From assembly GCA_008923285.1 (NCBI GenBank), contig WBSG01000008.1, forward strand, positions 1-64,000: a stretch of 64,000 nt of DNA, given 5' to 3'. The notes beneath the pieces were generated by a model that was not told the origin of the DNA, did no database searches, and worked only from the letters and a program-made list of their open reading frames with translations. The translations under genes and the position numbers were made by a program. Positions 1 to 64,000 of this stretch are shown here, piece after piece (positions within the stretch are counted from its first letter, which is position 1; every line of letters starts with the position of its first letter). The DNA comes from Betaproteobacteria bacterium SCN2 (GTDB lineage Bacteria > Pseudomonadota > Gammaproteobacteria > Burkholderiales > Thiobacillaceae).

Positions 1-3
1 TAC

Positions 4-64
4 GTGGGTCAAATTTGCGTGCAAACTTTTATGTCAGGTGGGTCAGTTTTAAGTGCAAATCAAC
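4..64. repeat. Two direct repeats, probable end of an IS21-type element
   Basis: Two related units beginning GTGGGTCA and ending GTGCAAA lie at 4-26 and 38-60, a 34-base period. Multiple terminal repeats of this GTGGGTCA type are typical of IS21-family ends, just past istB. The element body would lie to the left of the window. The assignment rests on pattern memory and only one end is visible. Confidence 0.45.
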
Positions 65-94
65 AGCTATGAGCTCAAAGGAGAGCAGGTAGCC

Positions 95-886
95 ATGTCA
101 CTGCAGCCTTTGGGTTTGACTGACTATGCTGTTGGATTCTTCAATGCCCATCAGGACGATCCTGCAAAAATTAGGGATTTCTTGAATGATCGCATTGCCA
201 AGACCCGCCAAGTCTTCCGTGCCAAGTTGCATGAAATCACCACCAATGCCCGCACCCTTATTCTCAACCATGAGCAGGAGCAGGTGCAGGAGGTTATTCG
301 GCAAGCCGCAGCCATGCTGCGAAGCTGGGCGAAGCAGAACGCGACGCCGCGTCCCCTCAACGCTCACGTTCAAGAAAGCCTAATGGGCCAACTTGTTAGA
401 GCGCATGTTGCCACTATCCGGGCCACAGTCCGTCGTGAAGGTGAGTGGTCCAACCTGAGCTACTCGCACCATCTGGGTTTCGGCGCCAGGAGGCTTGCTG
501 TATTGTCCTTGGGCAAGACCGTGGAAGGTTTCTCGGAACTGTGCAAGACCATGGCTGGCAACCCCGACTATGAAGAGGCCCAAGACCTCATCAACCAGGC
601 CGAGCGTATCCTGCTTGCCGCATATGAGGAATTGCTGCGCAAGGTCCAGATCATGGGCCAAACCTCCTTCCGTGATGCCTTGAAGCTGGATTCTGCGCTC
701 TGGCTTAAGTGTGATGCCGAATGGGGGCGCGGACCGGGTTACCGTGACCGGGTAACCGGTCACAACGAGGAATGGTTCATGGCGGAGCCCCGGCAAGAGT
801 TGGAAAAGGAGCTTTTGGCGCTTATCGAGCGCGAATGGGGGGCGGCACTTGATAAGCTAACTTCACTGTTCGAGCCAGAAGAATGA
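95..886 (+). CDS. Hypothetical protein, 263 aa
   Basis: I do not recognise this protein. It is soluble, mostly helical by composition, has no signal peptide or membrane segment, and carries Glu-rich helices near its C-terminus. The ATG at 95 is preferred because AAAGGAG lies at 77-83. An in-frame GTG at 53 would start inside the repeat that looks like an insertion-sequence end. It stands alone, 264 bases before the AbiE pair and on the same strand, in the lower-GC part of the window. It may be accessory cargo of the defence island, but nothing in the sequence shows a function. Confidence 0.65.
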   Translation: MSLQPLGLTDYAVGFFNAHQDDPAKIRDFLNDRIAKTRQVFRAKLHEITTNARTLILNHEQEQVQEVIRQAAAMLRSWAKQNATPRPLNAHVQESLMGQLVRAHVATIRATVRREGEWSNLSYSHHLGFGARRLAVLSLGKTVEGFSELCKTMAGNPDYEEAQDLINQAERILLAAYEELLRKVQIMGQTSFRDALKLDSALWLKCDAEWGRGPGYRDRVTGHNEEWFMAEPRQELEKELLALIEREWGAALDKLTSLFEPEE

Positions 887-1150
887 CAATCAGGCTAGTC
901 TTAGTAGGCTTCCGACACCAAATGTCGACGTAACGTCGACGTAAGATCTAGCGAAATCGCCCTTAAAAGCTTATTGCATCCTCCGCACCCAATTCACCTC
1001 GCGAACACGATGCCAGGTATACGGGGTGCATCGTACATTAGCTTGAAGACACATTTGGTTTAACAAGATGCCAATTTATATACTAATGGTATACAAAAAC
1101 AAGCAAACTTAAACTTGCACTTGGTTTACATTTGTGCGAATTTATTAACT
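887..1150. other. Intergenic region before abiEi with short repeats
   Basis: No gene is seen. GTCGACGTAA occurs twice, at 924-933 and 935-944, an 11-base tandem period. The stretch 1060-1150 is AT-rich, as expected for a promoter region. Confidence 0.5.
1079..1093. promoter_or_regulatory. Candidate AbiEi operator (inverted repeat)
   Basis: TATAC at 1079-1083 and GTATA at 1089-1093 form a dyad with a 5-base spacer, about 58 bases before the AbiEi start. AbiEi antitoxins are known to repress their own promoter by binding inverted repeats, so this is a reasonable operator candidate. The assignment is inference from position. Confidence 0.35.
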
Positions 1151-2026
1151 ATGGAGCAACAAAAACAGGGAAAGTTAAACCAACTACAACGCCTTCTACC
1201 GGAAGGTCTCGTTGTCGATGCTGCTTGGCTTGAGCGCCATAGTTACTCTGGCGCCCTGCGGAAGCGCTATGTTTCTGCTGGCTGGCTTGAGCAGGTTACA
1301 AGAGGCGTTTATCGGCGGCCACCTGGTGAGCTAGATATTTTGGGGGGCGCGACAGAGAAGGTGCAATGGCAGACAATCGTGATTTCCCTCCAGACTCTTC
1401 TACAGCGACCCGTAGCAGTCGGGGGGCGCACAGCATTGGAGTTTCAAGGTTTTGCTCACTATCTATCCAGTGGCGGGTTCCACGAAATCCACCTATACGG
1501 TGACGCACCACTCCCGCGGTGGGTATTCAAGCTCCCGCTAGACAGCCGGTTTCTCTACCACAATGCGAACCGCCTGTTTAAGAGCCGTGCCATCGGGCAA
1601 AGCAACAGCGACTTGGAATGGCTCCCGTCAAATCGTGAGAATGCCAACCTAGAGGAAAGGGGTCTTCGCCGCGAATTCTGGGGCCATTGGAAGTGGCCTC
1701 TAACCCTCTCGACTCCGGAGAGGGCCATCCTGGAGCTTCTGGATGAGGTTCCACAAAACGAAACATTCCATCAGGCAGACGTACTCATGGAGGGGCTGCG
1801 GACCCTCAGCCCCAAACGCCTGCAGTCATTGTTGACGGACTGCCGCAGCGTCAAGGTCAAGCGACTATTCTTTTGGTTTGCCGAGCGCCACAAGCATACG
1901 TGGTTGAACCGCCTAGACCCGACCAGCATCGATTTCGGAAAAGGCAAGCGCGTGCTGGTTCGCGGCGGGAAACTCGACCGCAAATACTTGATTACCGTGC
2001 CGGAGAATCTCGATGCCGGTGGATGA
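1151..2026 (+). CDS. abiEi: AbiEi-type antitoxin / transcriptional autorepressor
   Basis: This is the antitoxin of a type IV toxin-antitoxin pair of the AbiE abortive-infection family, 291 aa. The N-terminal ~70 residues look like the AbiEi winged-helix region: a LPEGLVV-like segment followed by the RKRYVSAGWLEQVTRGVY element that leads into the first strand pair. Family members bind their own promoter and counteract the toxin without forming a stable complex. The ATG at 1151 gives the usual N-terminus; an upstream TTG at 1115 would add 12 residues and has no better ribosome site. The reading frame overlaps the next gene by 14 bases, so the two are translationally coupled, as is typical of AbiE loci. 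Confidence 0.8.
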   Translation: MEQQKQGKLNQLQRLLPEGLVVDAAWLERHSYSGALRKRYVSAGWLEQVTRGVYRRPPGELDILGGATEKVQWQTIVISLQTLLQRPVAVGGRTALEFQGFAHYLSSGGFHEIHLYGDAPLPRWVFKLPLDSRFLYHNANRLFKSRAIGQSNSDLEWLPSNRENANLEERGLRREFWGHWKWPLTLSTPERAILELLDEVPQNETFHQADVLMEGLRTLSPKRLQSLLTDCRSVKVKRLFFWFAERHKHTWLNRLDPTSIDFGKGKRVLVRGGKLDRKYLITVPENLDAGG

Positions 2027-2969
2027 ACTCTACCACCGCCAAGTCGCCTTATTGGTTCAGACAATCCCGCTAGTTGCGGAAGAGCGGTGTTTCGCCTTGA
2101 AAGGGGGCACGGCCATCAATCTCTTCATCCGCGACATGCCGCGCTTATCAGTCGACATTGACCTTACCTACTTGCCGATAGCGGGTCGCGCAGAATCGCT
2201 AAACGAAGTCGATGCTGCGATGAAGCGTATCGCTGAGCGGATTGAATCAGGCATACCAAGTGCTCGTACCGCTTTGAGCAAGCTAGATCGCGAGGACTGC
2301 GTCAGCAAGGTGATAGTTCGGGCGAACGGCGTACAGATCAAGTTGGAAGTAACCCCGGTTACCCGCGGTTGTGTCTATGAGCCAGAAACAAAGTCGGTCT
2401 CGCCTGTCGTGGAAGGGGAATTTGGCTATGCCGAAATTCAGGTCGTTTCCTTCCCCGATCTGTACGCCGGCAAGATTGTCGCCGCTCTTGATCGCCAGCA
2501 CCCTCGCGACCTGTTTGATGTAAGAGACTTGCTGGCCAACGAAGGAATTGATGAAGACCTGCGCAGGGCATTTATAGTCTACCTAATTAGCCACAATAGA
2601 CCCATGGTCGAGGTGTTAAATCCGACACGGCATGATCTCACCAAAGAGTTTGAAAGGGGCTTCAGCGGCATGACTGAGCAAACAGTCAGCCTTGATGATC
2701 TTGTGCTGGCAAGGGAAAACTTGATCGCGTCCATTGTCGGTGGCATGCCCGACACCCACCGCCAATTCTTGCTTTCGTTTAAGAGTGGCGCCCCAGATTG
2801 GGAGTTGCTTGGCATACCCAACTTAGAAAAACTCCCAGCCGTTCGCTGGAAAATGGATAACCTTGCGCGAATGGACCAGAAAAAGCGCAGAGAGCTTCTT
2901 GAGAAGCTCCAGAAAGTCCTGCGAGATGAAAGCAACCAACTAAAAAACTCGAAAGAGATCAATAAATGA
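2013..2969 (+). CDS. abiEii: AbiEii-type nucleotidyltransferase toxin
   Basis: This 318-aa protein is the toxin partner of the preceding AbiEi, a DNA polymerase beta-like nucleotidyltransferase. The four family motifs can be seen: KGGTAINL at residues 30-37, RLSVDIDL at 44-51 with the metal-binding D48 and D50, the QIKLEV strand near 107-112, and AGKIVAALDRQHPRDLFD at about 151-168 with the conserved Lys and Asp. All catalytic residues are present, so the toxin should be active. Its C-terminus is Lys-rich. AbiE systems block phage multiplication by bacteriostatic growth arrest; studied relatives transfer nucleotides to tRNA. Confidence 0.87.
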   Translation: MPVDELYHRQVALLVQTIPLVAEERCFALKGGTAINLFIRDMPRLSVDIDLTYLPIAGRAESLNEVDAAMKRIAERIESGIPSARTALSKLDREDCVSKVIVRANGVQIKLEVTPVTRGCVYEPETKSVSPVVEGEFGYAEIQVVSFPDLYAGKIVAALDRQHPRDLFDVRDLLANEGIDEDLRRAFIVYLISHNRPMVEVLNPTRHDLTKEFERGFSGMTEQTVSLDDLVLARENLIASIVGGMPDTHRQFLLSFKSGAPDWELLGIPNLEKLPAVRWKMDNLARMDQKKRRELLEKLQKVLRDESNQLKNSKEINK

Positions 2970-3049
2970 TCAATAAAAAAGTAGTAAGCGTCGAACGATG
3001 AAACGATCTTGCTGGGTGCGCTGGAACAACGCATTACATAGTATCGAAA

Positions 3050-3074
3050 TGCTGAAAATTCATAAATTTCGGCA
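3050..3074. promoter_or_regulatory. Imperfect dyad upstream of the methyltransferase
   Basis: TGCTGAAA at 3050-3057 and TTTCGGCA at 3067-3074 form an inverted repeat with 7 of 8 matches and a 9-base spacer. It sits about 50 bases before the methyltransferase start, where an operator or promoter element would be expected. No controller protein gene is seen next to it. Confidence 0.3.
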
Positions 3075-3124
3075 TGCAAATCTACCAATCAGGGTGCATT
3101 TCTGGTCGTCGCCAATAGGAAAAT

Positions 3125-4177
3125 ATGAGTCTTCGCTCAGGTATACTGTTTTGCAATAAATCAGATATATCTGACGCAACCCAATTGCAAAAAAACATGC
3201 TCAGAAATGCAGTCGAGGACAAAGTTACGTCCACAATCACCAGCCCATTTCTCGGAAGACCTCCGGCAAACGTCGCTTATGCTACTCAACGCGGTCGAAT
3301 GCTGTTTGGCAAATCCGATCAATTGCTCGCAGACGGTTCGTTGTCGCGGTTCGAAGGAAAAGTAAACCTGATTTTTACCTCGCCGCCTTTTCCGCTAAAT
3401 CGAAAAAAGCGTTACGGCAACGAGACTGGGGACACTTATATTCGCTGGCTCTGTGCTTACGGCCCCCTGTTCAAAAAGATGCTGGCGCCGGATGGCTCAA
3501 TCGTTATAGAGATGGGAAACTCGTGGGAGCCTGGCATGCCCGTAATGTCAACACTCGCTCTGCGCGCGTTGTTAGAGTTTCAGTCGTTGAACAATCTACA
3601 TCTTTGCCAAGAGTTCATCTGGCAAAACCCGGCCAAACTACCGTCCCCAGCCCAATGGGTGAATGTCGAAAGAATTCGTGTCAAGGACAGCTTCACAAGG
3701 TTGTGGTGGATGTCCCCCAACCGGAAACCAAAAGCAAACAATCAGCGCGTCCTGCATGAATATAGCAAGGCAATGAAGGATCTCTTGAAGAAGGGTAGCT
3801 ACAACTCGGGGAAAAGGCCATCTGAACATGAGATCAGCGAGACTGCCTTTCTGCGAGACAATGGTGGAGCCATCCCATCGAACGTGCTGACTTTTGCAAA
3901 CACACACAGCTCCGACGCTTATCAAATCTATTGCCGAGAAAACAAGATTCAACCACACCCCGCACGCATGCCAAGCGAACTAGCGAAGTTCTTCATCAAG
4001 TTCTTAACAGAACCCGACGACATTGTTCTTGACCCTTTTGGGGGAAGCAACACGACGGGGGCCACGGCTGAAGAGCTTGATCGTTTCTGGATAAGCATTG
4101 AAGCCTCTGATGATTATATTAGTGGGTCTCGTGGCCGCTTTGGAAACCGAATAACTTACGATATGCACTCTCAGTAA
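3125..4177 (+). CDS. Site-specific DNA amino-methyltransferase, beta class (probably m4C)
   Basis: This 350-aa protein is a beta-class DNA methyltransferase. The catalytic motif IV reads TSPPF at residues 85-89 and comes before the AdoMet-binding motif I, DPFGGSNTT, at about 303-311. That is the order of the beta group. SPPF/SPPY at motif IV is more common in cytosine-N4 than in adenine-N6 enzymes. It should protect host DNA by modifying one recognition sequence. It is the first gene of a co-directional four-gene set with a GHKL ATPase, an SF2 helicase and a nuclease-like protein. A short terminator-like hairpin separates it from the other three, so it may be expressed more strongly or earlier. 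Confidence 0.85.
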   Translation: MSLRSGILFCNKSDISDATQLQKNMLRNAVEDKVTSTITSPFLGRPPANVAYATQRGRMLFGKSDQLLADGSLSRFEGKVNLIFTSPPFPLNRKKRYGNETGDTYIRWLCAYGPLFKKMLAPDGSIVIEMGNSWEPGMPVMSTLALRALLEFQSLNNLHLCQEFIWQNPAKLPSPAQWVNVERIRVKDSFTRLWWMSPNRKPKANNQRVLHEYSKAMKDLLKKGSYNSGKRPSEHEISETAFLRDNGGAIPSNVLTFANTHSSDAYQIYCRENKIQPHPARMPSELAKFFIKFLTEPDDIVLDPFGGSNTTGATAEELDRFWISIEASDDYISGSRGRFGNRITYDMHSQ

Positions 4178-4187
4178 GTACATTTTC

Positions 4188-4211
4188 AACCTGACTTGGC
4201 AGGTTTTCTTT
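4188..4211 (+). terminator. Attenuator-like hairpin between methyltransferase and ATPase genes
   Basis: AACCTG at 4188-4193 pairs with CAGGTT at 4200-4205 around a 6-base loop and is followed by a T-rich stretch. It is a short, weak intrinsic terminator in the 54-base gap, so partial read-through into the ATPase gene is likely. Confidence 0.5.
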
Positions 4212-4231
4212 TCAATTAGGGGGAAAAGTGG

Positions 4232-5836
4232 ATGACAAATGAATTTGAAGCTGAGCTGAGTGTTGGTACAAGAGCAATAGATGCGTATAGCCGCCTGAGC
4301 TATACGATGTGGTTTGCACTAGCTGAGTTTGTTGACAATTCGACTCAGTCGCGTCTCAACTATGAAAATCTTATTGATGAAGTCCTGGCGTCAGAAGGAA
4401 GGCCGCTTACTGTTTCAATCGTACACAACCGGCAGACAAAGGAAATCATAATTGAGGATAACTCCATCGGGATGACGAAGGACGACCTGGTAGCCGCCTT
4501 GCGCATTGCAAACCCTACCGCAGATAGCAAGGGGCGCTCCAAGTACGGTATGGGCATGAAAACCGCGGCGTGCTGGATAGGCAGGAAGTGGGCTGTGACT
4601 ACCTGCGAGTGGGGCAGTGGCGAGGAATGGACAGCAACGGTTGATGTGGATGCGATTGTGAACCATGACGCCAAGGTTCCTCTGACAATGCGCAACGTTG
4701 ACAAGTCGGATCACTATACCCGAATTACCATCAGCGACTTACGCCGCGTGATCCAAACGCGCTCAGAAGAGACCATCAAGACTTATCTTGGCTCGATGTA
4801 CATGTTCGATCTTCGCCCAGATGACGCTGGGCAAGTAGCCTTAAAGCTTACCTACAATGGAGATGAAATAACCCCGCCTCAAGAGAGCGAATGGGATACT
4901 GACCCATCAGGCAAAATCATGAAGCGCGATTTGTCGGAATTTACGATCGACGGAAAGACTATCCGGGGCTGGATTGGCGTCCTACGCAAGGGTGGGCGGA
5001 AGTTCGGGGGGTTCTCACTTTTTCAGAACAAGAGGCAAATTCAAGGATTCCCCAATGCGTGGAAGCCTAGGCCAATATTTGGTGGCGTCGACGATGAAGG
5101 TGCAAACAACTTGGTGGCACAGCGATTGACCGGCGTCCTGCTACTTGATGGCTTCACCGTTTCACACACTAAAGATGCCGTTCTATATGAAGGTGAGGAG
5201 GAGGATGCTATCGAGAAATTCCTTGTGGCGGAGACAAAGGCATATGCGGACTATGCCAAGAGTCGCCGCGGCTCTGGTGGCAGGCAGAAGTGGTCAAGGG
5301 ACCAGGTACGCGACCTAGTTAAGAGCATGAAGGATGAGTTTACTAGTTCGGAAATTAAGGACGCGCTGAATAATGCAGCTTTGCCACCGCCGGAAGCTCT
5401 TGCTGCAAATAATCTGCAGCAACTTAAATCTCTTACCCCAGAGGACGAGATCGATCGCCTTGAGATTTTGCCCGACCTCTCAGTAGTCATCTCTCTGAGA
5501 GAAACCAGCGAATGGGAGCCACACGTGACTTTTGTTCCAGGATCTGACCCGGGCGTTCTCCATGTAATCATCAATGGCCTGCATCCCTATTATCAAACGC
5601 TTGAAGCAAAAGACTCGATTAATGAGTGCGTCCAGCAATACATATTTGATGCGGTTGCCGAGTTCAAGGCCACTAAACTCATCTCGCGTGTGAATCCAGA
5701 TAGTGTTCGTAGAATAAAGCACGACCTATTGCGCGCCCGCGCTACCCAGATGGACAACGCCGATGCAGAAGTGCGCGCGCAGGCCGAGGCCGACCTATTT
5801 GGAGGAAAGGTCGATAGCGCTGCGAACTCAGACTAG
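4232..5836 (+). CDS. MORC/MutL-like GHKL ATPase of a restriction-type system
   Basis: This 534-aa protein has an N-terminal GHKL (Hsp90/MutL/histidine-kinase) ATP-binding fold. The N box is AEFVDNSTQS, with E32 and N36. The G1 box is DNSIGM at 76-81. The G2 lid is KYGMGMK at 104-110, followed by the helix TAACWIGRKW. The first Gly of the usual DxGxG is Ser here. The middle part looks like the S5-type transducer domain seen in MORC and MutL proteins; the C-terminal ~200 residues are helical and unrecognised. Bacterial MORC-like ATPases linked to methylases, helicases and nucleases are known from comparative genomics of restriction systems. A good ribosome site, AGGGGGAAA, precedes the start. 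It probably acts as an ATP-driven clamp or loader on DNA. Confidence 0.8.
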   Translation: MTNEFEAELSVGTRAIDAYSRLSYTMWFALAEFVDNSTQSRLNYENLIDEVLASEGRPLTVSIVHNRQTKEIIIEDNSIGMTKDDLVAALRIANPTADSKGRSKYGMGMKTAACWIGRKWAVTTCEWGSGEEWTATVDVDAIVNHDAKVPLTMRNVDKSDHYTRITISDLRRVIQTRSEETIKTYLGSMYMFDLRPDDAGQVALKLTYNGDEITPPQESEWDTDPSGKIMKRDLSEFTIDGKTIRGWIGVLRKGGRKFGGFSLFQNKRQIQGFPNAWKPRPIFGGVDDEGANNLVAQRLTGVLLLDGFTVSHTKDAVLYEGEEEDAIEKFLVAETKAYADYAKSRRGSGGRQKWSRDQVRDLVKSMKDEFTSSEIKDALNNAALPPPEALAANNLQQLKSLTPEDEIDRLEILPDLSVVISLRETSEWEPHVTFVPGSDPGVLHVIINGLHPYYQTLEAKDSINECVQQYIFDAVAEFKATKLISRVNPDSVRRIKHDLLRARATQMDNADAEVRAQAEADLFGGKVDSAANSD

Positions 5837-5844
5837 GGGGCAAC

Positions 5845-6999
5845 TTGCCAAAATTAACACCCCGAGGATGGCAAATTGACGCCCTAACAAAGTGGGATAA
5901 GGCTGGCCATCGGGGAATCGTGAGTGTGGTAACAGGGGGCGGCAAAACTGTCTTTGCTTTGTCATGCATTGATCACATCCGACCGATTGCCACGTTGATA
6001 ATCGTCCCTACATCTGCTTTGTTGGAGCAGTGGTGGGAGGAGGCGGCCAGCTATTTCGACCTCGACCTCGATGAGATCAATATCGTTACTGGTAGCCTGA
6101 GATTTCGCTTGGGGGCCATAAACATTGCCGTGCTCAATACGGCTGCCAAATTGGCGGAAAAAATCCAGGGGCATAAGTGCTTTCTCATCGTTGATGAATG
6201 CCACAAAGCCGCATCCGAGCATTTTCGTTCAGCCTTGCAAATAAATACCTTCGCTTCGCTTGGCCTGTCGGCAACACCAGAGCGCCCGTATGACGAGGGG
6301 CTGCAAGAAATACTAATACCGGCACTCGGTCCAGTCATATTCACATACGACTATGCGGATGCACTGCGCGATGGCGTGATCATTCCATTTGAGCTTAAAA
6401 ATATTGTGTTTGAACTTGAGGAAGATCGCCAGACTGAATATGACAAACTAAGTAAGGCAATCGCACGGTCTATTAGCCGAAATGGCCCGGAGTCTGACGA
6501 GACAATTGCATTATTTTTGAAGCGAGCGCGTGTCCTTAATCTTAGCCTGAATCGCATTCGTTTAGCTCTAAAGCTCGTAGCTGCGAACCGCGGTAAGCGT
6601 ACGCTAATTTTTCATGAGGACATCGAAGCATGCGATCTAATCCATTCCATTCTTGCGGAGAATGGGGTTAAGAGTGGCGTGTATCACTCGAAGATGCATC
6701 TGCGTGCTAGGGCGGCCATGCTTGGCCAGTACCGTAGGGGGGAAATTGATGTGCTTGTCACATGCCGAGCACTGGATGAAGGTTTCAATGTGCCTGAGAC
6801 TGAAGTAGGTATCATTGCAGCGAGTACAGCCACTCGGCGCCAAAGGATTCAGCGCTTGGGACGGGTTGTCCGGCCAGCTAAGGGCAAGCAGGTTGCTTCT
6901 ATATATACCCTCGTTGCCACCGGCCCCGAAATCGACCGGTTAAAAGAAGAGGAAGAGCGCTTGGACAGGGTTGCGACCGTCACATGGAGCCGAGCATGA
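5845..6999 (+). CDS. SF2 DEAD/DEAH-type helicase of the defence module
   Basis: This compact 384-aa superfamily II helicase has little beyond the two RecA-like domains. A Q-motif-like LTPRGWQIDAL is at 4-14, Walker A VTGGGKT at 29-35, DECH at 117-120 and SATPE at 142-146. Motif IV is TLIFHEDIE, motif V region VLVTCRALDEGFNVP and motif VI QRLGRVVRP at about 336-344. The domain style is that of type I/III restriction translocases and XPB/RecG-like enzymes. All ATPase motifs are intact. The start is taken as TTG at 5845, directly after a run of five G at 5836-5840. The previous gene ends at 5836 and the next overlaps by four bases, so the last three genes form one translational unit. Confidence 0.87.
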   Translation: MPKLTPRGWQIDALTKWDKAGHRGIVSVVTGGGKTVFALSCIDHIRPIATLIIVPTSALLEQWWEEAASYFDLDLDEINIVTGSLRFRLGAINIAVLNTAAKLAEKIQGHKCFLIVDECHKAASEHFRSALQINTFASLGLSATPERPYDEGLQEILIPALGPVIFTYDYADALRDGVIIPFELKNIVFELEEDRQTEYDKLSKAIARSISRNGPESDETIALFLKRARVLNLSLNRIRLALKLVAANRGKRTLIFHEDIEACDLIHSILAENGVKSGVYHSKMHLRARAAMLGQYRRGEIDVLVTCRALDEGFNVPETEVGIIAASTATRRQRIQRLGRVVRPAKGKQVASIYTLVATGPEIDRLKEEEERLDRVATVTWSRA

Positions 7000-7781
7000 G
7001 AAAAGTACTTGCTGGTAATTGTCAAAACGAAAACATCTTTAATCTCATTGACCCCACCCAGTTTGTTGAAGCTGACTTTGAGGCTGAAGTCATCAAGGCG
7101 TTAACTTGCTTGCAACCGGATTATATGTGTGGAGTATTCGCCGGTTCTTTTGTCTTGGAAGGCGAAAGGAGAATGGCTGATCTGGCGCTAATTCACAAGA
7201 GCCTCTCTCATTGGTTCGTTGTCGAAGTTGAACTTGCCGGACACTCGTTAGAACATCATGTCCTGCCTCAAGTCCGGTGCTTTCGGTATGGTGAACCGGA
7301 ATCATCGTGCGTCACGAGCCTGGTTCGAGCATTTAGCGAACTCCAGCCAGCCGAAGCGGAATCACTGCTGCGATATGTACCACGCTATGTGGCTGTTGTA
7401 GGGAATATGCCAAACCCAGACTGGACTGCGGCACTGCGCGCTGTTGATGTACAACACCTGACGGTATCCATCTACCATGACCAGAGTGGTCGCCCAGCAT
7501 ATGAAGTTGAGGGTCGCCTTACGGTCAGGATCGAAAGCCTTGGTTTCGCTCGCTACTCGGCGATTGACAACTGCTTACGCATTCCAAAAGGCAGTGGCCT
7601 GCCAGTTGGCGATATACAGATCGTCGATCAATTTGGTAATCTGGGAGAATGGACGGTTCAAGAAAATGCTGGCGTCCTTTGGATACGCAAGGCGCGTGGG
7701 CCAGCGCTGATTCAGCACGATAGCTATGTGCAGCTTATCAGAAGCTTCGACGGCCAGATCTCTATTCGGCCATCCTGCTAG
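6996..7781 (+). CDS. PD-(D/E)XK-like putative nuclease of the defence module
   Basis: This 261-aa protein has no family I can name with certainty. Residues 28-98 show a PD-(D/E)XK-like arrangement: an N-terminal helix with E31, a strand ending MADLALI with D62, then the strand WFVVEVEL with E77 and E79, followed by a conserved-looking HSLEHHVLPQ helix. The third catalytic position is Glu instead of Lys, which also occurs in some active members of this fold. The rest is beta-rich. An ATGA overlap with the helicase and GGAG at 6987-6990 favour ATG 6996; ATG 6984 is possible. In context it is the natural candidate for the DNA-cutting subunit, but this is inference. Confidence 0.62.
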   Translation: MRKVLAGNCQNENIFNLIDPTQFVEADFEAEVIKALTCLQPDYMCGVFAGSFVLEGERRMADLALIHKSLSHWFVVEVELAGHSLEHHVLPQVRCFRYGEPESSCVTSLVRAFSELQPAEAESLLRYVPRYVAVVGNMPNPDWTAALRAVDVQHLTVSIYHDQSGRPAYEVEGRLTVRIESLGFARYSAIDNCLRIPKGSGLPVGDIQIVDQFGNLGEWTVQENAGVLWIRKARGPALIQHDSYVQLIRSFDGQISIRPSC

Positions 7782-7983
7782 ACAAGCATTAGATTAGGTG
7801 CGGCGTGTCATTATCCAAACATAACACTTTGATGGTATTTATGTTGGTATCTCATAAAAACATCAATCAAATACCTCGCCTTTAAAGGTAGCGATGGAAT
7901 AATTCGGTAGTGCCCCTGGCCACCACCCCCCTCCAGTTTCAGCAAGACCGCCGCCGTTTTCGCAGGCGCACAACACTCCCGTC
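7782..7983. other. Boundary between accessory island and core chromosome
   Basis: No gene, tRNA or clear terminator is seen. Base composition changes from AT-rich (to about 7890) to GC-rich, marking the right edge of the accessory island. No attachment-site repeat could be found by eye. Confidence 0.45.
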
Positions 7984-10176
7984 TTATCCGGCTTTGGCCA
8001 CGTCCTCGCTGACGCCCGCCTGTTCCTGCAGCAGCCTGGTCGCGTCCTGCGCGGGCATCGGCATGCCGAACAGATAGCCCTGTACTTCGCTGCACTGCAG
8101 GATGCGCAGCCGTTCGAGCTGGGCGGCGCTTTCCACGCCTTCGGCGATGACGTTGAGATTGAGGTTGCGCGCCATGCCGACGATGGCATTGGCGATGGAC
8201 ATGCCGTCGAGTTGGGAGTCCTTGACGAAGGCGCGGTCGATCTTGAGGGTGTGGATGGGAAAGCGGCTGAGATATTTCAGCGAACTGTACCCGGTGCCGA
8301 AATCGTCGACTGCCAGGCAGACGCCCGCTTCGGCCAGCTGGGTGAGCTTGGCGGCATTGCTTTCGACGTCGCGCATCAGCACGTTTTCGGTGATCTCGAG
8401 TTCAAGGGCGCCGGGTTCGAGCTGGTTGGCTTCCAGCGCGCGCAGCACGCTGCCGACGAAGTCCGCGGTTTCCAGCTGGCGCGGCGAGATGTTGACCGAA
8501 ATCCGTACCGGCGGCAGCCCGCTCTTGCGCCAGAAGGCCTGTTGCGCAGCGGCCTGGCGCAGGATCCATTCGCCCATTGGCACCACCACGCCGGTTTCCT
8601 CGGCCAGCGGAATGAACGCATCCGGCAGGACGATGCCGCGTTCGGGATGCCACCAGCGGATCAGCGCCTCGAACCCCTTGATGGCGCCGGTCATCGTATC
8701 CACCTGCGGCTGGTAGAACAGCACGAATTCATCATTGGCCAGCGCGCGGCGCAGGTCGGATTCCATCTGGATGCGCCCGGAGAAGGCTTCCTGCATGGCC
8801 GGCTGCCAGTGCTGGATACGGCAGCCGCCCTGCGACTTGGCCTGGTACATGGCGATTTCCGTCTGCCGGATGAGGGTATCGGCAACCGCGCCGTCCTCGG
8901 GCGCGAAGCTCGCACCGATGCTGGCGGTAACGTAGAGGTCGTGTCCCTTGATGCGCAGCGGCGAGTTCAGCGCCTCGATCAGCTTGTGGCCGACCACGGT
9001 CGCTTCCAGCCTGGAAGTGGTGTCCGGCAGCAGCACGGCGAACTCGTCTCCGCCGAGGCGCGCGAGGATGTCGTCGTCGGCCAGGCACTGGCGCAGCCGG
9101 GTGGCGATGTGGATGAGCAGTTCGTCGCCCACCCCGTGGCCCAGCGAATCGTTGACCACCCTGAAGTTGTCGAGGTCAAGGATCATCACCGACAGCGCCT
9201 GCTGCTTGCGCTTGCCATAGACCAGCGCGCGGCCGAGGTGGTCGCGGAACTTGGCGCGATTGGGCAGGCCGGTCAGCAGGTCATGGAAGGTCTGGTAGTG
9301 CACGGTTTCCTCGGCCTGCTTGCGGTCGCTGATGTCCTTGACCACGCCGTAGGTGCCGACAAAGCGGTTTTCGAAACGCGTCTCGGGAAACTCGTACATG
9401 CCGGTGGCGGTGACTTCCACGGTGCGATAGCGCCCGTTCATCACGCGCGGTCGCTGCTGCCCGTCCTTGCACTTGAGGCGCAGTTCGACATTGCGCGAGG
9501 CGCGCGCATCGGCGCGGCGCTCGTTGAAGACGTGCTCGGCGCGGAACAAGTCCTCCTCGAAAATGATTTCGCTGAAATGGCAGCCGACGAGTTCGCTGCG
9601 CGTAAAGCCGAGCAGGCTTTCCACGCGATCGTTGACGAAGGTGAAGCGGCCTTCGCCGTCCAGGGTGTAGATGAAATCGGGCGAGGTGTTGACCAGGAAA
9701 CGGTGCCATTTTTCCGACTGCTGCAGGCGCTGCTGAATCAGGCTGTTTTCCCTTTCCAGTTGCTGGTTGCTGATCGTGTTGCCGATGCGCTTCAGCAGTT
9801 CCTCGGGCTTGTAGGGTTTGCGGATGAAATCGGCCGCGCCCTGACGCAATGCAATGACGGCGCTATCGATGGCGTTGTCGCCGGAGACCACGATCACCGG
9901 TGTCGCCACGCCGCGTTTCGACAATTCGGCCAGCACGTCGACGCCGCCGATGCCCGGCATGTTGAGATCGAGCAGGATCACGTCGAATTGCATCCGATCC
10001 ACCGCATCGAGGGCCTGGCGTCCGTTTCCTGCGGCGACCGCCTCGTAGTCTTGCGCCTTGATCAGCCGTACCAGGCTGTCCTGGATCAGCGGATCGTCAT
10101 CCACGATGAGGATGCGCGGTCGTCGGCTCAGGTTGCTAACGCCGGGTTTGCTGTCAGCGGATGTGGGTTGCATCAT
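7984..10176 (-). CDS. Response regulator with PAS, GGDEF and EAL domains (c-di-GMP enzyme)
   Basis: This 730-aa cytoplasmic protein has four domains in order. The receiver (about 20-135) has phospho-acceptor D70 in VILLDLNMPG. PAS/PAC follows (about 158-280), then GGDEF (about 300-455, intact GGDEF) and EAL (about 475-720, with EALIRW, NISPRQ, DDFGTGYSS, KIDR and EGVES). Both catalytic domains keep their signature residues, so it could make or degrade c-di-GMP. The inhibitory RxxD site before GGDEF is missing (ADDD instead). It starts 9 bases after the end of the histidine kinase gene, which is probably its cognate sensor. ATG 10173 is an equally possible start with better spacing to GGAGAG. 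Confidence 0.9.
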   Translation of the reverse strand: MMQPTSADSKPGVSNLSRRPRILIVDDDPLIQDSLVRLIKAQDYEAVAAGNGRQALDAVDRMQFDVILLDLNMPGIGGVDVLAELSKRGVATPVIVVSGDNAIDSAVIALRQGAADFIRKPYKPEELLKRIGNTISNQQLERENSLIQQRLQQSEKWHRFLVNTSPDFIYTLDGEGRFTFVNDRVESLLGFTRSELVGCHFSEIIFEEDLFRAEHVFNERRADARASRNVELRLKCKDGQQRPRVMNGRYRTVEVTATGMYEFPETRFENRFVGTYGVVKDISDRKQAEETVHYQTFHDLLTGLPNRAKFRDHLGRALVYGKRKQQALSVMILDLDNFRVVNDSLGHGVGDELLIHIATRLRQCLADDDILARLGGDEFAVLLPDTTSRLEATVVGHKLIEALNSPLRIKGHDLYVTASIGASFAPEDGAVADTLIRQTEIAMYQAKSQGGCRIQHWQPAMQEAFSGRIQMESDLRRALANDEFVLFYQPQVDTMTGAIKGFEALIRWWHPERGIVLPDAFIPLAEETGVVVPMGEWILRQAAAQQAFWRKSGLPPVRISVNISPRQLETADFVGSVLRALEANQLEPGALELEITENVLMRDVESNAAKLTQLAEAGVCLAVDDFGTGYSSLKYLSRFPIHTLKIDRAFVKDSQLDGMSIANAIVGMARNLNLNVIAEGVESAAQLERLRILQCSEVQGYLFGMPMPAQDATRLLQEQAGVSEDVAKAG

Positions 10177-10185
10177 GCTCTCCGT

Positions 10186-12120
10186 TCATTTTCTCTGGCT
10201 GCCGGGCTGCTGCGCAGCCCGGTTCTGCCCCATGTCCGTCATGGGCAGATAAATTCTGAAAGTGGAACCGCTGGCGTCGCTGTCGCATTCGATTTCGCCG
10301 CCCATGTTCTTGACCAGGTTGTGGCTGATGTAGAGGCCGAGGCCGGCATGCTCGCCGGCCTTGGTGCTGACCGCTGGCTGGAACAGCTGCGCGCGCACTT
10401 GCTGCGGCAGCCCCGGACCGGAGTCCTGCACCGTAATCACTGCACAATTCCGCCCATCGCGCTCGCCGCGCGCGGTGGCGAAAACGAGCTTGCCGCCGTG
10501 CGGCATCGCCTCGACGGCGTTTTTCGCCAGGTTGAGCAACACCTGCTTCAACGGGTCGCGCTGACTGAGGATGCTGCCCATGGCCGGGTCAAGATCGATC
10601 TGCACGTTGATCTTGTTGGGCAGGAACAGCGTGTCGAGCGACATCCGCACCAGCTCGGATATCACCTGGTTGACGTCCACCCAGGCCCCGGCGCCGGCCT
10701 CGGCCGAGCTTGCCGCATCGCGCTTCGCGCCGAGTCCTTGCAGGATGCCGGCCACGCGCTCGATCTCGCCGCCGATGATGGCAAGATCGCGCTGGGTTTC
10801 CTGGTTGTCGGCGAATTTGGCCGACAACAGATTGACGTAGTTGCGAATGATGGTGAGCGGGTTGGAGGCTTCGTGCACCGCCTTGCGCACTTCGTGGCGG
10901 GAAATGGCTTCGGCCTCCGCCGGCGCGTTCGCAGGCGCGCCCTGCAGCGCCGCGTTCATGCGCGACGACAGTGCGCCCAGGAACTGCTTCCAGTCCTGCG
11001 TCGCGGCCGTTTCCCGGCTCGCGTTGACGGCGACCAGCACCGCCGCATTGCCGCTGCCGGCCAGCGGCTCGCACAACAGGGTTTCCGCGCCCAGCAGGCG
11101 CGCGGCCTGGGCATCGATCACGGGAAACTGCTCGGCCTCCGCGCTGTGCCAGAAGGCGGTCGTGCCGCCCGCGGCGCGCGAGAGCGCGCTCTGCACGAAA
11201 TCGGCCGGCAGGCTGAGCGCGGCGAGGCTGGCGGGCGCCGGCCACCACGCCGCAGGGACGAGCAGACTGCCCTCGACGCGCAGCACCACGGCAGGGCCGA
11301 CGCCGAACAGCGCCTGCATGGCGAGGGCGCCGCGGCGCGCCAGCGATTCCAGCCCGGTTGCGGAATCGAGGTAGGCCTGCAGCGCCGAGGCCCGCGCCAG
11401 GCTGGCATATGCCTGAGTCAGGTCGTCCGTGCCCGCGGCCGCCAGCTCAAGACCGGAATAGCGGTGGATGGCTTCCTGCGCCAGGTAGTCGGCCTCGGCC
11501 TGCAGGCGCTCGACCTCGGCCATTTCGAGGCCGAGGCTGCCGAGCGATGCGCGCACGCCGACGTTGCCGTTGACATGGACGCTGTAGATCAGCGAAGCGG
11601 CAAGCTGCAGCACCCTGACGAGCGGGTGGGCCGACTTGACGCGCGCGGGTGAGACCCGGCAAAAGCGCACGGCATCGGCAACGAAGCCGCCGGGGTCGGC
11701 TGCCAGCAGCCATTCGTCGAGCCGCCCGGCCTGGGCAAAACCCGCATAATCGGCGAGATTGTGCGACAGGCCGGCGAGCCAGGCCTGCTCGTCGTCACAT
11801 ACCCCGGTATGCGCTGCGATCCGGCGGGCAAGGCAGGCCACGCGAATGGCGCTTTCCCAGGCCGCCTGCCGCTCGAGCGGCCGTGGTCGCGCGGCCAGAA
11901 TCAGGGTGCGGAGGAAATCCGTGCCGAGCCGGTCGATGCTGTCGGCAAGCCGCGCGGGGGCAAAATCGCCGCTCGCGCCACTCTGGCGCGCGCACTTCAG
12001 GACCACCAGGCTCAGCGCCGCATCGAAGCCGATATGCTCGGCCAGCGCCTGGCCGGAGAGTGCATCTTCGCCCAAACTGGAGACGAGCTTTGCCAGCACC
12101 CCCGGGTGAGCCTCCAGCAA
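10186..12120 (-). CDS. HDOD/GAF-type sensor histidine kinase
   Basis: This is a roughly 644-aa soluble sensor kinase. The first ~200 residues resemble an HDOD domain (a pattern shared with signalling proteins that also bind c-di-GMP circuits), followed by a GAF-like region. A dimerisation box with phospho-acceptor His in VHEASNPLTIIRNYV comes next. A HATPase domain has the N box NLAKNAVEAMP, DSGPGLP, and HAGLGLYISHNL. No membrane segments are present, so it senses an internal signal. It is the first gene of an operon with the GGDEF-EAL regulator. The start is uncertain. TTG 12120 is the only standard start in frame, but a strong GGGAGG at 12157-12162 sits 9 bases before an in-frame ATT at 12147. 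Confidence 0.85.
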   Translation of the reverse strand: MLEAHPGVLAKLVSSLGEDALSGQALAEHIGFDAALSLVVLKCARQSGASGDFAPARLADSIDRLGTDFLRTLILAARPRPLERQAAWESAIRVACLARRIAAHTGVCDDEQAWLAGLSHNLADYAGFAQAGRLDEWLLAADPGGFVADAVRFCRVSPARVKSAHPLVRVLQLAASLIYSVHVNGNVGVRASLGSLGLEMAEVERLQAEADYLAQEAIHRYSGLELAAAGTDDLTQAYASLARASALQAYLDSATGLESLARRGALAMQALFGVGPAVVLRVEGSLLVPAAWWPAPASLAALSLPADFVQSALSRAAGGTTAFWHSAEAEQFPVIDAQAARLLGAETLLCEPLAGSGNAAVLVAVNASRETAATQDWKQFLGALSSRMNAALQGAPANAPAEAEAISRHEVRKAVHEASNPLTIIRNYVNLLSAKFADNQETQRDLAIIGGEIERVAGILQGLGAKRDAASSAEAGAGAWVDVNQVISELVRMSLDTLFLPNKINVQIDLDPAMGSILSQRDPLKQVLLNLAKNAVEAMPHGGKLVFATARGERDGRNCAVITVQDSGPGLPQQVRAQLFQPAVSTKAGEHAGLGLYISHNLVKNMGGEIECDSDASGSTFRIYLPMTDMGQNRAAQQPGSQRK

Positions 12121-12202
12121 ACTTGGCGCGGCATTTTTGAGTGAAATCTTGAAAATCCTCCCAACTAATTGCTATATATAACTTATTTTCTTTTGCGGTC
12201 AA

Positions 12203-12309
12203 TCGAAAATATGTTATTAATAAAAGAAGGCATTGGCCGGCGTTGTATTAAAGTTATGCCCCCTTACGGTCGTTTCGGGGGCTGACTTGCGGGAACAGAG
12301 GGCAGAAAC
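12203..12309. promoter_or_regulatory. Divergent promoter region kinase/pbpG with GC-rich dyad
   Basis: The gap is AT-rich on the kinase side. GCCCCC at 12258-12263 pairs with GGGGGC at 12277-12282 about 28 bases before pbpG, able to form a leader hairpin. No convincing -35/-10 pair was fixed. Confidence 0.35.
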
Positions 12310-13251
12310 ATGAAATTTCGCAACTACTTGTTGATCGTCACCCTCGGGCTGCTGGCGACCGGGCAGGCGCTTGCCGCGCGCAGCCAGGCGGCGGCAAGCT
12401 ACACGAGCCCTCATGCACAAGGCCAGGACCTCGAGCTGAATTCCCTCTCGGTCATGGTCTACGACCAGTACAGCGGCGAAGCGCTGTACGCCAAGAACCC
12501 CAACCTGCAGACCCCGATCGCCTCCATCACCAAGCTGATGACGGCCATGGTGACGCTGGATGCGCGCCTGCCGCTCGACGAAAAGATCAAGATCAGCGCG
12601 CTCGACGTCGACCGCCTCAAGGGCACCGGATCAAGACTGCCGCTGGGCGCCACCTATACCCGCGAGCAGTTGTTGAGTCTTGCGCTGATCGCCTCGGAAA
12701 ACCGTGCGGCGCACGCCCTCGGCCGCACCTATCCCGGCGGCATCGATGCCTTCATCGCGGCGATGAACCGCAAGGCCAGGGAACTGGGCATGCACAAGAC
12801 GATGTTTGCCGACCCCACCGGGCTTTCGAGCTTCAACCAGTCCACCGCGGAAGACCTGGTCAAGCTGGTCGATCATGCCTACAGCTACTACCCCGATATC
12901 CGCCACATTTCCACCAGCACCGATTACAGCCTGGGCAAATACAAGGTGGTCGTGCGCAAAAAGGGCAAGAAGCAGGTCCACTGGCGCAACCTGGCCTACG
13001 TCAACACCAACCGGCTGACCCGCGAAGACGAGTGGCAGATCGGCCTGTCAAAAACCGGCTTCATCAACGAAGCGGGGCACTGCCTCGTGATGCAGGCCGA
13101 AATCGCACAGCGCAAGGTCATCATCGTCCTGCTGGACGCCGTCGGCAAATACAGCCGCCTCGGCGACGCCAACCGCATCAAGCGCTGGCTGGAAGGCTCC
13201 GACATCAGCCGCCACACCATGGCCGCACCGCCGGTCTCGCGCGGCACCTGA
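12310..13251 (+). CDS. pbpG: D-alanyl-D-alanine endopeptidase (PBP7)
   Basis: This 313-aa periplasmic peptidase of family S11 cuts D-Ala-mDAP cross-links in peptidoglycan. A signal peptide covers about residues 1-23. The three active-site motifs are complete: SITK at 72-75, SEN at 129-131 and KTG in LSKTGFINEAGHCLVM. The length and the absence of a long C-terminal extension fit PBP7 rather than PBP5, which has an extra domain and amphipathic anchor. A clear terminator follows the gene. Confidence 0.9.
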   Translation: MKFRNYLLIVTLGLLATGQALAARSQAAASYTSPHAQGQDLELNSLSVMVYDQYSGEALYAKNPNLQTPIASITKLMTAMVTLDARLPLDEKIKISALDVDRLKGTGSRLPLGATYTREQLLSLALIASENRAAHALGRTYPGGIDAFIAAMNRKARELGMHKTMFADPTGLSSFNQSTAEDLVKLVDHAYSYYPDIRHISTSTDYSLGKYKVVVRKKGKKQVHWRNLAYVNTNRLTREDEWQIGLSKTGFINEAGHCLVMQAEIAQRKVIIVLLDAVGKYSRLGDANRIKRWLEGSDISRHTMAAPPVSRGT

Positions 13252-13279
13252 TTGATTCAAGCGCCTCGGAAAATCGCAT

Positions 13280-13307
13280 AATGGCGGGTAAATAGCCCGC
13301 CATTTTT
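13280..13307 (+). terminator. Rho-independent terminator after pbpG
   Basis: AATGGCGGG at 13280-13288 pairs perfectly with CCCGCCATT at 13296-13304 around a 7-base loop and is followed by Ts. It ends only a few bases before the next start codon, so the next gene has no room for a normal ribosome site. Confidence 0.85.
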
Positions 13308-13308
13308 C

Positions 13309-14256
13309 ATGTCACTCGACTTCTACCTCGACCTGCTGGCCCAGGTGCTGTTGCCCATGGGTCTGCTCATCGCCGCCGGCGCGATCTGGCGCACGCGGCT
13401 GGACGAGGCCGGCATACGCGCCATACGCGGCTACATCACCACCGTCACCATCAACCTGTTCGCGCCGGCGCTGCTGTTCGCCGCGGCAGCCACTGCGCGA
13501 ATCGACAGCAACATCCTGAGCGTGCCCCTGCTGGTCGCGCTGAGCATGCTGGTCACCGGCCTGCCGCTGTATTTTCTGCTGTTCAGGACGCGCTTCGGCG
13601 GCACCTGCTCGCAGGCCGCGCGCGCCGGACTCCTGCTCTGCGGCATGTTCGGCAACGTGCTGTTCATGGGCTATCCCCTGCTCACTTATCTGTATGGCGA
13701 GGCCGGTGGACAGTACGCCGCCTTCGCCGACATGGCTGCCACCACGCCACTGTTGTGGACTCTGGGCGTGTGGATTGCGGTCAGGCTGGGCGGCCAGACC
13801 GAGGACGCCGGCCATCCGCTCAGACAGCTGTTCAGCCTGCCGCCGCTGTGGGCCTTCGCCGCCGGCGTGCTGGCGGTGCAGTTGCCGATCGACCCGCAGC
13901 CGCTCGTTAACGCCGCTCACTTCATCGGCCAGCCGACGGTGCCGGTGATGCTGCTGATGCTGGGGCTGTCGATTCCCTGGTCGCGGCTCAAGCCGAGCAA
14001 GCCGGTGCTGATGGTGGTGGGCTTCAAGCTGCTGCTGATGCCGCTCGCCACCTTCCTGCTGGCCTTGCTGCTGTTCCCGGAACTGACGGATGCGCAGCGC
14101 GGTGCGGTGCTGGAAGCCGGCGTGCCGACCATGCTCATGGCAGTAAGCATCGCCGACCGCTACAAGCTCGACGTCGAGCGGGTCGCGCTCACCGTGGCCT
14201 GGAGCACGGTGCTGTTTTTGCTGAGCTTGCCGGTGTGGCTCATCATGTTAGGCTAA
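13309..14256 (+). CDS. AEC-family (auxin efflux carrier-type) transporter
   Basis: This 315-aa inner-membrane protein has about ten hydrophobic segments in two sets, the layout of the AEC/bile-acid-arsenite superfamily. The N-terminal segment and the closing helix pair (GVPTMLMAVSIADRY region followed by VALTVAWSTVLFLLSLP) match AEC members. Bacterial relatives move malonate, malate or other small organic acids. The start ATG directly follows the pbpG terminator with no Shine-Dalgarno sequence. ATG 13357 inside the first helix is an alternative. It precedes the reductase gene by 26 bases and could export or import a related organic acid, but this is inference. Confidence 0.82.
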   Translation: MSLDFYLDLLAQVLLPMGLLIAAGAIWRTRLDEAGIRAIRGYITTVTINLFAPALLFAAAATARIDSNILSVPLLVALSMLVTGLPLYFLLFRTRFGGTCSQAARAGLLLCGMFGNVLFMGYPLLTYLYGEAGGQYAAFADMAATTPLLWTLGVWIAVRLGGQTEDAGHPLRQLFSLPPLWAFAAGVLAVQLPIDPQPLVNAAHFIGQPTVPVMLLMLGLSIPWSRLKPSKPVLMVVGFKLLLMPLATFLLALLLFPELTDAQRGAVLEAGVPTMLMAVSIADRYKLDVERVALTVAWSTVLFLLSLPVWLIMLG

Positions 14257-14282
14257 TCACAAAAGCTCAGCGGAGGGACACA

Positions 14283-15155
14283 ATGAAAATCGGCTTCATC
14301 GGCACCGGCATCATGGGCCGGCCCATGGCGCTCAACCTCATCCAGGCCGGGCACGAACTGTACACCTGGGGGCGGCGTTTCGACACGGTGGAACCTCTGC
14401 TGGTCGCCGGCGCAACCGGCAAGGGCACCCCGGCCGAGGTTGCCGCTTCCGCCGACATCACCATCACCATGGTCGCCAACACTGCCGACGTCGAGCAGGT
14501 GGTGCTGGGCGAGCGCGGCCTCATGCATGGCGCCAGGCCTGGCAGCATCATCGTCGACATGAGCACCATCGCGCCTTCCGCCGCGCGCAGCATTGCCGAG
14601 CAGCTCGCCGCACGCGACATCCACATGCTCGACGCGCCGGTGTCGGGCGGCCAGGCAGGCGCACAGCAGGGCACGCTGTCGATCATGGTCGGCGGGGAAG
14701 CGGAAATTTTCGCGCGCGTGCGGCCGCTGTTCGAGGTGCTGGGCAGGAACATCGTGCACGTCGGCAGCCATGGCGCCGGCCAGGTGGTGAAGGCCTGCAA
14801 CCAGATCGTGGTCAGCCTGACCATGGAGGGCGTGGCCGAGGCCATCCTGCTCGCACGCAACAACGGCGTCGATCCGGCGAGGATGCGCGAGGCGCTGATG
14901 GGCGGCTACGCCAACAGCAAGATCCTGGAAGTGCACGGCCAGCGCATGCTGGAAGGCAACTACAAGGCCGGCTTCAAGGTCAAGCTGCACCACAAGGACA
15001 TGGGCATCGTCATGGACAACGCCCACGAGAACCGCACGCCGCTGCCTGGCGCGGAGCTGGTGGCGAGGCAGATCGCATCGCTGATGGCAGCGGGCGAATC
15101 CGAGCTCGATTCCAGCGCCATCATGCTGGCGCTGGAACGGCTTTCTCGGCAGTGA
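14283..15155 (+). CDS. garR: 2-hydroxy-3-oxopropionate (tartronate semialdehyde) reductase family
   Basis: This 290-aa member of the beta-hydroxyacid dehydrogenase family reduces tartronate semialdehyde to D-glycerate with NAD(P)H. It has a Rossmann motif GFIGTGIMGRPMA at the N-terminus, the substrate loop DAPVSGGQAGAQQGTLSIMV and the catalytic Lys in GAGQVVKACNQ. GGAGG lies just before the ATG at 14283. The nearby glcDEF genes supply glyoxylate, which supports a role in glycolate salvage. L-threonate or D-erythronate dehydrogenases are close relatives that also pair with DUF1537 kinases, so that activity cannot be excluded. Its 3' end overlaps the convergent iclR gene by 35 bases. Confidence 0.82.
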   Translation: MKIGFIGTGIMGRPMALNLIQAGHELYTWGRRFDTVEPLLVAGATGKGTPAEVAASADITITMVANTADVEQVVLGERGLMHGARPGSIIVDMSTIAPSAARSIAEQLAARDIHMLDAPVSGGQAGAQQGTLSIMVGGEAEIFARVRPLFEVLGRNIVHVGSHGAGQVVKACNQIVVSLTMEGVAEAILLARNNGVDPARMREALMGGYANSKILEVHGQRMLEGNYKAGFKVKLHHKDMGIVMDNAHENRTPLPGAELVARQIASLMAAGESELDSSAIMLALERLSRQ

Positions 15156-15900
15156 AGCCGAGCCGCGCGGAGATCTTGCGCCCGGCCTCCTGTACCAGCG
15201 GGATCCACTCGTCGCGCCGGCGGTCGATGGGCGCAGACACCGACAGCCCGGCGACCACGCTGCCGCCGCCGTCGCGGATCACCACGCCGATGCAGCCCAC
15301 GCCGAGCTCGGCTTCCTCGTTGTCCAGCGCATAGCCCTGCGCGACATCGCGGCGGGTCTCGCGCTGCAGGCTGTCGAGATCGCCCAGCGTGTTCTTCGTG
15401 TAGCGCTCGAGCCCGGTGCGCGCGACATAAGCCGCCAATGCCGCATCGTCCATTTCTCCCAGCATGAGCTTGCCCACCGCGGTCACATGCAGCGGCGCGC
15501 GCGAACCGACCACCTGCTCGACGCGGATCGAACGCGCCGGCGTCACGCGCTCGACGTAGACCACCTCGTCGCCTTCGCGCAGGGTGAGGTTGACCGATTC
15601 CTCGACCTCGTCGCGCAGCCATTCCATGACCGCGCGCGCCTCGCGCCGCACGTCGGTGCCGGCGCGCACGCGATGCCCCAATTGCAGCAAGCGCGTGCCC
15701 AGCACGTAGTTGCCGGATTCGGTGCGCTCGACGAAGCCGTGCGCGACCAGCGCCTGCAGGATGCGAAAGGCCGTCGAGGCATGCAGTCCGGTGTCGGCGG
15801 TGAGGAATTTCAGCGGCACCGGCTCCGGGTAATGCGAAAGCGCATCGAGCAGGCCCACGGCTCGGTCCAGCACCTGGATGGCGGTCGTCGTCTGTTTCAT
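15121..15900 (-). CDS. IclR-family transcriptional regulator
   Basis: This 259-aa regulator has an N-terminal winged helix (about 8-68; ASTAFRILQALVAHGFV forms the recognition region) and a C-terminal IclR effector domain with the EVVYVERV and HVTAVGKLMLG patterns. Members often sense small carboxylates such as glyoxylate or pyruvate; AllR of E. coli controls glyoxylate genes. It is divergent from the phosphoketolase-family gene with a shared 85-base promoter region, and convergent with garR. It probably controls this region in response to glyoxylate or a related acid. Confidence 0.9.
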   Translation of the reverse strand: MKQTTTAIQVLDRAVGLLDALSHYPEPVPLKFLTADTGLHASTAFRILQALVAHGFVERTESGNYVLGTRLLQLGHRVRAGTDVRREARAVMEWLRDEVEESVNLTLREGDEVVYVERVTPARSIRVEQVVGSRAPLHVTAVGKLMLGEMDDAALAAYVARTGLERYTKNTLGDLDSLQRETRRDVAQGYALDNEEAELGVGCIGVVIRDGGGSVVAGLSVSAPIDRRRDEWIPLVQEAGRKISARLGFTAEKAVPAPA

Positions 15901-15985
15901 ATCGTGAAAACGATTCTGTATTGTGAAAAATTCAGTATTCCACTAAGGTTAGCCCAACGCAACCTTTTTGATATTGGAGCCCGCC
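15901..15985. promoter_or_regulatory. Divergent promoter/operator between iclR and the ThDP enzyme gene
   Basis: GTGAAAA occurs at 15904-15910 and 15923-15929, 19 bases apart, and the second copy is part of the dyad TGAAAAATTCA at 15924-15934. The spacing of about two helix turns suits a dimeric regulator such as the adjacent IclR protein. GGAG at 15975-15978 is the ribosome site of the rightward gene. Confidence 0.45.
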
Positions 15986-18205
15986 ATGTCCGCCCAGCCC
16001 GACCACAAGACCAGCAGCTACCCCGCCTACCTGGAAGGCATCGACTACTTCGGCCAGGCCTGGCCGCATTTCGACACCCTCGGCGCCGCGCCCGTGATCG
16101 GCGAAGGCCAGACCGCGATCGCCGACGCCGGCGACAAGCGCGCCGCCTACCAGACCCTGCTGGTGGCCGACGCCTTGCGCTACCTCACCCTGCAGATCAC
16201 CGGCGCCAAGGCCTCGGGCCATCCCGGCGGCTTCGCCTCCAGCGCCGAAGCGGTGGCTGCGCTCACCCTGCTCGGCCACAAGAATCTCACCACCGAGGTC
16301 GGCCACCACGCCCCCGGCTATTACAGCGCCATGTTCCTCGACACTTCGCTCGAGGCCATGGGCATCTCCACCGTGAAGGACATGCGCACGCGCTTCCGCG
16401 AACGCCACGGCCTCCTGGGCCACCTGTCCGGCGCCATCCCCGGCCTCCTCGCCCCCGCCGGCCCGCTCGGCCAGGGCCAGCACTTCGCCATGGCCGGCGC
16501 CTACCTGCACCGCGACAAACTGTTCCCGGTGACCATCGGCGACGGCGGCATGGGCGAGCCCTACATCCTGTCGTCCTTCCTGCATTTCATCACCGCCTAT
16601 CCGGAGGTGACCAACTTCCTGCCGGTGCTGGTGTGGAACGGCTACAGCCAGGAGCATCACTCCATGGTGTCGCTGTTTGATAACGAGGGCATGCAGCGCT
16701 ACTGGCATGCGCACGGCTTCAAGCGCGTGATCCTCATCGACGCCAAGGACTTTGACGACGCCATGCAGCACGGCGCCTACGTCGACTCCAGCCTGTTCTC
16801 CTTCAAGCAGCGTCTTGCCTTCGCCGCCGCCGTGCTGAAAGGCATCGACGACGCGGCGAAGAGCGCCATGTCCGGCACCCCCACCGCCTTCATCATCAAG
16901 CAGCTGAAGGGCGCGGGCGTGCACAAGACCGGCGCCAAGGCGCACAACCTGTATCCGGCCGACACCCTCGATGCGCCGCACATTTCCAGCGCGCTGGAGC
17001 GCCGCGCGCTGTCGCCGGAAGCCTGGGAACTCGCGCGCACTCTGTGCGTGCGCGCCGCCGGCGGTCCCGCCGCCAGGGTCGCGGTGACCGAAAGCGAACT
17101 TGCGCTCGCGCCGATCAAGGCGCTGCCGCTGAAGGATTTCGCCGTGGGCGAAAAGGCCGTGCCCTCCACCGCGCTGGGCGGCCTGATCGCGCACGTGGGC
17201 AAGAACGACGCCAACTTCGTGGTGACCAACGCCGACGGCAACGAGGCCTCGGGCATGGCCAACATCAACGAGGCGCTAAAGATCCGCCACCCTTCCGAGG
17301 ACGGCCTCTATCACCAGAAACCCGAAGGCCAGGTGTACGAGCCCCTGAACGAGGACGCCTGCGCGGGCTTCGCCGCCGGCCTCGCCCTGTTCGGCAGCCG
17401 CAGCATCTGGTTGAGCTACGAGAGCTTCGCCATCAACGGCTGGCCCATCTACCAGACCGTGGCCCAGGCCATGGCCGAACTCAGGCGCAAGACGCCGTCG
17501 GCCGTGTGCATGTTCACCGCCGGCGCGCTGGAGCAGGGCCGCAACGGCTGGACCCACCAGCGCCCCGAGATCGAGAACTACATCGCCGCGCAGATGAAGA
17601 ACGGCAACAGCTTCGCGCTGTTCCCGGCCGACGCCAACATGATCCAGGCGTGCTACGAGTGGGCGCTTGGCAGCCACAACAAGAGCATCGCCATTTTCGC
17701 CTCGAAGTCGGCGCTGCCGGTGTACACCACGCTGGAGCAATCGCGCCAGGCCATCCGTGACGGCGCAATCACGCTGTACGAAAGCGCCGGCGCGGACGAA
17801 GTCGACGTGGTGCTGGCGGCTGCCGGCGACATGATCTTCCTGCCGGTGTTCGAAGCCAAGGACAAGCTGGAGGCCGAGGGCAAACGCGTGCGCATCGTCG
17901 CCGTGGCCAATCCGCGCCGCCTGTACCGCGCCGCCGACGTGGCCTGGGACACCGTGTCCGAGCCGGACGGCGGCTTCATGAGCGACGCCGATTTCGACCG
18001 GCTGTTCTCGGGCAAGGCGCTGCTCGCAGTAAGCGGCGGCCCCAGCGCCACGCTGGAGCCGGTGCTGATTCGCAGCCGCGCACAGCGCCGCGACGTGATG
18101 TGCTGGAAGCGCGGCGAGACCACCGCCAGCCCCAACGAGGTCATGGCCTTCAACGGCCTCACCGGCGGCGACATCGCCGAGCGCGCACGCGGCCTCCTGG
18201 GGTGA
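15986..18205 (+). CDS. Divergent phosphoketolase/transketolase-family ThDP enzyme
   Basis: This 739-aa thiamine-diphosphate enzyme has SGHPGG at 78-82, the cofactor motif GDGGMGE at 185-191 leading to WNGY at 217-220, and the pyrimidine-domain Glu in PLNEDACAGFAAGLALFG. The C-terminal half follows phosphoketolases: a YESFA element, NGWTHQRPEIENY, FPADANMIQACYE, and the closing MSDADFDRLF and GETTASP segments. Phosphoketolase markers such as GDGEAETGP are changed, and the protein is about 50 residues shorter than usual. Phosphoketolases split xylulose-5-P or fructose-6-P to acetyl-P. Here the enzyme sits with GarR, a DUF1537 kinase and GlcDEF, without a glyoxylate carboligase, so its reaction may differ. 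The ATG at 15986 follows GGAG; TTG 15968 is possible. Confidence 0.78.
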   Translation: MSAQPDHKTSSYPAYLEGIDYFGQAWPHFDTLGAAPVIGEGQTAIADAGDKRAAYQTLLVADALRYLTLQITGAKASGHPGGFASSAEAVAALTLLGHKNLTTEVGHHAPGYYSAMFLDTSLEAMGISTVKDMRTRFRERHGLLGHLSGAIPGLLAPAGPLGQGQHFAMAGAYLHRDKLFPVTIGDGGMGEPYILSSFLHFITAYPEVTNFLPVLVWNGYSQEHHSMVSLFDNEGMQRYWHAHGFKRVILIDAKDFDDAMQHGAYVDSSLFSFKQRLAFAAAVLKGIDDAAKSAMSGTPTAFIIKQLKGAGVHKTGAKAHNLYPADTLDAPHISSALERRALSPEAWELARTLCVRAAGGPAARVAVTESELALAPIKALPLKDFAVGEKAVPSTALGGLIAHVGKNDANFVVTNADGNEASGMANINEALKIRHPSEDGLYHQKPEGQVYEPLNEDACAGFAAGLALFGSRSIWLSYESFAINGWPIYQTVAQAMAELRRKTPSAVCMFTAGALEQGRNGWTHQRPEIENYIAAQMKNGNSFALFPADANMIQACYEWALGSHNKSIAIFASKSALPVYTTLEQSRQAIRDGAITLYESAGADEVDVVLAAAGDMIFLPVFEAKDKLEAEGKRVRIVAVANPRRLYRAADVAWDTVSEPDGGFMSDADFDRLFSGKALLAVSGGPSATLEPVLIRSRAQRRDVMCWKRGETTASPNEVMAFNGLTGGDIAERARGLLG

Positions 18206-18209
18206 TGCG

Positions 18210-19565
18210 GTGGAAAACAAGATCATCGTCATCGACGACGATCCCACCGGCTCGCAGACGGTGCATGGCTGCCTGCTGCTGACGCGCTGGGATGTCGACA
18301 CGCTGAGCGAAGGCCTCGCCGACGCCTCGCCGCTGTTCTTCGTGCTGTCCAATACGCGCGGCATGGACGCGACGAAGGCGGCAGCGGTGACGCGCGAGAT
18401 CTGCACCAACCTGCGCACGGCGCTCGACCGCCTCGCCGCGCATGGCCGCGCGATCCAGCCGATTCTGGTGAGCCGTTCGGATTCCACGCTGCGCGGCCAC
18501 TATCCGGTGGAAACCGATGTCATCAGTGAAACCCTGGGGCCGTTCGATGCGCATTTCCTGGTGCCCGCCTTCTTCGAGGGCGGACGCGTGACGCGCGACA
18601 GCGTTCACTATCTGATGGTCGACGGCAAGGCGGTGCCGGTGCATGAAACCGAGTTCGCCAAGGATTCGGTGTTCGGCTATCGCCATAGCTTTCTCCCGGA
18701 CTACGTCGAGGAAAAGACCGCCGGCCGCATCCGGGCGGGCGAAGTCGAGCGCTTCGTGCTGGCAGACGTGCGCGGCGATGCGCTGCCGCGCCTGCTGGCG
18801 CTGGAAAACAATGCGTGCTGCGTGGTCGACGCCGAGAGCCAGGCTGACCTGAATCATTTCGCCGCGCAGCTGAAAGCCGCGGCTTCGCAAGGCAAGCGCT
18901 TCCTGTTCCGGAGCGGTGCCTCGCTGCTCACCGCGCTCGCCGCGCTGCCGCCGCAGCCGGTCGCCGCCGAAGACATGTCGGCCTTCGTGCGCGAAGGCAG
19001 GCCGGGCGCGGTCATCGTCGGCTCGCACGTGAAGAAGACCACCGCGCAGCTGAACGAGTTATTGAAGCAGCCCGGCATCGCAGCGCTGGAAATCGACGTG
19101 GCGCAGCTGCCGGAAGGCCGCGCGCGCATCGTCGAGGAGGCGGGCAGGGCAGCGGCGGCCCTGCATGCGCAGGGGCTGACGCCGGTGATCTACACCAGCC
19201 GCGTCGAGCGCCAGTTCGAGAGCCAGCAGCAGCGCCTGGCCTTCGGCGAGCAGGTCTCCGGCACGCTGATGGACATCGTCAGGCGACTGCCGGAGAGCAT
19301 CGGCTTCCTCATCAGCAAGGGCGGCATCACTTCCAACGACGTGCTGTCCGACGGCCTCGCGCTGAGAGCCTCGCGCGTGCTCGGGCAGATCCTCGCCGGC
19401 TGCTCGGTGGTGAAGTGCCCGGAGGACCATCCGCGCCACCCCGGCCTGCCGGTAGTGATCTTCCCCGGCAACGTGGGCGACGAATCGGCGCTGGCCACGG
19501 TCTACCTGCGTCTTGGCAGGCCCGGACAGGTCAGATCAGATCCCGCTCGGCAAGCTCGCGCTTGA
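18210..19565 (+). CDS. DUF1537 four-carbon acid sugar kinase family protein
   Basis: This 451-aa two-domain kinase belongs to the family of OtnK, DtnK and YgbK. The N-terminal domain has DDDPTGS at about residues 9-15, SRSDSTLRGHYPVE and the VPAFFEGGR substrate loop. The C-terminal ATP domain has KGGITSNDVLSDG and FPGNVGDESALATVY. Known members phosphorylate threonate, erythronate or 2-keto acids; here phosphorylation of D-glycerate from GarR would complete a salvage route to 3-phosphoglycerate. That is inference. It starts at GTG, 4 bases after the ThDP enzyme, so both are co-transcribed. The 3' end overlaps the convergent permease gene by 35 bases. Confidence 0.83.
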   Translation: MENKIIVIDDDPTGSQTVHGCLLLTRWDVDTLSEGLADASPLFFVLSNTRGMDATKAAAVTREICTNLRTALDRLAAHGRAIQPILVSRSDSTLRGHYPVETDVISETLGPFDAHFLVPAFFEGGRVTRDSVHYLMVDGKAVPVHETEFAKDSVFGYRHSFLPDYVEEKTAGRIRAGEVERFVLADVRGDALPRLLALENNACCVVDAESQADLNHFAAQLKAAASQGKRFLFRSGASLLTALAALPPQPVAAEDMSAFVREGRPGAVIVGSHVKKTTAQLNELLKQPGIAALEIDVAQLPEGRARIVEEAGRAAAALHAQGLTPVIYTSRVERQFESQQQRLAFGEQVSGTLMDIVRRLPESIGFLISKGGITSNDVLSDGLALRASRVLGQILAGCSVVKCPEDHPRHPGLPVVIFPGNVGDESALATVYLRLGRPGQVRSDPARQARA

Positions 19566-20544
19566 TGTAGGCGTAGAACACCGGCGCGGCGATCACGCCG
19601 GCAACGCCGAAGGCCGCCTCCATCACCAGCATGGCGGTGAGCAGCTCCCAGGTGTAGGCCTTGATCTGGCCGCCGATGATGCGCGCGTTCACGAAATATT
19701 CGAGCTTGTGGATGATGACCAGGAATGCGAGCGAGGCGAAGGCGATCTGCAAGGAATGGTTGAAGGAAATGACGACGATGACGGTGTTGGAAATAAGATT
19801 GCCCAGCACCGGCAGGAGCCCCACGACGAAGGTAATCACGATCATGGTTTTCACGAACGGCAGTTCAACGCCGAAGGCCGGCAGCACCACGGCCAGATAC
19901 AGGCCGGTCAGCGTGGTGTTCAGGAGCGAAATGCGCACCTGCGCGAACACCACCTTGCGGAAGGCCTGGCCCAGATGCAGCACGCGCTTGTTCATGGCCT
20001 GTGCCAGCGGGCCGAGGCTATGATGTTCACGCCCCTCGTTGAGCGACACGAAGGAACCGATAATGAGGCCGACCACCACCATGGCCAGGGCATGGCCGGC
20101 GCTGCCGCCGATGGTGCGGATTTCCTGGGCGTGGGTGCGAAGCCATTCGGACAGGGTAGCGCGGATCTGCGACTCGTCGCCTTGCGGCAGGTACTCGGCA
20201 ATCCACGGCGGCAGCAGGTCGCGCGAGTTCTCGATGATCTCGGCCATGTTCTTCAGCAGCGCGGCATAGCTGCCGCCCTCGGCCTTGTAGTAGGCGATCG
20301 CGCCCAGCACGGCACCGATCAGCGCAGCCAGCACCGTGGCGGATATCAGCGCCACCACGACCATCTTGGCGCGGCTGTGCGACAGCTTGTTGCCGACGAA
20401 GCGCGGCGACAGCATCACCACCAGTTCGTAGACCAGCAGACCGGCGAGCAGCGCCGGCAGCAATTTGGCGGACAAGGTGAAGATCAGTGCAGCGGCCATC
20501 AGGCCCCAGGCCGCCCATTCGTATTTCGTGGCATGCATTGCCAT
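19531..20544 (-). CDS. AI-2E family (PerM-type) transporter
   Basis: This 337-aa inner-membrane protein has two N-terminal hydrophobic segments, an intervening soluble region (about 90-160) and five or more C-terminal segments, the usual AI-2E/PerM layout. The conserved PVLGNLISNTVIVVISF and GVAGVIAAPVFYAYIK stretches are present. Substrates in this family range from quorum signals to Na+. ATG 20544 is chosen because GGGGGG lies just upstream; the open frame extends further but runs opposite to glcD. It is divergent from glcD with a 57-base gap. Confidence 0.85.
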   Translation of the reverse strand: MAMHATKYEWAAWGLMAAALIFTLSAKLLPALLAGLLVYELVVMLSPRFVGNKLSHSRAKMVVVALISATVLAALIGAVLGAIAYYKAEGGSYAALLKNMAEIIENSRDLLPPWIAEYLPQGDESQIRATLSEWLRTHAQEIRTIGGSAGHALAMVVVGLIIGSFVSLNEGREHHSLGPLAQAMNKRVLHLGQAFRKVVFAQVRISLLNTTLTGLYLAVVLPAFGVELPFVKTMIVITFVVGLLPVLGNLISNTVIVVISFNHSLQIAFASLAFLVIIHKLEYFVNARIIGGQIKAYTWELLTAMLVMEAAFGVAGVIAAPVFYAYIKRELAERDLI

Positions 20545-20601
20545 CGGAAATCCCCCCATTTCCCGGGATTTTAGCCCGGATACTTGGCTTAGAATGAAAC
20601 C

Positions 20602-22056
20602 ATGATCGCCAACGAAGCCGTCCGCCGCCTGCAAGCCATCCTGCCGCCGCACTGCCTGCTGCTGGCGCGCGAGGATCTGAAGCCGTTCGAGACCGACGGT
20701 CTTACCGCCTACCGCAACACGCCCGACGCGGTGGCGCTGCCGGAAACCGAGGAACAGCTGAAGCAGGTGCTCGCCGCCTGCCGCGAGACCGGCACCCCCG
20801 TGGTGTTCCGCGGCGCCGGCACCGGGCTGTCCGGCGGCGCGCTGCCGGTGGATGGGGCGGTGCTGCTGGCCATGACCAAGTTCAGCCGCATCCTGGCAAT
20901 CGACCCGCTGGCGCGCACCGCACGCGTGCAGCCCGGCGTGCGCAACCTCGCCATCTCCGAGGCCGCCGCCCAATACGGCCTCTACTATGCACCCGACCCT
21001 TCTTCGCAGATCGCCTGCAGCATCGGCGGCAACGTGGCGGAAAATTCCGGCGGCGTGCACTGCCTGAAATACGGCCTCACCGTGCACAACGTGCTGGCCC
21101 TGCGCGCGCTCACCATCGAGGGCGAGGAACTGGTGATCGGCGAGGGCGCGCTCGACATCCCCGGCTACGACCTGCTCGCCCTGATGACCGGTTCCGAGGG
21201 CATGCTCGCCGTCATTCTCGAAATCACCGTGAAGCTGCTGCCGAAACCCGAGCGCGCCCAGGTCATCCTCGCCGCCTTCGACGACGTCGGCAAGGGCGGC
21301 GCAGCGGTGGGCGCCATCATCAGCGGCGGCGTGCTGCCGGCCGGCCTGGAAATGATGGACAGGCTCGCTATCGAAGCCGCCGAGGCCTTTGTCCATGCCG
21401 GCTATCCGCTCGATGCCGAAGCGATTTTGCTGGTGGAAGTGGACGGCACCCAGGAAGAGGTCTCGGAGGATGTCATGCGCGTGCGCGACATCCTGCTCGC
21501 CGCCGGCGCCACCGAAGTGCGCACGGCGAAGGACGACGCCGAACAGAAAAGATTCTGGGCCGGGCGCAAGGCGGCCTTCCCCGCCGTGGGCCGGCTGTCG
21601 CCCGACTACTACTGCATGGACGGCACCATCCCGAGGAAGACCCTGCCTGCGGTGTTGACGCGCATCGCCGAGCTGTCGCGCGAGTATGCGCTGCCGGTGG
21701 CCAACGTGTTCCACGCCGGCGACGGCAACCTGCACCCGCTCATCCTGTACGACGCCAACCAGCCGGGCGCCACGGAAAAGGCCGAGCGCCTGGGCGCCGA
21801 CATCCTCGAACTGTGCGTCGCGCACGGCGGCACCATTACCGGCGAACACGGCGTCGGCCTGGAAAAGATCGACCAGATGTGCGTCCAGTTCGCGCCCGCG
21901 GAACTCGAGGCCTTCCACGGCGTGAAAGCCTGTTTCGACCCGGACGGCCTGCTCAATCCCGGCAAGGCCGTGCCGACCCTGCACCGCTGCGCGGAATACG
22001 GCGCCATGCACGTGAAGGGCGGCGCGCTGCCCTTCCCCGAACTGCCGAGGTTCTGA
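20602..22056 (+). CDS. glcD: Glycolate oxidase, FAD subunit GlcD
   Basis: This 484-aa FAD-linked oxidase subunit of the vanillyl-alcohol-oxidase fold oxidises glycolate to glyoxylate together with GlcE and GlcF. The FAD-binding domain has RGAGTGLSGGALP near residues 73-85 and CSIGGNVAENSGGVHCLKYG. The C-terminal FAD-oxidase domain has VFHAGDGNLHP and TGEHGVGLEK. D-lactate dehydrogenases are close relatives, but the following glcE and glcF fix the assignment. It heads the operon and is separated from glcE by an 85-base gap that holds a perfect 18-bp inverted repeat. Confidence 0.93.
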   Translation: MIANEAVRRLQAILPPHCLLLAREDLKPFETDGLTAYRNTPDAVALPETEEQLKQVLAACRETGTPVVFRGAGTGLSGGALPVDGAVLLAMTKFSRILAIDPLARTARVQPGVRNLAISEAAAQYGLYYAPDPSSQIACSIGGNVAENSGGVHCLKYGLTVHNVLALRALTIEGEELVIGEGALDIPGYDLLALMTGSEGMLAVILEITVKLLPKPERAQVILAAFDDVGKGGAAVGAIISGGVLPAGLEMMDRLAIEAAEAFVHAGYPLDAEAILLVEVDGTQEEVSEDVMRVRDILLAAGATEVRTAKDDAEQKRFWAGRKAAFPAVGRLSPDYYCMDGTIPRKTLPAVLTRIAELSREYALPVANVFHAGDGNLHPLILYDANQPGATEKAERLGADILELCVAHGGTITGEHGVGLEKIDQMCVQFAPAELEAFHGVKACFDPDGLLNPGKAVPTLHRCAEYGAMHVKGGALPFPELPRF

Positions 22057-22062
22057 TGATTA

Positions 22063-22130
22063 ACCGCAGAGTTCGCGGAGGACGCGGAGTTTATTGTGAT
22101 TTTCTCTGCGAACTCCGCGAACTCTGCGGT
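22063..22130. repeat. Perfect 18-bp inverted repeat between glcD and glcE
   Basis: The arm ACCGCAGAGTTCGCGGAG at 22063-22080 is perfectly repeated in inverse at 22113-22130 with a 32-base loop that itself contains further GCGGAG/CTCTGCG pairing. Related CGCAGAG-type sequences occur as dispersed repeats in many bacterial genomes. It lacks a long T-run, so it is more likely a mobile or structural repeat than a simple terminator. Confidence 0.9.
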
Positions 22131-22141
22131 AAAAAATTAAG

Positions 22142-23170
22142 ATGATTGAACTGATCGAACGCATCCGTACTGCCACAGGTCCGCTGGCAATCCGCGCCGG
22201 CGGCAGCAAGGACTGGTACGGCGAAGCCACATCCGGCGAGGTGCTCGACGTCTCCGCTAACCGCGGCATCGTCAGCTACGAGCCGGGCGAGCTGGTGCTG
22301 ACCGCGAAGTGCGGCACGCCGCTGGCCGAGATCGAGGCGCTGCTCGGGCAGAACGGGCAGATGCTCGGCTTCGAACCGCCGCGCTTTACCGGATCTGCCA
22401 CCCTGGGCGGCACGCTCGCCTGCGGCATGTCCGGGCCACGCCGACCCTATGCGGGTTCGGCTCGCGACTTCGTGCTGGGCATGGAAATCCTCGACGGCAA
22501 CGGCCAGTATCTCAAGTTCGGCGGCCAGGTCATGAAGAACGTGGCGGGCTACGACGTCTCGCGCCTGATGGTAGGCGCGCTCGGCACCCTCGGCGTGCTG
22601 CTGCAGGCCTCGCTCAAGGTGTTGCCCAGACCGCAGGCGGAACTGACCCTGCAGTTCGAGTGCGACGAAGCCGAAGCCATCCGCCGCACCAACGAGTGGG
22701 CCGGCAAGCCGCTGCCGTTGTCCGCCACGGCCTGGCTCTCCGGCGTCCTGTCCGTGCGCCTGTCCGGCGCGCACAGTTCGGTGGCGGCCGCGCACCGCAA
22801 GCTCGGCGGCGAAGAGACGGCGCATGGCGCGGAATTCTGGGCAGGCCTGCGCGACCACCGCGCCGCGTTTTTCCACGACGATGCCCCGCTCTGGCGCCTG
22901 TCGCTGCCCTCCACGGCGGCGCCGCTCGACCTGCCGGGCAGGCAACTGATCGCCTGGGGCGGCGCGGAACGCTGGCTCAAGTCGGATGCGTCCGCGGCGG
23001 AAATCCGCGCACGCGCCGCTGCGCACGGCGGCCATGCCACGCTGTATGCCGGCGACAAGGGATGCGGCGTGTTCCACCCGCTGCCCGAGGCCCTGCTCAA
23101 ATACCAGCAGCGCCTGAAGCGGCAGTTCGATCCGCGCGGCATCCTCAATCCGGGCAGGATGTATCCATGA
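22142..23170 (+). CDS. glcE: Glycolate oxidase, FAD-binding subunit GlcE
   Basis: This 342-aa second FAD-binding subunit of glycolate oxidase is shorter than GlcD, as usual. It has the N-terminal IRAGGSKDWYG loop, GGTLACGMSGPRRPYAGSAR and the KFGGQVMKNVAGYDVSRL segment that is characteristic of GlcE. It lies directly after the dispersed inverted repeat and overlaps the next gene by four bases (ATGA). Confidence 0.93.
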   Translation: MIELIERIRTATGPLAIRAGGSKDWYGEATSGEVLDVSANRGIVSYEPGELVLTAKCGTPLAEIEALLGQNGQMLGFEPPRFTGSATLGGTLACGMSGPRRPYAGSARDFVLGMEILDGNGQYLKFGGQVMKNVAGYDVSRLMVGALGTLGVLLQASLKVLPRPQAELTLQFECDEAEAIRRTNEWAGKPLPLSATAWLSGVLSVRLSGAHSSVAAAHRKLGGEETAHGAEFWAGLRDHRAAFFHDDAPLWRLSLPSTAAPLDLPGRQLIAWGGAERWLKSDASAAEIRARAAAHGGHATLYAGDKGCGVFHPLPEALLKYQQRLKRQFDPRGILNPGRMYP

Positions 23171-24048
23171 GACGCGCATTCGCATTCCTGCTGCTGCTAT
23201 GCAGCGGGCTGCTGCAGGCCCAGGCCTTCGCCGAACTGCGCGCGCCTTTTTACAAGGCGGAACGCGACGGTCAGCTCGTCTACGTGCTGGGCACGCTGCA
23301 CGTGGGGCGCGCCGATTTCTACCCGCTGCGCCCGGCCATCGAGTCCGCGGTCACGCAGTCCGCCCGCGTCTACCTGGAAATCGACCAGGACGATGCCGAC
23401 GTCGAGCAGAAAATGAGCCAGGCCATGCTGTGCCAGCGCCCCTGCCTGAAGCAGGCGCTGAGCGAATCGGAATGGAACGCCCTCGCCCAGCGTCTCGGCA
23501 ACCAGGAAGCCGCACTGCGCGCGCTGGAAAGAATGCGCCCCTGGGCGGCGGCCGTCGTGCTGACCCTGGGCGACTTCGCCGCCCTCGGCCTGAACGCGCA
23601 GCAGGGCGTGGACAGGCGCATCAGCCAGCTGGCCGGCGACGCCGACAAGACCGTCGGCCTCGAAAGCGCCGAGGAGCAAATCCGCCTGTTCACCGACATG
23701 ACGCCTGCAGAGCAGAAGGAAATGCTGGCGCAGTGGCTCAGCATGAGCACGCGCGAGCGCATGCGCCTGAATCAGCAATTGGTCGAGTTGTGGAAAGGCG
23801 GCGATGCCGATGCCATGCATGCCTGGTACAAGGAGATGGAAAAGCGCCATGGCAGTCCGTCTGTTGCCGAATCCTTCGAACGCAAGTTCCTGGCCGCGCG
23901 CAACCGCACACTGGTCGAGCGTCTGCTCGCGCAGACCGGCGGCGCATCCGGACCGTTTTTTCTCGCCGTCGGCGCCCTGCACCTGGGCGGGCCGGAAGGC
24001 GTGCTCGCGCTGCTGAAGCAGCAGGGCTTCCAGATCCAGGCCGAATGA
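23167..24048 (+). CDS. TraB/GumN family exported protein
   Basis: This 293-aa protein has a signal peptide (about 1-23) and a TraB/GumN-type domain, with the conserved VLGTLHVGRADFYPL near the N-terminus, YLEIDQD, LESAEEQI and the closing FFLAVGALHLGGPEGVLALL. The family has two GxxH-type motifs and is thought to contain metal-dependent proteases (TIKI/TraB-like); its bacterial role is not known. The ATG overlaps the glcE stop (ATGA), so it is translated with the glycolate oxidase genes, and it lies between glcE and glcF. It would be periplasmic, whereas GlcDEF is cytoplasmic or membrane-bound, so the link may be only transcriptional. Confidence 0.87.
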   Translation: MRRAFAFLLLLCSGLLQAQAFAELRAPFYKAERDGQLVYVLGTLHVGRADFYPLRPAIESAVTQSARVYLEIDQDDADVEQKMSQAMLCQRPCLKQALSESEWNALAQRLGNQEAALRALERMRPWAAAVVLTLGDFAALGLNAQQGVDRRISQLAGDADKTVGLESAEEQIRLFTDMTPAEQKEMLAQWLSMSTRERMRLNQQLVELWKGGDADAMHAWYKEMEKRHGSPSVAESFERKFLAARNRTLVERLLAQTGGASGPFFLAVGALHLGGPEGVLALLKQQGFQIQAE

Positions 24049-24058
24049 TCAAAACCCC

Positions 24059-25285
24059 ATGCAAACCCAGCTAGCCGATTTCATCCGTGACACCGCCGAC
24101 GGCCAGGAGGCCGACCGCATCCTGCGCGCCTGCGTGCATTGCGGCTTCTGCCTCGCCACCTGCCCGACCTACCAGATCCTCGGCGACGAGCTCGACAGCC
24201 CGCGCGGCCGCATCTACCTGATGAAGCAGATGCTGGAAGGCGCAACGGTCACGCGCAAGACCCTGACCCATCTCGACCGCTGCCTGACCTGCCGCAACTG
24301 CGAGACCACCTGCCCTTCCGGCGTGCAGTACGGCAAGCTCATCGACATCGGCCGCCGCGTCGCCGAGCAGAAAGTCACGCGCCCGCCGGCGCAGGCTCTC
24401 AGGCGCCGCGCGCTGGCGAAATTCCTGCCGCAGCAGCAGCTCTTCGGCGGCGCGCTGAAACTGGGGCGCATGGCCAGACCCTTCCTGCCCGATGCGCTGG
24501 CCGGCAAGATCCCCCCCGCTCCCGCCCTGCGCCAGCCCCTGCCTGCCGCACGTCATGCGCGCACGATGCTGGCTCTCGCAGGCTGCGTGCAGCCGGCGCT
24601 CGCGCCGCAGATCAATGCCGCCGCGATCAAGGTGCTCGACGCCATCGGCATCAGCCTGTTCGAGGCCGCGCGCGCCGGCTGCTGCGGCGCGGTGAGCTTC
24701 CACCTCAATTTCCAGGAAGAAGGCCTGGCCGCCATGCGCCGCAACATCGACGCCTGGTGGCCGCATGTCGAGTCTGGCGCCGAGGCCATCGTCATGACCG
24801 CCTCCGGCTGCGGCGTCACCGTCAAGGAATACGGCCACTACCTCAGGCACGATCCCGCCTACGCGGAAAAGGCCGCGCGCGTGTCGGCGCTGACGAAGGA
24901 TTTGTCCGAAGTGCTGCTGGCCGAAGAAACCGCGCTGCGCGCCTGGCTGGAAAGGCGCGGGCCGGCGCAAGGCAAGCGGGTCAGCTTCCATGCCCCCTGC
25001 ACCCTGCAGCACGGACAGAAGATCACCGGCGTGGTGGAAGCCCTGCTCACCGTGGCCGGCCACACCGTGCTGCCGGTCGCCGAATCGCATCTGTGCTGCG
25101 GCTCGGCGGGCACCTATTCGCTGCTGGAGCCGGAGATTTCCATGCAACTGAGGGACCGCAAGCTCGGCCATCTGGCCAGCCCCCGGCCCGAAGTCATCGC
25201 CAGCGCCAACATCGGCTGCCTCACCCAGTTGCAGTCCGGCACGGCAACCCCGGTCCGGCACTGGGTGGAACTGCTGCTGCCCTAA
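24059..25285 (+). CDS. glcF: Glycolate oxidase, iron-sulfur subunit GlcF
   Basis: This 408-aa subunit passes electrons from the FAD subunits to the quinone pool. It has two ferredoxin-type [4Fe-4S] motifs: C25, C28, C31, C35 and C75, C78, C81, C85 (CxxCxxCxxxCP). Two CCG-type domains follow, with AGCCGAVSFH and HLCCGSAGTYSLL. All expected cysteines are present. It starts 10 bases after the TraB/GumN gene and converges with mltB, overlapping by four bases. Confidence 0.93.
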   Translation: MQTQLADFIRDTADGQEADRILRACVHCGFCLATCPTYQILGDELDSPRGRIYLMKQMLEGATVTRKTLTHLDRCLTCRNCETTCPSGVQYGKLIDIGRRVAEQKVTRPPAQALRRRALAKFLPQQQLFGGALKLGRMARPFLPDALAGKIPPAPALRQPLPAARHARTMLALAGCVQPALAPQINAAAIKVLDAIGISLFEAARAGCCGAVSFHLNFQEEGLAAMRRNIDAWWPHVESGAEAIVMTASGCGVTVKEYGHYLRHDPAYAEKAARVSALTKDLSEVLLAEETALRAWLERRGPAQGKRVSFHAPCTLQHGQKITGVVEALLTVAGHTVLPVAESHLCCGSAGTYSLLEPEISMQLRDRKLGHLASPRPEVIASANIGCLTQLQSGTATPVRHWVELLLP

Positions 25286-26358
25286 CACTGAACGCAGGTC
25301 GCGGCCTTGCCCTCCGGCTGGCTGGCGGCCGCCGCGGCCGCTTCGCTGGCCGTCACCGCCTGGCCCAGATGAAGCACCGCCATGGCGTAATAGGATGACC
25401 GGTTGTAGCGTGTCAGCACGAAAAAGTTGCGGCTGCCCAGCAGATACTCGCTGGCGGCTTCGCCGTTCTGCAATTCGACCAGCGCGTAGACTTCGCGCGG
25501 CGGCAGCTCGGCCAGCGCCTGCGCACCATGCAGCGCCAGTCGCTCCGGCGTGAAGGTCGGCAGGATGTCAGGCGCCAGCAGCGGCCCGAGTTGCGCCTGC
25601 TCGACGCTGACCGGGAAAACCGGTTCCAGCTCCCTCACCCAGCCGTGCCTGGCGAGAAAGCGCGCCACCGAGCCGATGGCATCGACCGGATTGTTGAGGT
25701 CGATGCGCCCGTCGCCGTCGAAGTCGGTTCCGAACAGATGGATGTTGCCGGGCATGAATTGCGGAATGCCCATGGCGCCGGCATAGGAGCCGCGCAGCTC
25801 CAGGGGCTGGCACTGCTCTTTCGCGCACCAGGCAAAAAACTCGGCAAGCTGTTCGCGGAAATAGGCCGAGCGGTCCCGCGCCGCTTCGGGCGGGTAGTCG
25901 AAGGCCAGCGTCGCGAGCGCGTCGACCACGCGATGATTCCCGGTAATGCGGCCATAGTAGGTCTCCACGCCGATGATGCCGACGATCACCTCGACCGGCA
26001 CGCCGAACTGATTGCTCGCCCGGGTCAGCACTTCCGCATGCTGCTGCATGAAGGCCCTGCCCGCTCCGGTTCGTGCCGGCTCGACAAAGCGCTCCCGATA
26101 GGCCTGCCAGTTCTTGCGCTGCCCGCCGGCCAGGGGCCGGAACATGCGCCGCACCGTTTCCAGTTTCTCCGCCTGGCCCAGGGTCTGCCGCACCCAGTCC
26201 GCGTCCAGCCCGCGCTGCGCCATATCCTCGACAAACGCCTCCGCCTCGGCCCGACCGGCATAGGTCTCGGGCGCCGGCAGCTCGCTGGCATGAGCCAGCG
26301 ACAGCAAGGCGGGAAAGAGGAGGCCGACAAGGTACAGCTTGATCTTTTTCATGGGCAT
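25282..26358 (-). CDS. mltB: Lytic murein transglycosylase B
   Basis: This 358-aa peptidoglycan lytic transglycosylase cleaves the MurNAc-GlcNAc bond with formation of 1,6-anhydro-MurNAc. A signal peptide covers about residues 1-25. The SLT-type family motif with catalytic Glu is in IIGVETYYGRITG, followed by GSYAGAMGIPQFMPG and the EF-hand-like loop DFDGDGRIDL. There is no clear lipobox, so it may be periplasmic rather than lipid-anchored. ATG 26352 with AGGG upstream is an alternative start. The open frame extends upstream, but that part only mirrors argS. Confidence 0.9.
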   Translation of the reverse strand: MPMKKIKLYLVGLLFPALLSLAHASELPAPETYAGRAEAEAFVEDMAQRGLDADWVRQTLGQAEKLETVRRMFRPLAGGQRKNWQAYRERFVEPARTGAGRAFMQQHAEVLTRASNQFGVPVEVIVGIIGVETYYGRITGNHRVVDALATLAFDYPPEAARDRSAYFREQLAEFFAWCAKEQCQPLELRGSYAGAMGIPQFMPGNIHLFGTDFDGDGRIDLNNPVDAIGSVARFLARHGWVRELEPVFPVSVEQAQLGPLLAPDILPTFTPERLALHGAQALAELPPREVYALVELQNGEAASEYLLGSRNFFVLTRYNRSSYYAMAVLHLGQAVTASEAAAAAASQPEGKAATCVQC

Positions 26359-26565
26359 CCCTGAAACCGTCCTGAATGTAGTACGGCATGCGCGCTCGCC
26401 AGCGCGGTGTGCATGCCGACAGGCCATTGCAATCAAAGCATACCCGCCTGCGTCATTCGATGCGACCCCTCTCCCGCTGCAGGGTTCCGCGGCGGCGGGG
26501 AAGCGGCGCGGTATAATTGGCGCTCTTGAAGATCTGTTGGGGCCCGAATGCGGGCCTGTTTCCGA

Positions 26566-28329
26566 ATGAGCCCAAAAGAACATCTGCTCAAGCTGCTGAA
26601 GCTGGCCGTTGCCAATATCGCTCCCGGCCAGGAAGACGGCATCGAGCTGGAACGACCGAAGGCCGCCGGCCACGGCGACTTCTCCTGCAACATCGCCATG
26701 CGCTTGGCCAAGGCGCTGAAGAAGAACCCGCGTGAACTGGCCCAGGCCATCGTCGCCGACCTGCCCGCCTCGCCGCTGCTGGACAAGGCCGAAGTCGCCG
26801 GCGCCGGCTTCATCAACCTGTTTCTGCAGCCGGCGGCCTGGGCGCAGGTGGTGCAAACCATCCGTGCGCAGGGCAGCCGCTACGGCCGCGCGCAGGCCGG
26901 CAGCGGACACAAGGTGCAGGTCGAATTCGTCTCCGCCAATCCCACCGGCCCGCTGCACGTCGGCCACGGCCGCGGCGCCGCCTATGGCGCCAGCCTCGCC
27001 AACGTGCTGGAAGCCGCAGGGCATGCCATCACGCGCGAATACTACGTCAACGACGCCGGACGCCAGATGGACATCCTCGCGCTGTCGACCTGGCTGCGCT
27101 ACCTCGACCTGCACGGCATCCATGTGCCCTTCCCCTCCAACGCCTACCAGGGCGACTACGTGCGTGAAATGGCGCGCGCCATCCAGCAGGAGCATGGCGA
27201 CCGCTACGTGCACGAACCCTGGCGCATTCTTGACGGCGTGCCGCTGCGCCCCGACGACGAGCGCGTGGCCGGCGGCGATGCCGAGGCCAAGGCGCAGAAT
27301 GAAGCGCACCTGGACGGCCTCATTGCCGCAGCGAAAAACCTGCTCGGCGTCGACTACGATTATTTCCACGGGTTTGCCCTCAACGAGCAGCTGTCCGACT
27401 GCCGCGAGGACCTGCTCGAATTCGGCGTCAAGTTCGACGAGTGGTTCTCGGAAAAAAGCCTGTTCGACACCGGCAGGGTGGCAGCAGCAGTGAACACCCT
27501 CAAGCAGCGCGGCCACCTCTATGAGCAAGACGGCGCGCTGTGGTTCAAGGCCACGGCCTTCGGCGACGAAAAGGATCGCGTGGTGCAGCGCGCCAACGGC
27601 GAGTTCACCTACTTCGCCTCCGACATCGCCTACCACGCCAACAAGTACGAGCGCGGCTTCGACCGCATCATCGACGTGTGGGGCGCCGACCACCACGGCT
27701 ACATCCCGCGCGTGAAGGCGGCGCTCACCGCGCTGGGCCTCGATCCGGAAAAACTGACCGTGGCGCTGGTGCAGTTTGCCGTGCTCTACCGCGGCGGACA
27801 GAAGGTGCAGATGTCCACGCGCTCCGGCTCCTTCGTCACCCTGCGCGAGCTGCGCGGCGAGGTCGGCAACGATGCCGCGCGCTTCTACTACGTGCTGCGC
27901 AAGTCCGACCAGCATCTCGACTTCGATCTCGACCTCGCCAAGTCGCAGAGCAGCGACAACCCGGTGTACTACATCCAGTACGCGCACGCCCGGGTGTGCA
28001 GCGTGCTGGCCGAATGGGGCGGCGATCCGGCCGCCCTGGACAAGGCCGATCTCGCCCTGCTGACGTCGGGCCATGAGCTCGCCCTGATGAAGCGGCTGCT
28101 GGAGTTTCCGGAAATCATCGAGGCGGCGGCGCGCGAACTGTCGCCGCATCTCATCGCCTACTATCTCAAGGACCTGGCCGGCGACCTGCACACCTACTAC
28201 AACGCCGAGAAATTCCTGGTCGAGGACGAGGCGCTCAAGCTGGCGCGCCTCGCGCTGGTCGCCGCAACCCGCCAGGCGCTCGCCAATGGCCTTGCGCTGC
28301 TCGGCGTGACCGCCCCGGAGAAAATGTAA
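26566..28329 (+). CDS. argS: Arginyl-tRNA synthetase
   Basis: This 587-aa class I aminoacyl-tRNA synthetase charges tRNA-Arg. An N-terminal additional domain (about 1-110) is followed by the HIGH-type motif in ANPTGPLHVGHGRG, the tRNA/ATP site GADHHGYIPRVK, a KMSKS-equivalent reading MSTRSG, and an all-helical anticodon domain ending APEKM. The degenerate KMSKS is common in bacterial ArgS. ATG 26566 is preferred by family N-terminus; ATG 26548, with GGGG upstream, would add six residues. The stop overlaps the next ATG by one base. Confidence 0.95.
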   Translation: MSPKEHLLKLLKLAVANIAPGQEDGIELERPKAAGHGDFSCNIAMRLAKALKKNPRELAQAIVADLPASPLLDKAEVAGAGFINLFLQPAAWAQVVQTIRAQGSRYGRAQAGSGHKVQVEFVSANPTGPLHVGHGRGAAYGASLANVLEAAGHAITREYYVNDAGRQMDILALSTWLRYLDLHGIHVPFPSNAYQGDYVREMARAIQQEHGDRYVHEPWRILDGVPLRPDDERVAGGDAEAKAQNEAHLDGLIAAAKNLLGVDYDYFHGFALNEQLSDCREDLLEFGVKFDEWFSEKSLFDTGRVAAAVNTLKQRGHLYEQDGALWFKATAFGDEKDRVVQRANGEFTYFASDIAYHANKYERGFDRIIDVWGADHHGYIPRVKAALTALGLDPEKLTVALVQFAVLYRGGQKVQMSTRSGSFVTLRELRGEVGNDAARFYYVLRKSDQHLDFDLDLAKSQSSDNPVYYIQYAHARVCSVLAEWGGDPAALDKADLALLTSGHELALMKRLLEFPEIIEAAARELSPHLIAYYLKDLAGDLHTYYNAEKFLVEDEALKLARLALVAATRQALANGLALLGVTAPEKM

Positions 28330-28823
28330 TGGCACGCGGCGGCGGCAAGAACCCCTTCCTCGGCGGCTTCCTGGCCGGACTCTTTTCCGGCCTGGCGCTG
28401 GCCGTGGTAGTCGCGCTGCTGGTCACGCGCAACAATCCCTTCGTCGACAACGGTACGGATACCGCCAGGAGCAGCACCGCGCCTGCCGCGCCCATGGAAG
28501 CGCCCAAGTACGAGTTCTACCAGGCCTTGCCGGATGACGCGGCCGGCGGCGAATCCGCGCCCGCTGCCGCAAGCGGCACCGCCTACTTCCTGCAGGCCGG
28601 CGCCTTCGCCAAGGCGGCGGATGCCGAGGAAATGAAGGCCAGCCTCGCCCTGCTCGGCTTCGAGGCGAAAATACTCGCCGCGCAGGAAGGCGAGGCGCTG
28701 CTGCACAAGGTCCGGATCGGCCCTTACAAGAGCCTGGATGAACTTAATGCCGCACGCGCCCGTCTCACCCAAGGCGGCGTGGAAACCATGCTGGTAAGAA
28801 TCGAACCCAAGGAGAACAGATGA
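28329..28823 (+). CDS. SPOR-domain membrane protein
   Basis: This 164-aa bitopic inner-membrane protein has a short cytoplasmic N-terminus, one membrane helix (about 14-37), a low-complexity Ala/Pro linker and a C-terminal SPOR domain (about 82-160) with the FLQAGAFAKAADAEEMKA start and KVRIGPYKSLDELNAAR end. SPOR domains bind denuded glycan strands at the division septum, as in FtsN and DedD. Its place directly after argS is the arrangement seen for FtsN-like proteins in several proteobacteria. It overlaps dsbA by four bases. Confidence 0.9.
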   Translation: MARGGGKNPFLGGFLAGLFSGLALAVVVALLVTRNNPFVDNGTDTARSSTAPAAPMEAPKYEFYQALPDDAAGGESAPAAASGTAYFLQAGAFAKAADAEEMKASLALLGFEAKILAAQEGEALLHKVRIGPYKSLDELNAARARLTQGGVETMLVRIEPKENR

Positions 28824-29479
28824 AGCTGACTCAAGCCCTGCCCCGCATGCTGGCCCTGCTGGCCGGCCTGTTCATGCTGACCGGCGTGCTCGCCGCCGAA
28901 CCGGCGGAAGAAGGCACGGATTACCAGCGCCTGGCCAAGCCGGTGCCGGTGGAAACCGGCAAGCAGGTCGAGGTGGTGGAATTTTTCTGGTATCGCTGCC
29001 CGCACTGCAACCAGCTCGAACCGGGTCTCGAAGCCTGGGTCAAGAAGCTCCCCGCCGACGTCCGCTTCCGCGCCGTGCCCGCCATCCTCAACCCGAACTG
29101 GCTGCCTGCGGCCAAGCTGCATTACGCCCTGGCTGACGTGGGCGCACTCGACAGGCTGCGCGGCAAGGTTTTCGATGCCTATCACAAGGACAAGATCGAC
29201 CTTGATGACGAAACCGTACTGATGGCCTGGATCAGGAAGCAAGGGGTCGACGAGGCCCGCTTCAAGGCCGCCTACCGCTCCTTCTCGGTGCAGACGCGTG
29301 CCATGAAGGGCGCCCAGACCGCGCGCAATGCCGGCATCTCCGGCGTGCCGGTGCTGATGGTCGACGGCAAGTACCTCACCGCCATTTCCATGACCTACAC
29401 CGAAGAGCGCCTGTTCGAAGTGCTGGACCAGCTGGTCCAGCGCGCACGCGCCGAGCGCGGCGGCAAGGCACTCAAGTAG
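28820..29479 (+). CDS. dsbA: Thiol:disulfide interchange protein DsbA
   Basis: This 219-aa periplasmic thiol oxidase introduces disulfides into exported proteins and is re-oxidised by DsbB (not in this window). A signal peptide covers about 1-26. The thioredoxin fold has the active site CPHC at C60-C63, in VVEFFWYRCPHC, and the cis-Pro loop SGVPVLMV. The CPHC dipeptide is that of E. coli DsbA. It overlaps the SPOR gene by four bases, so argS-SPOR-dsbA form one unit. Confidence 0.92.
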   Translation: MKLTQALPRMLALLAGLFMLTGVLAAEPAEEGTDYQRLAKPVPVETGKQVEVVEFFWYRCPHCNQLEPGLEAWVKKLPADVRFRAVPAILNPNWLPAAKLHYALADVGALDRLRGKVFDAYHKDKIDLDDETVLMAWIRKQGVDEARFKAAYRSFSVQTRAMKGAQTARNAGISGVPVLMVDGKYLTAISMTYTEERLFEVLDQLVQRARAERGGKALK

Positions 29480-29486
29480 GCCATCG

Positions 29487-30263
29487 TTGCAACGGACCGG
29501 CAGGCCGCTCGGCGTATTCATCACCGGCGCTTCCAGCGGGCTCGGCGCCGCGCTGGCCCGGCATTACGGCGATCAGGGCGCGGTGCTCGGCCTGTGCGGA
29601 CGCCGCACCGAAGCCCTGGCGCAAACCGCGGCGGGCCTCGATGCCCATTGCTTCACTGCCGACGTGCGCGACGCCAGGGCCATGCAGGCCGCCGCCGATG
29701 AATTCATCGCCCGGGCCGGCGTACCCGATATCGTCATCGGCTGCGCCGGCATCTCGGTCGGCGCGCTGACCGAGGAAGCCGCCGACCTGCCGGTGTTCCA
29801 GGCGGTGATGGATGCCAACGTGATGGGGCTGGTGCACACTTTCCAGCCTTTCATCGCGCCCATGAAGCAGGCGGGCAAGGGCGTCCTCTGCGGCATTGCC
29901 AGCGTTGCCGGCGTGCGCGGCCTGCCCGGCGGCGGGGCCTATTCCGCCTCCAAGGCCGCCGCACGGGTCTATCTCGAAGCCCTGCGGCTCGAACTCAAGT
30001 CGTCCGGCATCAGCGTGGTCACGGTGTCGCCCGGTTACATCGAAACCCCGATGACGCACGTGAACCCCTATCCCATGCCGTTCAGGATGACGGCCGAAAA
30101 TGCCGCCGCCAAGGTCGCGCGCCTCATCGAGAAGCGCCGGCCCGAAAGCACCATCCCCTGGCAGATGACGATCGTCGCCGGCCTGCTGCGCTGCCTGCCG
30201 CGCGCGCTGTACGACCGCCTGTTCGAGAAGGCGCCGCGCAAGCCGCGCGGCCTGCCGACCTGA
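29487..30263 (+). CDS. Short-chain dehydrogenase/reductase
   Basis: This 258-aa classical SDR oxidoreductase has the nucleotide-binding TGASSGLGAALARHYG near residue 11 and CAG in the IVIGCAGISVG strand. The catalytic triad is Ser in ASVAG and Tyr/Lys in YSASKAA. The VSPGYIETPMT segment closes the substrate pocket. A GRRTE sequence after strand 2 suggests NADPH preference. The substrate is unknown. The start is TTG at 29487, the first start after the dsbA stop; no strong ribosome site is visible. Confidence 0.88.
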   Translation: MQRTGRPLGVFITGASSGLGAALARHYGDQGAVLGLCGRRTEALAQTAAGLDAHCFTADVRDARAMQAAADEFIARAGVPDIVIGCAGISVGALTEEAADLPVFQAVMDANVMGLVHTFQPFIAPMKQAGKGVLCGIASVAGVRGLPGGGAYSASKAAARVYLEALRLELKSSGISVVTVSPGYIETPMTHVNPYPMPFRMTAENAAAKVARLIEKRRPESTIPWQMTIVAGLLRCLPRALYDRLFEKAPRKPRGLPT

Positions 30264-30343
30264 CTTTCCTGTCCGCCTGATTTTTTGCCCCGGGCGGCGC
30301 AGATGCCCTATAGTTCTCAAAACACACACAATCCGGAGGCTTT

Positions 30344-30976
30344 ATGGCTGAATTGATAAGCGTCGCGGTGGTGGACGACCACCCGCTGTTGCGCATGGGC
30401 GTGGCGAACTCGATCGATCAGACCGGAGACCTGCAGCTTGCCGGCCAGTTCGCCGATGCCGCCTCGCTCAAGGCATGGATGGATGCCGGCAAGCGCGCCG
30501 ACGTGGTTTTGCTGGACCGCTCCCTGCCGGACATGGACGCGCTCGACATGGTCTCCGACATCCGCGAAGCTGGCATGAAGGTCATCATGCTCACCATCGC
30601 CGACACCGAAGAGGAAATTTCCGAGGCCATCAGCGCCGGCGTCGACGGCTACGTCATCAAGAGCAGCGAGCCGGACCACGTGCTGTCGGCGATTCGCAGC
30701 GTCTGCGCCGGCCAGAGCAGCTTTCCGCTCAACATCATGCAGAGCATGGCGCGCGGCGAGATCGCACACAACGCGCTGGAAGCGCTGACTCCGCGCGAGA
30801 TGGAAATCGTCGAGTTCGTCAAGCAGGGGCTCTCCAACAAGATCATCGCCTACAACCTCAAGCTTTCCGAAAACACCGTGCGCAACCATTTGCGCAACAT
30901 CATGGAAAAGCTCGGCCTGAAGAACCGCGTGCAGGTCGCCACCCTTGCCATGAAGGAAGACCGGCGGCGACGCTGA
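30344..30976 (+). CDS. NarL/FixJ-type response regulator
   Basis: This 210-aa two-domain regulator has a receiver with D11/D12 and phospho-acceptor D58 in VVLLDRSLPDMDA, and a LuxR-type helix-turn-helix (about 147-205) with LTPREMEIVEFVKQGLSNK and ENTVRNHLRNIMEKL. No kinase gene lies next to it, so it is an orphan regulator. The ATG follows CGGAGG with good spacing. A strong terminator follows. Confidence 0.92.
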   Translation: MAELISVAVVDDHPLLRMGVANSIDQTGDLQLAGQFADAASLKAWMDAGKRADVVLLDRSLPDMDALDMVSDIREAGMKVIMLTIADTEEEISEAISAGVDGYVIKSSEPDHVLSAIRSVCAGQSSFPLNIMQSMARGEIAHNALEALTPREMEIVEFVKQGLSNKIIAYNLKLSENTVRNHLRNIMEKLGLKNRVQVATLAMKEDRRRR

Positions 30977-31000
30977 GTTCACCAGAAAAGGCCCAATAAA

Positions 31001-31030
31001 AAAGCGCCTGACGGCGCTTTATTTATTTCC
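31001..31030. terminator. Bidirectional terminator between response regulator and exported protein
   Basis: AAAGCGCC at 31001-31008 pairs with GGCGCTTT at 31013-31020 around TGAC, with an A-run on the left and a T-rich stretch on the right. It can end both convergent transcripts. Confidence 0.85.
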
Positions 31031-31046
31031 GGAATTGACGGCTCGC

Positions 31047-31529
31047 TCAGCAGCAGATGACATTCATTCCGCCTTCGAGGCAGTCGACATTGAAATTGAA
31101 TTTATAGCCACATGAGTTGTTGCTGCTGTCATCGCCGCCCCAGATGGCGATGCCGAGCATGCCCAGCGTCACGCCGCCGGCAATCCACAATGCCGTGCCG
31201 CCCGTGCCTTCGGCAGCCTTCATGATCGCGGGCGTCGCCATGTTCACGCCATGAACGTAAACGCCGTTGAGGCCGCGGTCGTTGAAGCGGAAGTCCACCA
31301 GCGCTGCGCGTTGCGGCGTCGAAAAGGACGAAACGAGGTTGCCGGTGTTGTCGCGCACCACCTGGTCGAAACGCAGGCCGAAAGCCTGCTGCTCCTTGCC
31401 GGTCTTGGACACTGCCAGGGGAGCCTGCCAGTAAGCGGTGACGGCGGGTTCGGCGGCGAATTCGCCGGCCTGGCTTTGCATGAAGGCGAACGGCAGCGCG
31501 CAGACTGCGAGCAGGACGGATTTTTTCAT
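31047..31529 (-). CDS. Hypothetical exported protein with Cys-rich C-terminus
   Basis: This 160-aa protein is one I do not recognise. It has a typical signal peptide (about 1-21, cleaved after SQA), a beta-rich middle part, one hydrophobic segment (WIAGGVTLGMLGIAIWG, about 114-130) and a C-terminus with four cysteines, two of them the last residues (ICC). The hydrophobic segment could anchor it in a membrane. It is a single gene leftward after glmS, with a good start and its own spacing, so it looks real. Confidence 0.75.
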   Translation of the reverse strand: MKKSVLLAVCALPFAFMQSQAGEFAAEPAVTAYWQAPLAVSKTGKEQQAFGLRFDQVVRDNTGNLVSSFSTPQRAALVDFRFNDRGLNGVYVHGVNMATPAIMKAAEGTGGTALWIAGGVTLGMLGIAIWGGDDSSNNSCGYKFNFNVDCLEGGMNVICC

Positions 31530-31598
31530 GTTTTCTCCCGTTGGTTGTTGTGCATTTTTGCGCCCAGTTTAAGCCCGGGCCGGCTGGGCGGCAAGCCG

Positions 31599-33428
<1,830 letters not shown>

Positions 33429-34805
33429 TTATTCTTCCTTTTTCTTTTTCACCGGCCGCTTCCAGCCGGGAACGGTGAGTTGCCTGGCTCTCGACAGGGA
33501 AAGATCGCCGGCGGGCGCATCCTTCACGATCACCGAACCGGCGCCGATGGTGGCGTCATTGCCGATATTCACCGGCGCCACCAGCGCGGAGTTGGAGCCT
33601 ATGAAGGCGTTGTCGCCGATCACGGTCTTGTGCTTGTTGGCGCCGTCGTAGTTGCAGGTGATGGTGCCGGCGCCGATGTTGGTTTTTGCGCCCACTTCGG
33701 CATCGCCGATGTAGGACAGATGGTTCATCTTGGCGCCTTCCCTGACCACGCTGTTCTTGACCTCGACGAAGTTGCCGACGTGCACGTCGCGCGCGAGCCT
33801 GGCGCCGGGACGCAGGCGCGAGAACGGGCCGATGCGCGAGCCCTCGCCGATGTCGGCGCCGACAAGATGCGAGAAGGCCTCGATCTGCGTGCCGGCCGCC
33901 ACGCGCACGTCCTTCAGCACGCAGTATGGGCCAACCGTGACGTTGTCACCGATTTCCACGCTGCCTTCGAACACGCAGCCCACGTCGATGCTGACATCGC
34001 GCCCGCAATTCAGCTCGCCGCGCACGTCGATGCGCGCCGGATCGATCAGGGTCACGCCGCCGTCCAGAAGCTCACGCGCGATGTTGCGCTGATGGATGCG
34101 CTCGAGTTCGGCGAGCTGGGCCTTGCTGTTCACGCCCAGCACTTCCCATGCGTCAGCCGGATGGCTGGCCAGCACATCGACGCCGTCGGCCACCGCCATG
34201 GCGACGATGTCGGTGAGGTAATACTCGCCCTGGGCATTGTGATTCCTGAGTCTGCCCAGCCATTCGGCCAGTTTCGCCGTGGGCACGGCAAGCACGCCGG
34301 TGTTCACTTCACGGATTTCACGCTCGGCGTCGGTTGCATCCTTGTGCTCGACAATCTTCACCACCCTGCCGTGCTCGCGCACGATGCGCCCGTAGCCGGT
34401 GGCATCGTGCAAGACCACGGTAAGCAAACCCAGCTTGCCCGATTGCGCGGCGGCGACCAGGGGCTTCAGGGTATCGGCCCTGATCAGGGGCACGTCGCCG
34501 AACAGCACCAGCGTCACGCCGTTCTTGTGCAGGTGCGGCAGCGCCTGCTGCACAGCATGGCCGGTGCCGAGCTGTTCCGCCTGCAGCACGAAAGTCAGCT
34601 TGTCGGCGGCCAGCGCCGCAGGCACGGCATCGCCGCCGAAACCGTAGACCACGCAGATCCTGCTTGCCTCGATTTCCTGCGCAGCGCCGATCACGTGCGA
34701 CACCAGCGGACGCCCGGCGAGCGGATGCAGCACCTTGGGCAGGCCCGAGCGCATGCGCGTGCCCTTGCCGGCAGCGAGGATGACGATGTCGAGTGCGGGG
34801 GTCAT
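33429..34805 (-). CDS. glmU: Bifunctional GlmU (GlcN-1-P acetyltransferase / GlcNAc-1-P uridylyltransferase)
   Basis: This 458-aa enzyme carries out the last two steps to UDP-GlcNAc. The N-terminal uridylyltransferase domain has [20 protein letters not shown]. The C-terminal left-handed beta-helix of hexapeptide repeats (about 250-440) has the acetyltransferase residues in [10 protein letters not shown] and [11 protein letters not shown]. The length is normal. It lies between atpC and glmS, an arrangement common in beta- and gammaproteobacteria, with a dispersed inverted repeat and a terminator separating it from atpC. Confidence 0.96.
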
Positions 34806-34860
34806 GAAGGCCAGACTTCGATTGCTGCGCTAAAGGCGGGGTAAAAAAACAAAATCGAAC

Positions 34861-34926
34861 AAGGAGGACATGAGGACAGGAGAAACCACCCCTCTTTGCT
34901 TCATCTCTTGTCCTCCTGCCCTCTTT
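34861..34926. repeat. Imperfect inverted repeat, AGGACA family, copy 1
   Basis: The left arm at 34861-34882, starting AAGGAGGACATGAGGACAGG, pairs with the right arm at 34905-34926, starting CTCTTGTCCTCCTGCCCTCT, with 4 mismatches or wobble pairs in 22. It closely matches the element at 43964-44027. Confidence 0.85.
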
Positions 34927-34960
34927 GTAAATGCCGTCAAGTATAAACCGCGCAAAAACA

Positions 34961-34985
34961 AAAGGCAGCCGAGGCTGCCTTTTTG
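34961..34985. terminator. Terminator of the atp operon
   Basis: AAAGGCAGCC at 34961-34970 and GGCTGCCTTT at 34973-34982 form a perfect 10-bp stem with a two-base loop, with A and T runs on both sides. It ends the leftward atp transcript. Confidence 0.85.
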
Positions 34986-35004
34986 ATCCGCCAGCAAAAC
35001 TGCG

Positions 35005-35427
35005 TCAGACCTTCTTGCGCAGTTTCTGGATCGCGGCAATCTGCGCCACGGCTTCGGCCAGTTCGGCCTGGGCCTTGGCAAGGTCCATCGCGGCGGACTT
35101 GTCCTTCATCGCATCTTCCGCGGCGCGCTTGGCTTCCAGCGCAGCGGCCTCATCCAGGTCCTGGCCGCGGATGGCGGAGTCGGACAGGATGGTGACGACG
35201 TGCGGCTGCACTTCAAGCACGCCGCCGGACACGAAAATCAGCTCTTCTTCGGCGACGTCGGGGCGCTTGATGCGCACCGAGCCGGGCTTGAGCTTGGTCA
35301 GCAGCGGAGTGTGGCGCGGATAGATGCCAAGTTCGCCCATCTCGCCCGGCACGGAAATGAATTCCGCGGTGCCGGAGAAGAGCGAGGTCTCTGCGCTGAC
35401 GATGTCGACGTGGAGTGTCATTGCCAT
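35005..35427 (-). CDS. atpC: ATP synthase F1 epsilon subunit
   Basis: This 140-aa central-stalk subunit couples gamma to the c-ring and can inhibit the ATPase. The N-terminal beta-sandwich has [26 protein letters not shown] (read from about residue 18), followed by two C-terminal Ala-rich helices. It is the last gene of the atp operon, 12 bases after atpD. Confidence 0.95.
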
Positions 35428-35439
35428 GCGGCCTTACCT

Positions 35440-36828
<1,389 letters not shown>

Positions 36829-36873
36829 CTAAAAATTAATTCGTAATCTGTGTAAGCCGTTTGCCGTATTCAA

Positions 36874-37746
36874 TCAAACCGCGGCCGCGCCGGCCACGAT
36901 CTCCGACAGCTCCTTGGTAATGGCAGCCTGGCGGGTCTTGTTGTACAGCAGTTTCAGTTCGCCGATGACGTTCTTGGCGTTGTCGGAAGCGGCCTTCATC
37001 GCCACCATCCGTGCGGACTGCTCACAGGCGATGTTCTCGACCACGGCCTGGTACACGATGGACTCGATGTAGCGGGTCAGCAGCGCATCCACCACCGGCT
37101 TGGCATCGGGTTCGTAGATGTAGTCCCAGTGGTGCTTGAGCTTTTCCTCTTCGCTGCCGGCGGCCTGCTCCAGCGGCAACAGCTGCTTCAGCGTGGGCTC
37201 CTGCTTCATGGTGTTGACGAAGCGGTTGTACACGACGTACAGCGCATCGATCCTGCCTTCGACGTAGGCGTCGAGCATGACCTTGACCGGGCCGATCAGG
37301 CGCTCCATGTGCGGGGCGTCGCCCAGCGCGGTGAGCTGGGAAACGACATTGCCGCCCATGCGCTGCATGAAGCCGAGGCCCTTGTTGCCGATGGCGGTGA
37401 CGTCGATGCCGACGCCCTGGCCTTCCCATTCCTTGATCTTGCTCAGCACCACCCTCAGGGCATTGGTGTTCAGACCGCCGCACAGGCCCTTGTCGGAAGT
37501 AACGACGACGAGGCCGACACGCTTGGTCTGCTCGCGGCGCACCACGAAGGGATGCTTGTACTCAGGGTGAGCATAGGCCATGTGCACGGCGACGTTGGCG
37601 ATCTTTTCCGCATAGGGTCGGGCCGCCTTCATGCGTTCCTGCGCCTTGCGCATCTTGCTCGCCGCCACCATTTCCATGGCTTTGGTGATCTTGCGCGTGT
37701 TTTCCACGCTCTTGATCTTGGTTCGTATTTCCTTGCCTGCGGCCAT
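36874..37746 (-). CDS. atpG: ATP synthase F1 gamma subunit
   Basis: This 290-aa rotor shaft subunit has the N-terminal helix [20 protein letters not shown] and the C-terminal helix [14 protein letters not shown]-like segment (here [19 protein letters not shown]). The central Rossmann-like part has [13 protein letters not shown]. Confidence 0.96.
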
Positions 37747-37772
37747 TGCCGGGACTCCCGATTAATGCCGTA

Positions 37773-39314
37773 TCAATAAACAGCGGTCTGCTTGAAGGAC
37801 TCGATGGCCGACTTCAGCGCGGCTTCGTTGTCACCCGTCATCTCGCCGCTGGTGTTGATGGCGTCGAGCAGGGACTGGTGCTTGTCCTTCATGTAGGCTT
37901 GCAGCGCGGCCTCGAATGGCAGCACCTTATTCACCTCGACGCCGTCCATGTAGCCGTTGTTGACGGCGAACAGGGTCACGGCCATTTCGGCCACGCTCAT
38001 CGGCGAGTACTGCGGCTGCTTCATCAGTTCGGTCACGATCTTGCCGCGCTCAAGCTGCTTCTTGGTGGCTTCGTCCAGATCCGAGGCAAACTGCGCGAAG
38101 GCCGCGAGTTCGCGGTACTGCGCAAGCGCCAAGCGGATACCGCCGCCGAGCTTCTTGATGACCTTGGTCTGGGCAGCACCACCCACGCGCGACACGGACA
38201 GACCGGCGTTGATGGCAGGACGGATACCGGCGTTGAACAGGTCGGTTTCCAGGAATATCTGGCCGTCGGTAATCGAAATCACGTTGGTCGGCACGAAGGC
38301 GGACACGTCGCCAGCCTGGGTTTCGATGATGGGCAGCGCGGTCAGCGAGCCGGTCTTGCCCTTCACAGCGCCGTTGGTGGCCTTTTCGACGAAGTCGGCG
38401 TTGACGCGCGCAGCGCGCTCGAGCAGGCGGGAGTGCAGGTAGAACACGTCGCCGGGGTAGGCTTCGCGGCCCGGCGGGCGGCGCAGCAGCAGGGAGATCT
38501 GGCGGTAGGCCCAGGCCTGCTTGGTAAGGTCGTCATACACGATCAGGGCGTCTTCGCCGGTGTCGCGGAAGAACTCGCCCATGGCGCAGCCGGCGTAGGG
38601 GGCCAGGTACTGCATAGCAGCGGAGTCGGAAGCGGAAGCGGCGACGATAATGGTGTGGGCCATGGCGCCGTGCTCTTCCAGCTTGCGCACCACGTTGGCG
38701 ATGGAGGAGGCCTTCTGGCCGACCGCCACGTACACGCAGGTCACGCCGGTGCTCTTCTGGTTGATGATGGCGTCGATCGCCACGGCGGTCTTGCCGGTCT
38801 GGCGGTCGCCGATGATCAGTTCGCGCTGGCCGCGGCCGATCGGCACCATGGAGTCGATCGACTTGAGGCCGGTCTGCACCGGCTGGTTCACCGACTGGCG
38901 CGCAATCACGCCGGGGGCGATGACCTCCATCGGGGAAGTCCTGCTGGTGTTGATCGGGCCCTTGCCGTCGATGGGCTGGCCCAGCGCGTTGACCACGCGG
39001 CCTTTCAGCTCGGGGCCGACCGGCACTTCCAGGATGCGGCCGGTGCACTTGGCGGTGTCGCCTTCCTTGAGGTGCTCGTAATCGCCCAGCACCACGACGC
39101 CGACGGAGTCGCGCTCGAGGTTGAGCGCCACGCCGAACACGTTGCCGGGCAGTTCGATCATTTCGCCGGACATCACGTCCGACAGGCCGTGCACGCGGAT
39201 GATGCCGTCGGTCACGGACACGATGGTGCCCTGGGTGCGCAGTTCGGAACCGGTTCCCAGGTTCTCGATCTTGGCTTTAATCAGTTCGCTGATTTCGCTT
39301 GGGTTCAGTTGCAT
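37773..39314 (-). CDS. atpA: ATP synthase F1 alpha subunit
   Basis: This 513-aa non-catalytic nucleotide-binding subunit has the P-loop GDRQTGKT and the arginine finger region in [11 protein letters not shown] (here [11 protein letters not shown]). The start is set at the ATG giving MQLNPSEIS, the family N-terminus. An ATG two codons upstream (39320) is possible. Confidence 0.97.
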
Positions 39315-39385
39315 GGTCATTTCCGGTCAGGCCGGTTCCGTATCTAAGTAAAATTCTTTTAAGCAGCCGAATAGTCAAGCCGCGT

Positions 39386-39916
39386 TCAGGCGGTGAGGGC
39401 TGCAGCCATTTTCTGCAGGCGGCCCTTTACCGAGCCGTCGATCACCTGGTCGCCCACGGTGATCACTGCGCCGCCGATGAGACTTTCGTCCACTTGCACG
39501 CTCGCCTGCACGTCACGCCCGAACTTGGCCTTGAGCGCCGCGACGACATCGGCTTTCTGCGCTTCGTTCATTTCCAGCGCGGAGACGATGGTGGCTTCCA
39601 GCACGCCTTCGGCTTCGTCCTTCAGCACTTCGTACTGGGCGGCGATTTCAGGCAGCAGGGTCAGGCGGTCGTTGGCGGCCAGCACGGCGAGCAGGTTCTT
39701 GCCTGCCTCGTCTGCGCTGGCGATCGAGCCGATGAATTCAGCGGCACGCACGGCCGAGACGCCGGGATCGGCGATCACGGCCTGCATCTGGTCATTGCCT
39801 GCGACCGCAGCCATGTTGCCCAGGCGGCCGGACCAGGCGGCCAGCGCATTGTTTTCCTTGGCGAGGCGGAAGACCGCTTCGGCGTAGGGACGGGCCAGGG
39901 TGGACAATTCGGCCAT
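39386..39916 (-). CDS. atpH: ATP synthase F1 delta subunit
   Basis: This 176-aa peripheral-stalk subunit on top of F1 has a helical N-terminal domain starting [16 protein letters not shown] and the C-terminal [20 protein letters not shown] strand. It begins 2 bases after the atpF stop. Confidence 0.95.
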
Positions 39917-39918
39917 GA

Positions 39919-40389
39919 TTACAGCTCGGCTTTCAGCTGGTTGAGCAAATCGGCATGCGACTGCGCGTTGACTTCGCGGCGCAGGATTCTTTCGGCACCC
40001 GCCACGGCCAGCGCGGCAACCTGTTCGCGCAGGCCTTCGCGGGCGCGGTTGGCTTCCTGCTCGATGTTGGCCTGGGCGGCAGCCAGCTGGCGTTCGCCTT
40101 CGGCCTTGGCGGCATTCTTGGCGTCTTCGACGATCTGCGCGGCGCGCTTTTCGGCCTGGGCCAGCACTTCGGCAGCCTGGGACTTGGCGTCACGCATGTT
40201 GTCGGCAGCAGCCTTGGCGGCCAGCTCGAGCTCGTGCTTGCCGCGATCGGCAGCGGCCAGACCGTCGGCGATCTGCTTCTTGCGCGCTTCGAGCGCATTC
40301 ATGATGGGCGGCCAGACGAACTTCATGCAAAACCACACGAAGAACACAAAGGTAATGGACTGGCCGATCAGGGTAGCGTTGAAATTCAT
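39919..40389 (-). CDS. atpF: ATP synthase Fo b subunit
   Basis: This 156-aa peripheral-stalk subunit has one N-terminal membrane helix (about 6-24) followed by a long Ala/Glu-rich coiled coil. The length matches the standard proteobacterial b subunit. Confidence 0.95.
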
Positions 40390-40457
40390 GTTCGCACCTT
40401 CACTGGGGTATCAACGGCGAAGCAGGGCTTCGCCCGGTTTGCAGGTATCCGCCAGAA

Positions 40458-40718
<261 letters not shown>

Positions 40719-40757
40719 TTAAGTTGAAAAAGTAACTACGAATTTCCAGCAAATTCT

Positions 40758-41678
<921 letters not shown>

Positions 41679-41698
41679 TCAAAACGCACCTGCGATGC

Positions 41699-42055
41699 TT
41701 ATGGCTTTTTCAGTGCCGCCATCCAGCCCATCTGCCCCAGCACGAAGCCGGAGATCAACGCCAGCGGCTCGACCCTGCCGGACATGAAGCCCAGCGCCAG
41801 CAGCGCCACTGCGAGGATGAAGCGTTCGGCCTCAAGCCGGAAAAACTGTCCTAGTTGACGCTGCGCGGTCCAGTCGGAATGCGCTTCGCTTTCACGCTGC
41901 CTTGCCAGCATCAACAGGGTAATGATCAGGCTCACCGCCACCCCGAAAGCCGCCGATAGTGCGGTCTTTTCCCCCCATAACAGCCAGGCGATGCCCGCGA
42001 GAGCAAGTAGGACGGCAAGTTGTGCAACTGCCACCCGGGTGGTGGGCCGGAACAT
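41699..42055 (-). CDS. atpI: ATP synthase assembly protein AtpI
   Basis: This 118-aa membrane protein has four hydrophobic segments, the first gene of the atp operon. AtpI helps assemble the c-ring and is not part of the final enzyme. ATG 42055 has no Shine-Dalgarno sequence. A TTG at 42076 would add seven residues. Confidence 0.85.
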   Translation of the reverse strand: MFRPTTRVAVAQLAVLLALAGIAWLLWGEKTALSAAFGVAVSLIITLLMLARQRESEAHSDWTAQRQLGQFFRLEAERFILAVALLALGFMSGRVEPLALISGFVLGQMGWMAALKKP

Positions 42056-42064
42056 TAGACCGCG

Positions 42065-42094
42065 ATGATAGACCAATTGGCTAATTCAATGCAA
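42065..42094 (-). promoter_or_regulatory. Candidate sigma-70 promoter of the atp operon
   Basis: On the minus strand, TTGCAT (42094-42089) and TATCAT (42070-42065) are separated by 18 bases. Transcription would start about 3 bases before ATG 42055, giving a nearly leaderless mRNA, consistent with the absence of a ribosome site there. Confidence 0.3.
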
Positions 42095-42171
42095 TTAGGA
42101 TTTATTAGGGGATTGATAGGTTTTATCTACTGATTCCCGAATATTCCCGATTGCGCTTGCGGCACGGGCAA

Positions 42172-43023
42172 TCAAAGCGCGATGCCGAGCTTCTCCAGCA
42201 TGCCCTGCAGTTGTTCTGCGTCGGAAAACACCAGGGTCAGGCGGCCGCCATGGCGGCTCATGTGCACGCGCGCCTCCATGCCCAGGGTCTCGGACAGGGT
42301 TTCTTCCAGGCGGCGGATGTCGCGCGGCACCGACTTTTTCGCGGCCCTGGCGGTGTCGCCCTCTTTCAGCCTGGCGGCGCGACGCTCGACTTCGCGCACC
42401 GACAGGCCCTTTTCCTCGATCTCGTGGGCCAGGTCCTTCTGCTGGGTGGCATGCAAGGGCAGCAGTGCGCGCGCATGGCCCATTTCGATGAGACCGGCGG
42501 TGAGCATGTCCTGCACCGGCCTGGAAAGATTCAGCAGTCGCAGCAGGTTGGACACCGCCGCACGCGACTTGCCCACCGACTGCGCCACGGCATCGTGGGT
42601 CATGCCGAATTCCTGGATCAGGCGCTGCAGGCCGTGGGCCTGCTCGATGGCGTTGAGGTCTTCGCGCTGGATGTTCTCGATCAGAGCCATCGCCGCCACG
42701 GCTTCCTCGCGCACGTCCTTGATCAGCACCGGCACCTCGGTCAGGCCTGCGCGCTGCGCCGCGCGCCAGCGGCGCTCGCCGGCGATGATCTCGTACAGGC
42801 CGCCGTCGGTGCGCACCAGGATGGGCTGCATCAGGCCCTGGGTGCGGATGGATTCGGCCAGTTCGTCGAGCGCGGTTTCGTCGAAATGCGTGCGCGGCTG
42901 GTAGCGGCCCGGCTTCAATTGCGAAATCGCCAGGGTCCGCAAATCGCCCTTGTCGCCCGCCCCGCCGCCGTCGCCGCCCAAGAGTGCGTCGAGTCCGCGC
43001 CCGAGTCCTTTCATTTTTGCCAT
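42172..43023 (-). CDS. parB: Chromosome partitioning protein ParB
   Basis: This 283-aa CTP-dependent clamp binds parS and spreads around the origin. It has GERRWRAAQ (the CTP-binding GxRRxxA motif), the helix-turn-helix MTHDAVAQSVGKSRAAVSNLLRLL and a C-terminal dimerisation part. The start ATG 43023 follows AAGGGGG; upstream in-frame codons run into the repeat region. Three perfect parS targets lie at 46.6-48.8 kb. Confidence 0.95.
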   Translation of the reverse strand: MAKMKGLGRGLDALLGGDGGGAGDKGDLRTLAISQLKPGRYQPRTHFDETALDELAESIRTQGLMQPILVRTDGGLYEIIAGERRWRAAQRAGLTEVPVLIKDVREEAVAAMALIENIQREDLNAIEQAHGLQRLIQEFGMTHDAVAQSVGKSRAAVSNLLRLLNLSRPVQDMLTAGLIEMGHARALLPLHATQQKDLAHEIEEKGLSVREVERRAARLKEGDTARAAKKSVPRDIRRLEETLSETLGMEARVHMSRHGGRLTLVFSDAEQLQGMLEKLGIAL

Positions 43024-43059
43024 GTAACCCCCTTCAAAATTCGATAACAGAGCGGTTAA

Positions 43060-43111
43060 GGGAGGCAAGGGAGCAATAGCTTATTCCCTCTCCTATCCTC
43101 CCCTGCCCCCC
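43060..43111. repeat. Imperfect inverted repeat, CACAGGG family, copy 1
   Basis: The left arm at 43060-43079 (GGGAGGCAAGGGAGCAATAG) pairs with the right arm at 43093-43111 (CTATCCTCCCCTGCCCCCC) with a few mismatches and a 13-base loop. Read on the minus strand the element begins TTTCACAGGGGGG, like the element at 59604-59683. It lies in the 129-base gap between parA and parB. Confidence 0.75.
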
Positions 43112-43152
43112 TGTGAAACGCTTTTGGATTTTTTCTGCATCAAAGGTTTTTT

Positions 43153-43941
43153 TCATTCCGCCATTGCTCCGGCCGCAATGCCATAGCGTTGCAAGACTTC
43201 GCGCGCCAGCGCGACGTAAGCCTGCGCGCCTTTCGAGGAGGGATCGTAGATCACCCCCGGCAACCCGTGGCTGGGCGCCTCGGCCAGTCGCACGTTGCGC
43301 GGAATCACGGTGTCGAACACCTTGTCGCCGAAATGGCTCTTCAGTTCCGAGGCCACCTGTTGCGCCAGGGTCGAGCGCGGGTCGTACATCACGCGCAACA
43401 GGCCCTCGATCTCGATGCCCGGGTTGAGCCGCGCCTTCACCTTCTTGATGGTGGCGACGAGGTCGGTGAGCCCTTCCAGCGCGTAGTATTCGCACTGCAT
43501 GGGGATCAGCACCGCGTGCGCGGCGGCGAGCGCATTGACCGTGAGCAGGTTGAGCGTGGGCGCGCAGTCGACGAGGACGAAATCGTATTCCTGCGCGACC
43601 CTGCCGAGTTCCGTCTTGAGGCGGTATTCACGGCTCTCGATGTCGACCATGTCGATCTCGCTGCCCGACAGCTCGCGGTTCGCCGGCACCACGTCGAAGC
43701 CGCCGCGCTGCGAGCGCAGCCGGCTGGAATGGATGTCGGCCTGTCCCAGCAGCACCTGGTAGGCCGTCGGCATGGCCGTGCGCTTCTCCACGCCGGCGCC
43801 CATGGTGGCATTGCCCTGGGGGTCGAGGTCGACCAGAAGTACGCGCTGGCCCTGCTGGGCCAGCGCACAGGCAAGATTGACGGCGGTAGTGGTCTTCCCT
43901 ACTCCGCCCTTCTGGTTCGCGATTGCTAGTATCCTGCTCAT
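43153..43941 (-). CDS. parA: Chromosome partitioning ATPase ParA
   Basis: This 262-aa deviant-Walker ATPase moves ParB-parS complexes. The N-terminus is SRILAIANQKGGVGKTTTAV with the signature Lys; Walker A' LVDLDPQGNA and VLVDCAPTLN follow. ATG 43941 gives the family start; ATG 43953 would add four residues. It precedes parB on the same transcript and is separated from it by a dispersed inverted repeat. Confidence 0.95.
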   Translation of the reverse strand: MSRILAIANQKGGVGKTTTAVNLACALAQQGQRVLLVDLDPQGNATMGAGVEKRTAMPTAYQVLLGQADIHSSRLRSQRGGFDVVPANRELSGSEIDMVDIESREYRLKTELGRVAQEYDFVLVDCAPTLNLLTVNALAAAHAVLIPMQCEYYALEGLTDLVATIKKVKARLNPGIEIEGLLRVMYDPRSTLAQQVASELKSHFGDKVFDTVIPRNVRLAEAPSHGLPGVIYDPSSKGAQAYVALAREVLQRYGIAAGAMAE

Positions 43942-43963
43942 CAATTTTTCCATCCAAATCCAC

Positions 43964-44027
43964 AAGGAGGGCAAGAGGACAGGAGGAAAACCGAATACAG
44001 AGAACCCCTTGTCCTCATGTCCTCTTT
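43964..44027. repeat. Imperfect inverted repeat, AGGACA family, copy 2
   Basis: The left arm, about 43964-43986 (AAGGAGGGCAAGAGGACAGG), pairs with the right arm, about 44006-44027 (CCCTTGTCCTCATGTCCTCT), with about 5 mismatches or wobble pairs. It is homologous to the element at 34861-34926. It lies in the 97-base gap between rsmG and parA. Confidence 0.85.
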
Positions 44028-44038
44028 GTTCGAGCCTT

Positions 44039-44662
44039 TCATCCCCATTCCATCATCACCACACAACGCTCGGCGTTCAGGCCCGGCACTTTCAATTCGA
44101 TCACTTCCCTGACCCGCACCTCGGCCGGCAAGGCGGCGATTTCTTCCTGCGGCAGCCGGCCCTTCATGGCCGCCCACTGTCCGTCCGGCTTGAGCAGATG
44201 CCGGGTCAGGTTGACGAAATCCACCAGGCTGGAGAAGGCGCGCGAGACCACGGTATCCGCCCCGCCGGCCAGCACCGCATCCTCCACGCGGCGCCCCTCG
44301 ATCTTCACGTTAGTAAGCGCCAACTCTGCCGCAACCTGGCGCTGGAAGGCGGCTTTCTTGTCCACCGCCTCCACACTGACCACCTGCCAGTCGGGCCGCG
44401 CCATGGCCAGCGCGAGCCCCGGCAGCCCCGCCCCGCTACCCACATCGACCACCAGCGGACCTCGGATGTGCGGCAGCACCGACAGGCTGTCGAGCAGATG
44501 GTGGGTCACCCATTCGCGCGGATTCCTCAGGGCGGTAAGGTTGTAGACGCGGTTCCACTTGGCCATCAGTTCCAGATAGGCCAGCAGCTTGTTCTGCGCC
44601 TCCGGGCCGGCATCAACCCCCAGTTCCGCGACCCCCGCCGCTAGCTGTGCGGCGAGGCTCAT
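44039..44662 (-). CDS. rsmG: 16S rRNA (guanine-527-N7)-methyltransferase RsmG
   Basis: This 207-aa AdoMet-dependent enzyme methylates G527 of 16S rRNA. The Rossmann motif I is [14 protein letters not shown], followed by the VVSRAFSSL motif. It overlaps the mnmG stop by four bases. Confidence 0.95.
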
Positions 44663-46557
44663 GCGGTCTTTTTATCGATATCCGGCCGGAAGCCGCGCTT
44701 GGCGTACACCATCAGCGCCGAAATCGCCGCTGGGGTGATGCCCTGCAGGCGCGAGGCTTGGCCCAGGGTTTCCGGCTTGTGCTTGTTGAGGCGCTGGCGC
44801 ACTTCGATGGAAAGACCGGTCAGCTGCATGTAGTCGAAATCCTGCGGCAGCCTGAGTTCCTCCTGCTCGCGATGCTTTTCCACCTCATCCTTCTGTCGTT
44901 CGATATAGCCCTGGTATTTGGCCTGGATTTCCAGCTGCTCGATGACCTTTTCATCTTCCACCCCGGGCGCGCCGCCGGGCAGTTTGAGCAGGCTGGCATA
45001 GCCCACCTCGGGCCGGCGCAGCAGCTCGTACAGGTTGTACTCGCGCTCGATGGCCTTGCCCAGCACCGCTTCGGCCTCGCCCGCCGGCACGATTTCCGGG
45101 CGCACCCAGGTGGTTTTCAGGCGCTCCGATTCGGCCGCGATGGCGTCGCGCTTGCGGTTGAAGGCGTCCCAGCGGAGGTCGTCGACCAGCCCCAGCGCGC
45201 GGCCGATTTCGGTCAGGCGCATGTCGGCATTGTCCTCGCGCAGGGACAGCCGGTATTCGGCGCGGCTGGTGAACATGCGGTAGGGCTCGGACACCCCGCG
45301 CGTGATGAGGTCGTCGACCAGCACGCCGAGATAGGCTTCGTGGCGGGCCGGATGCCAGGCGTCCTTTTCCTGGGCGTGGCGCGCGGCATTGAGGCCGGCG
45401 AGCAGGCCCTGGGCGGCGGCTTCCTCATAGCCGGTGGTGCCATTGATCTGGCCGGCGAAGAACAGCCCCTGGATGGACTTGGTCTCCAGGCTCGCCTTCA
45501 GGTTGCGCGGGTCGAAGTAGTCGTATTCGATGGCGTAGCCCGGGCGCAGGATGTGCGCGTTCTCCAGGCCGGGGATGGAGTGCACCGCGGCCAACTGGAT
45601 GTCGAAAGGCAGCGAGGTGGAAATGCCGTTGGGATAGACCTCGTGCGTGTCGAGCCCCTCTGGTTCGAGGAAGATCTGGTGGCTTTGCTTCTCGGCAAAG
45701 CGATTGACCTTGTCCTCGATGGACGGGCAGTAGCGCGGCCCCACCCCTTCGATCACCCCTGTGAACATGGGCGAACGCTCGAAACCCGAGCGGATGATGT
45801 CGTGGGTGTGCGAGTTGGTGTGGGTGATCCAGCACGATACCTGGCGCGGGTGCATGTCGCGGCGACCGATGAAGGAAAACACCGGCGCCGGCTCATCGCC
45901 CGGCTGTTCCTGGCACCTGGACCAGTCGATGGTGCGGCCGTCGAGTCGCGGCGGCGTGCCGGTCTTCAGCCGCCCCACCGGCAGCTCGAGCTCACGCAGG
46001 CGGTGCGCAAGCGATCTCGCCGGCGGGTCGCCCATGCGCCCCGCTTCATAATTATTCAAGCCGACATGGATCAGACCGGCAAGGAAGGTGCCGGCGGTGA
46101 GCACCACCGCGCGCGCGGAGAACTCCAGCCCCAACTGCGTGCGCACGCCCGTGACGCGATCGCCCTCGACGACAAGATCGTCCACGGCCTGCTGGAACAG
46201 GGTGAGGTTTTCCTGGTTTTCCAGGCGCCGGCGAATCGCCGCCTTGTACAGCACGCGGTCGGCCTGGGCGCGGGTGGCGCGCACCGCCGGGCCCTTGGAA
46301 GCGTTCAGGGTGCGGAACTGGATGCCGGCCTCGTCAGTGGCGAGCGCCATCGCCCCACCCAGCGCATCGACTTCCTTGACCAGGTGGCCCTTGCCGATGC
46401 CGCCGATGGACGGATTGCAGGACATGGCGCCGAGGGTTTCGATGTTGTGGCTCAGCAGCAGCGTCCTGGCGCCGGCGCGCGCGGCCGCCAGCGCGGCCTC
46501 CGTGCCGGCATGGCCGCCGCCCACCACGATCACATCGTACGTCTCGGGAAATTTCAT
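44659..46557 (-). CDS. mnmG: tRNA uridine-5-carboxymethylaminomethyl modification enzyme MnmG (GidA)
   Basis: This 632-aa FAD-dependent partner of MnmE modifies the wobble uridine of several tRNAs. It has [17 protein letters not shown] near the N-terminus, [29 protein letters not shown] and a C-terminal helical domain. MnmE is encoded 6.4 kb away in this window. Confidence 0.97.
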
Positions 46558-46582
46558 GGGCGCAATTCTACGCCACCGCGGC

Positions 46583-46596
46583 GTTTCACGTGAAAC
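46583..46596. promoter_or_regulatory. parS: parS site 1
   Basis: GTTTCACGTGAAAC is a perfect match to the universal bacterial parS core. It lies in the gap between mnmG and pxpA. Confidence 0.93.
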
Positions 46597-46602
46597 AAAA
46601 GC

Positions 46603-47319
46603 TCAGCTGCCGCGCAAGACGCTCCCCAGCAGGCGCGCCAGCTCCGCCGCCCGCGGGCCTTCGCCATGCAGGCACAGGGTGTCGGCACGCAGCTGCAACT
46701 GGCCGCCATCCAGCGTCGGCAGTGCCTGTCCGGCCGCAATTTTTTCCGCCTGGACGAGCGCCTCGTGCGGATGTTCGATCACCGCGCCGGGCATGCCGCG
46801 CGGCGCCAGCTCACCGCTGCTCAAATAGCGACGATCGGCAAACGCCTCCTCCAGCACCGCCAGCCCGGCCGCCCGCGCCCATGCGGCCAGCGGAGCGCCT
46901 GCCAGCACCACCAGGACCAGGCCCGGCAACTCCCGCATCGCGGCAATCACGGCAGCGCCGGTCTCGCGGTCGCGTGCCGCGCGATTGTAGAGCGCGCCAT
47001 GCGGTTTCACGTGAAACAGCCGCATGCCCAGTTCGTCCGCCAGCGACTGCAAGGCCTGCGTCTGCTCGACCACCCAGCGGCTGATGTCGGCCGGACTGGC
47101 ATGCATCGCCTGGCGGCCGAAGTTGGCCGGGTCGGGATAGCTCGGATGCGCCCCGGCCGCCACGCCATGTGCTTGTGCCAGCCGCAGGGTGGCGCGCATG
47201 GAATGCGCGTCACCGACATGTCCTCCGCAGGCGATCGACACCCGCTGCACGTGCGGCACGATCAGGTCGTCTGCGCCGCCCTCGCCCACATCGGCATTGA
47301 GTTCGATCAGTCTGTCCAT
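46603..47319 (-). CDS. pxpA: 5-oxoprolinase subunit PxpA (LamB/YcsF family)
   Basis: This 238-aa subunit works with PxpB and PxpC in ATP-dependent opening of 5-oxoproline to glutamate. The family signature is LNADVGEG at the N-terminus, followed by IACGGHVGD and VKPHGALYN. It is the last gene of the pxpBCA operon and overlaps pxpC by 13 bases. A parS site lies inside the gene at 47004-47017 and encodes part of the LFHVKPHG stretch. Confidence 0.93.
   Translation of the reverse strand: MDRLIELNADVGEGGADDLIVPHVQRVSIACGGHVGDAHSMRATLRLAQAHGVAAGAHPSYPDPANFGRQAMHASPADISRWVVEQTQALQSLADELGMRLFHVKPHGALYNRAARDRETGAAVIAAMRELPGLVLVVLAGAPLAAWARAAGLAVLEEAFADRRYLSSGELAPRGMPGAVIEHPHEALVQAEKIAAGQALPTLDGGQLQLRADTLCLHGEGPRAAELARLLGSVLRGS
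47004..47017. promoter_or_regulatory. parS: parS site 2, inside pxpA
   Basis: GTTTCACGTGAAAC, a perfect parS core, lies within the coding sequence of pxpA. Confidence 0.93.
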
Positions 47320-48221
47320 GCAATCGCCCCGTCCAGGGATGCCTGCAGCCTGCGCCAGGCGGCCTGCGCCTCGTCGCGGGTGACAAAGGCAAAACGCAAG
47401 GCATCTCCAGGCCGCAACTGCGCCAGGCGATGCAGGTCCGCAGCAATGATGCCGGCGATCACCGGATAGCCGCCAGTCACCGGCCCGTCCCAGCCGAGGA
47501 TGATGGGGTTGCCATCGGGCGGCACCTGGATCGCCCCCGGCAGCACCGCCTGCGAGGCAAGTTCGCCGCCCGCATAATCGAGTGTCGCGCCGCTCAGGCG
47601 CAGGCCCAGCCGATTGGCGTCCGCGCTCACGCGAAATGCACAGTCGGACAGCCGCTTGAGTGCAGCGTCGGCAAATCCGGGCAGCTGCGGGCCGGGCAAA
47701 ATTCGCAGCGCATCATCGCTTTCGTCAAAGCCCAGCACACCGGCCCGGCAGTGCGCGGCCAGCCCGAGCGGCAGGCGATCGCCCGCCCGCAAGGCCCGCC
47801 CCTGCCAGCCGCCCAAGCCGCCCGGCAGGAAAGTGCTGCGGCTGCCCATGACCGGCGGCGTCTCGATGCCGCCCGCCACCGCCAGCCAGGCCCGCAGTCC
47901 CTTGTCCGCCGTCCCCAGTTCCAGCTCGCCGCCGGCAGGGATCGCCCAGGCGTGCCCGCGCGCCACGCTCTCGCCGTTGCAGCGAGCCAGCATGTCCGCG
48001 CCTGTCAGCGCGATGGTGCCGCCTTCGGGAAAGCGCAGCCGGGGACCGCGCAGCAGCAGTTCGATGCCGGCCGCCCCCTCCGCATTGCCAACCAGACGGT
48101 TGGCCAATGCCAGTGCCGTCGCGTCCGCCGCCCCGCCTTCCGGTACGCCCTGGGCACGAAACCCCGGCCGCCCCAGGTCCATGACCAGATCCAGTCGCCC
48201 GGCCCTGACAACATCGATCAT
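47307..48221 (-). CDS. pxpC: 5-oxoprolinase subunit PxpC (carboxyltransferase C/D-like)
   Basis: This 304-aa subunit C of 5-oxoprolinase belongs to the family related to the biotin-dependent carboxyltransferase domain of urea amidolyase. It has MDLGRPGFRAQGVPEGG near the N-terminus, GSRSTFLPGGLGG, and PDGNPIILGWDGPVTGGYPV near the C-terminus. The start ATG overlaps the pxpB stop (ATGA). The open frame goes on upstream, but that part only mirrors pxpB. Confidence 0.92.
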   Translation of the reverse strand: MIDVVRAGRLDLVMDLGRPGFRAQGVPEGGAADATALALANRLVGNAEGAAGIELLLRGPRLRFPEGGTIALTGADMLARCNGESVARGHAWAIPAGGELELGTADKGLRAWLAVAGGIETPPVMGSRSTFLPGGLGGWQGRALRAGDRLPLGLAAHCRAGVLGFDESDDALRILPGPQLPGFADAALKRLSDCAFRVSADANRLGLRLSGATLDYAGGELASQAVLPGAIQVPPDGNPIILGWDGPVTGGYPVIAGIIAADLHRLAQLRPGDALRFAFVTRDEAQAAWRRLQASLDGAIAWTD

Positions 48222-48814
48222 GCCGCCACCAGCCTCACCGTATCGCCCGGCTGCAGCCGAGCCGGGGGATCGGCGGCGGGGTCGAAAAGCCCTGTCTCGG
48301 CAATGCCGAGCAGATGCCAGCCGCCCGGCCCGGCGGCAGGGTAAATCCCGCAATAGCCGCCGGCCAGGGCAAGGCTGCCTGCCGGCACGCTTGTTCTGGG
48401 CTTGGCCCGCCTTGGCAGATGCAGCAACGGCGGCAGGCCGCCCAGATAGGCGAAGCCCGGCTGGAAACCGAGAAATTGCACGCGCAGGGTCTGCTCGCAC
48501 ATAAGCCCGATCAGCCCGTCCGTGTCCAGCCCTGCCCGCGCAGCGACCTCTGGCAGATCCTCGCCTGCGAAGCGGACCTTGATGCGATGCTGCCTGGTTG
48601 ACGCAACGGGGAGAACCTGCGGGCCGGGCAAATCCGCGGCCAAGGCCTCCAGTTCGGGCGGCGGCGCCCTGCCAGGCTCCAGCACCACCAGCAGCATGCC
48701 ATCCGCCGGAACCAGCTCCCGCACCCCCGGCAGCCCGGCCGCCGACAGACGCTGGTAGAGCGCCAGCGTACTGGCACCGGCAGCAATGCATATTCCTCGA
48801 TCGGTCATCCAGCG
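48218..48814 (-). CDS. pxpB: 5-oxoprolinase subunit PxpB (carboxyltransferase A/B-like)
   Basis: This 198-aa subunit B of 5-oxoprolinase (KipI family) has EDLPEVAARAGL, the LGFQPGFAYLGGLPPLLHL loop and the closing PAAGPGGWHLLG segment. ATG 48814 is chosen. An upstream ATG at 48931 would place a parS site in the coding region and overlap the divergent exported-protein gene, and its extra residues do not look family-like. The parS site then lies 10 bases upstream, in the leader, so ParB could repress the operon. Confidence 0.87.
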   Translation of the reverse strand, partial: RWMTDRGICIAAGASTLALYQRLSAAGLPGVRELVPADGMLLVVLEPGRAPPPELEALAADLPGPQVLPVASTRQHRIKVRFAGEDLPEVAARAGLDTDGLIGLMCEQTLRVQFLGFQPGFAYLGGLPPLLHLPRRAKPRTSVPAGSLALAGGYCGIYPAAGPGGWHLLGIAETGLFDPAADPPARLQPGDTVRLVAA

Positions 48815-48820
48815 CATGGC

Positions 48821-48842
48821 CGTGGTTTCACGTGAAACCACG
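48821..48842. promoter_or_regulatory. parS: parS site 3, in the pxpB leader
   Basis: A perfect 22-bp palindrome is centred on GTTTCACGTGAAAC at 48825-48838, extended on both sides by CGTG/CACG. It is the longest of the three sites and lies in the divergent region between pxpB and the 48.9-kb gene. Confidence 0.93.
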
Positions 48843-48917
48843 GCCTGTCCGCTGGCGCCGGGAATTTGACGCAATCCCTGCTTTAACGTAGCTTCCGGCT
48901 TGTCCGAGGGAATTGTC

Positions 48918-49628
48918 ATGCCTGTGCTCATTCGCCTGCTGTTCGTGTTCGCCCTGAGTGTACCCGCTTTGGCGATGGCCGCTTATTCCGCCGCCAATCC
49001 CCGGCTCGCCAGCCTGCCCGAGGCCGAGCGGCCGAAGAAAATCCTGCTGCTGCCGCCGCAGATGTTCGTCGCCGAGATGTCGGCCGGCGGCGTCGTCCAG
49101 AAACAGGACGACTGGACCCGAGCCGCCAGTGAGAACCTGCTGGCTGCGGTCGAGGCCCATTTCCGCGACAGCGGCGGCCTCGAGGCGCTGCGCATGCCCG
49201 CGCTGGACGACGGCGACGCCGATCGCGTGGAAAGCCATATCGGCCTGTACGACCGCGTGGCCTACGCCATCTACATATATGGCCGCGGCCTCGACAACGG
49301 CTGGCAGCACAAGAAAGCGGAGTGGGATTATACGCTCGGCGAAGGGCTGGCCTTCCTGCGCGAAAAGACCGGGGCCGACACCGCGCTGATCTTCACCGGC
49401 GCCGACATCATCTCCACCGGCGGCCGCAAGGCCGCCTTCGCCGTCGGCCTGATGCTGGGCATCGCCATACCCGTGGGGCAGTCCTTCATCAGCGTCGGAC
49501 TGGCCGACCTGAAGACCGGCGAGATCCGCTGGATGTCCTACGACCAGAGCATGACGCTCGACTCGCGCGACCCGGCCGCCGTCCAGGAACTGGTGAAGGA
49601 TTTCTTCGCCAGCTATCCCCGGCAATGA
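48918..49628 (+). CDS. Hypothetical exported protein, 236 aa
   Basis: This protein is one I do not recognise. It has a signal peptide (about 1-20, MPVLIRLLFVFALSVPALAM) and a soluble domain starting with a KKILLLPPQMFVAEMSAGG strand. A hydrophobic stretch AVGLMLGIAIPVGQSFISVGL (near 176-196) is flanked by GADIISTGGRK and a LADLKTGEIRW strand. The layout resembles small outer-membrane-associated proteins that assemble by a CsgG-like fold, but this is weak. GAGGGAA at 48906-48912 supports the ATG at 48918. The stop overlaps the M48 protease start (ATGA). Confidence 0.78.
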   Translation: MPVLIRLLFVFALSVPALAMAAYSAANPRLASLPEAERPKKILLLPPQMFVAEMSAGGVVQKQDDWTRAASENLLAAVEAHFRDSGGLEALRMPALDDGDADRVESHIGLYDRVAYAIYIYGRGLDNGWQHKKAEWDYTLGEGLAFLREKTGADTALIFTGADIISTGGRKAAFAVGLMLGIAIPVGQSFISVGLADLKTGEIRWMSYDQSMTLDSRDPAAVQELVKDFFASYPRQ

Positions 49629-50746
49629 GGCGGGGTCTTCTCGCCCCGCTGGCCCTGCTGGCCAGCTTTGCCGCGACCGCAGAAGGCATCCTGCCCTGGG
49701 CTGCCCCGGTCAGCGCCGCCGCGCTCGAACGCGAGGAACGCAACCTGTGGGCGGAAGCGGAAGCCTTCGACAAGGCGCTGGCGCGTTCGGGCAGACTGCG
49801 CGCCGATCCGGCCCTCAATGCCTATCTGCAGGGCGTGCTGGACAAGCTCTACCCCGAGTTCGACGGCAAGGTGCGCATCCGCGCGATCGACTCCAACCAG
49901 CTGAACGCCTTCGCCCTGCCCAACGGCAGCCTCTACATTAACACCGGCCTGCTGGCGCGGCTGCAGAACGAGGCCCAGCTGGCCACCGTGCTGGCGCACG
50001 AAGGCGCGCATTTCGTCCACCGCCATTCCTTTCAGCAAAGCGAGCATGTCAAGAATGTCGCCGCCTTCGCCCTCGTCGTCGGCCTCGCCGGGGTGCCGGT
50101 GGTAGGCAATGTCGTGGCCCTGACCTCGATGTCGGGTTTCTCGCGCGAGCACGAAACCGAGGCCGACAACATCGGCTACCAGCGACTGCTCGCGGCCGGC
50201 TACGCGGCCAGCGAGGCGCCCAAGACCTTCGAACACCTGATTGCCGAGATCAAGGCGCTGGAAATCAACGAGCCGTTCTTCTTCGCCAGCCACCCCAAGC
50301 TGCAGGACCGCGTCGACAGCCTCACCGAGCTGTCCAGGGGCGCCGGCAACGGCGAGGTCGGCCACGAACCGTATGTCATGGCTATCCGGGCGGTGCGGCT
50401 GTTCGCCCTGCAGGAAGACCTCGACGCCTATCGCTACAAGCAGCTCATCCTGGTGCTGTCCGACCCCGAACGACGCCGCGAATACCCGCCGGAGGCAAGC
50501 TTCTACCTCGGCGAGGCCTATCGGCTGCGCAACCAGGACGGCGACCTGGAACGGGCTGAACGTGAGTACACACTCTCAGTAGAGCTGGCCCCCACGTTTG
50601 CTCCTGCCTACCGCGCACTGGGTCTGTTGCATTACCGGCGCCAGGCAAAAAGCCTCGCCGCCCCGCTCTTCAAGCGCTATCTGGAGCTCGCCCCGGCGGC
50701 CGCGGACCGCGAATACATCGAGATTTACCTCAAAGACACCCTGTGA
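49625..50746 (+). CDS. M48-family metalloprotease with TPR region (BepA-like)
   Basis: This 373-aa periplasmic zinc protease has a signal peptide covering about 1-19. The zinc site is HEGAH at H125-H129 with the third ligand in HETEAD (E177, D181). The substrate-side FALPNGSLYINTGLL strand is typical of M48. The last ~120 residues form tetratricopeptide-like helices. Architecture and order match BepA/YfgC, which degrades or refolds stalled outer-membrane proteins. It overlaps both neighbours by ATGA. Confidence 0.88.
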   Translation: MRRGLLAPLALLASFAATAEGILPWAAPVSAAALEREERNLWAEAEAFDKALARSGRLRADPALNAYLQGVLDKLYPEFDGKVRIRAIDSNQLNAFALPNGSLYINTGLLARLQNEAQLATVLAHEGAHFVHRHSFQQSEHVKNVAAFALVVGLAGVPVVGNVVALTSMSGFSREHETEADNIGYQRLLAAGYAASEAPKTFEHLIAEIKALEINEPFFFASHPKLQDRVDSLTELSRGAGNGEVGHEPYVMAIRAVRLFALQEDLDAYRYKQLILVLSDPERRREYPPEASFYLGEAYRLRNQDGDLERAEREYTLSVELAPTFAPAYRALGLLHYRRQAKSLAAPLFKRYLELAPAAADREYIEIYLKDTL

Positions 50747-51300
50747 TGAAAAACCTGCGCTACAGCCTGTTCCTGCTGGTGCTGGCCTTGAGCGCCTGCG
50801 CCCCCTGGACGATCGTCGATCCCGACAACCGCGGCATCACGGTCAAGCAGGACTATGCCGTGGTGGCGCCGCTGGGCTGGGTGCGCAAGAACTACGACGT
50901 GTACGACGTCTTCTTCTCGCGCGACGGGCCGCCGCTCAATTTCATCGCCGGCTACCGCGAGAAGCACGACCGCGAGCTTGCCCGCACCAAGCGCAAGACC
51001 AGCGCCGACCTGCTGCCGCAGGAAGTCGCCGAACTGGTCATCGCCGAACAGAAAGCCGGCGGCGCACGCGGCGCCTTCGAGGTCATCTCCAACCGCCCCG
51101 CCACCCTCGGTGGCAAGCCCGCGGTGCGCGTGCACACGCGCTGGAAAACCGAGCGCGGGCTGCCCATCGAACGCCTCACCTATGCCCTCGTCGACCAGAG
51201 TGGCCGCCTCGCCTTCATCTACGAAGCGCCTGGCCTGGTGTACTTTCCCAAGGGCCTGGCCGACTTCGAGGCCATGATGAAAAGCGTGGTCTTCCTTTGA
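50743..51300 (+). CDS. Hypothetical lipoprotein, 185 aa
   Basis: This protein has a type II signal peptide with lipobox LSAC, so it is probably an outer-membrane lipoprotein. The mature part is beta-strand rich with GVVAPLGWVRKNYD-like strands (here VVAPLGWVRKNYDVYDVFF) and ends SVVFL. It is translated with the M48 protease through an ATGA overlap. I cannot assign a family. Confidence 0.8.
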   Translation: MMKNLRYSLFLLVLALSACAPWTIVDPDNRGITVKQDYAVVAPLGWVRKNYDVYDVFFSRDGPPLNFIAGYREKHDRELARTKRKTSADLLPQEVAELVIAEQKAGGARGAFEVISNRPATLGGKPAVRVHTRWKTERGLPIERLTYALVDQSGRLAFIYEAPGLVYFPKGLADFEAMMKSVVFL

Positions 51301-51354
51301 CCGGGGGCAGGCGCGCCGCATGCTAGAATGGCCGTCCCTCAAGACTTTTAGAAA

Positions 51355-52149
51355 ATGAGCTTCTTCTACTACCAGAAGCGCCTGCTGCGGGATTTCACCA
51401 ACTTATCCATGCTGTTCCGTCGCAATTACGACGGCCACCTCGTCAGCATGCATCAGGCAGGAACCCACTGGTTGCGCAACCTGCTTGCCCACGTCATCGC
51501 CCGCGAATACCGGCTGCCGATACCGGACAACATCCGCAGCAACGCCGTCGTCGGCGGCCCCAACAGGATCCCCACGCATGCCGGGCCGCACATCGTGCAA
51601 AGCCACAAGATTCCGGGCCCGCTGTTTTCCCTGCCGGTGTGGCGGCGTTTTCTGAAGTTCCCCAGGTACCTGGTGCTGATCCGCGACCCGCGCATCGCCA
51701 CCGCCTCGCATTACAAGAAGCACTGCAAGGAATCGCCCAAGAGCTTCTCCGAGTTCCTGCGCAACCAGGGCGGCGACGAGCACTTCATGAAGGACATCTG
51801 GGACGACATCCGTTTCCTCAACACCTGGATGCCGCTCAGCAAGGAGTGGCCGGACCATGTAAGGCTGGTGCGTTACGAGGATTTGCGCAGCGACACCGCC
51901 GGCACCCTGCAGGACATCGTCGATTTTTTCGGCATAGCCACCCAGGCGGACACCCTTGAATGGAGCATCCGGCAATGCTCGAAGGAAACCATGTCCGCCC
52001 GCGAAGACGCATCCCGCCGTTTCAAGGTGGTGCGCGAGGACGAGGCCTCGCCTCTGGCCATCTATTCCGATGCCGACAAGGCCTATTTCCTGGACGCCTA
52101 CCAACGCCATCTCAAGGCGGAAATCCCCTACGATTTAAACAAATGGTAA
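51355..52149 (+). CDS. Sulfotransferase-domain protein 1
   Basis: This 264-aa PAPS-dependent sulfotransferase-like protein has the 5'-phosphosulfate loop HQAGTHWL at 33-40, with His in place of the second Thr of the usual GTTWL. The 3'-phosphate motif is LIRDPRIATASHYKKH, and further on LVRYEDLRSDTAG and the RRFKVVRED region. All cofactor motifs are visible, so PAPS binding is likely. The acceptor is unknown; in bacteria it may be a polysaccharide, lipid or small molecule. It is the first of two tandem paralogues, 16 bases before the second. Confidence 0.85.
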   Translation: MSFFYYQKRLLRDFTNLSMLFRRNYDGHLVSMHQAGTHWLRNLLAHVIAREYRLPIPDNIRSNAVVGGPNRIPTHAGPHIVQSHKIPGPLFSLPVWRRFLKFPRYLVLIRDPRIATASHYKKHCKESPKSFSEFLRNQGGDEHFMKDIWDDIRFLNTWMPLSKEWPDHVRLVRYEDLRSDTAGTLQDIVDFFGIATQADTLEWSIRQCSKETMSAREDASRRFKVVREDEASPLAIYSDADKAYFLDAYQRHLKAEIPYDLNKW

Positions 52150-52165
52150 GGCAGCGACACCCGGT

Positions 52166-52987
52166 ATGATTTCCCCTTACTTGAAAGCACGAATTACGCG
52201 AGACCTGACTAATTTTTCGCTCGTGCGCCAGCCCTCATGCGAGGGTCATATCGTCAGCCTGCACCAGTCAGGCACGCACTGGTTGCGGCACATGCTGTCG
52301 GTGCTCATAGCGAGGCTCTATGGCCTACCCGAGCCCGCACATATTCAGGACAACAACTTTGTCCTGCCACCCAAGCAGGCATCGAAATATACGGAAATTC
52401 CGCGTATCGTCAGCAGTCACTCTATCGTCTCTCCGCTTCTCACGAATAGGCTCGCGCTCTCCGTCTTGCATCTGCCGAAATACGTGCTGTTGGTGCGCGA
52501 CCCTCGCATGATCCTGGTCTCGCATTACCAGCGCGAAAAATCTCGTTATAAGATGTCCTTTGCCGAATATTTGCGCGCCGACCTCAACGCCCTGCACAAG
52601 GCCGGAAGACGAAAATTCGACAAGGATATCTGGTGGGACATCCGCTTCCAGAACAGCTGGGGCAAAATGCTCACCCTGCTGCCCCGGCAAATCCACCTGG
52701 TGCGCTATGAAGACATGCGGCGCAATACATCCGGGCATTTGCAGCAAATCGCGTCATTCCTTGGGCTATTGGAAGCCAGTGGCGAAGATCTATCCTATGC
52801 CATCGCCAGATCCTCCAAGGAAGCCATGTCGCAAAAGGAAGCGCCTAACGCAAAATACACGGTCGTGCGCAAGGATGATGCCCGCCCGCTTGCCATCTAC
52901 TCTGAAGAGGACAAGCGCTTCTTCCTGGAAACCTACCGAAAATACTGCAAGGCCGATTTCGGCTACGACCTCGAGGCCGGCTGGTAA
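52166..52987 (+). CDS. Sulfotransferase-domain protein 2
   Basis: This 273-aa paralogue of the preceding gene has HQSGTHWL at 33-40, LLVRDPRMILVSHYQRE, LVRYEDMRRNTSG and YTVVRKDDARPLAIYS. The two proteins align along their whole length. This gene has a lower GC content than its neighbour, so it may not come from a recent local duplication. It converges with mnmE. Confidence 0.85.
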   Translation: MISPYLKARITRDLTNFSLVRQPSCEGHIVSLHQSGTHWLRHMLSVLIARLYGLPEPAHIQDNNFVLPPKQASKYTEIPRIVSSHSIVSPLLTNRLALSVLHLPKYVLLVRDPRMILVSHYQREKSRYKMSFAEYLRADLNALHKAGRRKFDKDIWWDIRFQNSWGKMLTLLPRQIHLVRYEDMRRNTSGHLQQIASFLGLLEASGEDLSYAIARSSKEAMSQKEAPNAKYTVVRKDDARPLAIYSEEDKRFFLETYRKYCKADFGYDLEAGW

Positions 52988-52994
52988 GAGCAGT

Positions 52995-54335
52995 CTACTT
53001 ACCGATGCAGAACCGGCTGAAAATCTCGCCCAGCAGGTCGTCCGGCGTGAATTCGCCGGTGATTTCCGACAGCGCTTCCTGCGCCAGGCGCAGTTCTTCC
53101 GCCTGCAAATCGAGCTGACCGGGGAGCATCTGCGCCGCCTGCAGCCGCGCCTGGGCGCGTGAGAGCGCGTCGAGATGCCGGCGGCGCGCCATGAATCCGC
53201 CCTCACCTGCCGGTTGCCAGCCGGCAACGGCGAGCAGTTCGGCGCGCAACAAATCCATGCCGGCCCCGCTCCTGGCGGAAAGCCAGATTTCCGGGCCTGC
53301 CGCCTTGCGCGGCGATTCCCCGGAAAGGTCGATCTTGTTGTGCACGGTAATGCGCGTGATGCCCGGCGGCAGGCGCGCGATGATGGCGCGCTCGGCCTCG
53401 CCGAGGCCATGCTGGCTGTCTACCAGCAAAAGGGCGATGCCGGCCTTTGCCACCGCCGCCCAGGTACGGGCGATACCCATCTGCTCGACCGTGTCCGCGG
53501 TGTCGCGCAGGCCAGCGGTGTCGACGAGGTGGAAGCTCACGCCCTCGATCTGGATTTCCTCGCGCAGCGCATCCCGCGTGGTGCCGGCGATGTCGGTGAC
53601 GATCGCCACCTCCTGCCCGGCCAGCGCGTTCATCAGGCTGGATTTGCCGACATTGGGCTGGCCGATCAGCGCCACCTGCACGCCGTCGCGCAGCAGCGCT
53701 CCCTGTCTGGCGGCAGCGAGCACCCCGGCCAGTTCGTCGAGGGTTTCGGCGATGCCGGCGCGCACTTTCGCCTGCTCCGCCTCGACCACATCCTCCTCTT
53801 CCGGGAAGTCGAGGCTTGCCTCCACGCGCATGCGCAATTCGGTCAAGCGCGCCTGCATGGCCCGAACGCGGCGCGAGAAGTCGCCGGACAGGGAGTGCAG
53901 CGCAGAGCGCGCCGCCTCCGCGGACGAGGCGTCGATGAGGTCGGCCACGCTCTCCGCCTGGGCCAGGTCGAGCTTGCCATTGAGGTACGCGCGGTAGGTG
54001 AATTCGCCCGGTTCGGCCAGCCGCGCGCCCAGTTCGAGGCAGCGCGCCAGCAGCGCCTGCATCACCGCCGGGCCGCCGTGGCCCTGCAGTTCCAGCACGT
54101 GTTCGCCGGTAAAGGAATGCGGCGCGGGAAAATGCAGCGCGATGCCCTGGTCGATGGGCGCGCCGTTCGCATCGAGGAAAGCGCTATAGCTCGCATGGCG
54201 CGGCCGTGGCAGGCTGCCGATCAGGCCTTGCGCGAGGGCGGCCAGATCGCCGCCTGACACTCGCACCACGCCAATGCCGCCGCGCCCTGCCGGCGTGGCG
54301 AGGGCGGCGATGACATCGGTCCTATTTCTTGGCAT
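52995..54335 (-). CDS. mnmE: tRNA modification GTPase MnmE (TrmE)
   Basis: This 446-aa G protein with a tetrahydrofolate-binding N-terminal domain ([16 protein letters not shown]) works with MnmG on wobble uridine. The G domain has [22 protein letters not shown] and HNKIDLSGE, and the C-terminal CIGK is intact. ATG 54335 overlaps the yidC stop by 14 bases; the frame is open further upstream without family sequence. Confidence 0.95.
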
Positions 54336-55977
54336 GGGCGGGTTTCGCGCCGCCTGCGCCATCGCCGTACTTCTTGTTGATGACCCATTGCTGGGCAATC
54401 GACAGGATGTTGCTCAGCAGCCAGTACAGCACCAGGCCGGAAGCGAAGAAGATGAACATCACGCTGAACACGATGGGCATGGCCATCATGATCTTGGCCT
54501 GCAGGGGGTCAGGCGGCGTCGGATTGAGCTTGACCTGGATGATGGAGCTGATGCCCATCAGGATCGGCAGCACGTAGTAGGGATCGGGCGCGGACAGGTC
54601 GGTGATCCAGCCCAGCCAGGGCGCACCGCGCATTTCCACCGCCGCGATCAGCACGTAGTAGAGGGCGATGAACACCGGGATCTGCAGCAGAATGGGCATG
54701 CAGCCGCCGAGCGGATTGATCTTTTCTTTCTTGTACAGGTCGGCCATCGCCTGGTGCAGCTTCTGGCGGTCGTCGCCGTAGATTTCCTTCATCTTCTGCA
54801 GGCGCGGAGCCATCGCGCGCATCTGCGCCATGCCCTTGTAGCCGGAGGCGGACAGCGGAAACAGCGCCAGCTTCAGCAGGATGGTGAAGATGACGATGGC
54901 CCAGCCCCAGTTGCCGACCAGGGCGTGGATCTTCTCCAGCGCCCAGAACATGGGCGCCGCGATCGGCGTGAGCCAGCCGTAGTCGCGCGTCAGTTCGAGG
55001 CCGCGCGCCGCGGCCACCAGCGTCTCCTGCAACTGCGGGCCGGCATAGAGCGTCGTCGTCAGCGAAGCCGTCTGGCCGGGGGCAAGGGTGCCGTGCGGCT
55101 GCTTGTAGCCGGCCGAGTAAAGGTCCTCGCCGAGCTTGTCCGCATAGTAGGTGCGCGACTCGCCGTTCTTCGGCAGCCAGGCGGCAACGAAGTGATGCTG
55201 CAGCATGCCTACCCAGCCGTCCTTGGCGGTTTTCTGGAACTTGGCGCTGCCGTCGGCGATGTCATCGAACGCGACTTTCTGGAACTTGGACTCGTCGGTG
55301 AAAACGGCGGGGCCGGTGAACGTGTAGAGGAACTTGGATTCGCCCGCCGGCGGACGGCCATGACGCACCAGCTGGGCATAGCTTTCCAGCTGCACCGGTA
55401 CGCCGCCGCCGTTGCTGATCTTCTGGATGACCTCGATTTCGTAGCTGCCGCGGCGGAACACATAGGTCTTCTCGACCGTGATGCCGGTCTCGGCATTGTG
55501 CCAGGACAAGGGAACCGCCAGCGTCTCGCCGCTCAGCTTGTGCGGCCCGGGCGCCAGCTGGAAAACATCCTTGTGCGTGGGCAGGCCCCAGAGCAGGCCG
55601 CTCTGGGCCACGTAGGGCGCGGTTTGGGCATCGTCCAGCAGCACCAGCCGCTTGGTGGGCGCGTCAAGCTCATGGTAGCCGATCAGCTCCAGACGGCGAA
55701 TGTCGCCGCCATTGGCATCGATCTCGGCGCGATAGACATCGGTTTCGACGATCGCACGTGCGCCGCTGGCCATGCCCTTGTCCTGCGGCGTCTTCTGTTC
55801 CTGCGGCTTGGCCACCTGTACCGGCGTGGCAGTAGGCACCCCGTCTGGCGCCGGCTTGGCCGCCTGCTGCGCCGTCACGGCGTCCCGCGGCACCTGATCC
55901 TTGGTCTGCCAGGCCTCCCACAGCAGCAGCAGGGAGAAGGAAAACACGACAAACAGAATCAGACGTTGGGTATCCAT
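54322..55977 (-). CDS. yidC: Membrane protein insertase YidC
   Basis: This 551-aa inner-membrane insertase has an N-terminal membrane helix (about 5-20) and a large periplasmic beta domain. The conserved core of five helices has [57 protein letters not shown] and a C-terminal Lys-rich tail. It follows yidD by 46 bases. Confidence 0.96.
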
Positions 55978-56023
55978 AGGTTTTGTAATTCGCTCTGGGT
56001 GCTTCTATCGTAACAGCCGTATA

Positions 56024-56236
56024 TTACGGCACCGGGTCGTGCCCGCCAGGACAGCCAGGGCGGCATCGGCCGATGCGCTTGATCGCCAGCCACCCGCCCT
56101 TGATGGCGCCATGCTTGCGCAACGCCTCCAGCGTGTATTGCGAGCAGGTCGGCAGGAAACGGCAGCTTGGCGGCAGCAGCGGACTGATGGCGTATTGATA
56201 AAACCGCACCAGCAGGATCAGCAGGCGGGAGAGCAT
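56024..56236 (-). CDS. yidD: Membrane protein insertion efficiency factor YidD
   Basis: This 70-aa small membrane-associated protein has the [19 protein letters not shown] signature and further conserved cysteine in RCRPGCPGG. It overlaps rnpA by 19 bases. Confidence 0.93.
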
Positions 56237-56586
56237 TTGGCCACCGCCCTTTCCAGGGCGTTCCGCAAATCCCGGTTTTGCACGTCACGCGGCGTGTTCC
56301 CGCCGGGGACCGCCTGCAGCCGCACCACCAGGTCCAGACCCGGCAGATTCGCTGCCGCAAGTCTGAACGCCTCGCGGATGCGGCGGCGAACGCGGTTGCG
56401 ATCCACCGCATTCGGCAGCAGACGCTTGGACACGATCATGCCGAGCCGGGCCTGCCCGAGTTCGTTGGGCTTGGCCAGGACCTGGAAATAGGCCGTGCGC
56501 ACCGCGCAACGATGATTGAACACCGCCTCGTATTCCGCCGCCTTCAACAGGCGTTGGCGGCGGGAAAACCCTTGTCCGCCGGACAA
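56218..56586 (-). CDS. rnpA: Ribonuclease P protein component
   Basis: This is the protein cofactor of RNase P for tRNA 5' processing, about 122 aa. The motif is [27 protein letters not shown] is the N-terminal part. No ATG lies close to the family N-terminus. TTG 56586 gives [12 protein letters not shown] and is the best fit; an ATG at 56649 would overlap rpmH in another frame. Confidence 0.88.
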
Positions 56587-56608
56587 GGCCGCAATAGGCC
56601 GAGGACGA

Positions 56609-56743
56609 TCAGACGGCCAGACGATGGCGGCCCTTGGCACGGCGCGCATTGATCACGGCGCGGCCGCCACGGGTCTTCATGCGCACGCGGAAACCGTGGG
56701 TGCGCTTGCGGCGGGTAACGGAAGGCTGGTAGGTACGTTTCAT
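56609..56743 (-). CDS. rpmH: Ribosomal protein L34
   Basis: This 44-aa basic protein begins [19 protein letters not shown] and ends GRHRLAV, a perfect L34. It is the first gene of the rpmH-rnpA-yidD-yidC-mnmE operon and is divergent from dnaA. Confidence 0.97.
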
Positions 56744-56917
56744 TTTTTGCTGCCTTGGTTAGATGGGCGGAAAAAGCCCAGAAAAAACCGCATATTAGAC
56801 GCTCGTCCCCCCCCTGCTGTCAAGGCATGCCTGCACGGGCAGCCTGTGGATAAGTCAGCACGAACAGGGTAGAATTCCCCTTTGCCTCAGCGCCCACCAA
56901 AACCATAATTCCGACGC
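56744..56917. promoter_or_regulatory. rpmH-dnaA divergent region with a DnaA box
   Basis: A perfect DnaA box, TGTGGATAA (TTATCCACA on the other strand), lies at 56845-56853, about 65 bases before the dnaA start. This suits DnaA autoregulation and may belong to the origin. The region also carries the divergent promoters of rpmH and dnaA. Confidence 0.7.
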
Positions 56918-58288
<1,371 letters not shown>

Positions 58289-58480
58289 CAACCGCGGGAT
58301 AAGTATGCGCAAATCGGGAACAAACCACGGCATCCGGGAAATGATCCACAACCACACACAGCCCCACTGCGATTTATCCACAGGTCTGGAGGGACCTGAA
58401 AGCGGCCTGGGTTGTTGCGTGCTTCGTGTTATCCCCGGTTTTCCCGTCCACCAAACAACGAACACAAGGAATATATAAAC
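58289..58480. other. oriC: dnaA-dnaN intergenic region, probable oriC
   Basis: The 192-base gap holds a perfect DnaA box TTATCCACA at 58374-58382, an 8/9 box TGATCCACA at 58342-58350, and weaker ones at 58294-58302 (reverse) and 58429-58437. AT-rich DNA lies at 58466-58480. All genes to the left of dnaA for about 9 kb that belong to the core operons run leftward, and dnaA-dnaN-gyrB run rightward. With the box upstream of dnaA, this is the likely origin. Confidence 0.7.
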
Positions 58481-59584
58481 ATGGTACTGCTGGAAACAGA
58501 ACGCAACAGTCTGCTCGCCCCGCTGGCTGCCACCGTGGGCGTGGTCGAAAAACGCCATACCTTGCCGATACTTTCCAACGTGCTGTTGCAGAAACAGGGG
58601 GACCGGCTGACGCTGCTGGCAACGGATCTGGAACTGCAGGTCAGCACCGTGCTTGAAGGCAAGGCCGGCGAGGACTTCGCCATTACCGTGGCGGCGCGCA
58701 AGCTGTTCGACATCGTGCGGGCGCTGCCCGAGGATGCCAGGCTCAAGCTCGACAGCAAGGACTCCCAGCTGGAGGTGCGTGCAGGCAAATCCAAGTTCAC
58801 TCTGCAGACCCTGCCGGCCGCGGACTTTCCGCGCATGGAAACCAGCGCCGGCGTGGCCGGTGAAGTCAGCCTGCCGCAAAAGAAACTCAAACATCTGCTG
58901 CAGTTGGTGCAGTTCGCCATGGCGCAGCAGGATATCCGCTACTACCTGAACGGCATGTTGCTGGTGCTGGACGGCACGACGCTGCGCGTGGTCGCCACCG
59001 ACGGCCATCGCCTGTCGCTGGCGGAAACCGAGCTTGAGCAGGCAGGCCCGCAAAAGGAAGTCATCATCCCGCGCAAGACCATCGTCGAACTGGTCAAGCT
59101 GCTCGCCGACAGCGAAGAGCCCGTTACGCTGCGCGTGGGCGAAAATCAGGTCACCATCGAACTCGGCGGTACGCGACTCGTATCAAAGATCGTCGATGGC
59201 AAGTTTCCCGACTACCAGCGCGTGATTCCCGTCGGCCACGACAAGAAACTGGTGGTCAGCCGCCAGCTGGCCGGCCAGGCGCTGCAGCGCGCGGCGATCC
59301 TGTCGAACGAAAAATTCCGCGGCGTGCGCCTGGTGATGGGCGCCAACAGCCTGACCGTGGTGTGCAACAACAACGAGCAGGAAGAAGCACAGGAAGAAAT
59401 CGAGGCGAAATACGAATCCGATCCCATCGACATCGGCTTCAATGTCACCTATCTGCAGGACGGCCTCAACGCGCTGTCGGCGGACGAAGTGACAATCGCC
59501 TTCTCCGACCCCAACAGCAGCATGCTGCTGACGACCGAAGCCGAGCCCGGCTTCAAGTACGTCGTCATGCCCATGCGCATTTGA
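58481..59584 (+). CDS. dnaN: DNA polymerase III beta sliding clamp
   Basis: This 367-aa processivity clamp is made of three similar domains. The N-terminus MVLLETERNSLLAPL and C-terminus MPMRI are family-typical. AAGGA at 58466-58470 gives good spacing to ATG 58481; an open frame further upstream runs through the origin and is not coding. Confidence 0.97.
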   Translation: MVLLETERNSLLAPLAATVGVVEKRHTLPILSNVLLQKQGDRLTLLATDLELQVSTVLEGKAGEDFAITVAARKLFDIVRALPEDARLKLDSKDSQLEVRAGKSKFTLQTLPAADFPRMETSAGVAGEVSLPQKKLKHLLQLVQFAMAQQDIRYYLNGMLLVLDGTTLRVVATDGHRLSLAETELEQAGPQKEVIIPRKTIVELVKLLADSEEPVTLRVGENQVTIELGGTRLVSKIVDGKFPDYQRVIPVGHDKKLVVSRQLAGQALQRAAILSNEKFRGVRLVMGANSLTVVCNNNEQEEAQEEIEAKYESDPIDIGFNVTYLQDGLNALSADEVTIAFSDPNSSMLLTTEAEPGFKYVVMPMRI

Positions 59585-59603
59585 GTTTTTAAAAAGGCAA
59601 TAA

Positions 59604-59683
59604 ACAGGGAGGAAGAGAGGCAGGAGAGTAAGGAAAAACTTTTTTAATTTCGGTTTACTCCCTTACCTCCTTTTCCTCCCTGT
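59604..59683. repeat. Imperfect inverted repeat, CACAGGG family, copy 2
   Basis: The left arm at 59604-59631 (ACAGGGAGGAAGAGAGGCAG onward) pairs with the right arm at 59655-59683 (ending TTTTCCTCCCTGT), about 29 bp with roughly six mismatches and a 23-base AT-rich loop. The outer TTTCACAGGG... edge is shared with the element at 43060-43111. It lies in the 168-base dnaN-gyrB gap, which has no other feature. Confidence 0.85.
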
Positions 59684-59740
59684 GAAATTTTTTGTATTTG
59701 CTCTCTTCCCCAAGAAGAGAAACGCAGCAAGCAAACTTAG

Positions 59741-62527
<2,787 letters not shown>

Positions 62528-62534
<7 letters not shown>

Positions 62535-62938
62535 CGATGATTGTAAATTTTTTTGTATCGGTGACCGTAACAGCCCCTAAAGTTGACAATGATGCTCTTA
62601 AGGAAGAGATCAGGGGGCTTGAGATTGCAACTTCATTTAAGGAGGGGGGCTTTTATTGTCAGGATATTGAGTCTGAAGAGATGGTGCCTGAATTGTCTGA
62701 CCTTTTCTTGGATATTGAAGGCGTTCATTTTAATAAAGACTTTACTTTCAATTCTGAGCTTAGACAGGCACTTCTTAACTACAAGTCTAGGTTGGGCGAG
62801 AATTGCTCTATATACGTTTTGTACACTTTTGCACATGATGGACAAGCAAATCTTTTTTTTGAGAAGAAGTTCATAGAGGAAATTTCTCTTTTGGCGGATT
62901 CACTTGGTATTACAACGTATGAATCGACCCTGCAATAA
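62528..62938 (+). CDS. Hypothetical protein, 136 aa (DUF4279-like)
   Basis: This small acidic AT-rich gene has the appearance of a DUF4279-type protein: an N-terminal strand pair with VTVTAPKVDNDAL, and a C-terminal half where a short strand SIYVLYTF is followed by LFFEKKFIEEISLLADSLG and a final YES strand. DUF4279 proteins often occur near polymorphic toxins as presumed immunity proteins, so this could protect against the preceding gene product. This is inference from pattern. ATG 62537 is an alternative start. Confidence 0.55.
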
Positions 62939-63090
62939 TAAAGTGCGAATTAAAGGGGTCACCCATTAGAGCCGACCGTAGTCAAGCGCGCGAACGTAAC
63001 CCGATCGTCACTGAAGGCGGTTTTCCGGTTTTGCCTGTACTGCGTCTCCGCTAATCCCCGACGCCTCTCCGGTTTCAGTAGCATTCGGCT

Positions 63091-63190
63091 TTAGAGTCCG
63101 TGGTTAATATTAACTGCTTTGGTAGACAGTTGTCTGGCATAGGCTGCGGGCGTCATGCCACCCATATGGATCAAGCGGTGTGCGATGAAC
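63091..63190 (-). pseudogene. C-terminal relic of an IS3-family transposase (OrfB)
   Basis: The minus strand reads HMGGMTPAAYARQLSTKAVN with a stop at 63091-63093. The MTPAAYA-type ending is typical of IS3-family OrfB proteins. Only the last ~30 codons are recognisable; the catalytic part is lost. It marks past insertion next to gyrB. Confidence 0.6.
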
Positions 63191-63327
63191 TGCCCCCGTT
63201 GCCTCTTTTCCCCAAGTGTTGCTTTTGTGCGGCGCTATTTCATGCGAACATTCACCGTAGTGCCATTATTTCGGGTAAGCAGTGAAGGGAAACGGTATGA
63301 AAATAGTGTCCAGATCATTGATTTCTT

Positions 63328-63343
63328 TGACACTTGGGTGTCA
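63328..63343. promoter_or_regulatory. Perfect short dyad upstream of ppk2
   Basis: TGACAC at 63328-63333 and GTGTCA at 63338-63343 flank TTGG. It ends 5 bases before the proposed TTG start, so it could be a regulator site or mRNA hairpin. There is no T-run. Confidence 0.3.
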
Positions 63344-63348
63344 CTAAA

Positions 63349-64000
63349 TTGCGTTCACCTTCACCGCATGCATATCTTGTTCCGGCGGATGCCAGCTTCA
63401 GGCTGAAAAAGGCCGTCTCCGACCCCGGCAAGAAAGCGCCGGATGACGAAGAATGCGAACGCCGCCTGGCGGCATGCGTAGCGGAAATCGACAAGCTGCA
63501 GCAGGTGCTGTATGCGCACGACCGCTACGCTTTGCTGCTGATTTTCCAGGCCATGGACGCAGCCGGCAAGGACGGCACAATCCGTGCAGTGCTGAGCGGA
63601 GTCAACCCGGCGGGATGCCATGTGACGTCATTCAAGACACCGTCGGCGGAAGAACTCGACCATGATTTTCTCTGGCGCACGACCCGGCATCTGCCCGAGC
63701 GCGGGCGCATCGGCGTATTCAACCGCAGTTACTACGAGGAAGTGCTGGTGGTGCGGGTGCATCCGGAGTTTCTGGCGGCACAGCGCCTGCCGAACGGAAA
63801 GAACGGGAAGGGTATCTGGGAAGGCCGCTACGAATCGATACGCGAGCACGAACAGCATCTGGCCCGCAACGGTACGGTGATCCTCAAGTTCTTTCTCAAC
63901 GTGTCCAGGGATGAGCAGCGCAAGCGTTTTCTGTCGCGCTTGAACGATGCCGAGAAACACTGGAAATTTTCCGAAAACGACGTGGCCGAACGCGCGCACT
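63349..64000 (+). CDS. ppk2: Polyphosphate kinase 2 family protein (partial, runs off window)
   Basis: The first 217 codons of a PPK2-type enzyme transfer phosphate between polyphosphate and nucleotides. Walker A AMDAAGKDGT is at about 68-77, followed by SGVNPAGC, the ELDHDFLWRT lid region and Walker B-type GVFNRSYYEEVLVVRVHP. The product could be an AMP or ADP phosphotransferase; the class cannot be decided from the visible part. TTG 63349 gives MRSPSPHAYLVPA and is the first start after the upstream stop at 63328. The 3' end lies beyond position 64000. Confidence 0.87.
   Translation, partial: MRSPSPHAYLVPADASFRLKKAVSDPGKKAPDDEECERRLAACVAEIDKLQQVLYAHDRYALLLIFQAMDAAGKDGTIRAVLSGVNPAGCHVTSFKTPSAEELDHDFLWRTTRHLPERGRIGVFNRSYYEEVLVVRVHPEFLAAQRLPNGKNGKGIWEGRYESIREHEQHLARNGTVILKFFLNVSRDEQRKRFLSRLNDAEKHWKFSENDVAERAH

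Follow-up and report, generated by a model that had tools for sequence, protein, structure and literature searches.

A conserved, mobile gene cassette with a MORC-type ATPase and a candidate endonuclease, probably an ATP-dependent restriction-modification system

Four genes encoding a DNA methyltransferase (MTase), a MORC-type GHKL ATPase, an SF2 helicase and a candidate endonuclease were found to form a conserved and mobile cassette, the recurrence of which goes beyond chance because the same set is present in genomes of about ten phyla. It is likely that this cassette constitutes a complete, laterally mobile, ATP-dependent restriction-modification (R-M) system. This reading is supported by direct observations, i.e., the gene set, its conservation, the pattern of active-site residues and the existence of variants that lack the helicase or carry an exchanged MTase. 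From these and from the predicted folds we infer the type and the site of methylation, DNA cleavage, complex formation and the clamp step.

The window, i.e., the whole analysed stretch of 64,000 nucleotides, is the beginning of contig C8 in a 2.65-Mb genome, and its base 1 is the end of the contig. As had been described in the initial annotation, four co-directional genes are located at positions 3125–7781, all of them being intact open reading frames (ORFs) on the forward strand. The MTase gene and the GHKL gene are separated by 54 nt and the GHKL gene and the helicase gene by 8 nt, and the helicase gene overlaps with the fourth ORF. The features of the region are:

1–65, no strand assigned: repeated element end, IS-like, also found at either end of contig C12 and in contig C17 of the same genome
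1115–2969, forward strand: AbiEi/AbiEii type IV toxin-antitoxin pair, with Pfam and PADLOC matches; a neighbour in the island, outside the cassette
3125–4177, forward strand: DNA methyltransferase, 350 aa, start at 3125 or 3197
4232–5836, forward strand: MORC-family GHKL-S5 ATPase, 534 aa, the C-terminal third having no assigned fold
5845–6999, forward strand: compact SF2 helicase, 384 aa, TTG start, helicase domains only
6996–7781, forward strand: candidate restriction endonuclease with a predicted PD-(D/E)XK-type core and a predicted C-terminal B3-like domain, in an ORF that opens at 6984

The G+C content amounts to approximately 0.50–0.53 from position 1 to about 7,980 and to 0.58–0.70 in the remainder, except for the last 2 kb with 0.51 (overall about 0.50 compared to 0.65). 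The region up to approximately 7,980 therefore looks like a foreign island interrupted by the contig end. The insertion-sequence end noticed earlier beside the cassette is plausible, because positions 1–65 recur at the ends of C12 and once in C17; such an element would break the assembly and set the left limit of the readable island. The AbiE pair reported next to the cassette was borne out. For the ORF at 53–886 (277 aa), also located in the island, no credible match was obtained in Pfam, PADLOC or NCBIfam.

When 84,980 species genomes were scanned with a MORC alignment, 80 loci were obtained, and the MORC subfamily of the window comprises 31 distinct loci, including the window and two genomes found by searches. 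In a class-wide search, one relative was seen to carry all four genes, arranged as MTase, helicase, fourth protein, MORC. When the fourth protein was used as query across the phylum, another complete set came up, located beside an ORF that reads as integrase-like. In every subfamily locus with a readable neighbourhood (29 of 29), the fourth gene is present beside the MORC gene or within the cassette, but it is so in none of the 51 outgroup MORC loci. All four genes occur together in 19 loci, as counted from locus tables (the MORC gene is split in L020, and the helicase gene is interrupted in L036); the expected co-occurrence of the set in other genomes was thereby confirmed. The hosts belong to about ten phyla, namely Pseudomonadota, Acidobacteriota, Verrucomicrobiota, Actinomycetota, Chloroflexota, Spirochaetota, Bacteroidota, Ignavibacteriota and candidate phyla. 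In the MORC tree, the window falls into a fully supported clade of ten rows with the gene order MTase-MORC-helicase-nuclease, the exceptions being L020 with another order and L012 without MTase, and its sister group mostly shows the order MTase-helicase-nuclease-MORC. Host phyla are mixed in this tree, showing that the cassette moves laterally. Among viral contigs, no relative of the MORC protein or the nuclease was found at the sensitivity used. At L026:4960–5952, an extra MTaX1-HNH protein is encoded between the MTase and the helicase.

The MTase contains an N6_N4_Mtase domain (Pfam, E 6e-35), and its motif order, with SPPF at residue 86 and DPFGGSN at residue 303, is that of the beta class, in agreement with its earlier assignment as a beta-class DNA amino-methyltransferase. 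Residues 50–340 align to M.PvuII (E 1e-73), the closest solved relative, and the match spans the full catalytic and target-recognition region. M.PvuII modifies the site CAGCTG at N4 of cytosine (m4C), and judged from this alignment the mark placed by the cassette MTase on host sites is probably N4-methylcytosine as well. Site counts did not show CAGCTG to be avoided in the cassettes, and its absence from the window island (1–7984) is not significant. CTCGAG was considered as an alternative recognition site, since no six-base palindrome is avoided more strongly in one of the clades (0 vs. 8.5), but it is not claimed, as it is not outstanding across all patterns and a control. It is also absent from the window island (1–7984) and seldom present in cassettes whose MTase is PvuII-type, and its count in the host chromosome is low as well (14 vs. 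31). A terminator-like hairpin between the MTase and the MORC gene (4188–4205) was likewise discarded, as orthologues are devoid of it and hairpin counts are near chance.

The second protein was assigned to the MORC/MutL type of GHKL ATPases in the initial annotation, and it can be specified as MORC-type. It contains a HATPase_c_3 domain (Pfam, E 3e-27), its residues from about 10 to 348 match MORC2/3/4 and SMCHD1, and residues N36, D76, G80, G106, G108 and T163 are conserved. The motif GFSLFQNKRQI at residue 260 corresponds to the MORC S5 motif GhXhhpXXRhl as defined by Iyer, Abhiman and Aravind (PMC2292703), one h position being Q in the window and hydrophobic in relatives such as G361. An AlphaFold2 model (mean pLDDT 83.7) superimposes on SMCHD1 and MORC2/3/4 with Z scores of 24–25 over about 290 residues, compared to 20–22 for Hsp90 and topoisomerase VI. 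By motif and predicted fold, the protein is a true MORC. A second and larger GHKL protein (756 aa) is encoded at L029:3499–5769, upstream of the circularly permuted MTase of a helicase-less cassette.

For the fourth protein, the start at 6996 is probably used rather than 6984, because an ATGA common to the helicase stop and the start of the fourth gene is conserved in the window and most of the sampled clade-A orthologues, the others having GTGA. Direct sequence searches against PDB, Pfam, PADLOC, NCBIfam, PHROGs and plasmids gave no match. An AlphaFold2 model was built from 31 sequences (mean pLDDT 94.8), and its residues from about 20 to 178 resemble EndoMS/NucS, XisH, Can2/Card1, PaqCI, FokI, McrC and the XPB partner Bax1 with Z scores of 7–9. 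The predicted fold is an alpha-beta-beta-beta-alpha-beta core with the acidic set E25, D62, E77 and E79. Throughout the alignment, L035 excepted, these four residues as well as H88 and Q92 do not vary, and ExE in place of the canonical ExK, which is unusual, is found in all copies but the degenerate one of L035. BamHI is a precedent for ExE. The D...ExE nuclease-like core proposed initially is thus confirmed as invariant, but a second, B3-like domain had been missed. Among the structural matches listed for residues 176–261, B3 domains alone appear (VAL1, LEC2, TEM1, NGA1, ARF1), with VAL1 at Z 8.2 and an rmsd of 2.5 over 83 residues, although B3 Z scores of 7–8 are near what may be obtained with a common arrangement. 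Foldseek ranked a B3 domain first (LEC2, probability 1.00, but E 0.015) and BfiI, a B3-containing restriction enzyme, seventh; a sequence-profile match of residues 176–261 to B3 was not obtained. The protein is a predicted candidate for a sequence-specific endonuclease, and the modelled B3-like domain suggests that the nuclease itself recognizes the sequence. In two fringe relatives, L008:853–1854 and L009:1150–2073, the nuclease-like domain is fused to DUF5655 or RAMA and not to a B3-like domain, from which it appears that it is combined with alternative, probably DNA-reading modules. In the locus L035:5314–10509, the MTase is permuted, the nuclease has lost its active site except for D62, and a PIN-domain gene adjoins MORC on the other side, possibly as a replacement of the nuclease.

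The compact DECH helicase recognized at the outset was confirmed as a protein of 384 aa consisting only of ResIII (3e-19) and Helicase_C (1e-16) domains, with the motifs TGGGKT, DECH, SATP and QRIQRLGRV. Its start codon in orthologues is TTG, GTG or ATG at the same place. It is encoded in 21 of 28 testable loci and is absent from a six-row subclade supported in the MORC tree (L025, L028, L029, L032, L034, L037); in helicase-less loci, the upstream ORFs that were scanned contained no other helicase. The basic activity cannot depend on the helicase, because a whole subclade is devoid of it. This points to an accessory helicase, or to the loss or replacement of its function in the helicase-less clade, and the core is therefore the nuclease-MORC pair, usually accompanied by an exchangeable MTase.

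In the proposed mechanism, the PvuII-type MTase would mark the host sites, probably by N4-methylcytosine, the B3-like domain of the fourth protein would bind the unmodified target and its PD-(D/E)XE core would cut. The MORC ATPase may act as a dimeric, ATP-gated clamp to hold or loop the DNA and may join the nuclease to control or extend its action, and the SF2 helicase, where present, would translocate from the site. This corresponds to the division of labour in the CglI/NgoAVII systems, with a PD-(D/E)XE nuclease and a MORC protein as clamp or looping factor. In its minimal form the cassette might be a three-component R-M system of MTase, PD-(D/E)XE-B3 nuclease and MORC, in which the MORC clamp alone provides the ATP step between recognition and cutting without a helicase. 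We put forward this latter proposal only tentatively; if true, it would define an ATP-dependent class outside of Types I–IV and offer a simple bacterial model for the action of MORC proteins on DNA.

Different from classical cutting, the modification might arm the system as in Pbe, so that the MORC-nuclease pair works only in the methylated host and inhibits phage replication. The helicase indeed has its closest match in PADLOC in PbeA (7e-77), of which only the helicase part (residues 250–644) aligns, and in NCBIfam in dnd_restrict_1 (TIGR04095) and XPB. Moreover, PbeABCD needs the modification for its activity without cleavage being seen, and many pbeAC loci are located near MTases (PMC6459918). 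However, DndCDEA-PbeABCD depends on phosphorothioation and not on methylation as is the case here, and its partners, i.e., the PLD domain on the helicase, the CxC ABC-ATPase PbeC and the DndE-like PbeD (PMC10853773), were not detected in the cassette by Pfam and PADLOC searches. As the active site of the nuclease is strictly conserved in addition, we regard arming by modification as unlikely.

It is also improbable that the cassette acts by abortive infection, with MORC sensing a phage DNA structure and unleashing the nuclease on all DNA, and the MTase being a partial protector or a passenger. Such a mode would fit to VcSduA, a fusion of GHKL ATPase and PD-(D/E)XK nuclease that provides defence on its own (PMC12137116), to the loci L012, L028 and L038 without adjacent MTase, and to the observation that MTase divergence barely tracks that of MORC (Spearman 0.09). 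Yet, an MTase lies beside the cassette genes in 27 of 30 testable loci, 24 being PvuII-type and three circularly permuted (SPPY at residue 257 or 258 and an N-terminal part that matches motif I), meaning that it was replaced and not lost in these three, and the predicted B3-like domain would imply reading of the sequence. For the Variovorax cassette L012, a relative of the PvuII-type MTase with 49% identity is encoded elsewhere on the same 134-kb contig (L094:5418–6605); a search for an MTase relative at L028 and L038 found none. Identities between clades are mostly 55–67%, down to 46%, for the MTase, about 35% for MORC and roughly 10–30% for the nuclease, and the weak tracking of MORC and nuclease by the MTase is as expected if MTases are exchanged. 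For the MTase and the B3-like domain, the signal of co-variation (partial rank correlation 0.28, Mantel p 0.012; nuclease core 0.14) is only suggestive. Finally, a role of the fourth protein as non-cutting recognition subunit with cleavage by another protein, for which ExE rather than ExK and the extra nuclease genes beside some copies (HNH-MTaX1 in L026, PIN in L035) might speak, is very improbable given that its six active-site positions, all acidic or polar, do not vary and that the scanned upstream ORFs of the helicase-less loci L025 and L037 encode no other nuclease domain.

Returning to the R-M reading, the unusual ExE, the modest B3 Z scores, the three loci without adjacent MTase and the unavoided CAGCTG weigh against it. 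Operons of MORC, SF2 helicase, methylase and nuclease with restriction endonuclease (RE) fold were predicted in 2008, and DNA looping was proposed for them (Iyer, Abhiman, Aravind; PMC2292703). The window fits to these mobile operons with its true MORC ATPase adjoining a DNA methylase, a Rad25-like SF2 helicase and a nuclease of predicted RE fold, and the clamp-and-translocate hypothesis of the initial annotation is close to the looping mechanism (PMC2292703). It differs in the separate candidate ExE nuclease with a predicted B3-like domain, the PvuII-type MTase and the existence of a helicase-less subclade; in the Rad25 class of 2008 the nuclease is commonly, though not obligatorily, fused to the helicase, whereas the helicase of 384 aa found here is devoid of a nuclease. 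The statement that the set matches no named system holds insofar as PADLOC contains no such system, but the general kind had been predicted. For this variant, neither a name nor an experiment was found in PADLOC 2.0, NCBIfam or open-access papers, a prior listing elsewhere being possible, and in the open-access literature no biochemical study of a prokaryotic MORC protein in such an operon was found.

The compactness and recurrence of the set, its candidate nuclease with a candidate sequence-reading domain and its helicase-less versions make the role of MORC directly testable in a laboratory strain, and this MORC is a bacterial relative of the MORC gene-silencing proteins of animals and plants. 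Furthermore, the fourth protein represents a candidate nuclease family that Pfam, NCBIfam, PHROGs and PADLOC do not contain; with its addition, programs that search for defence genes would be able to recognize the system.

Other systems share single components. The GHKL ATPase is distantly related to the MutL-like MzaB (E 4e-6) of MZA (MzaABCDE, with Z1 and others), but the MzaB model gives 25 bits, below its cut-off of 850, the cassette has neither a Z1 helicase nor an m5C MTase, and relatives on the MZA branch, e.g., L003 with an m5C MTase, a GHKL protein and a Z1-like helicase, are devoid of the fourth protein. VcSduA (GHKL-Shedu) likewise pairs a GHKL ATPase with a PD-(D/E)XK nuclease, in one fused polypeptide with a DUF4263 nuclease, whereas the window encodes them separately together with MTase and helicase (PMC12137116). 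The PvuII R-M system has the related MTase, but no R.PvuII-like nuclease was identified in the cassette. CglI/NgoAVII consist of an MTase, an R-protein in which a PLD nuclease is combined with a site-reading B3-like domain, and an SF2 helicase ATPase; cutting depends on this ATPase, which is a probable translocase (PMC4267653, PMC5737866). The separate MTase, the nuclease with a B3-like domain, predicted in the case of the cassette, and the SF2 helicase ATPase are common to both; CglI/NgoAVII differ by the PLD nuclease, the Z1-containing helicase, the m5C MTase and three genes without MORC, and a Pfam search of the cassette gave no match to PLD or Z1. The set is best read as being built like CglI/NgoAVII with a MORC protein and a different nuclease fold, its general kind known as a prediction since 2008 and the variant itself being unnamed in the libraries and papers searched.
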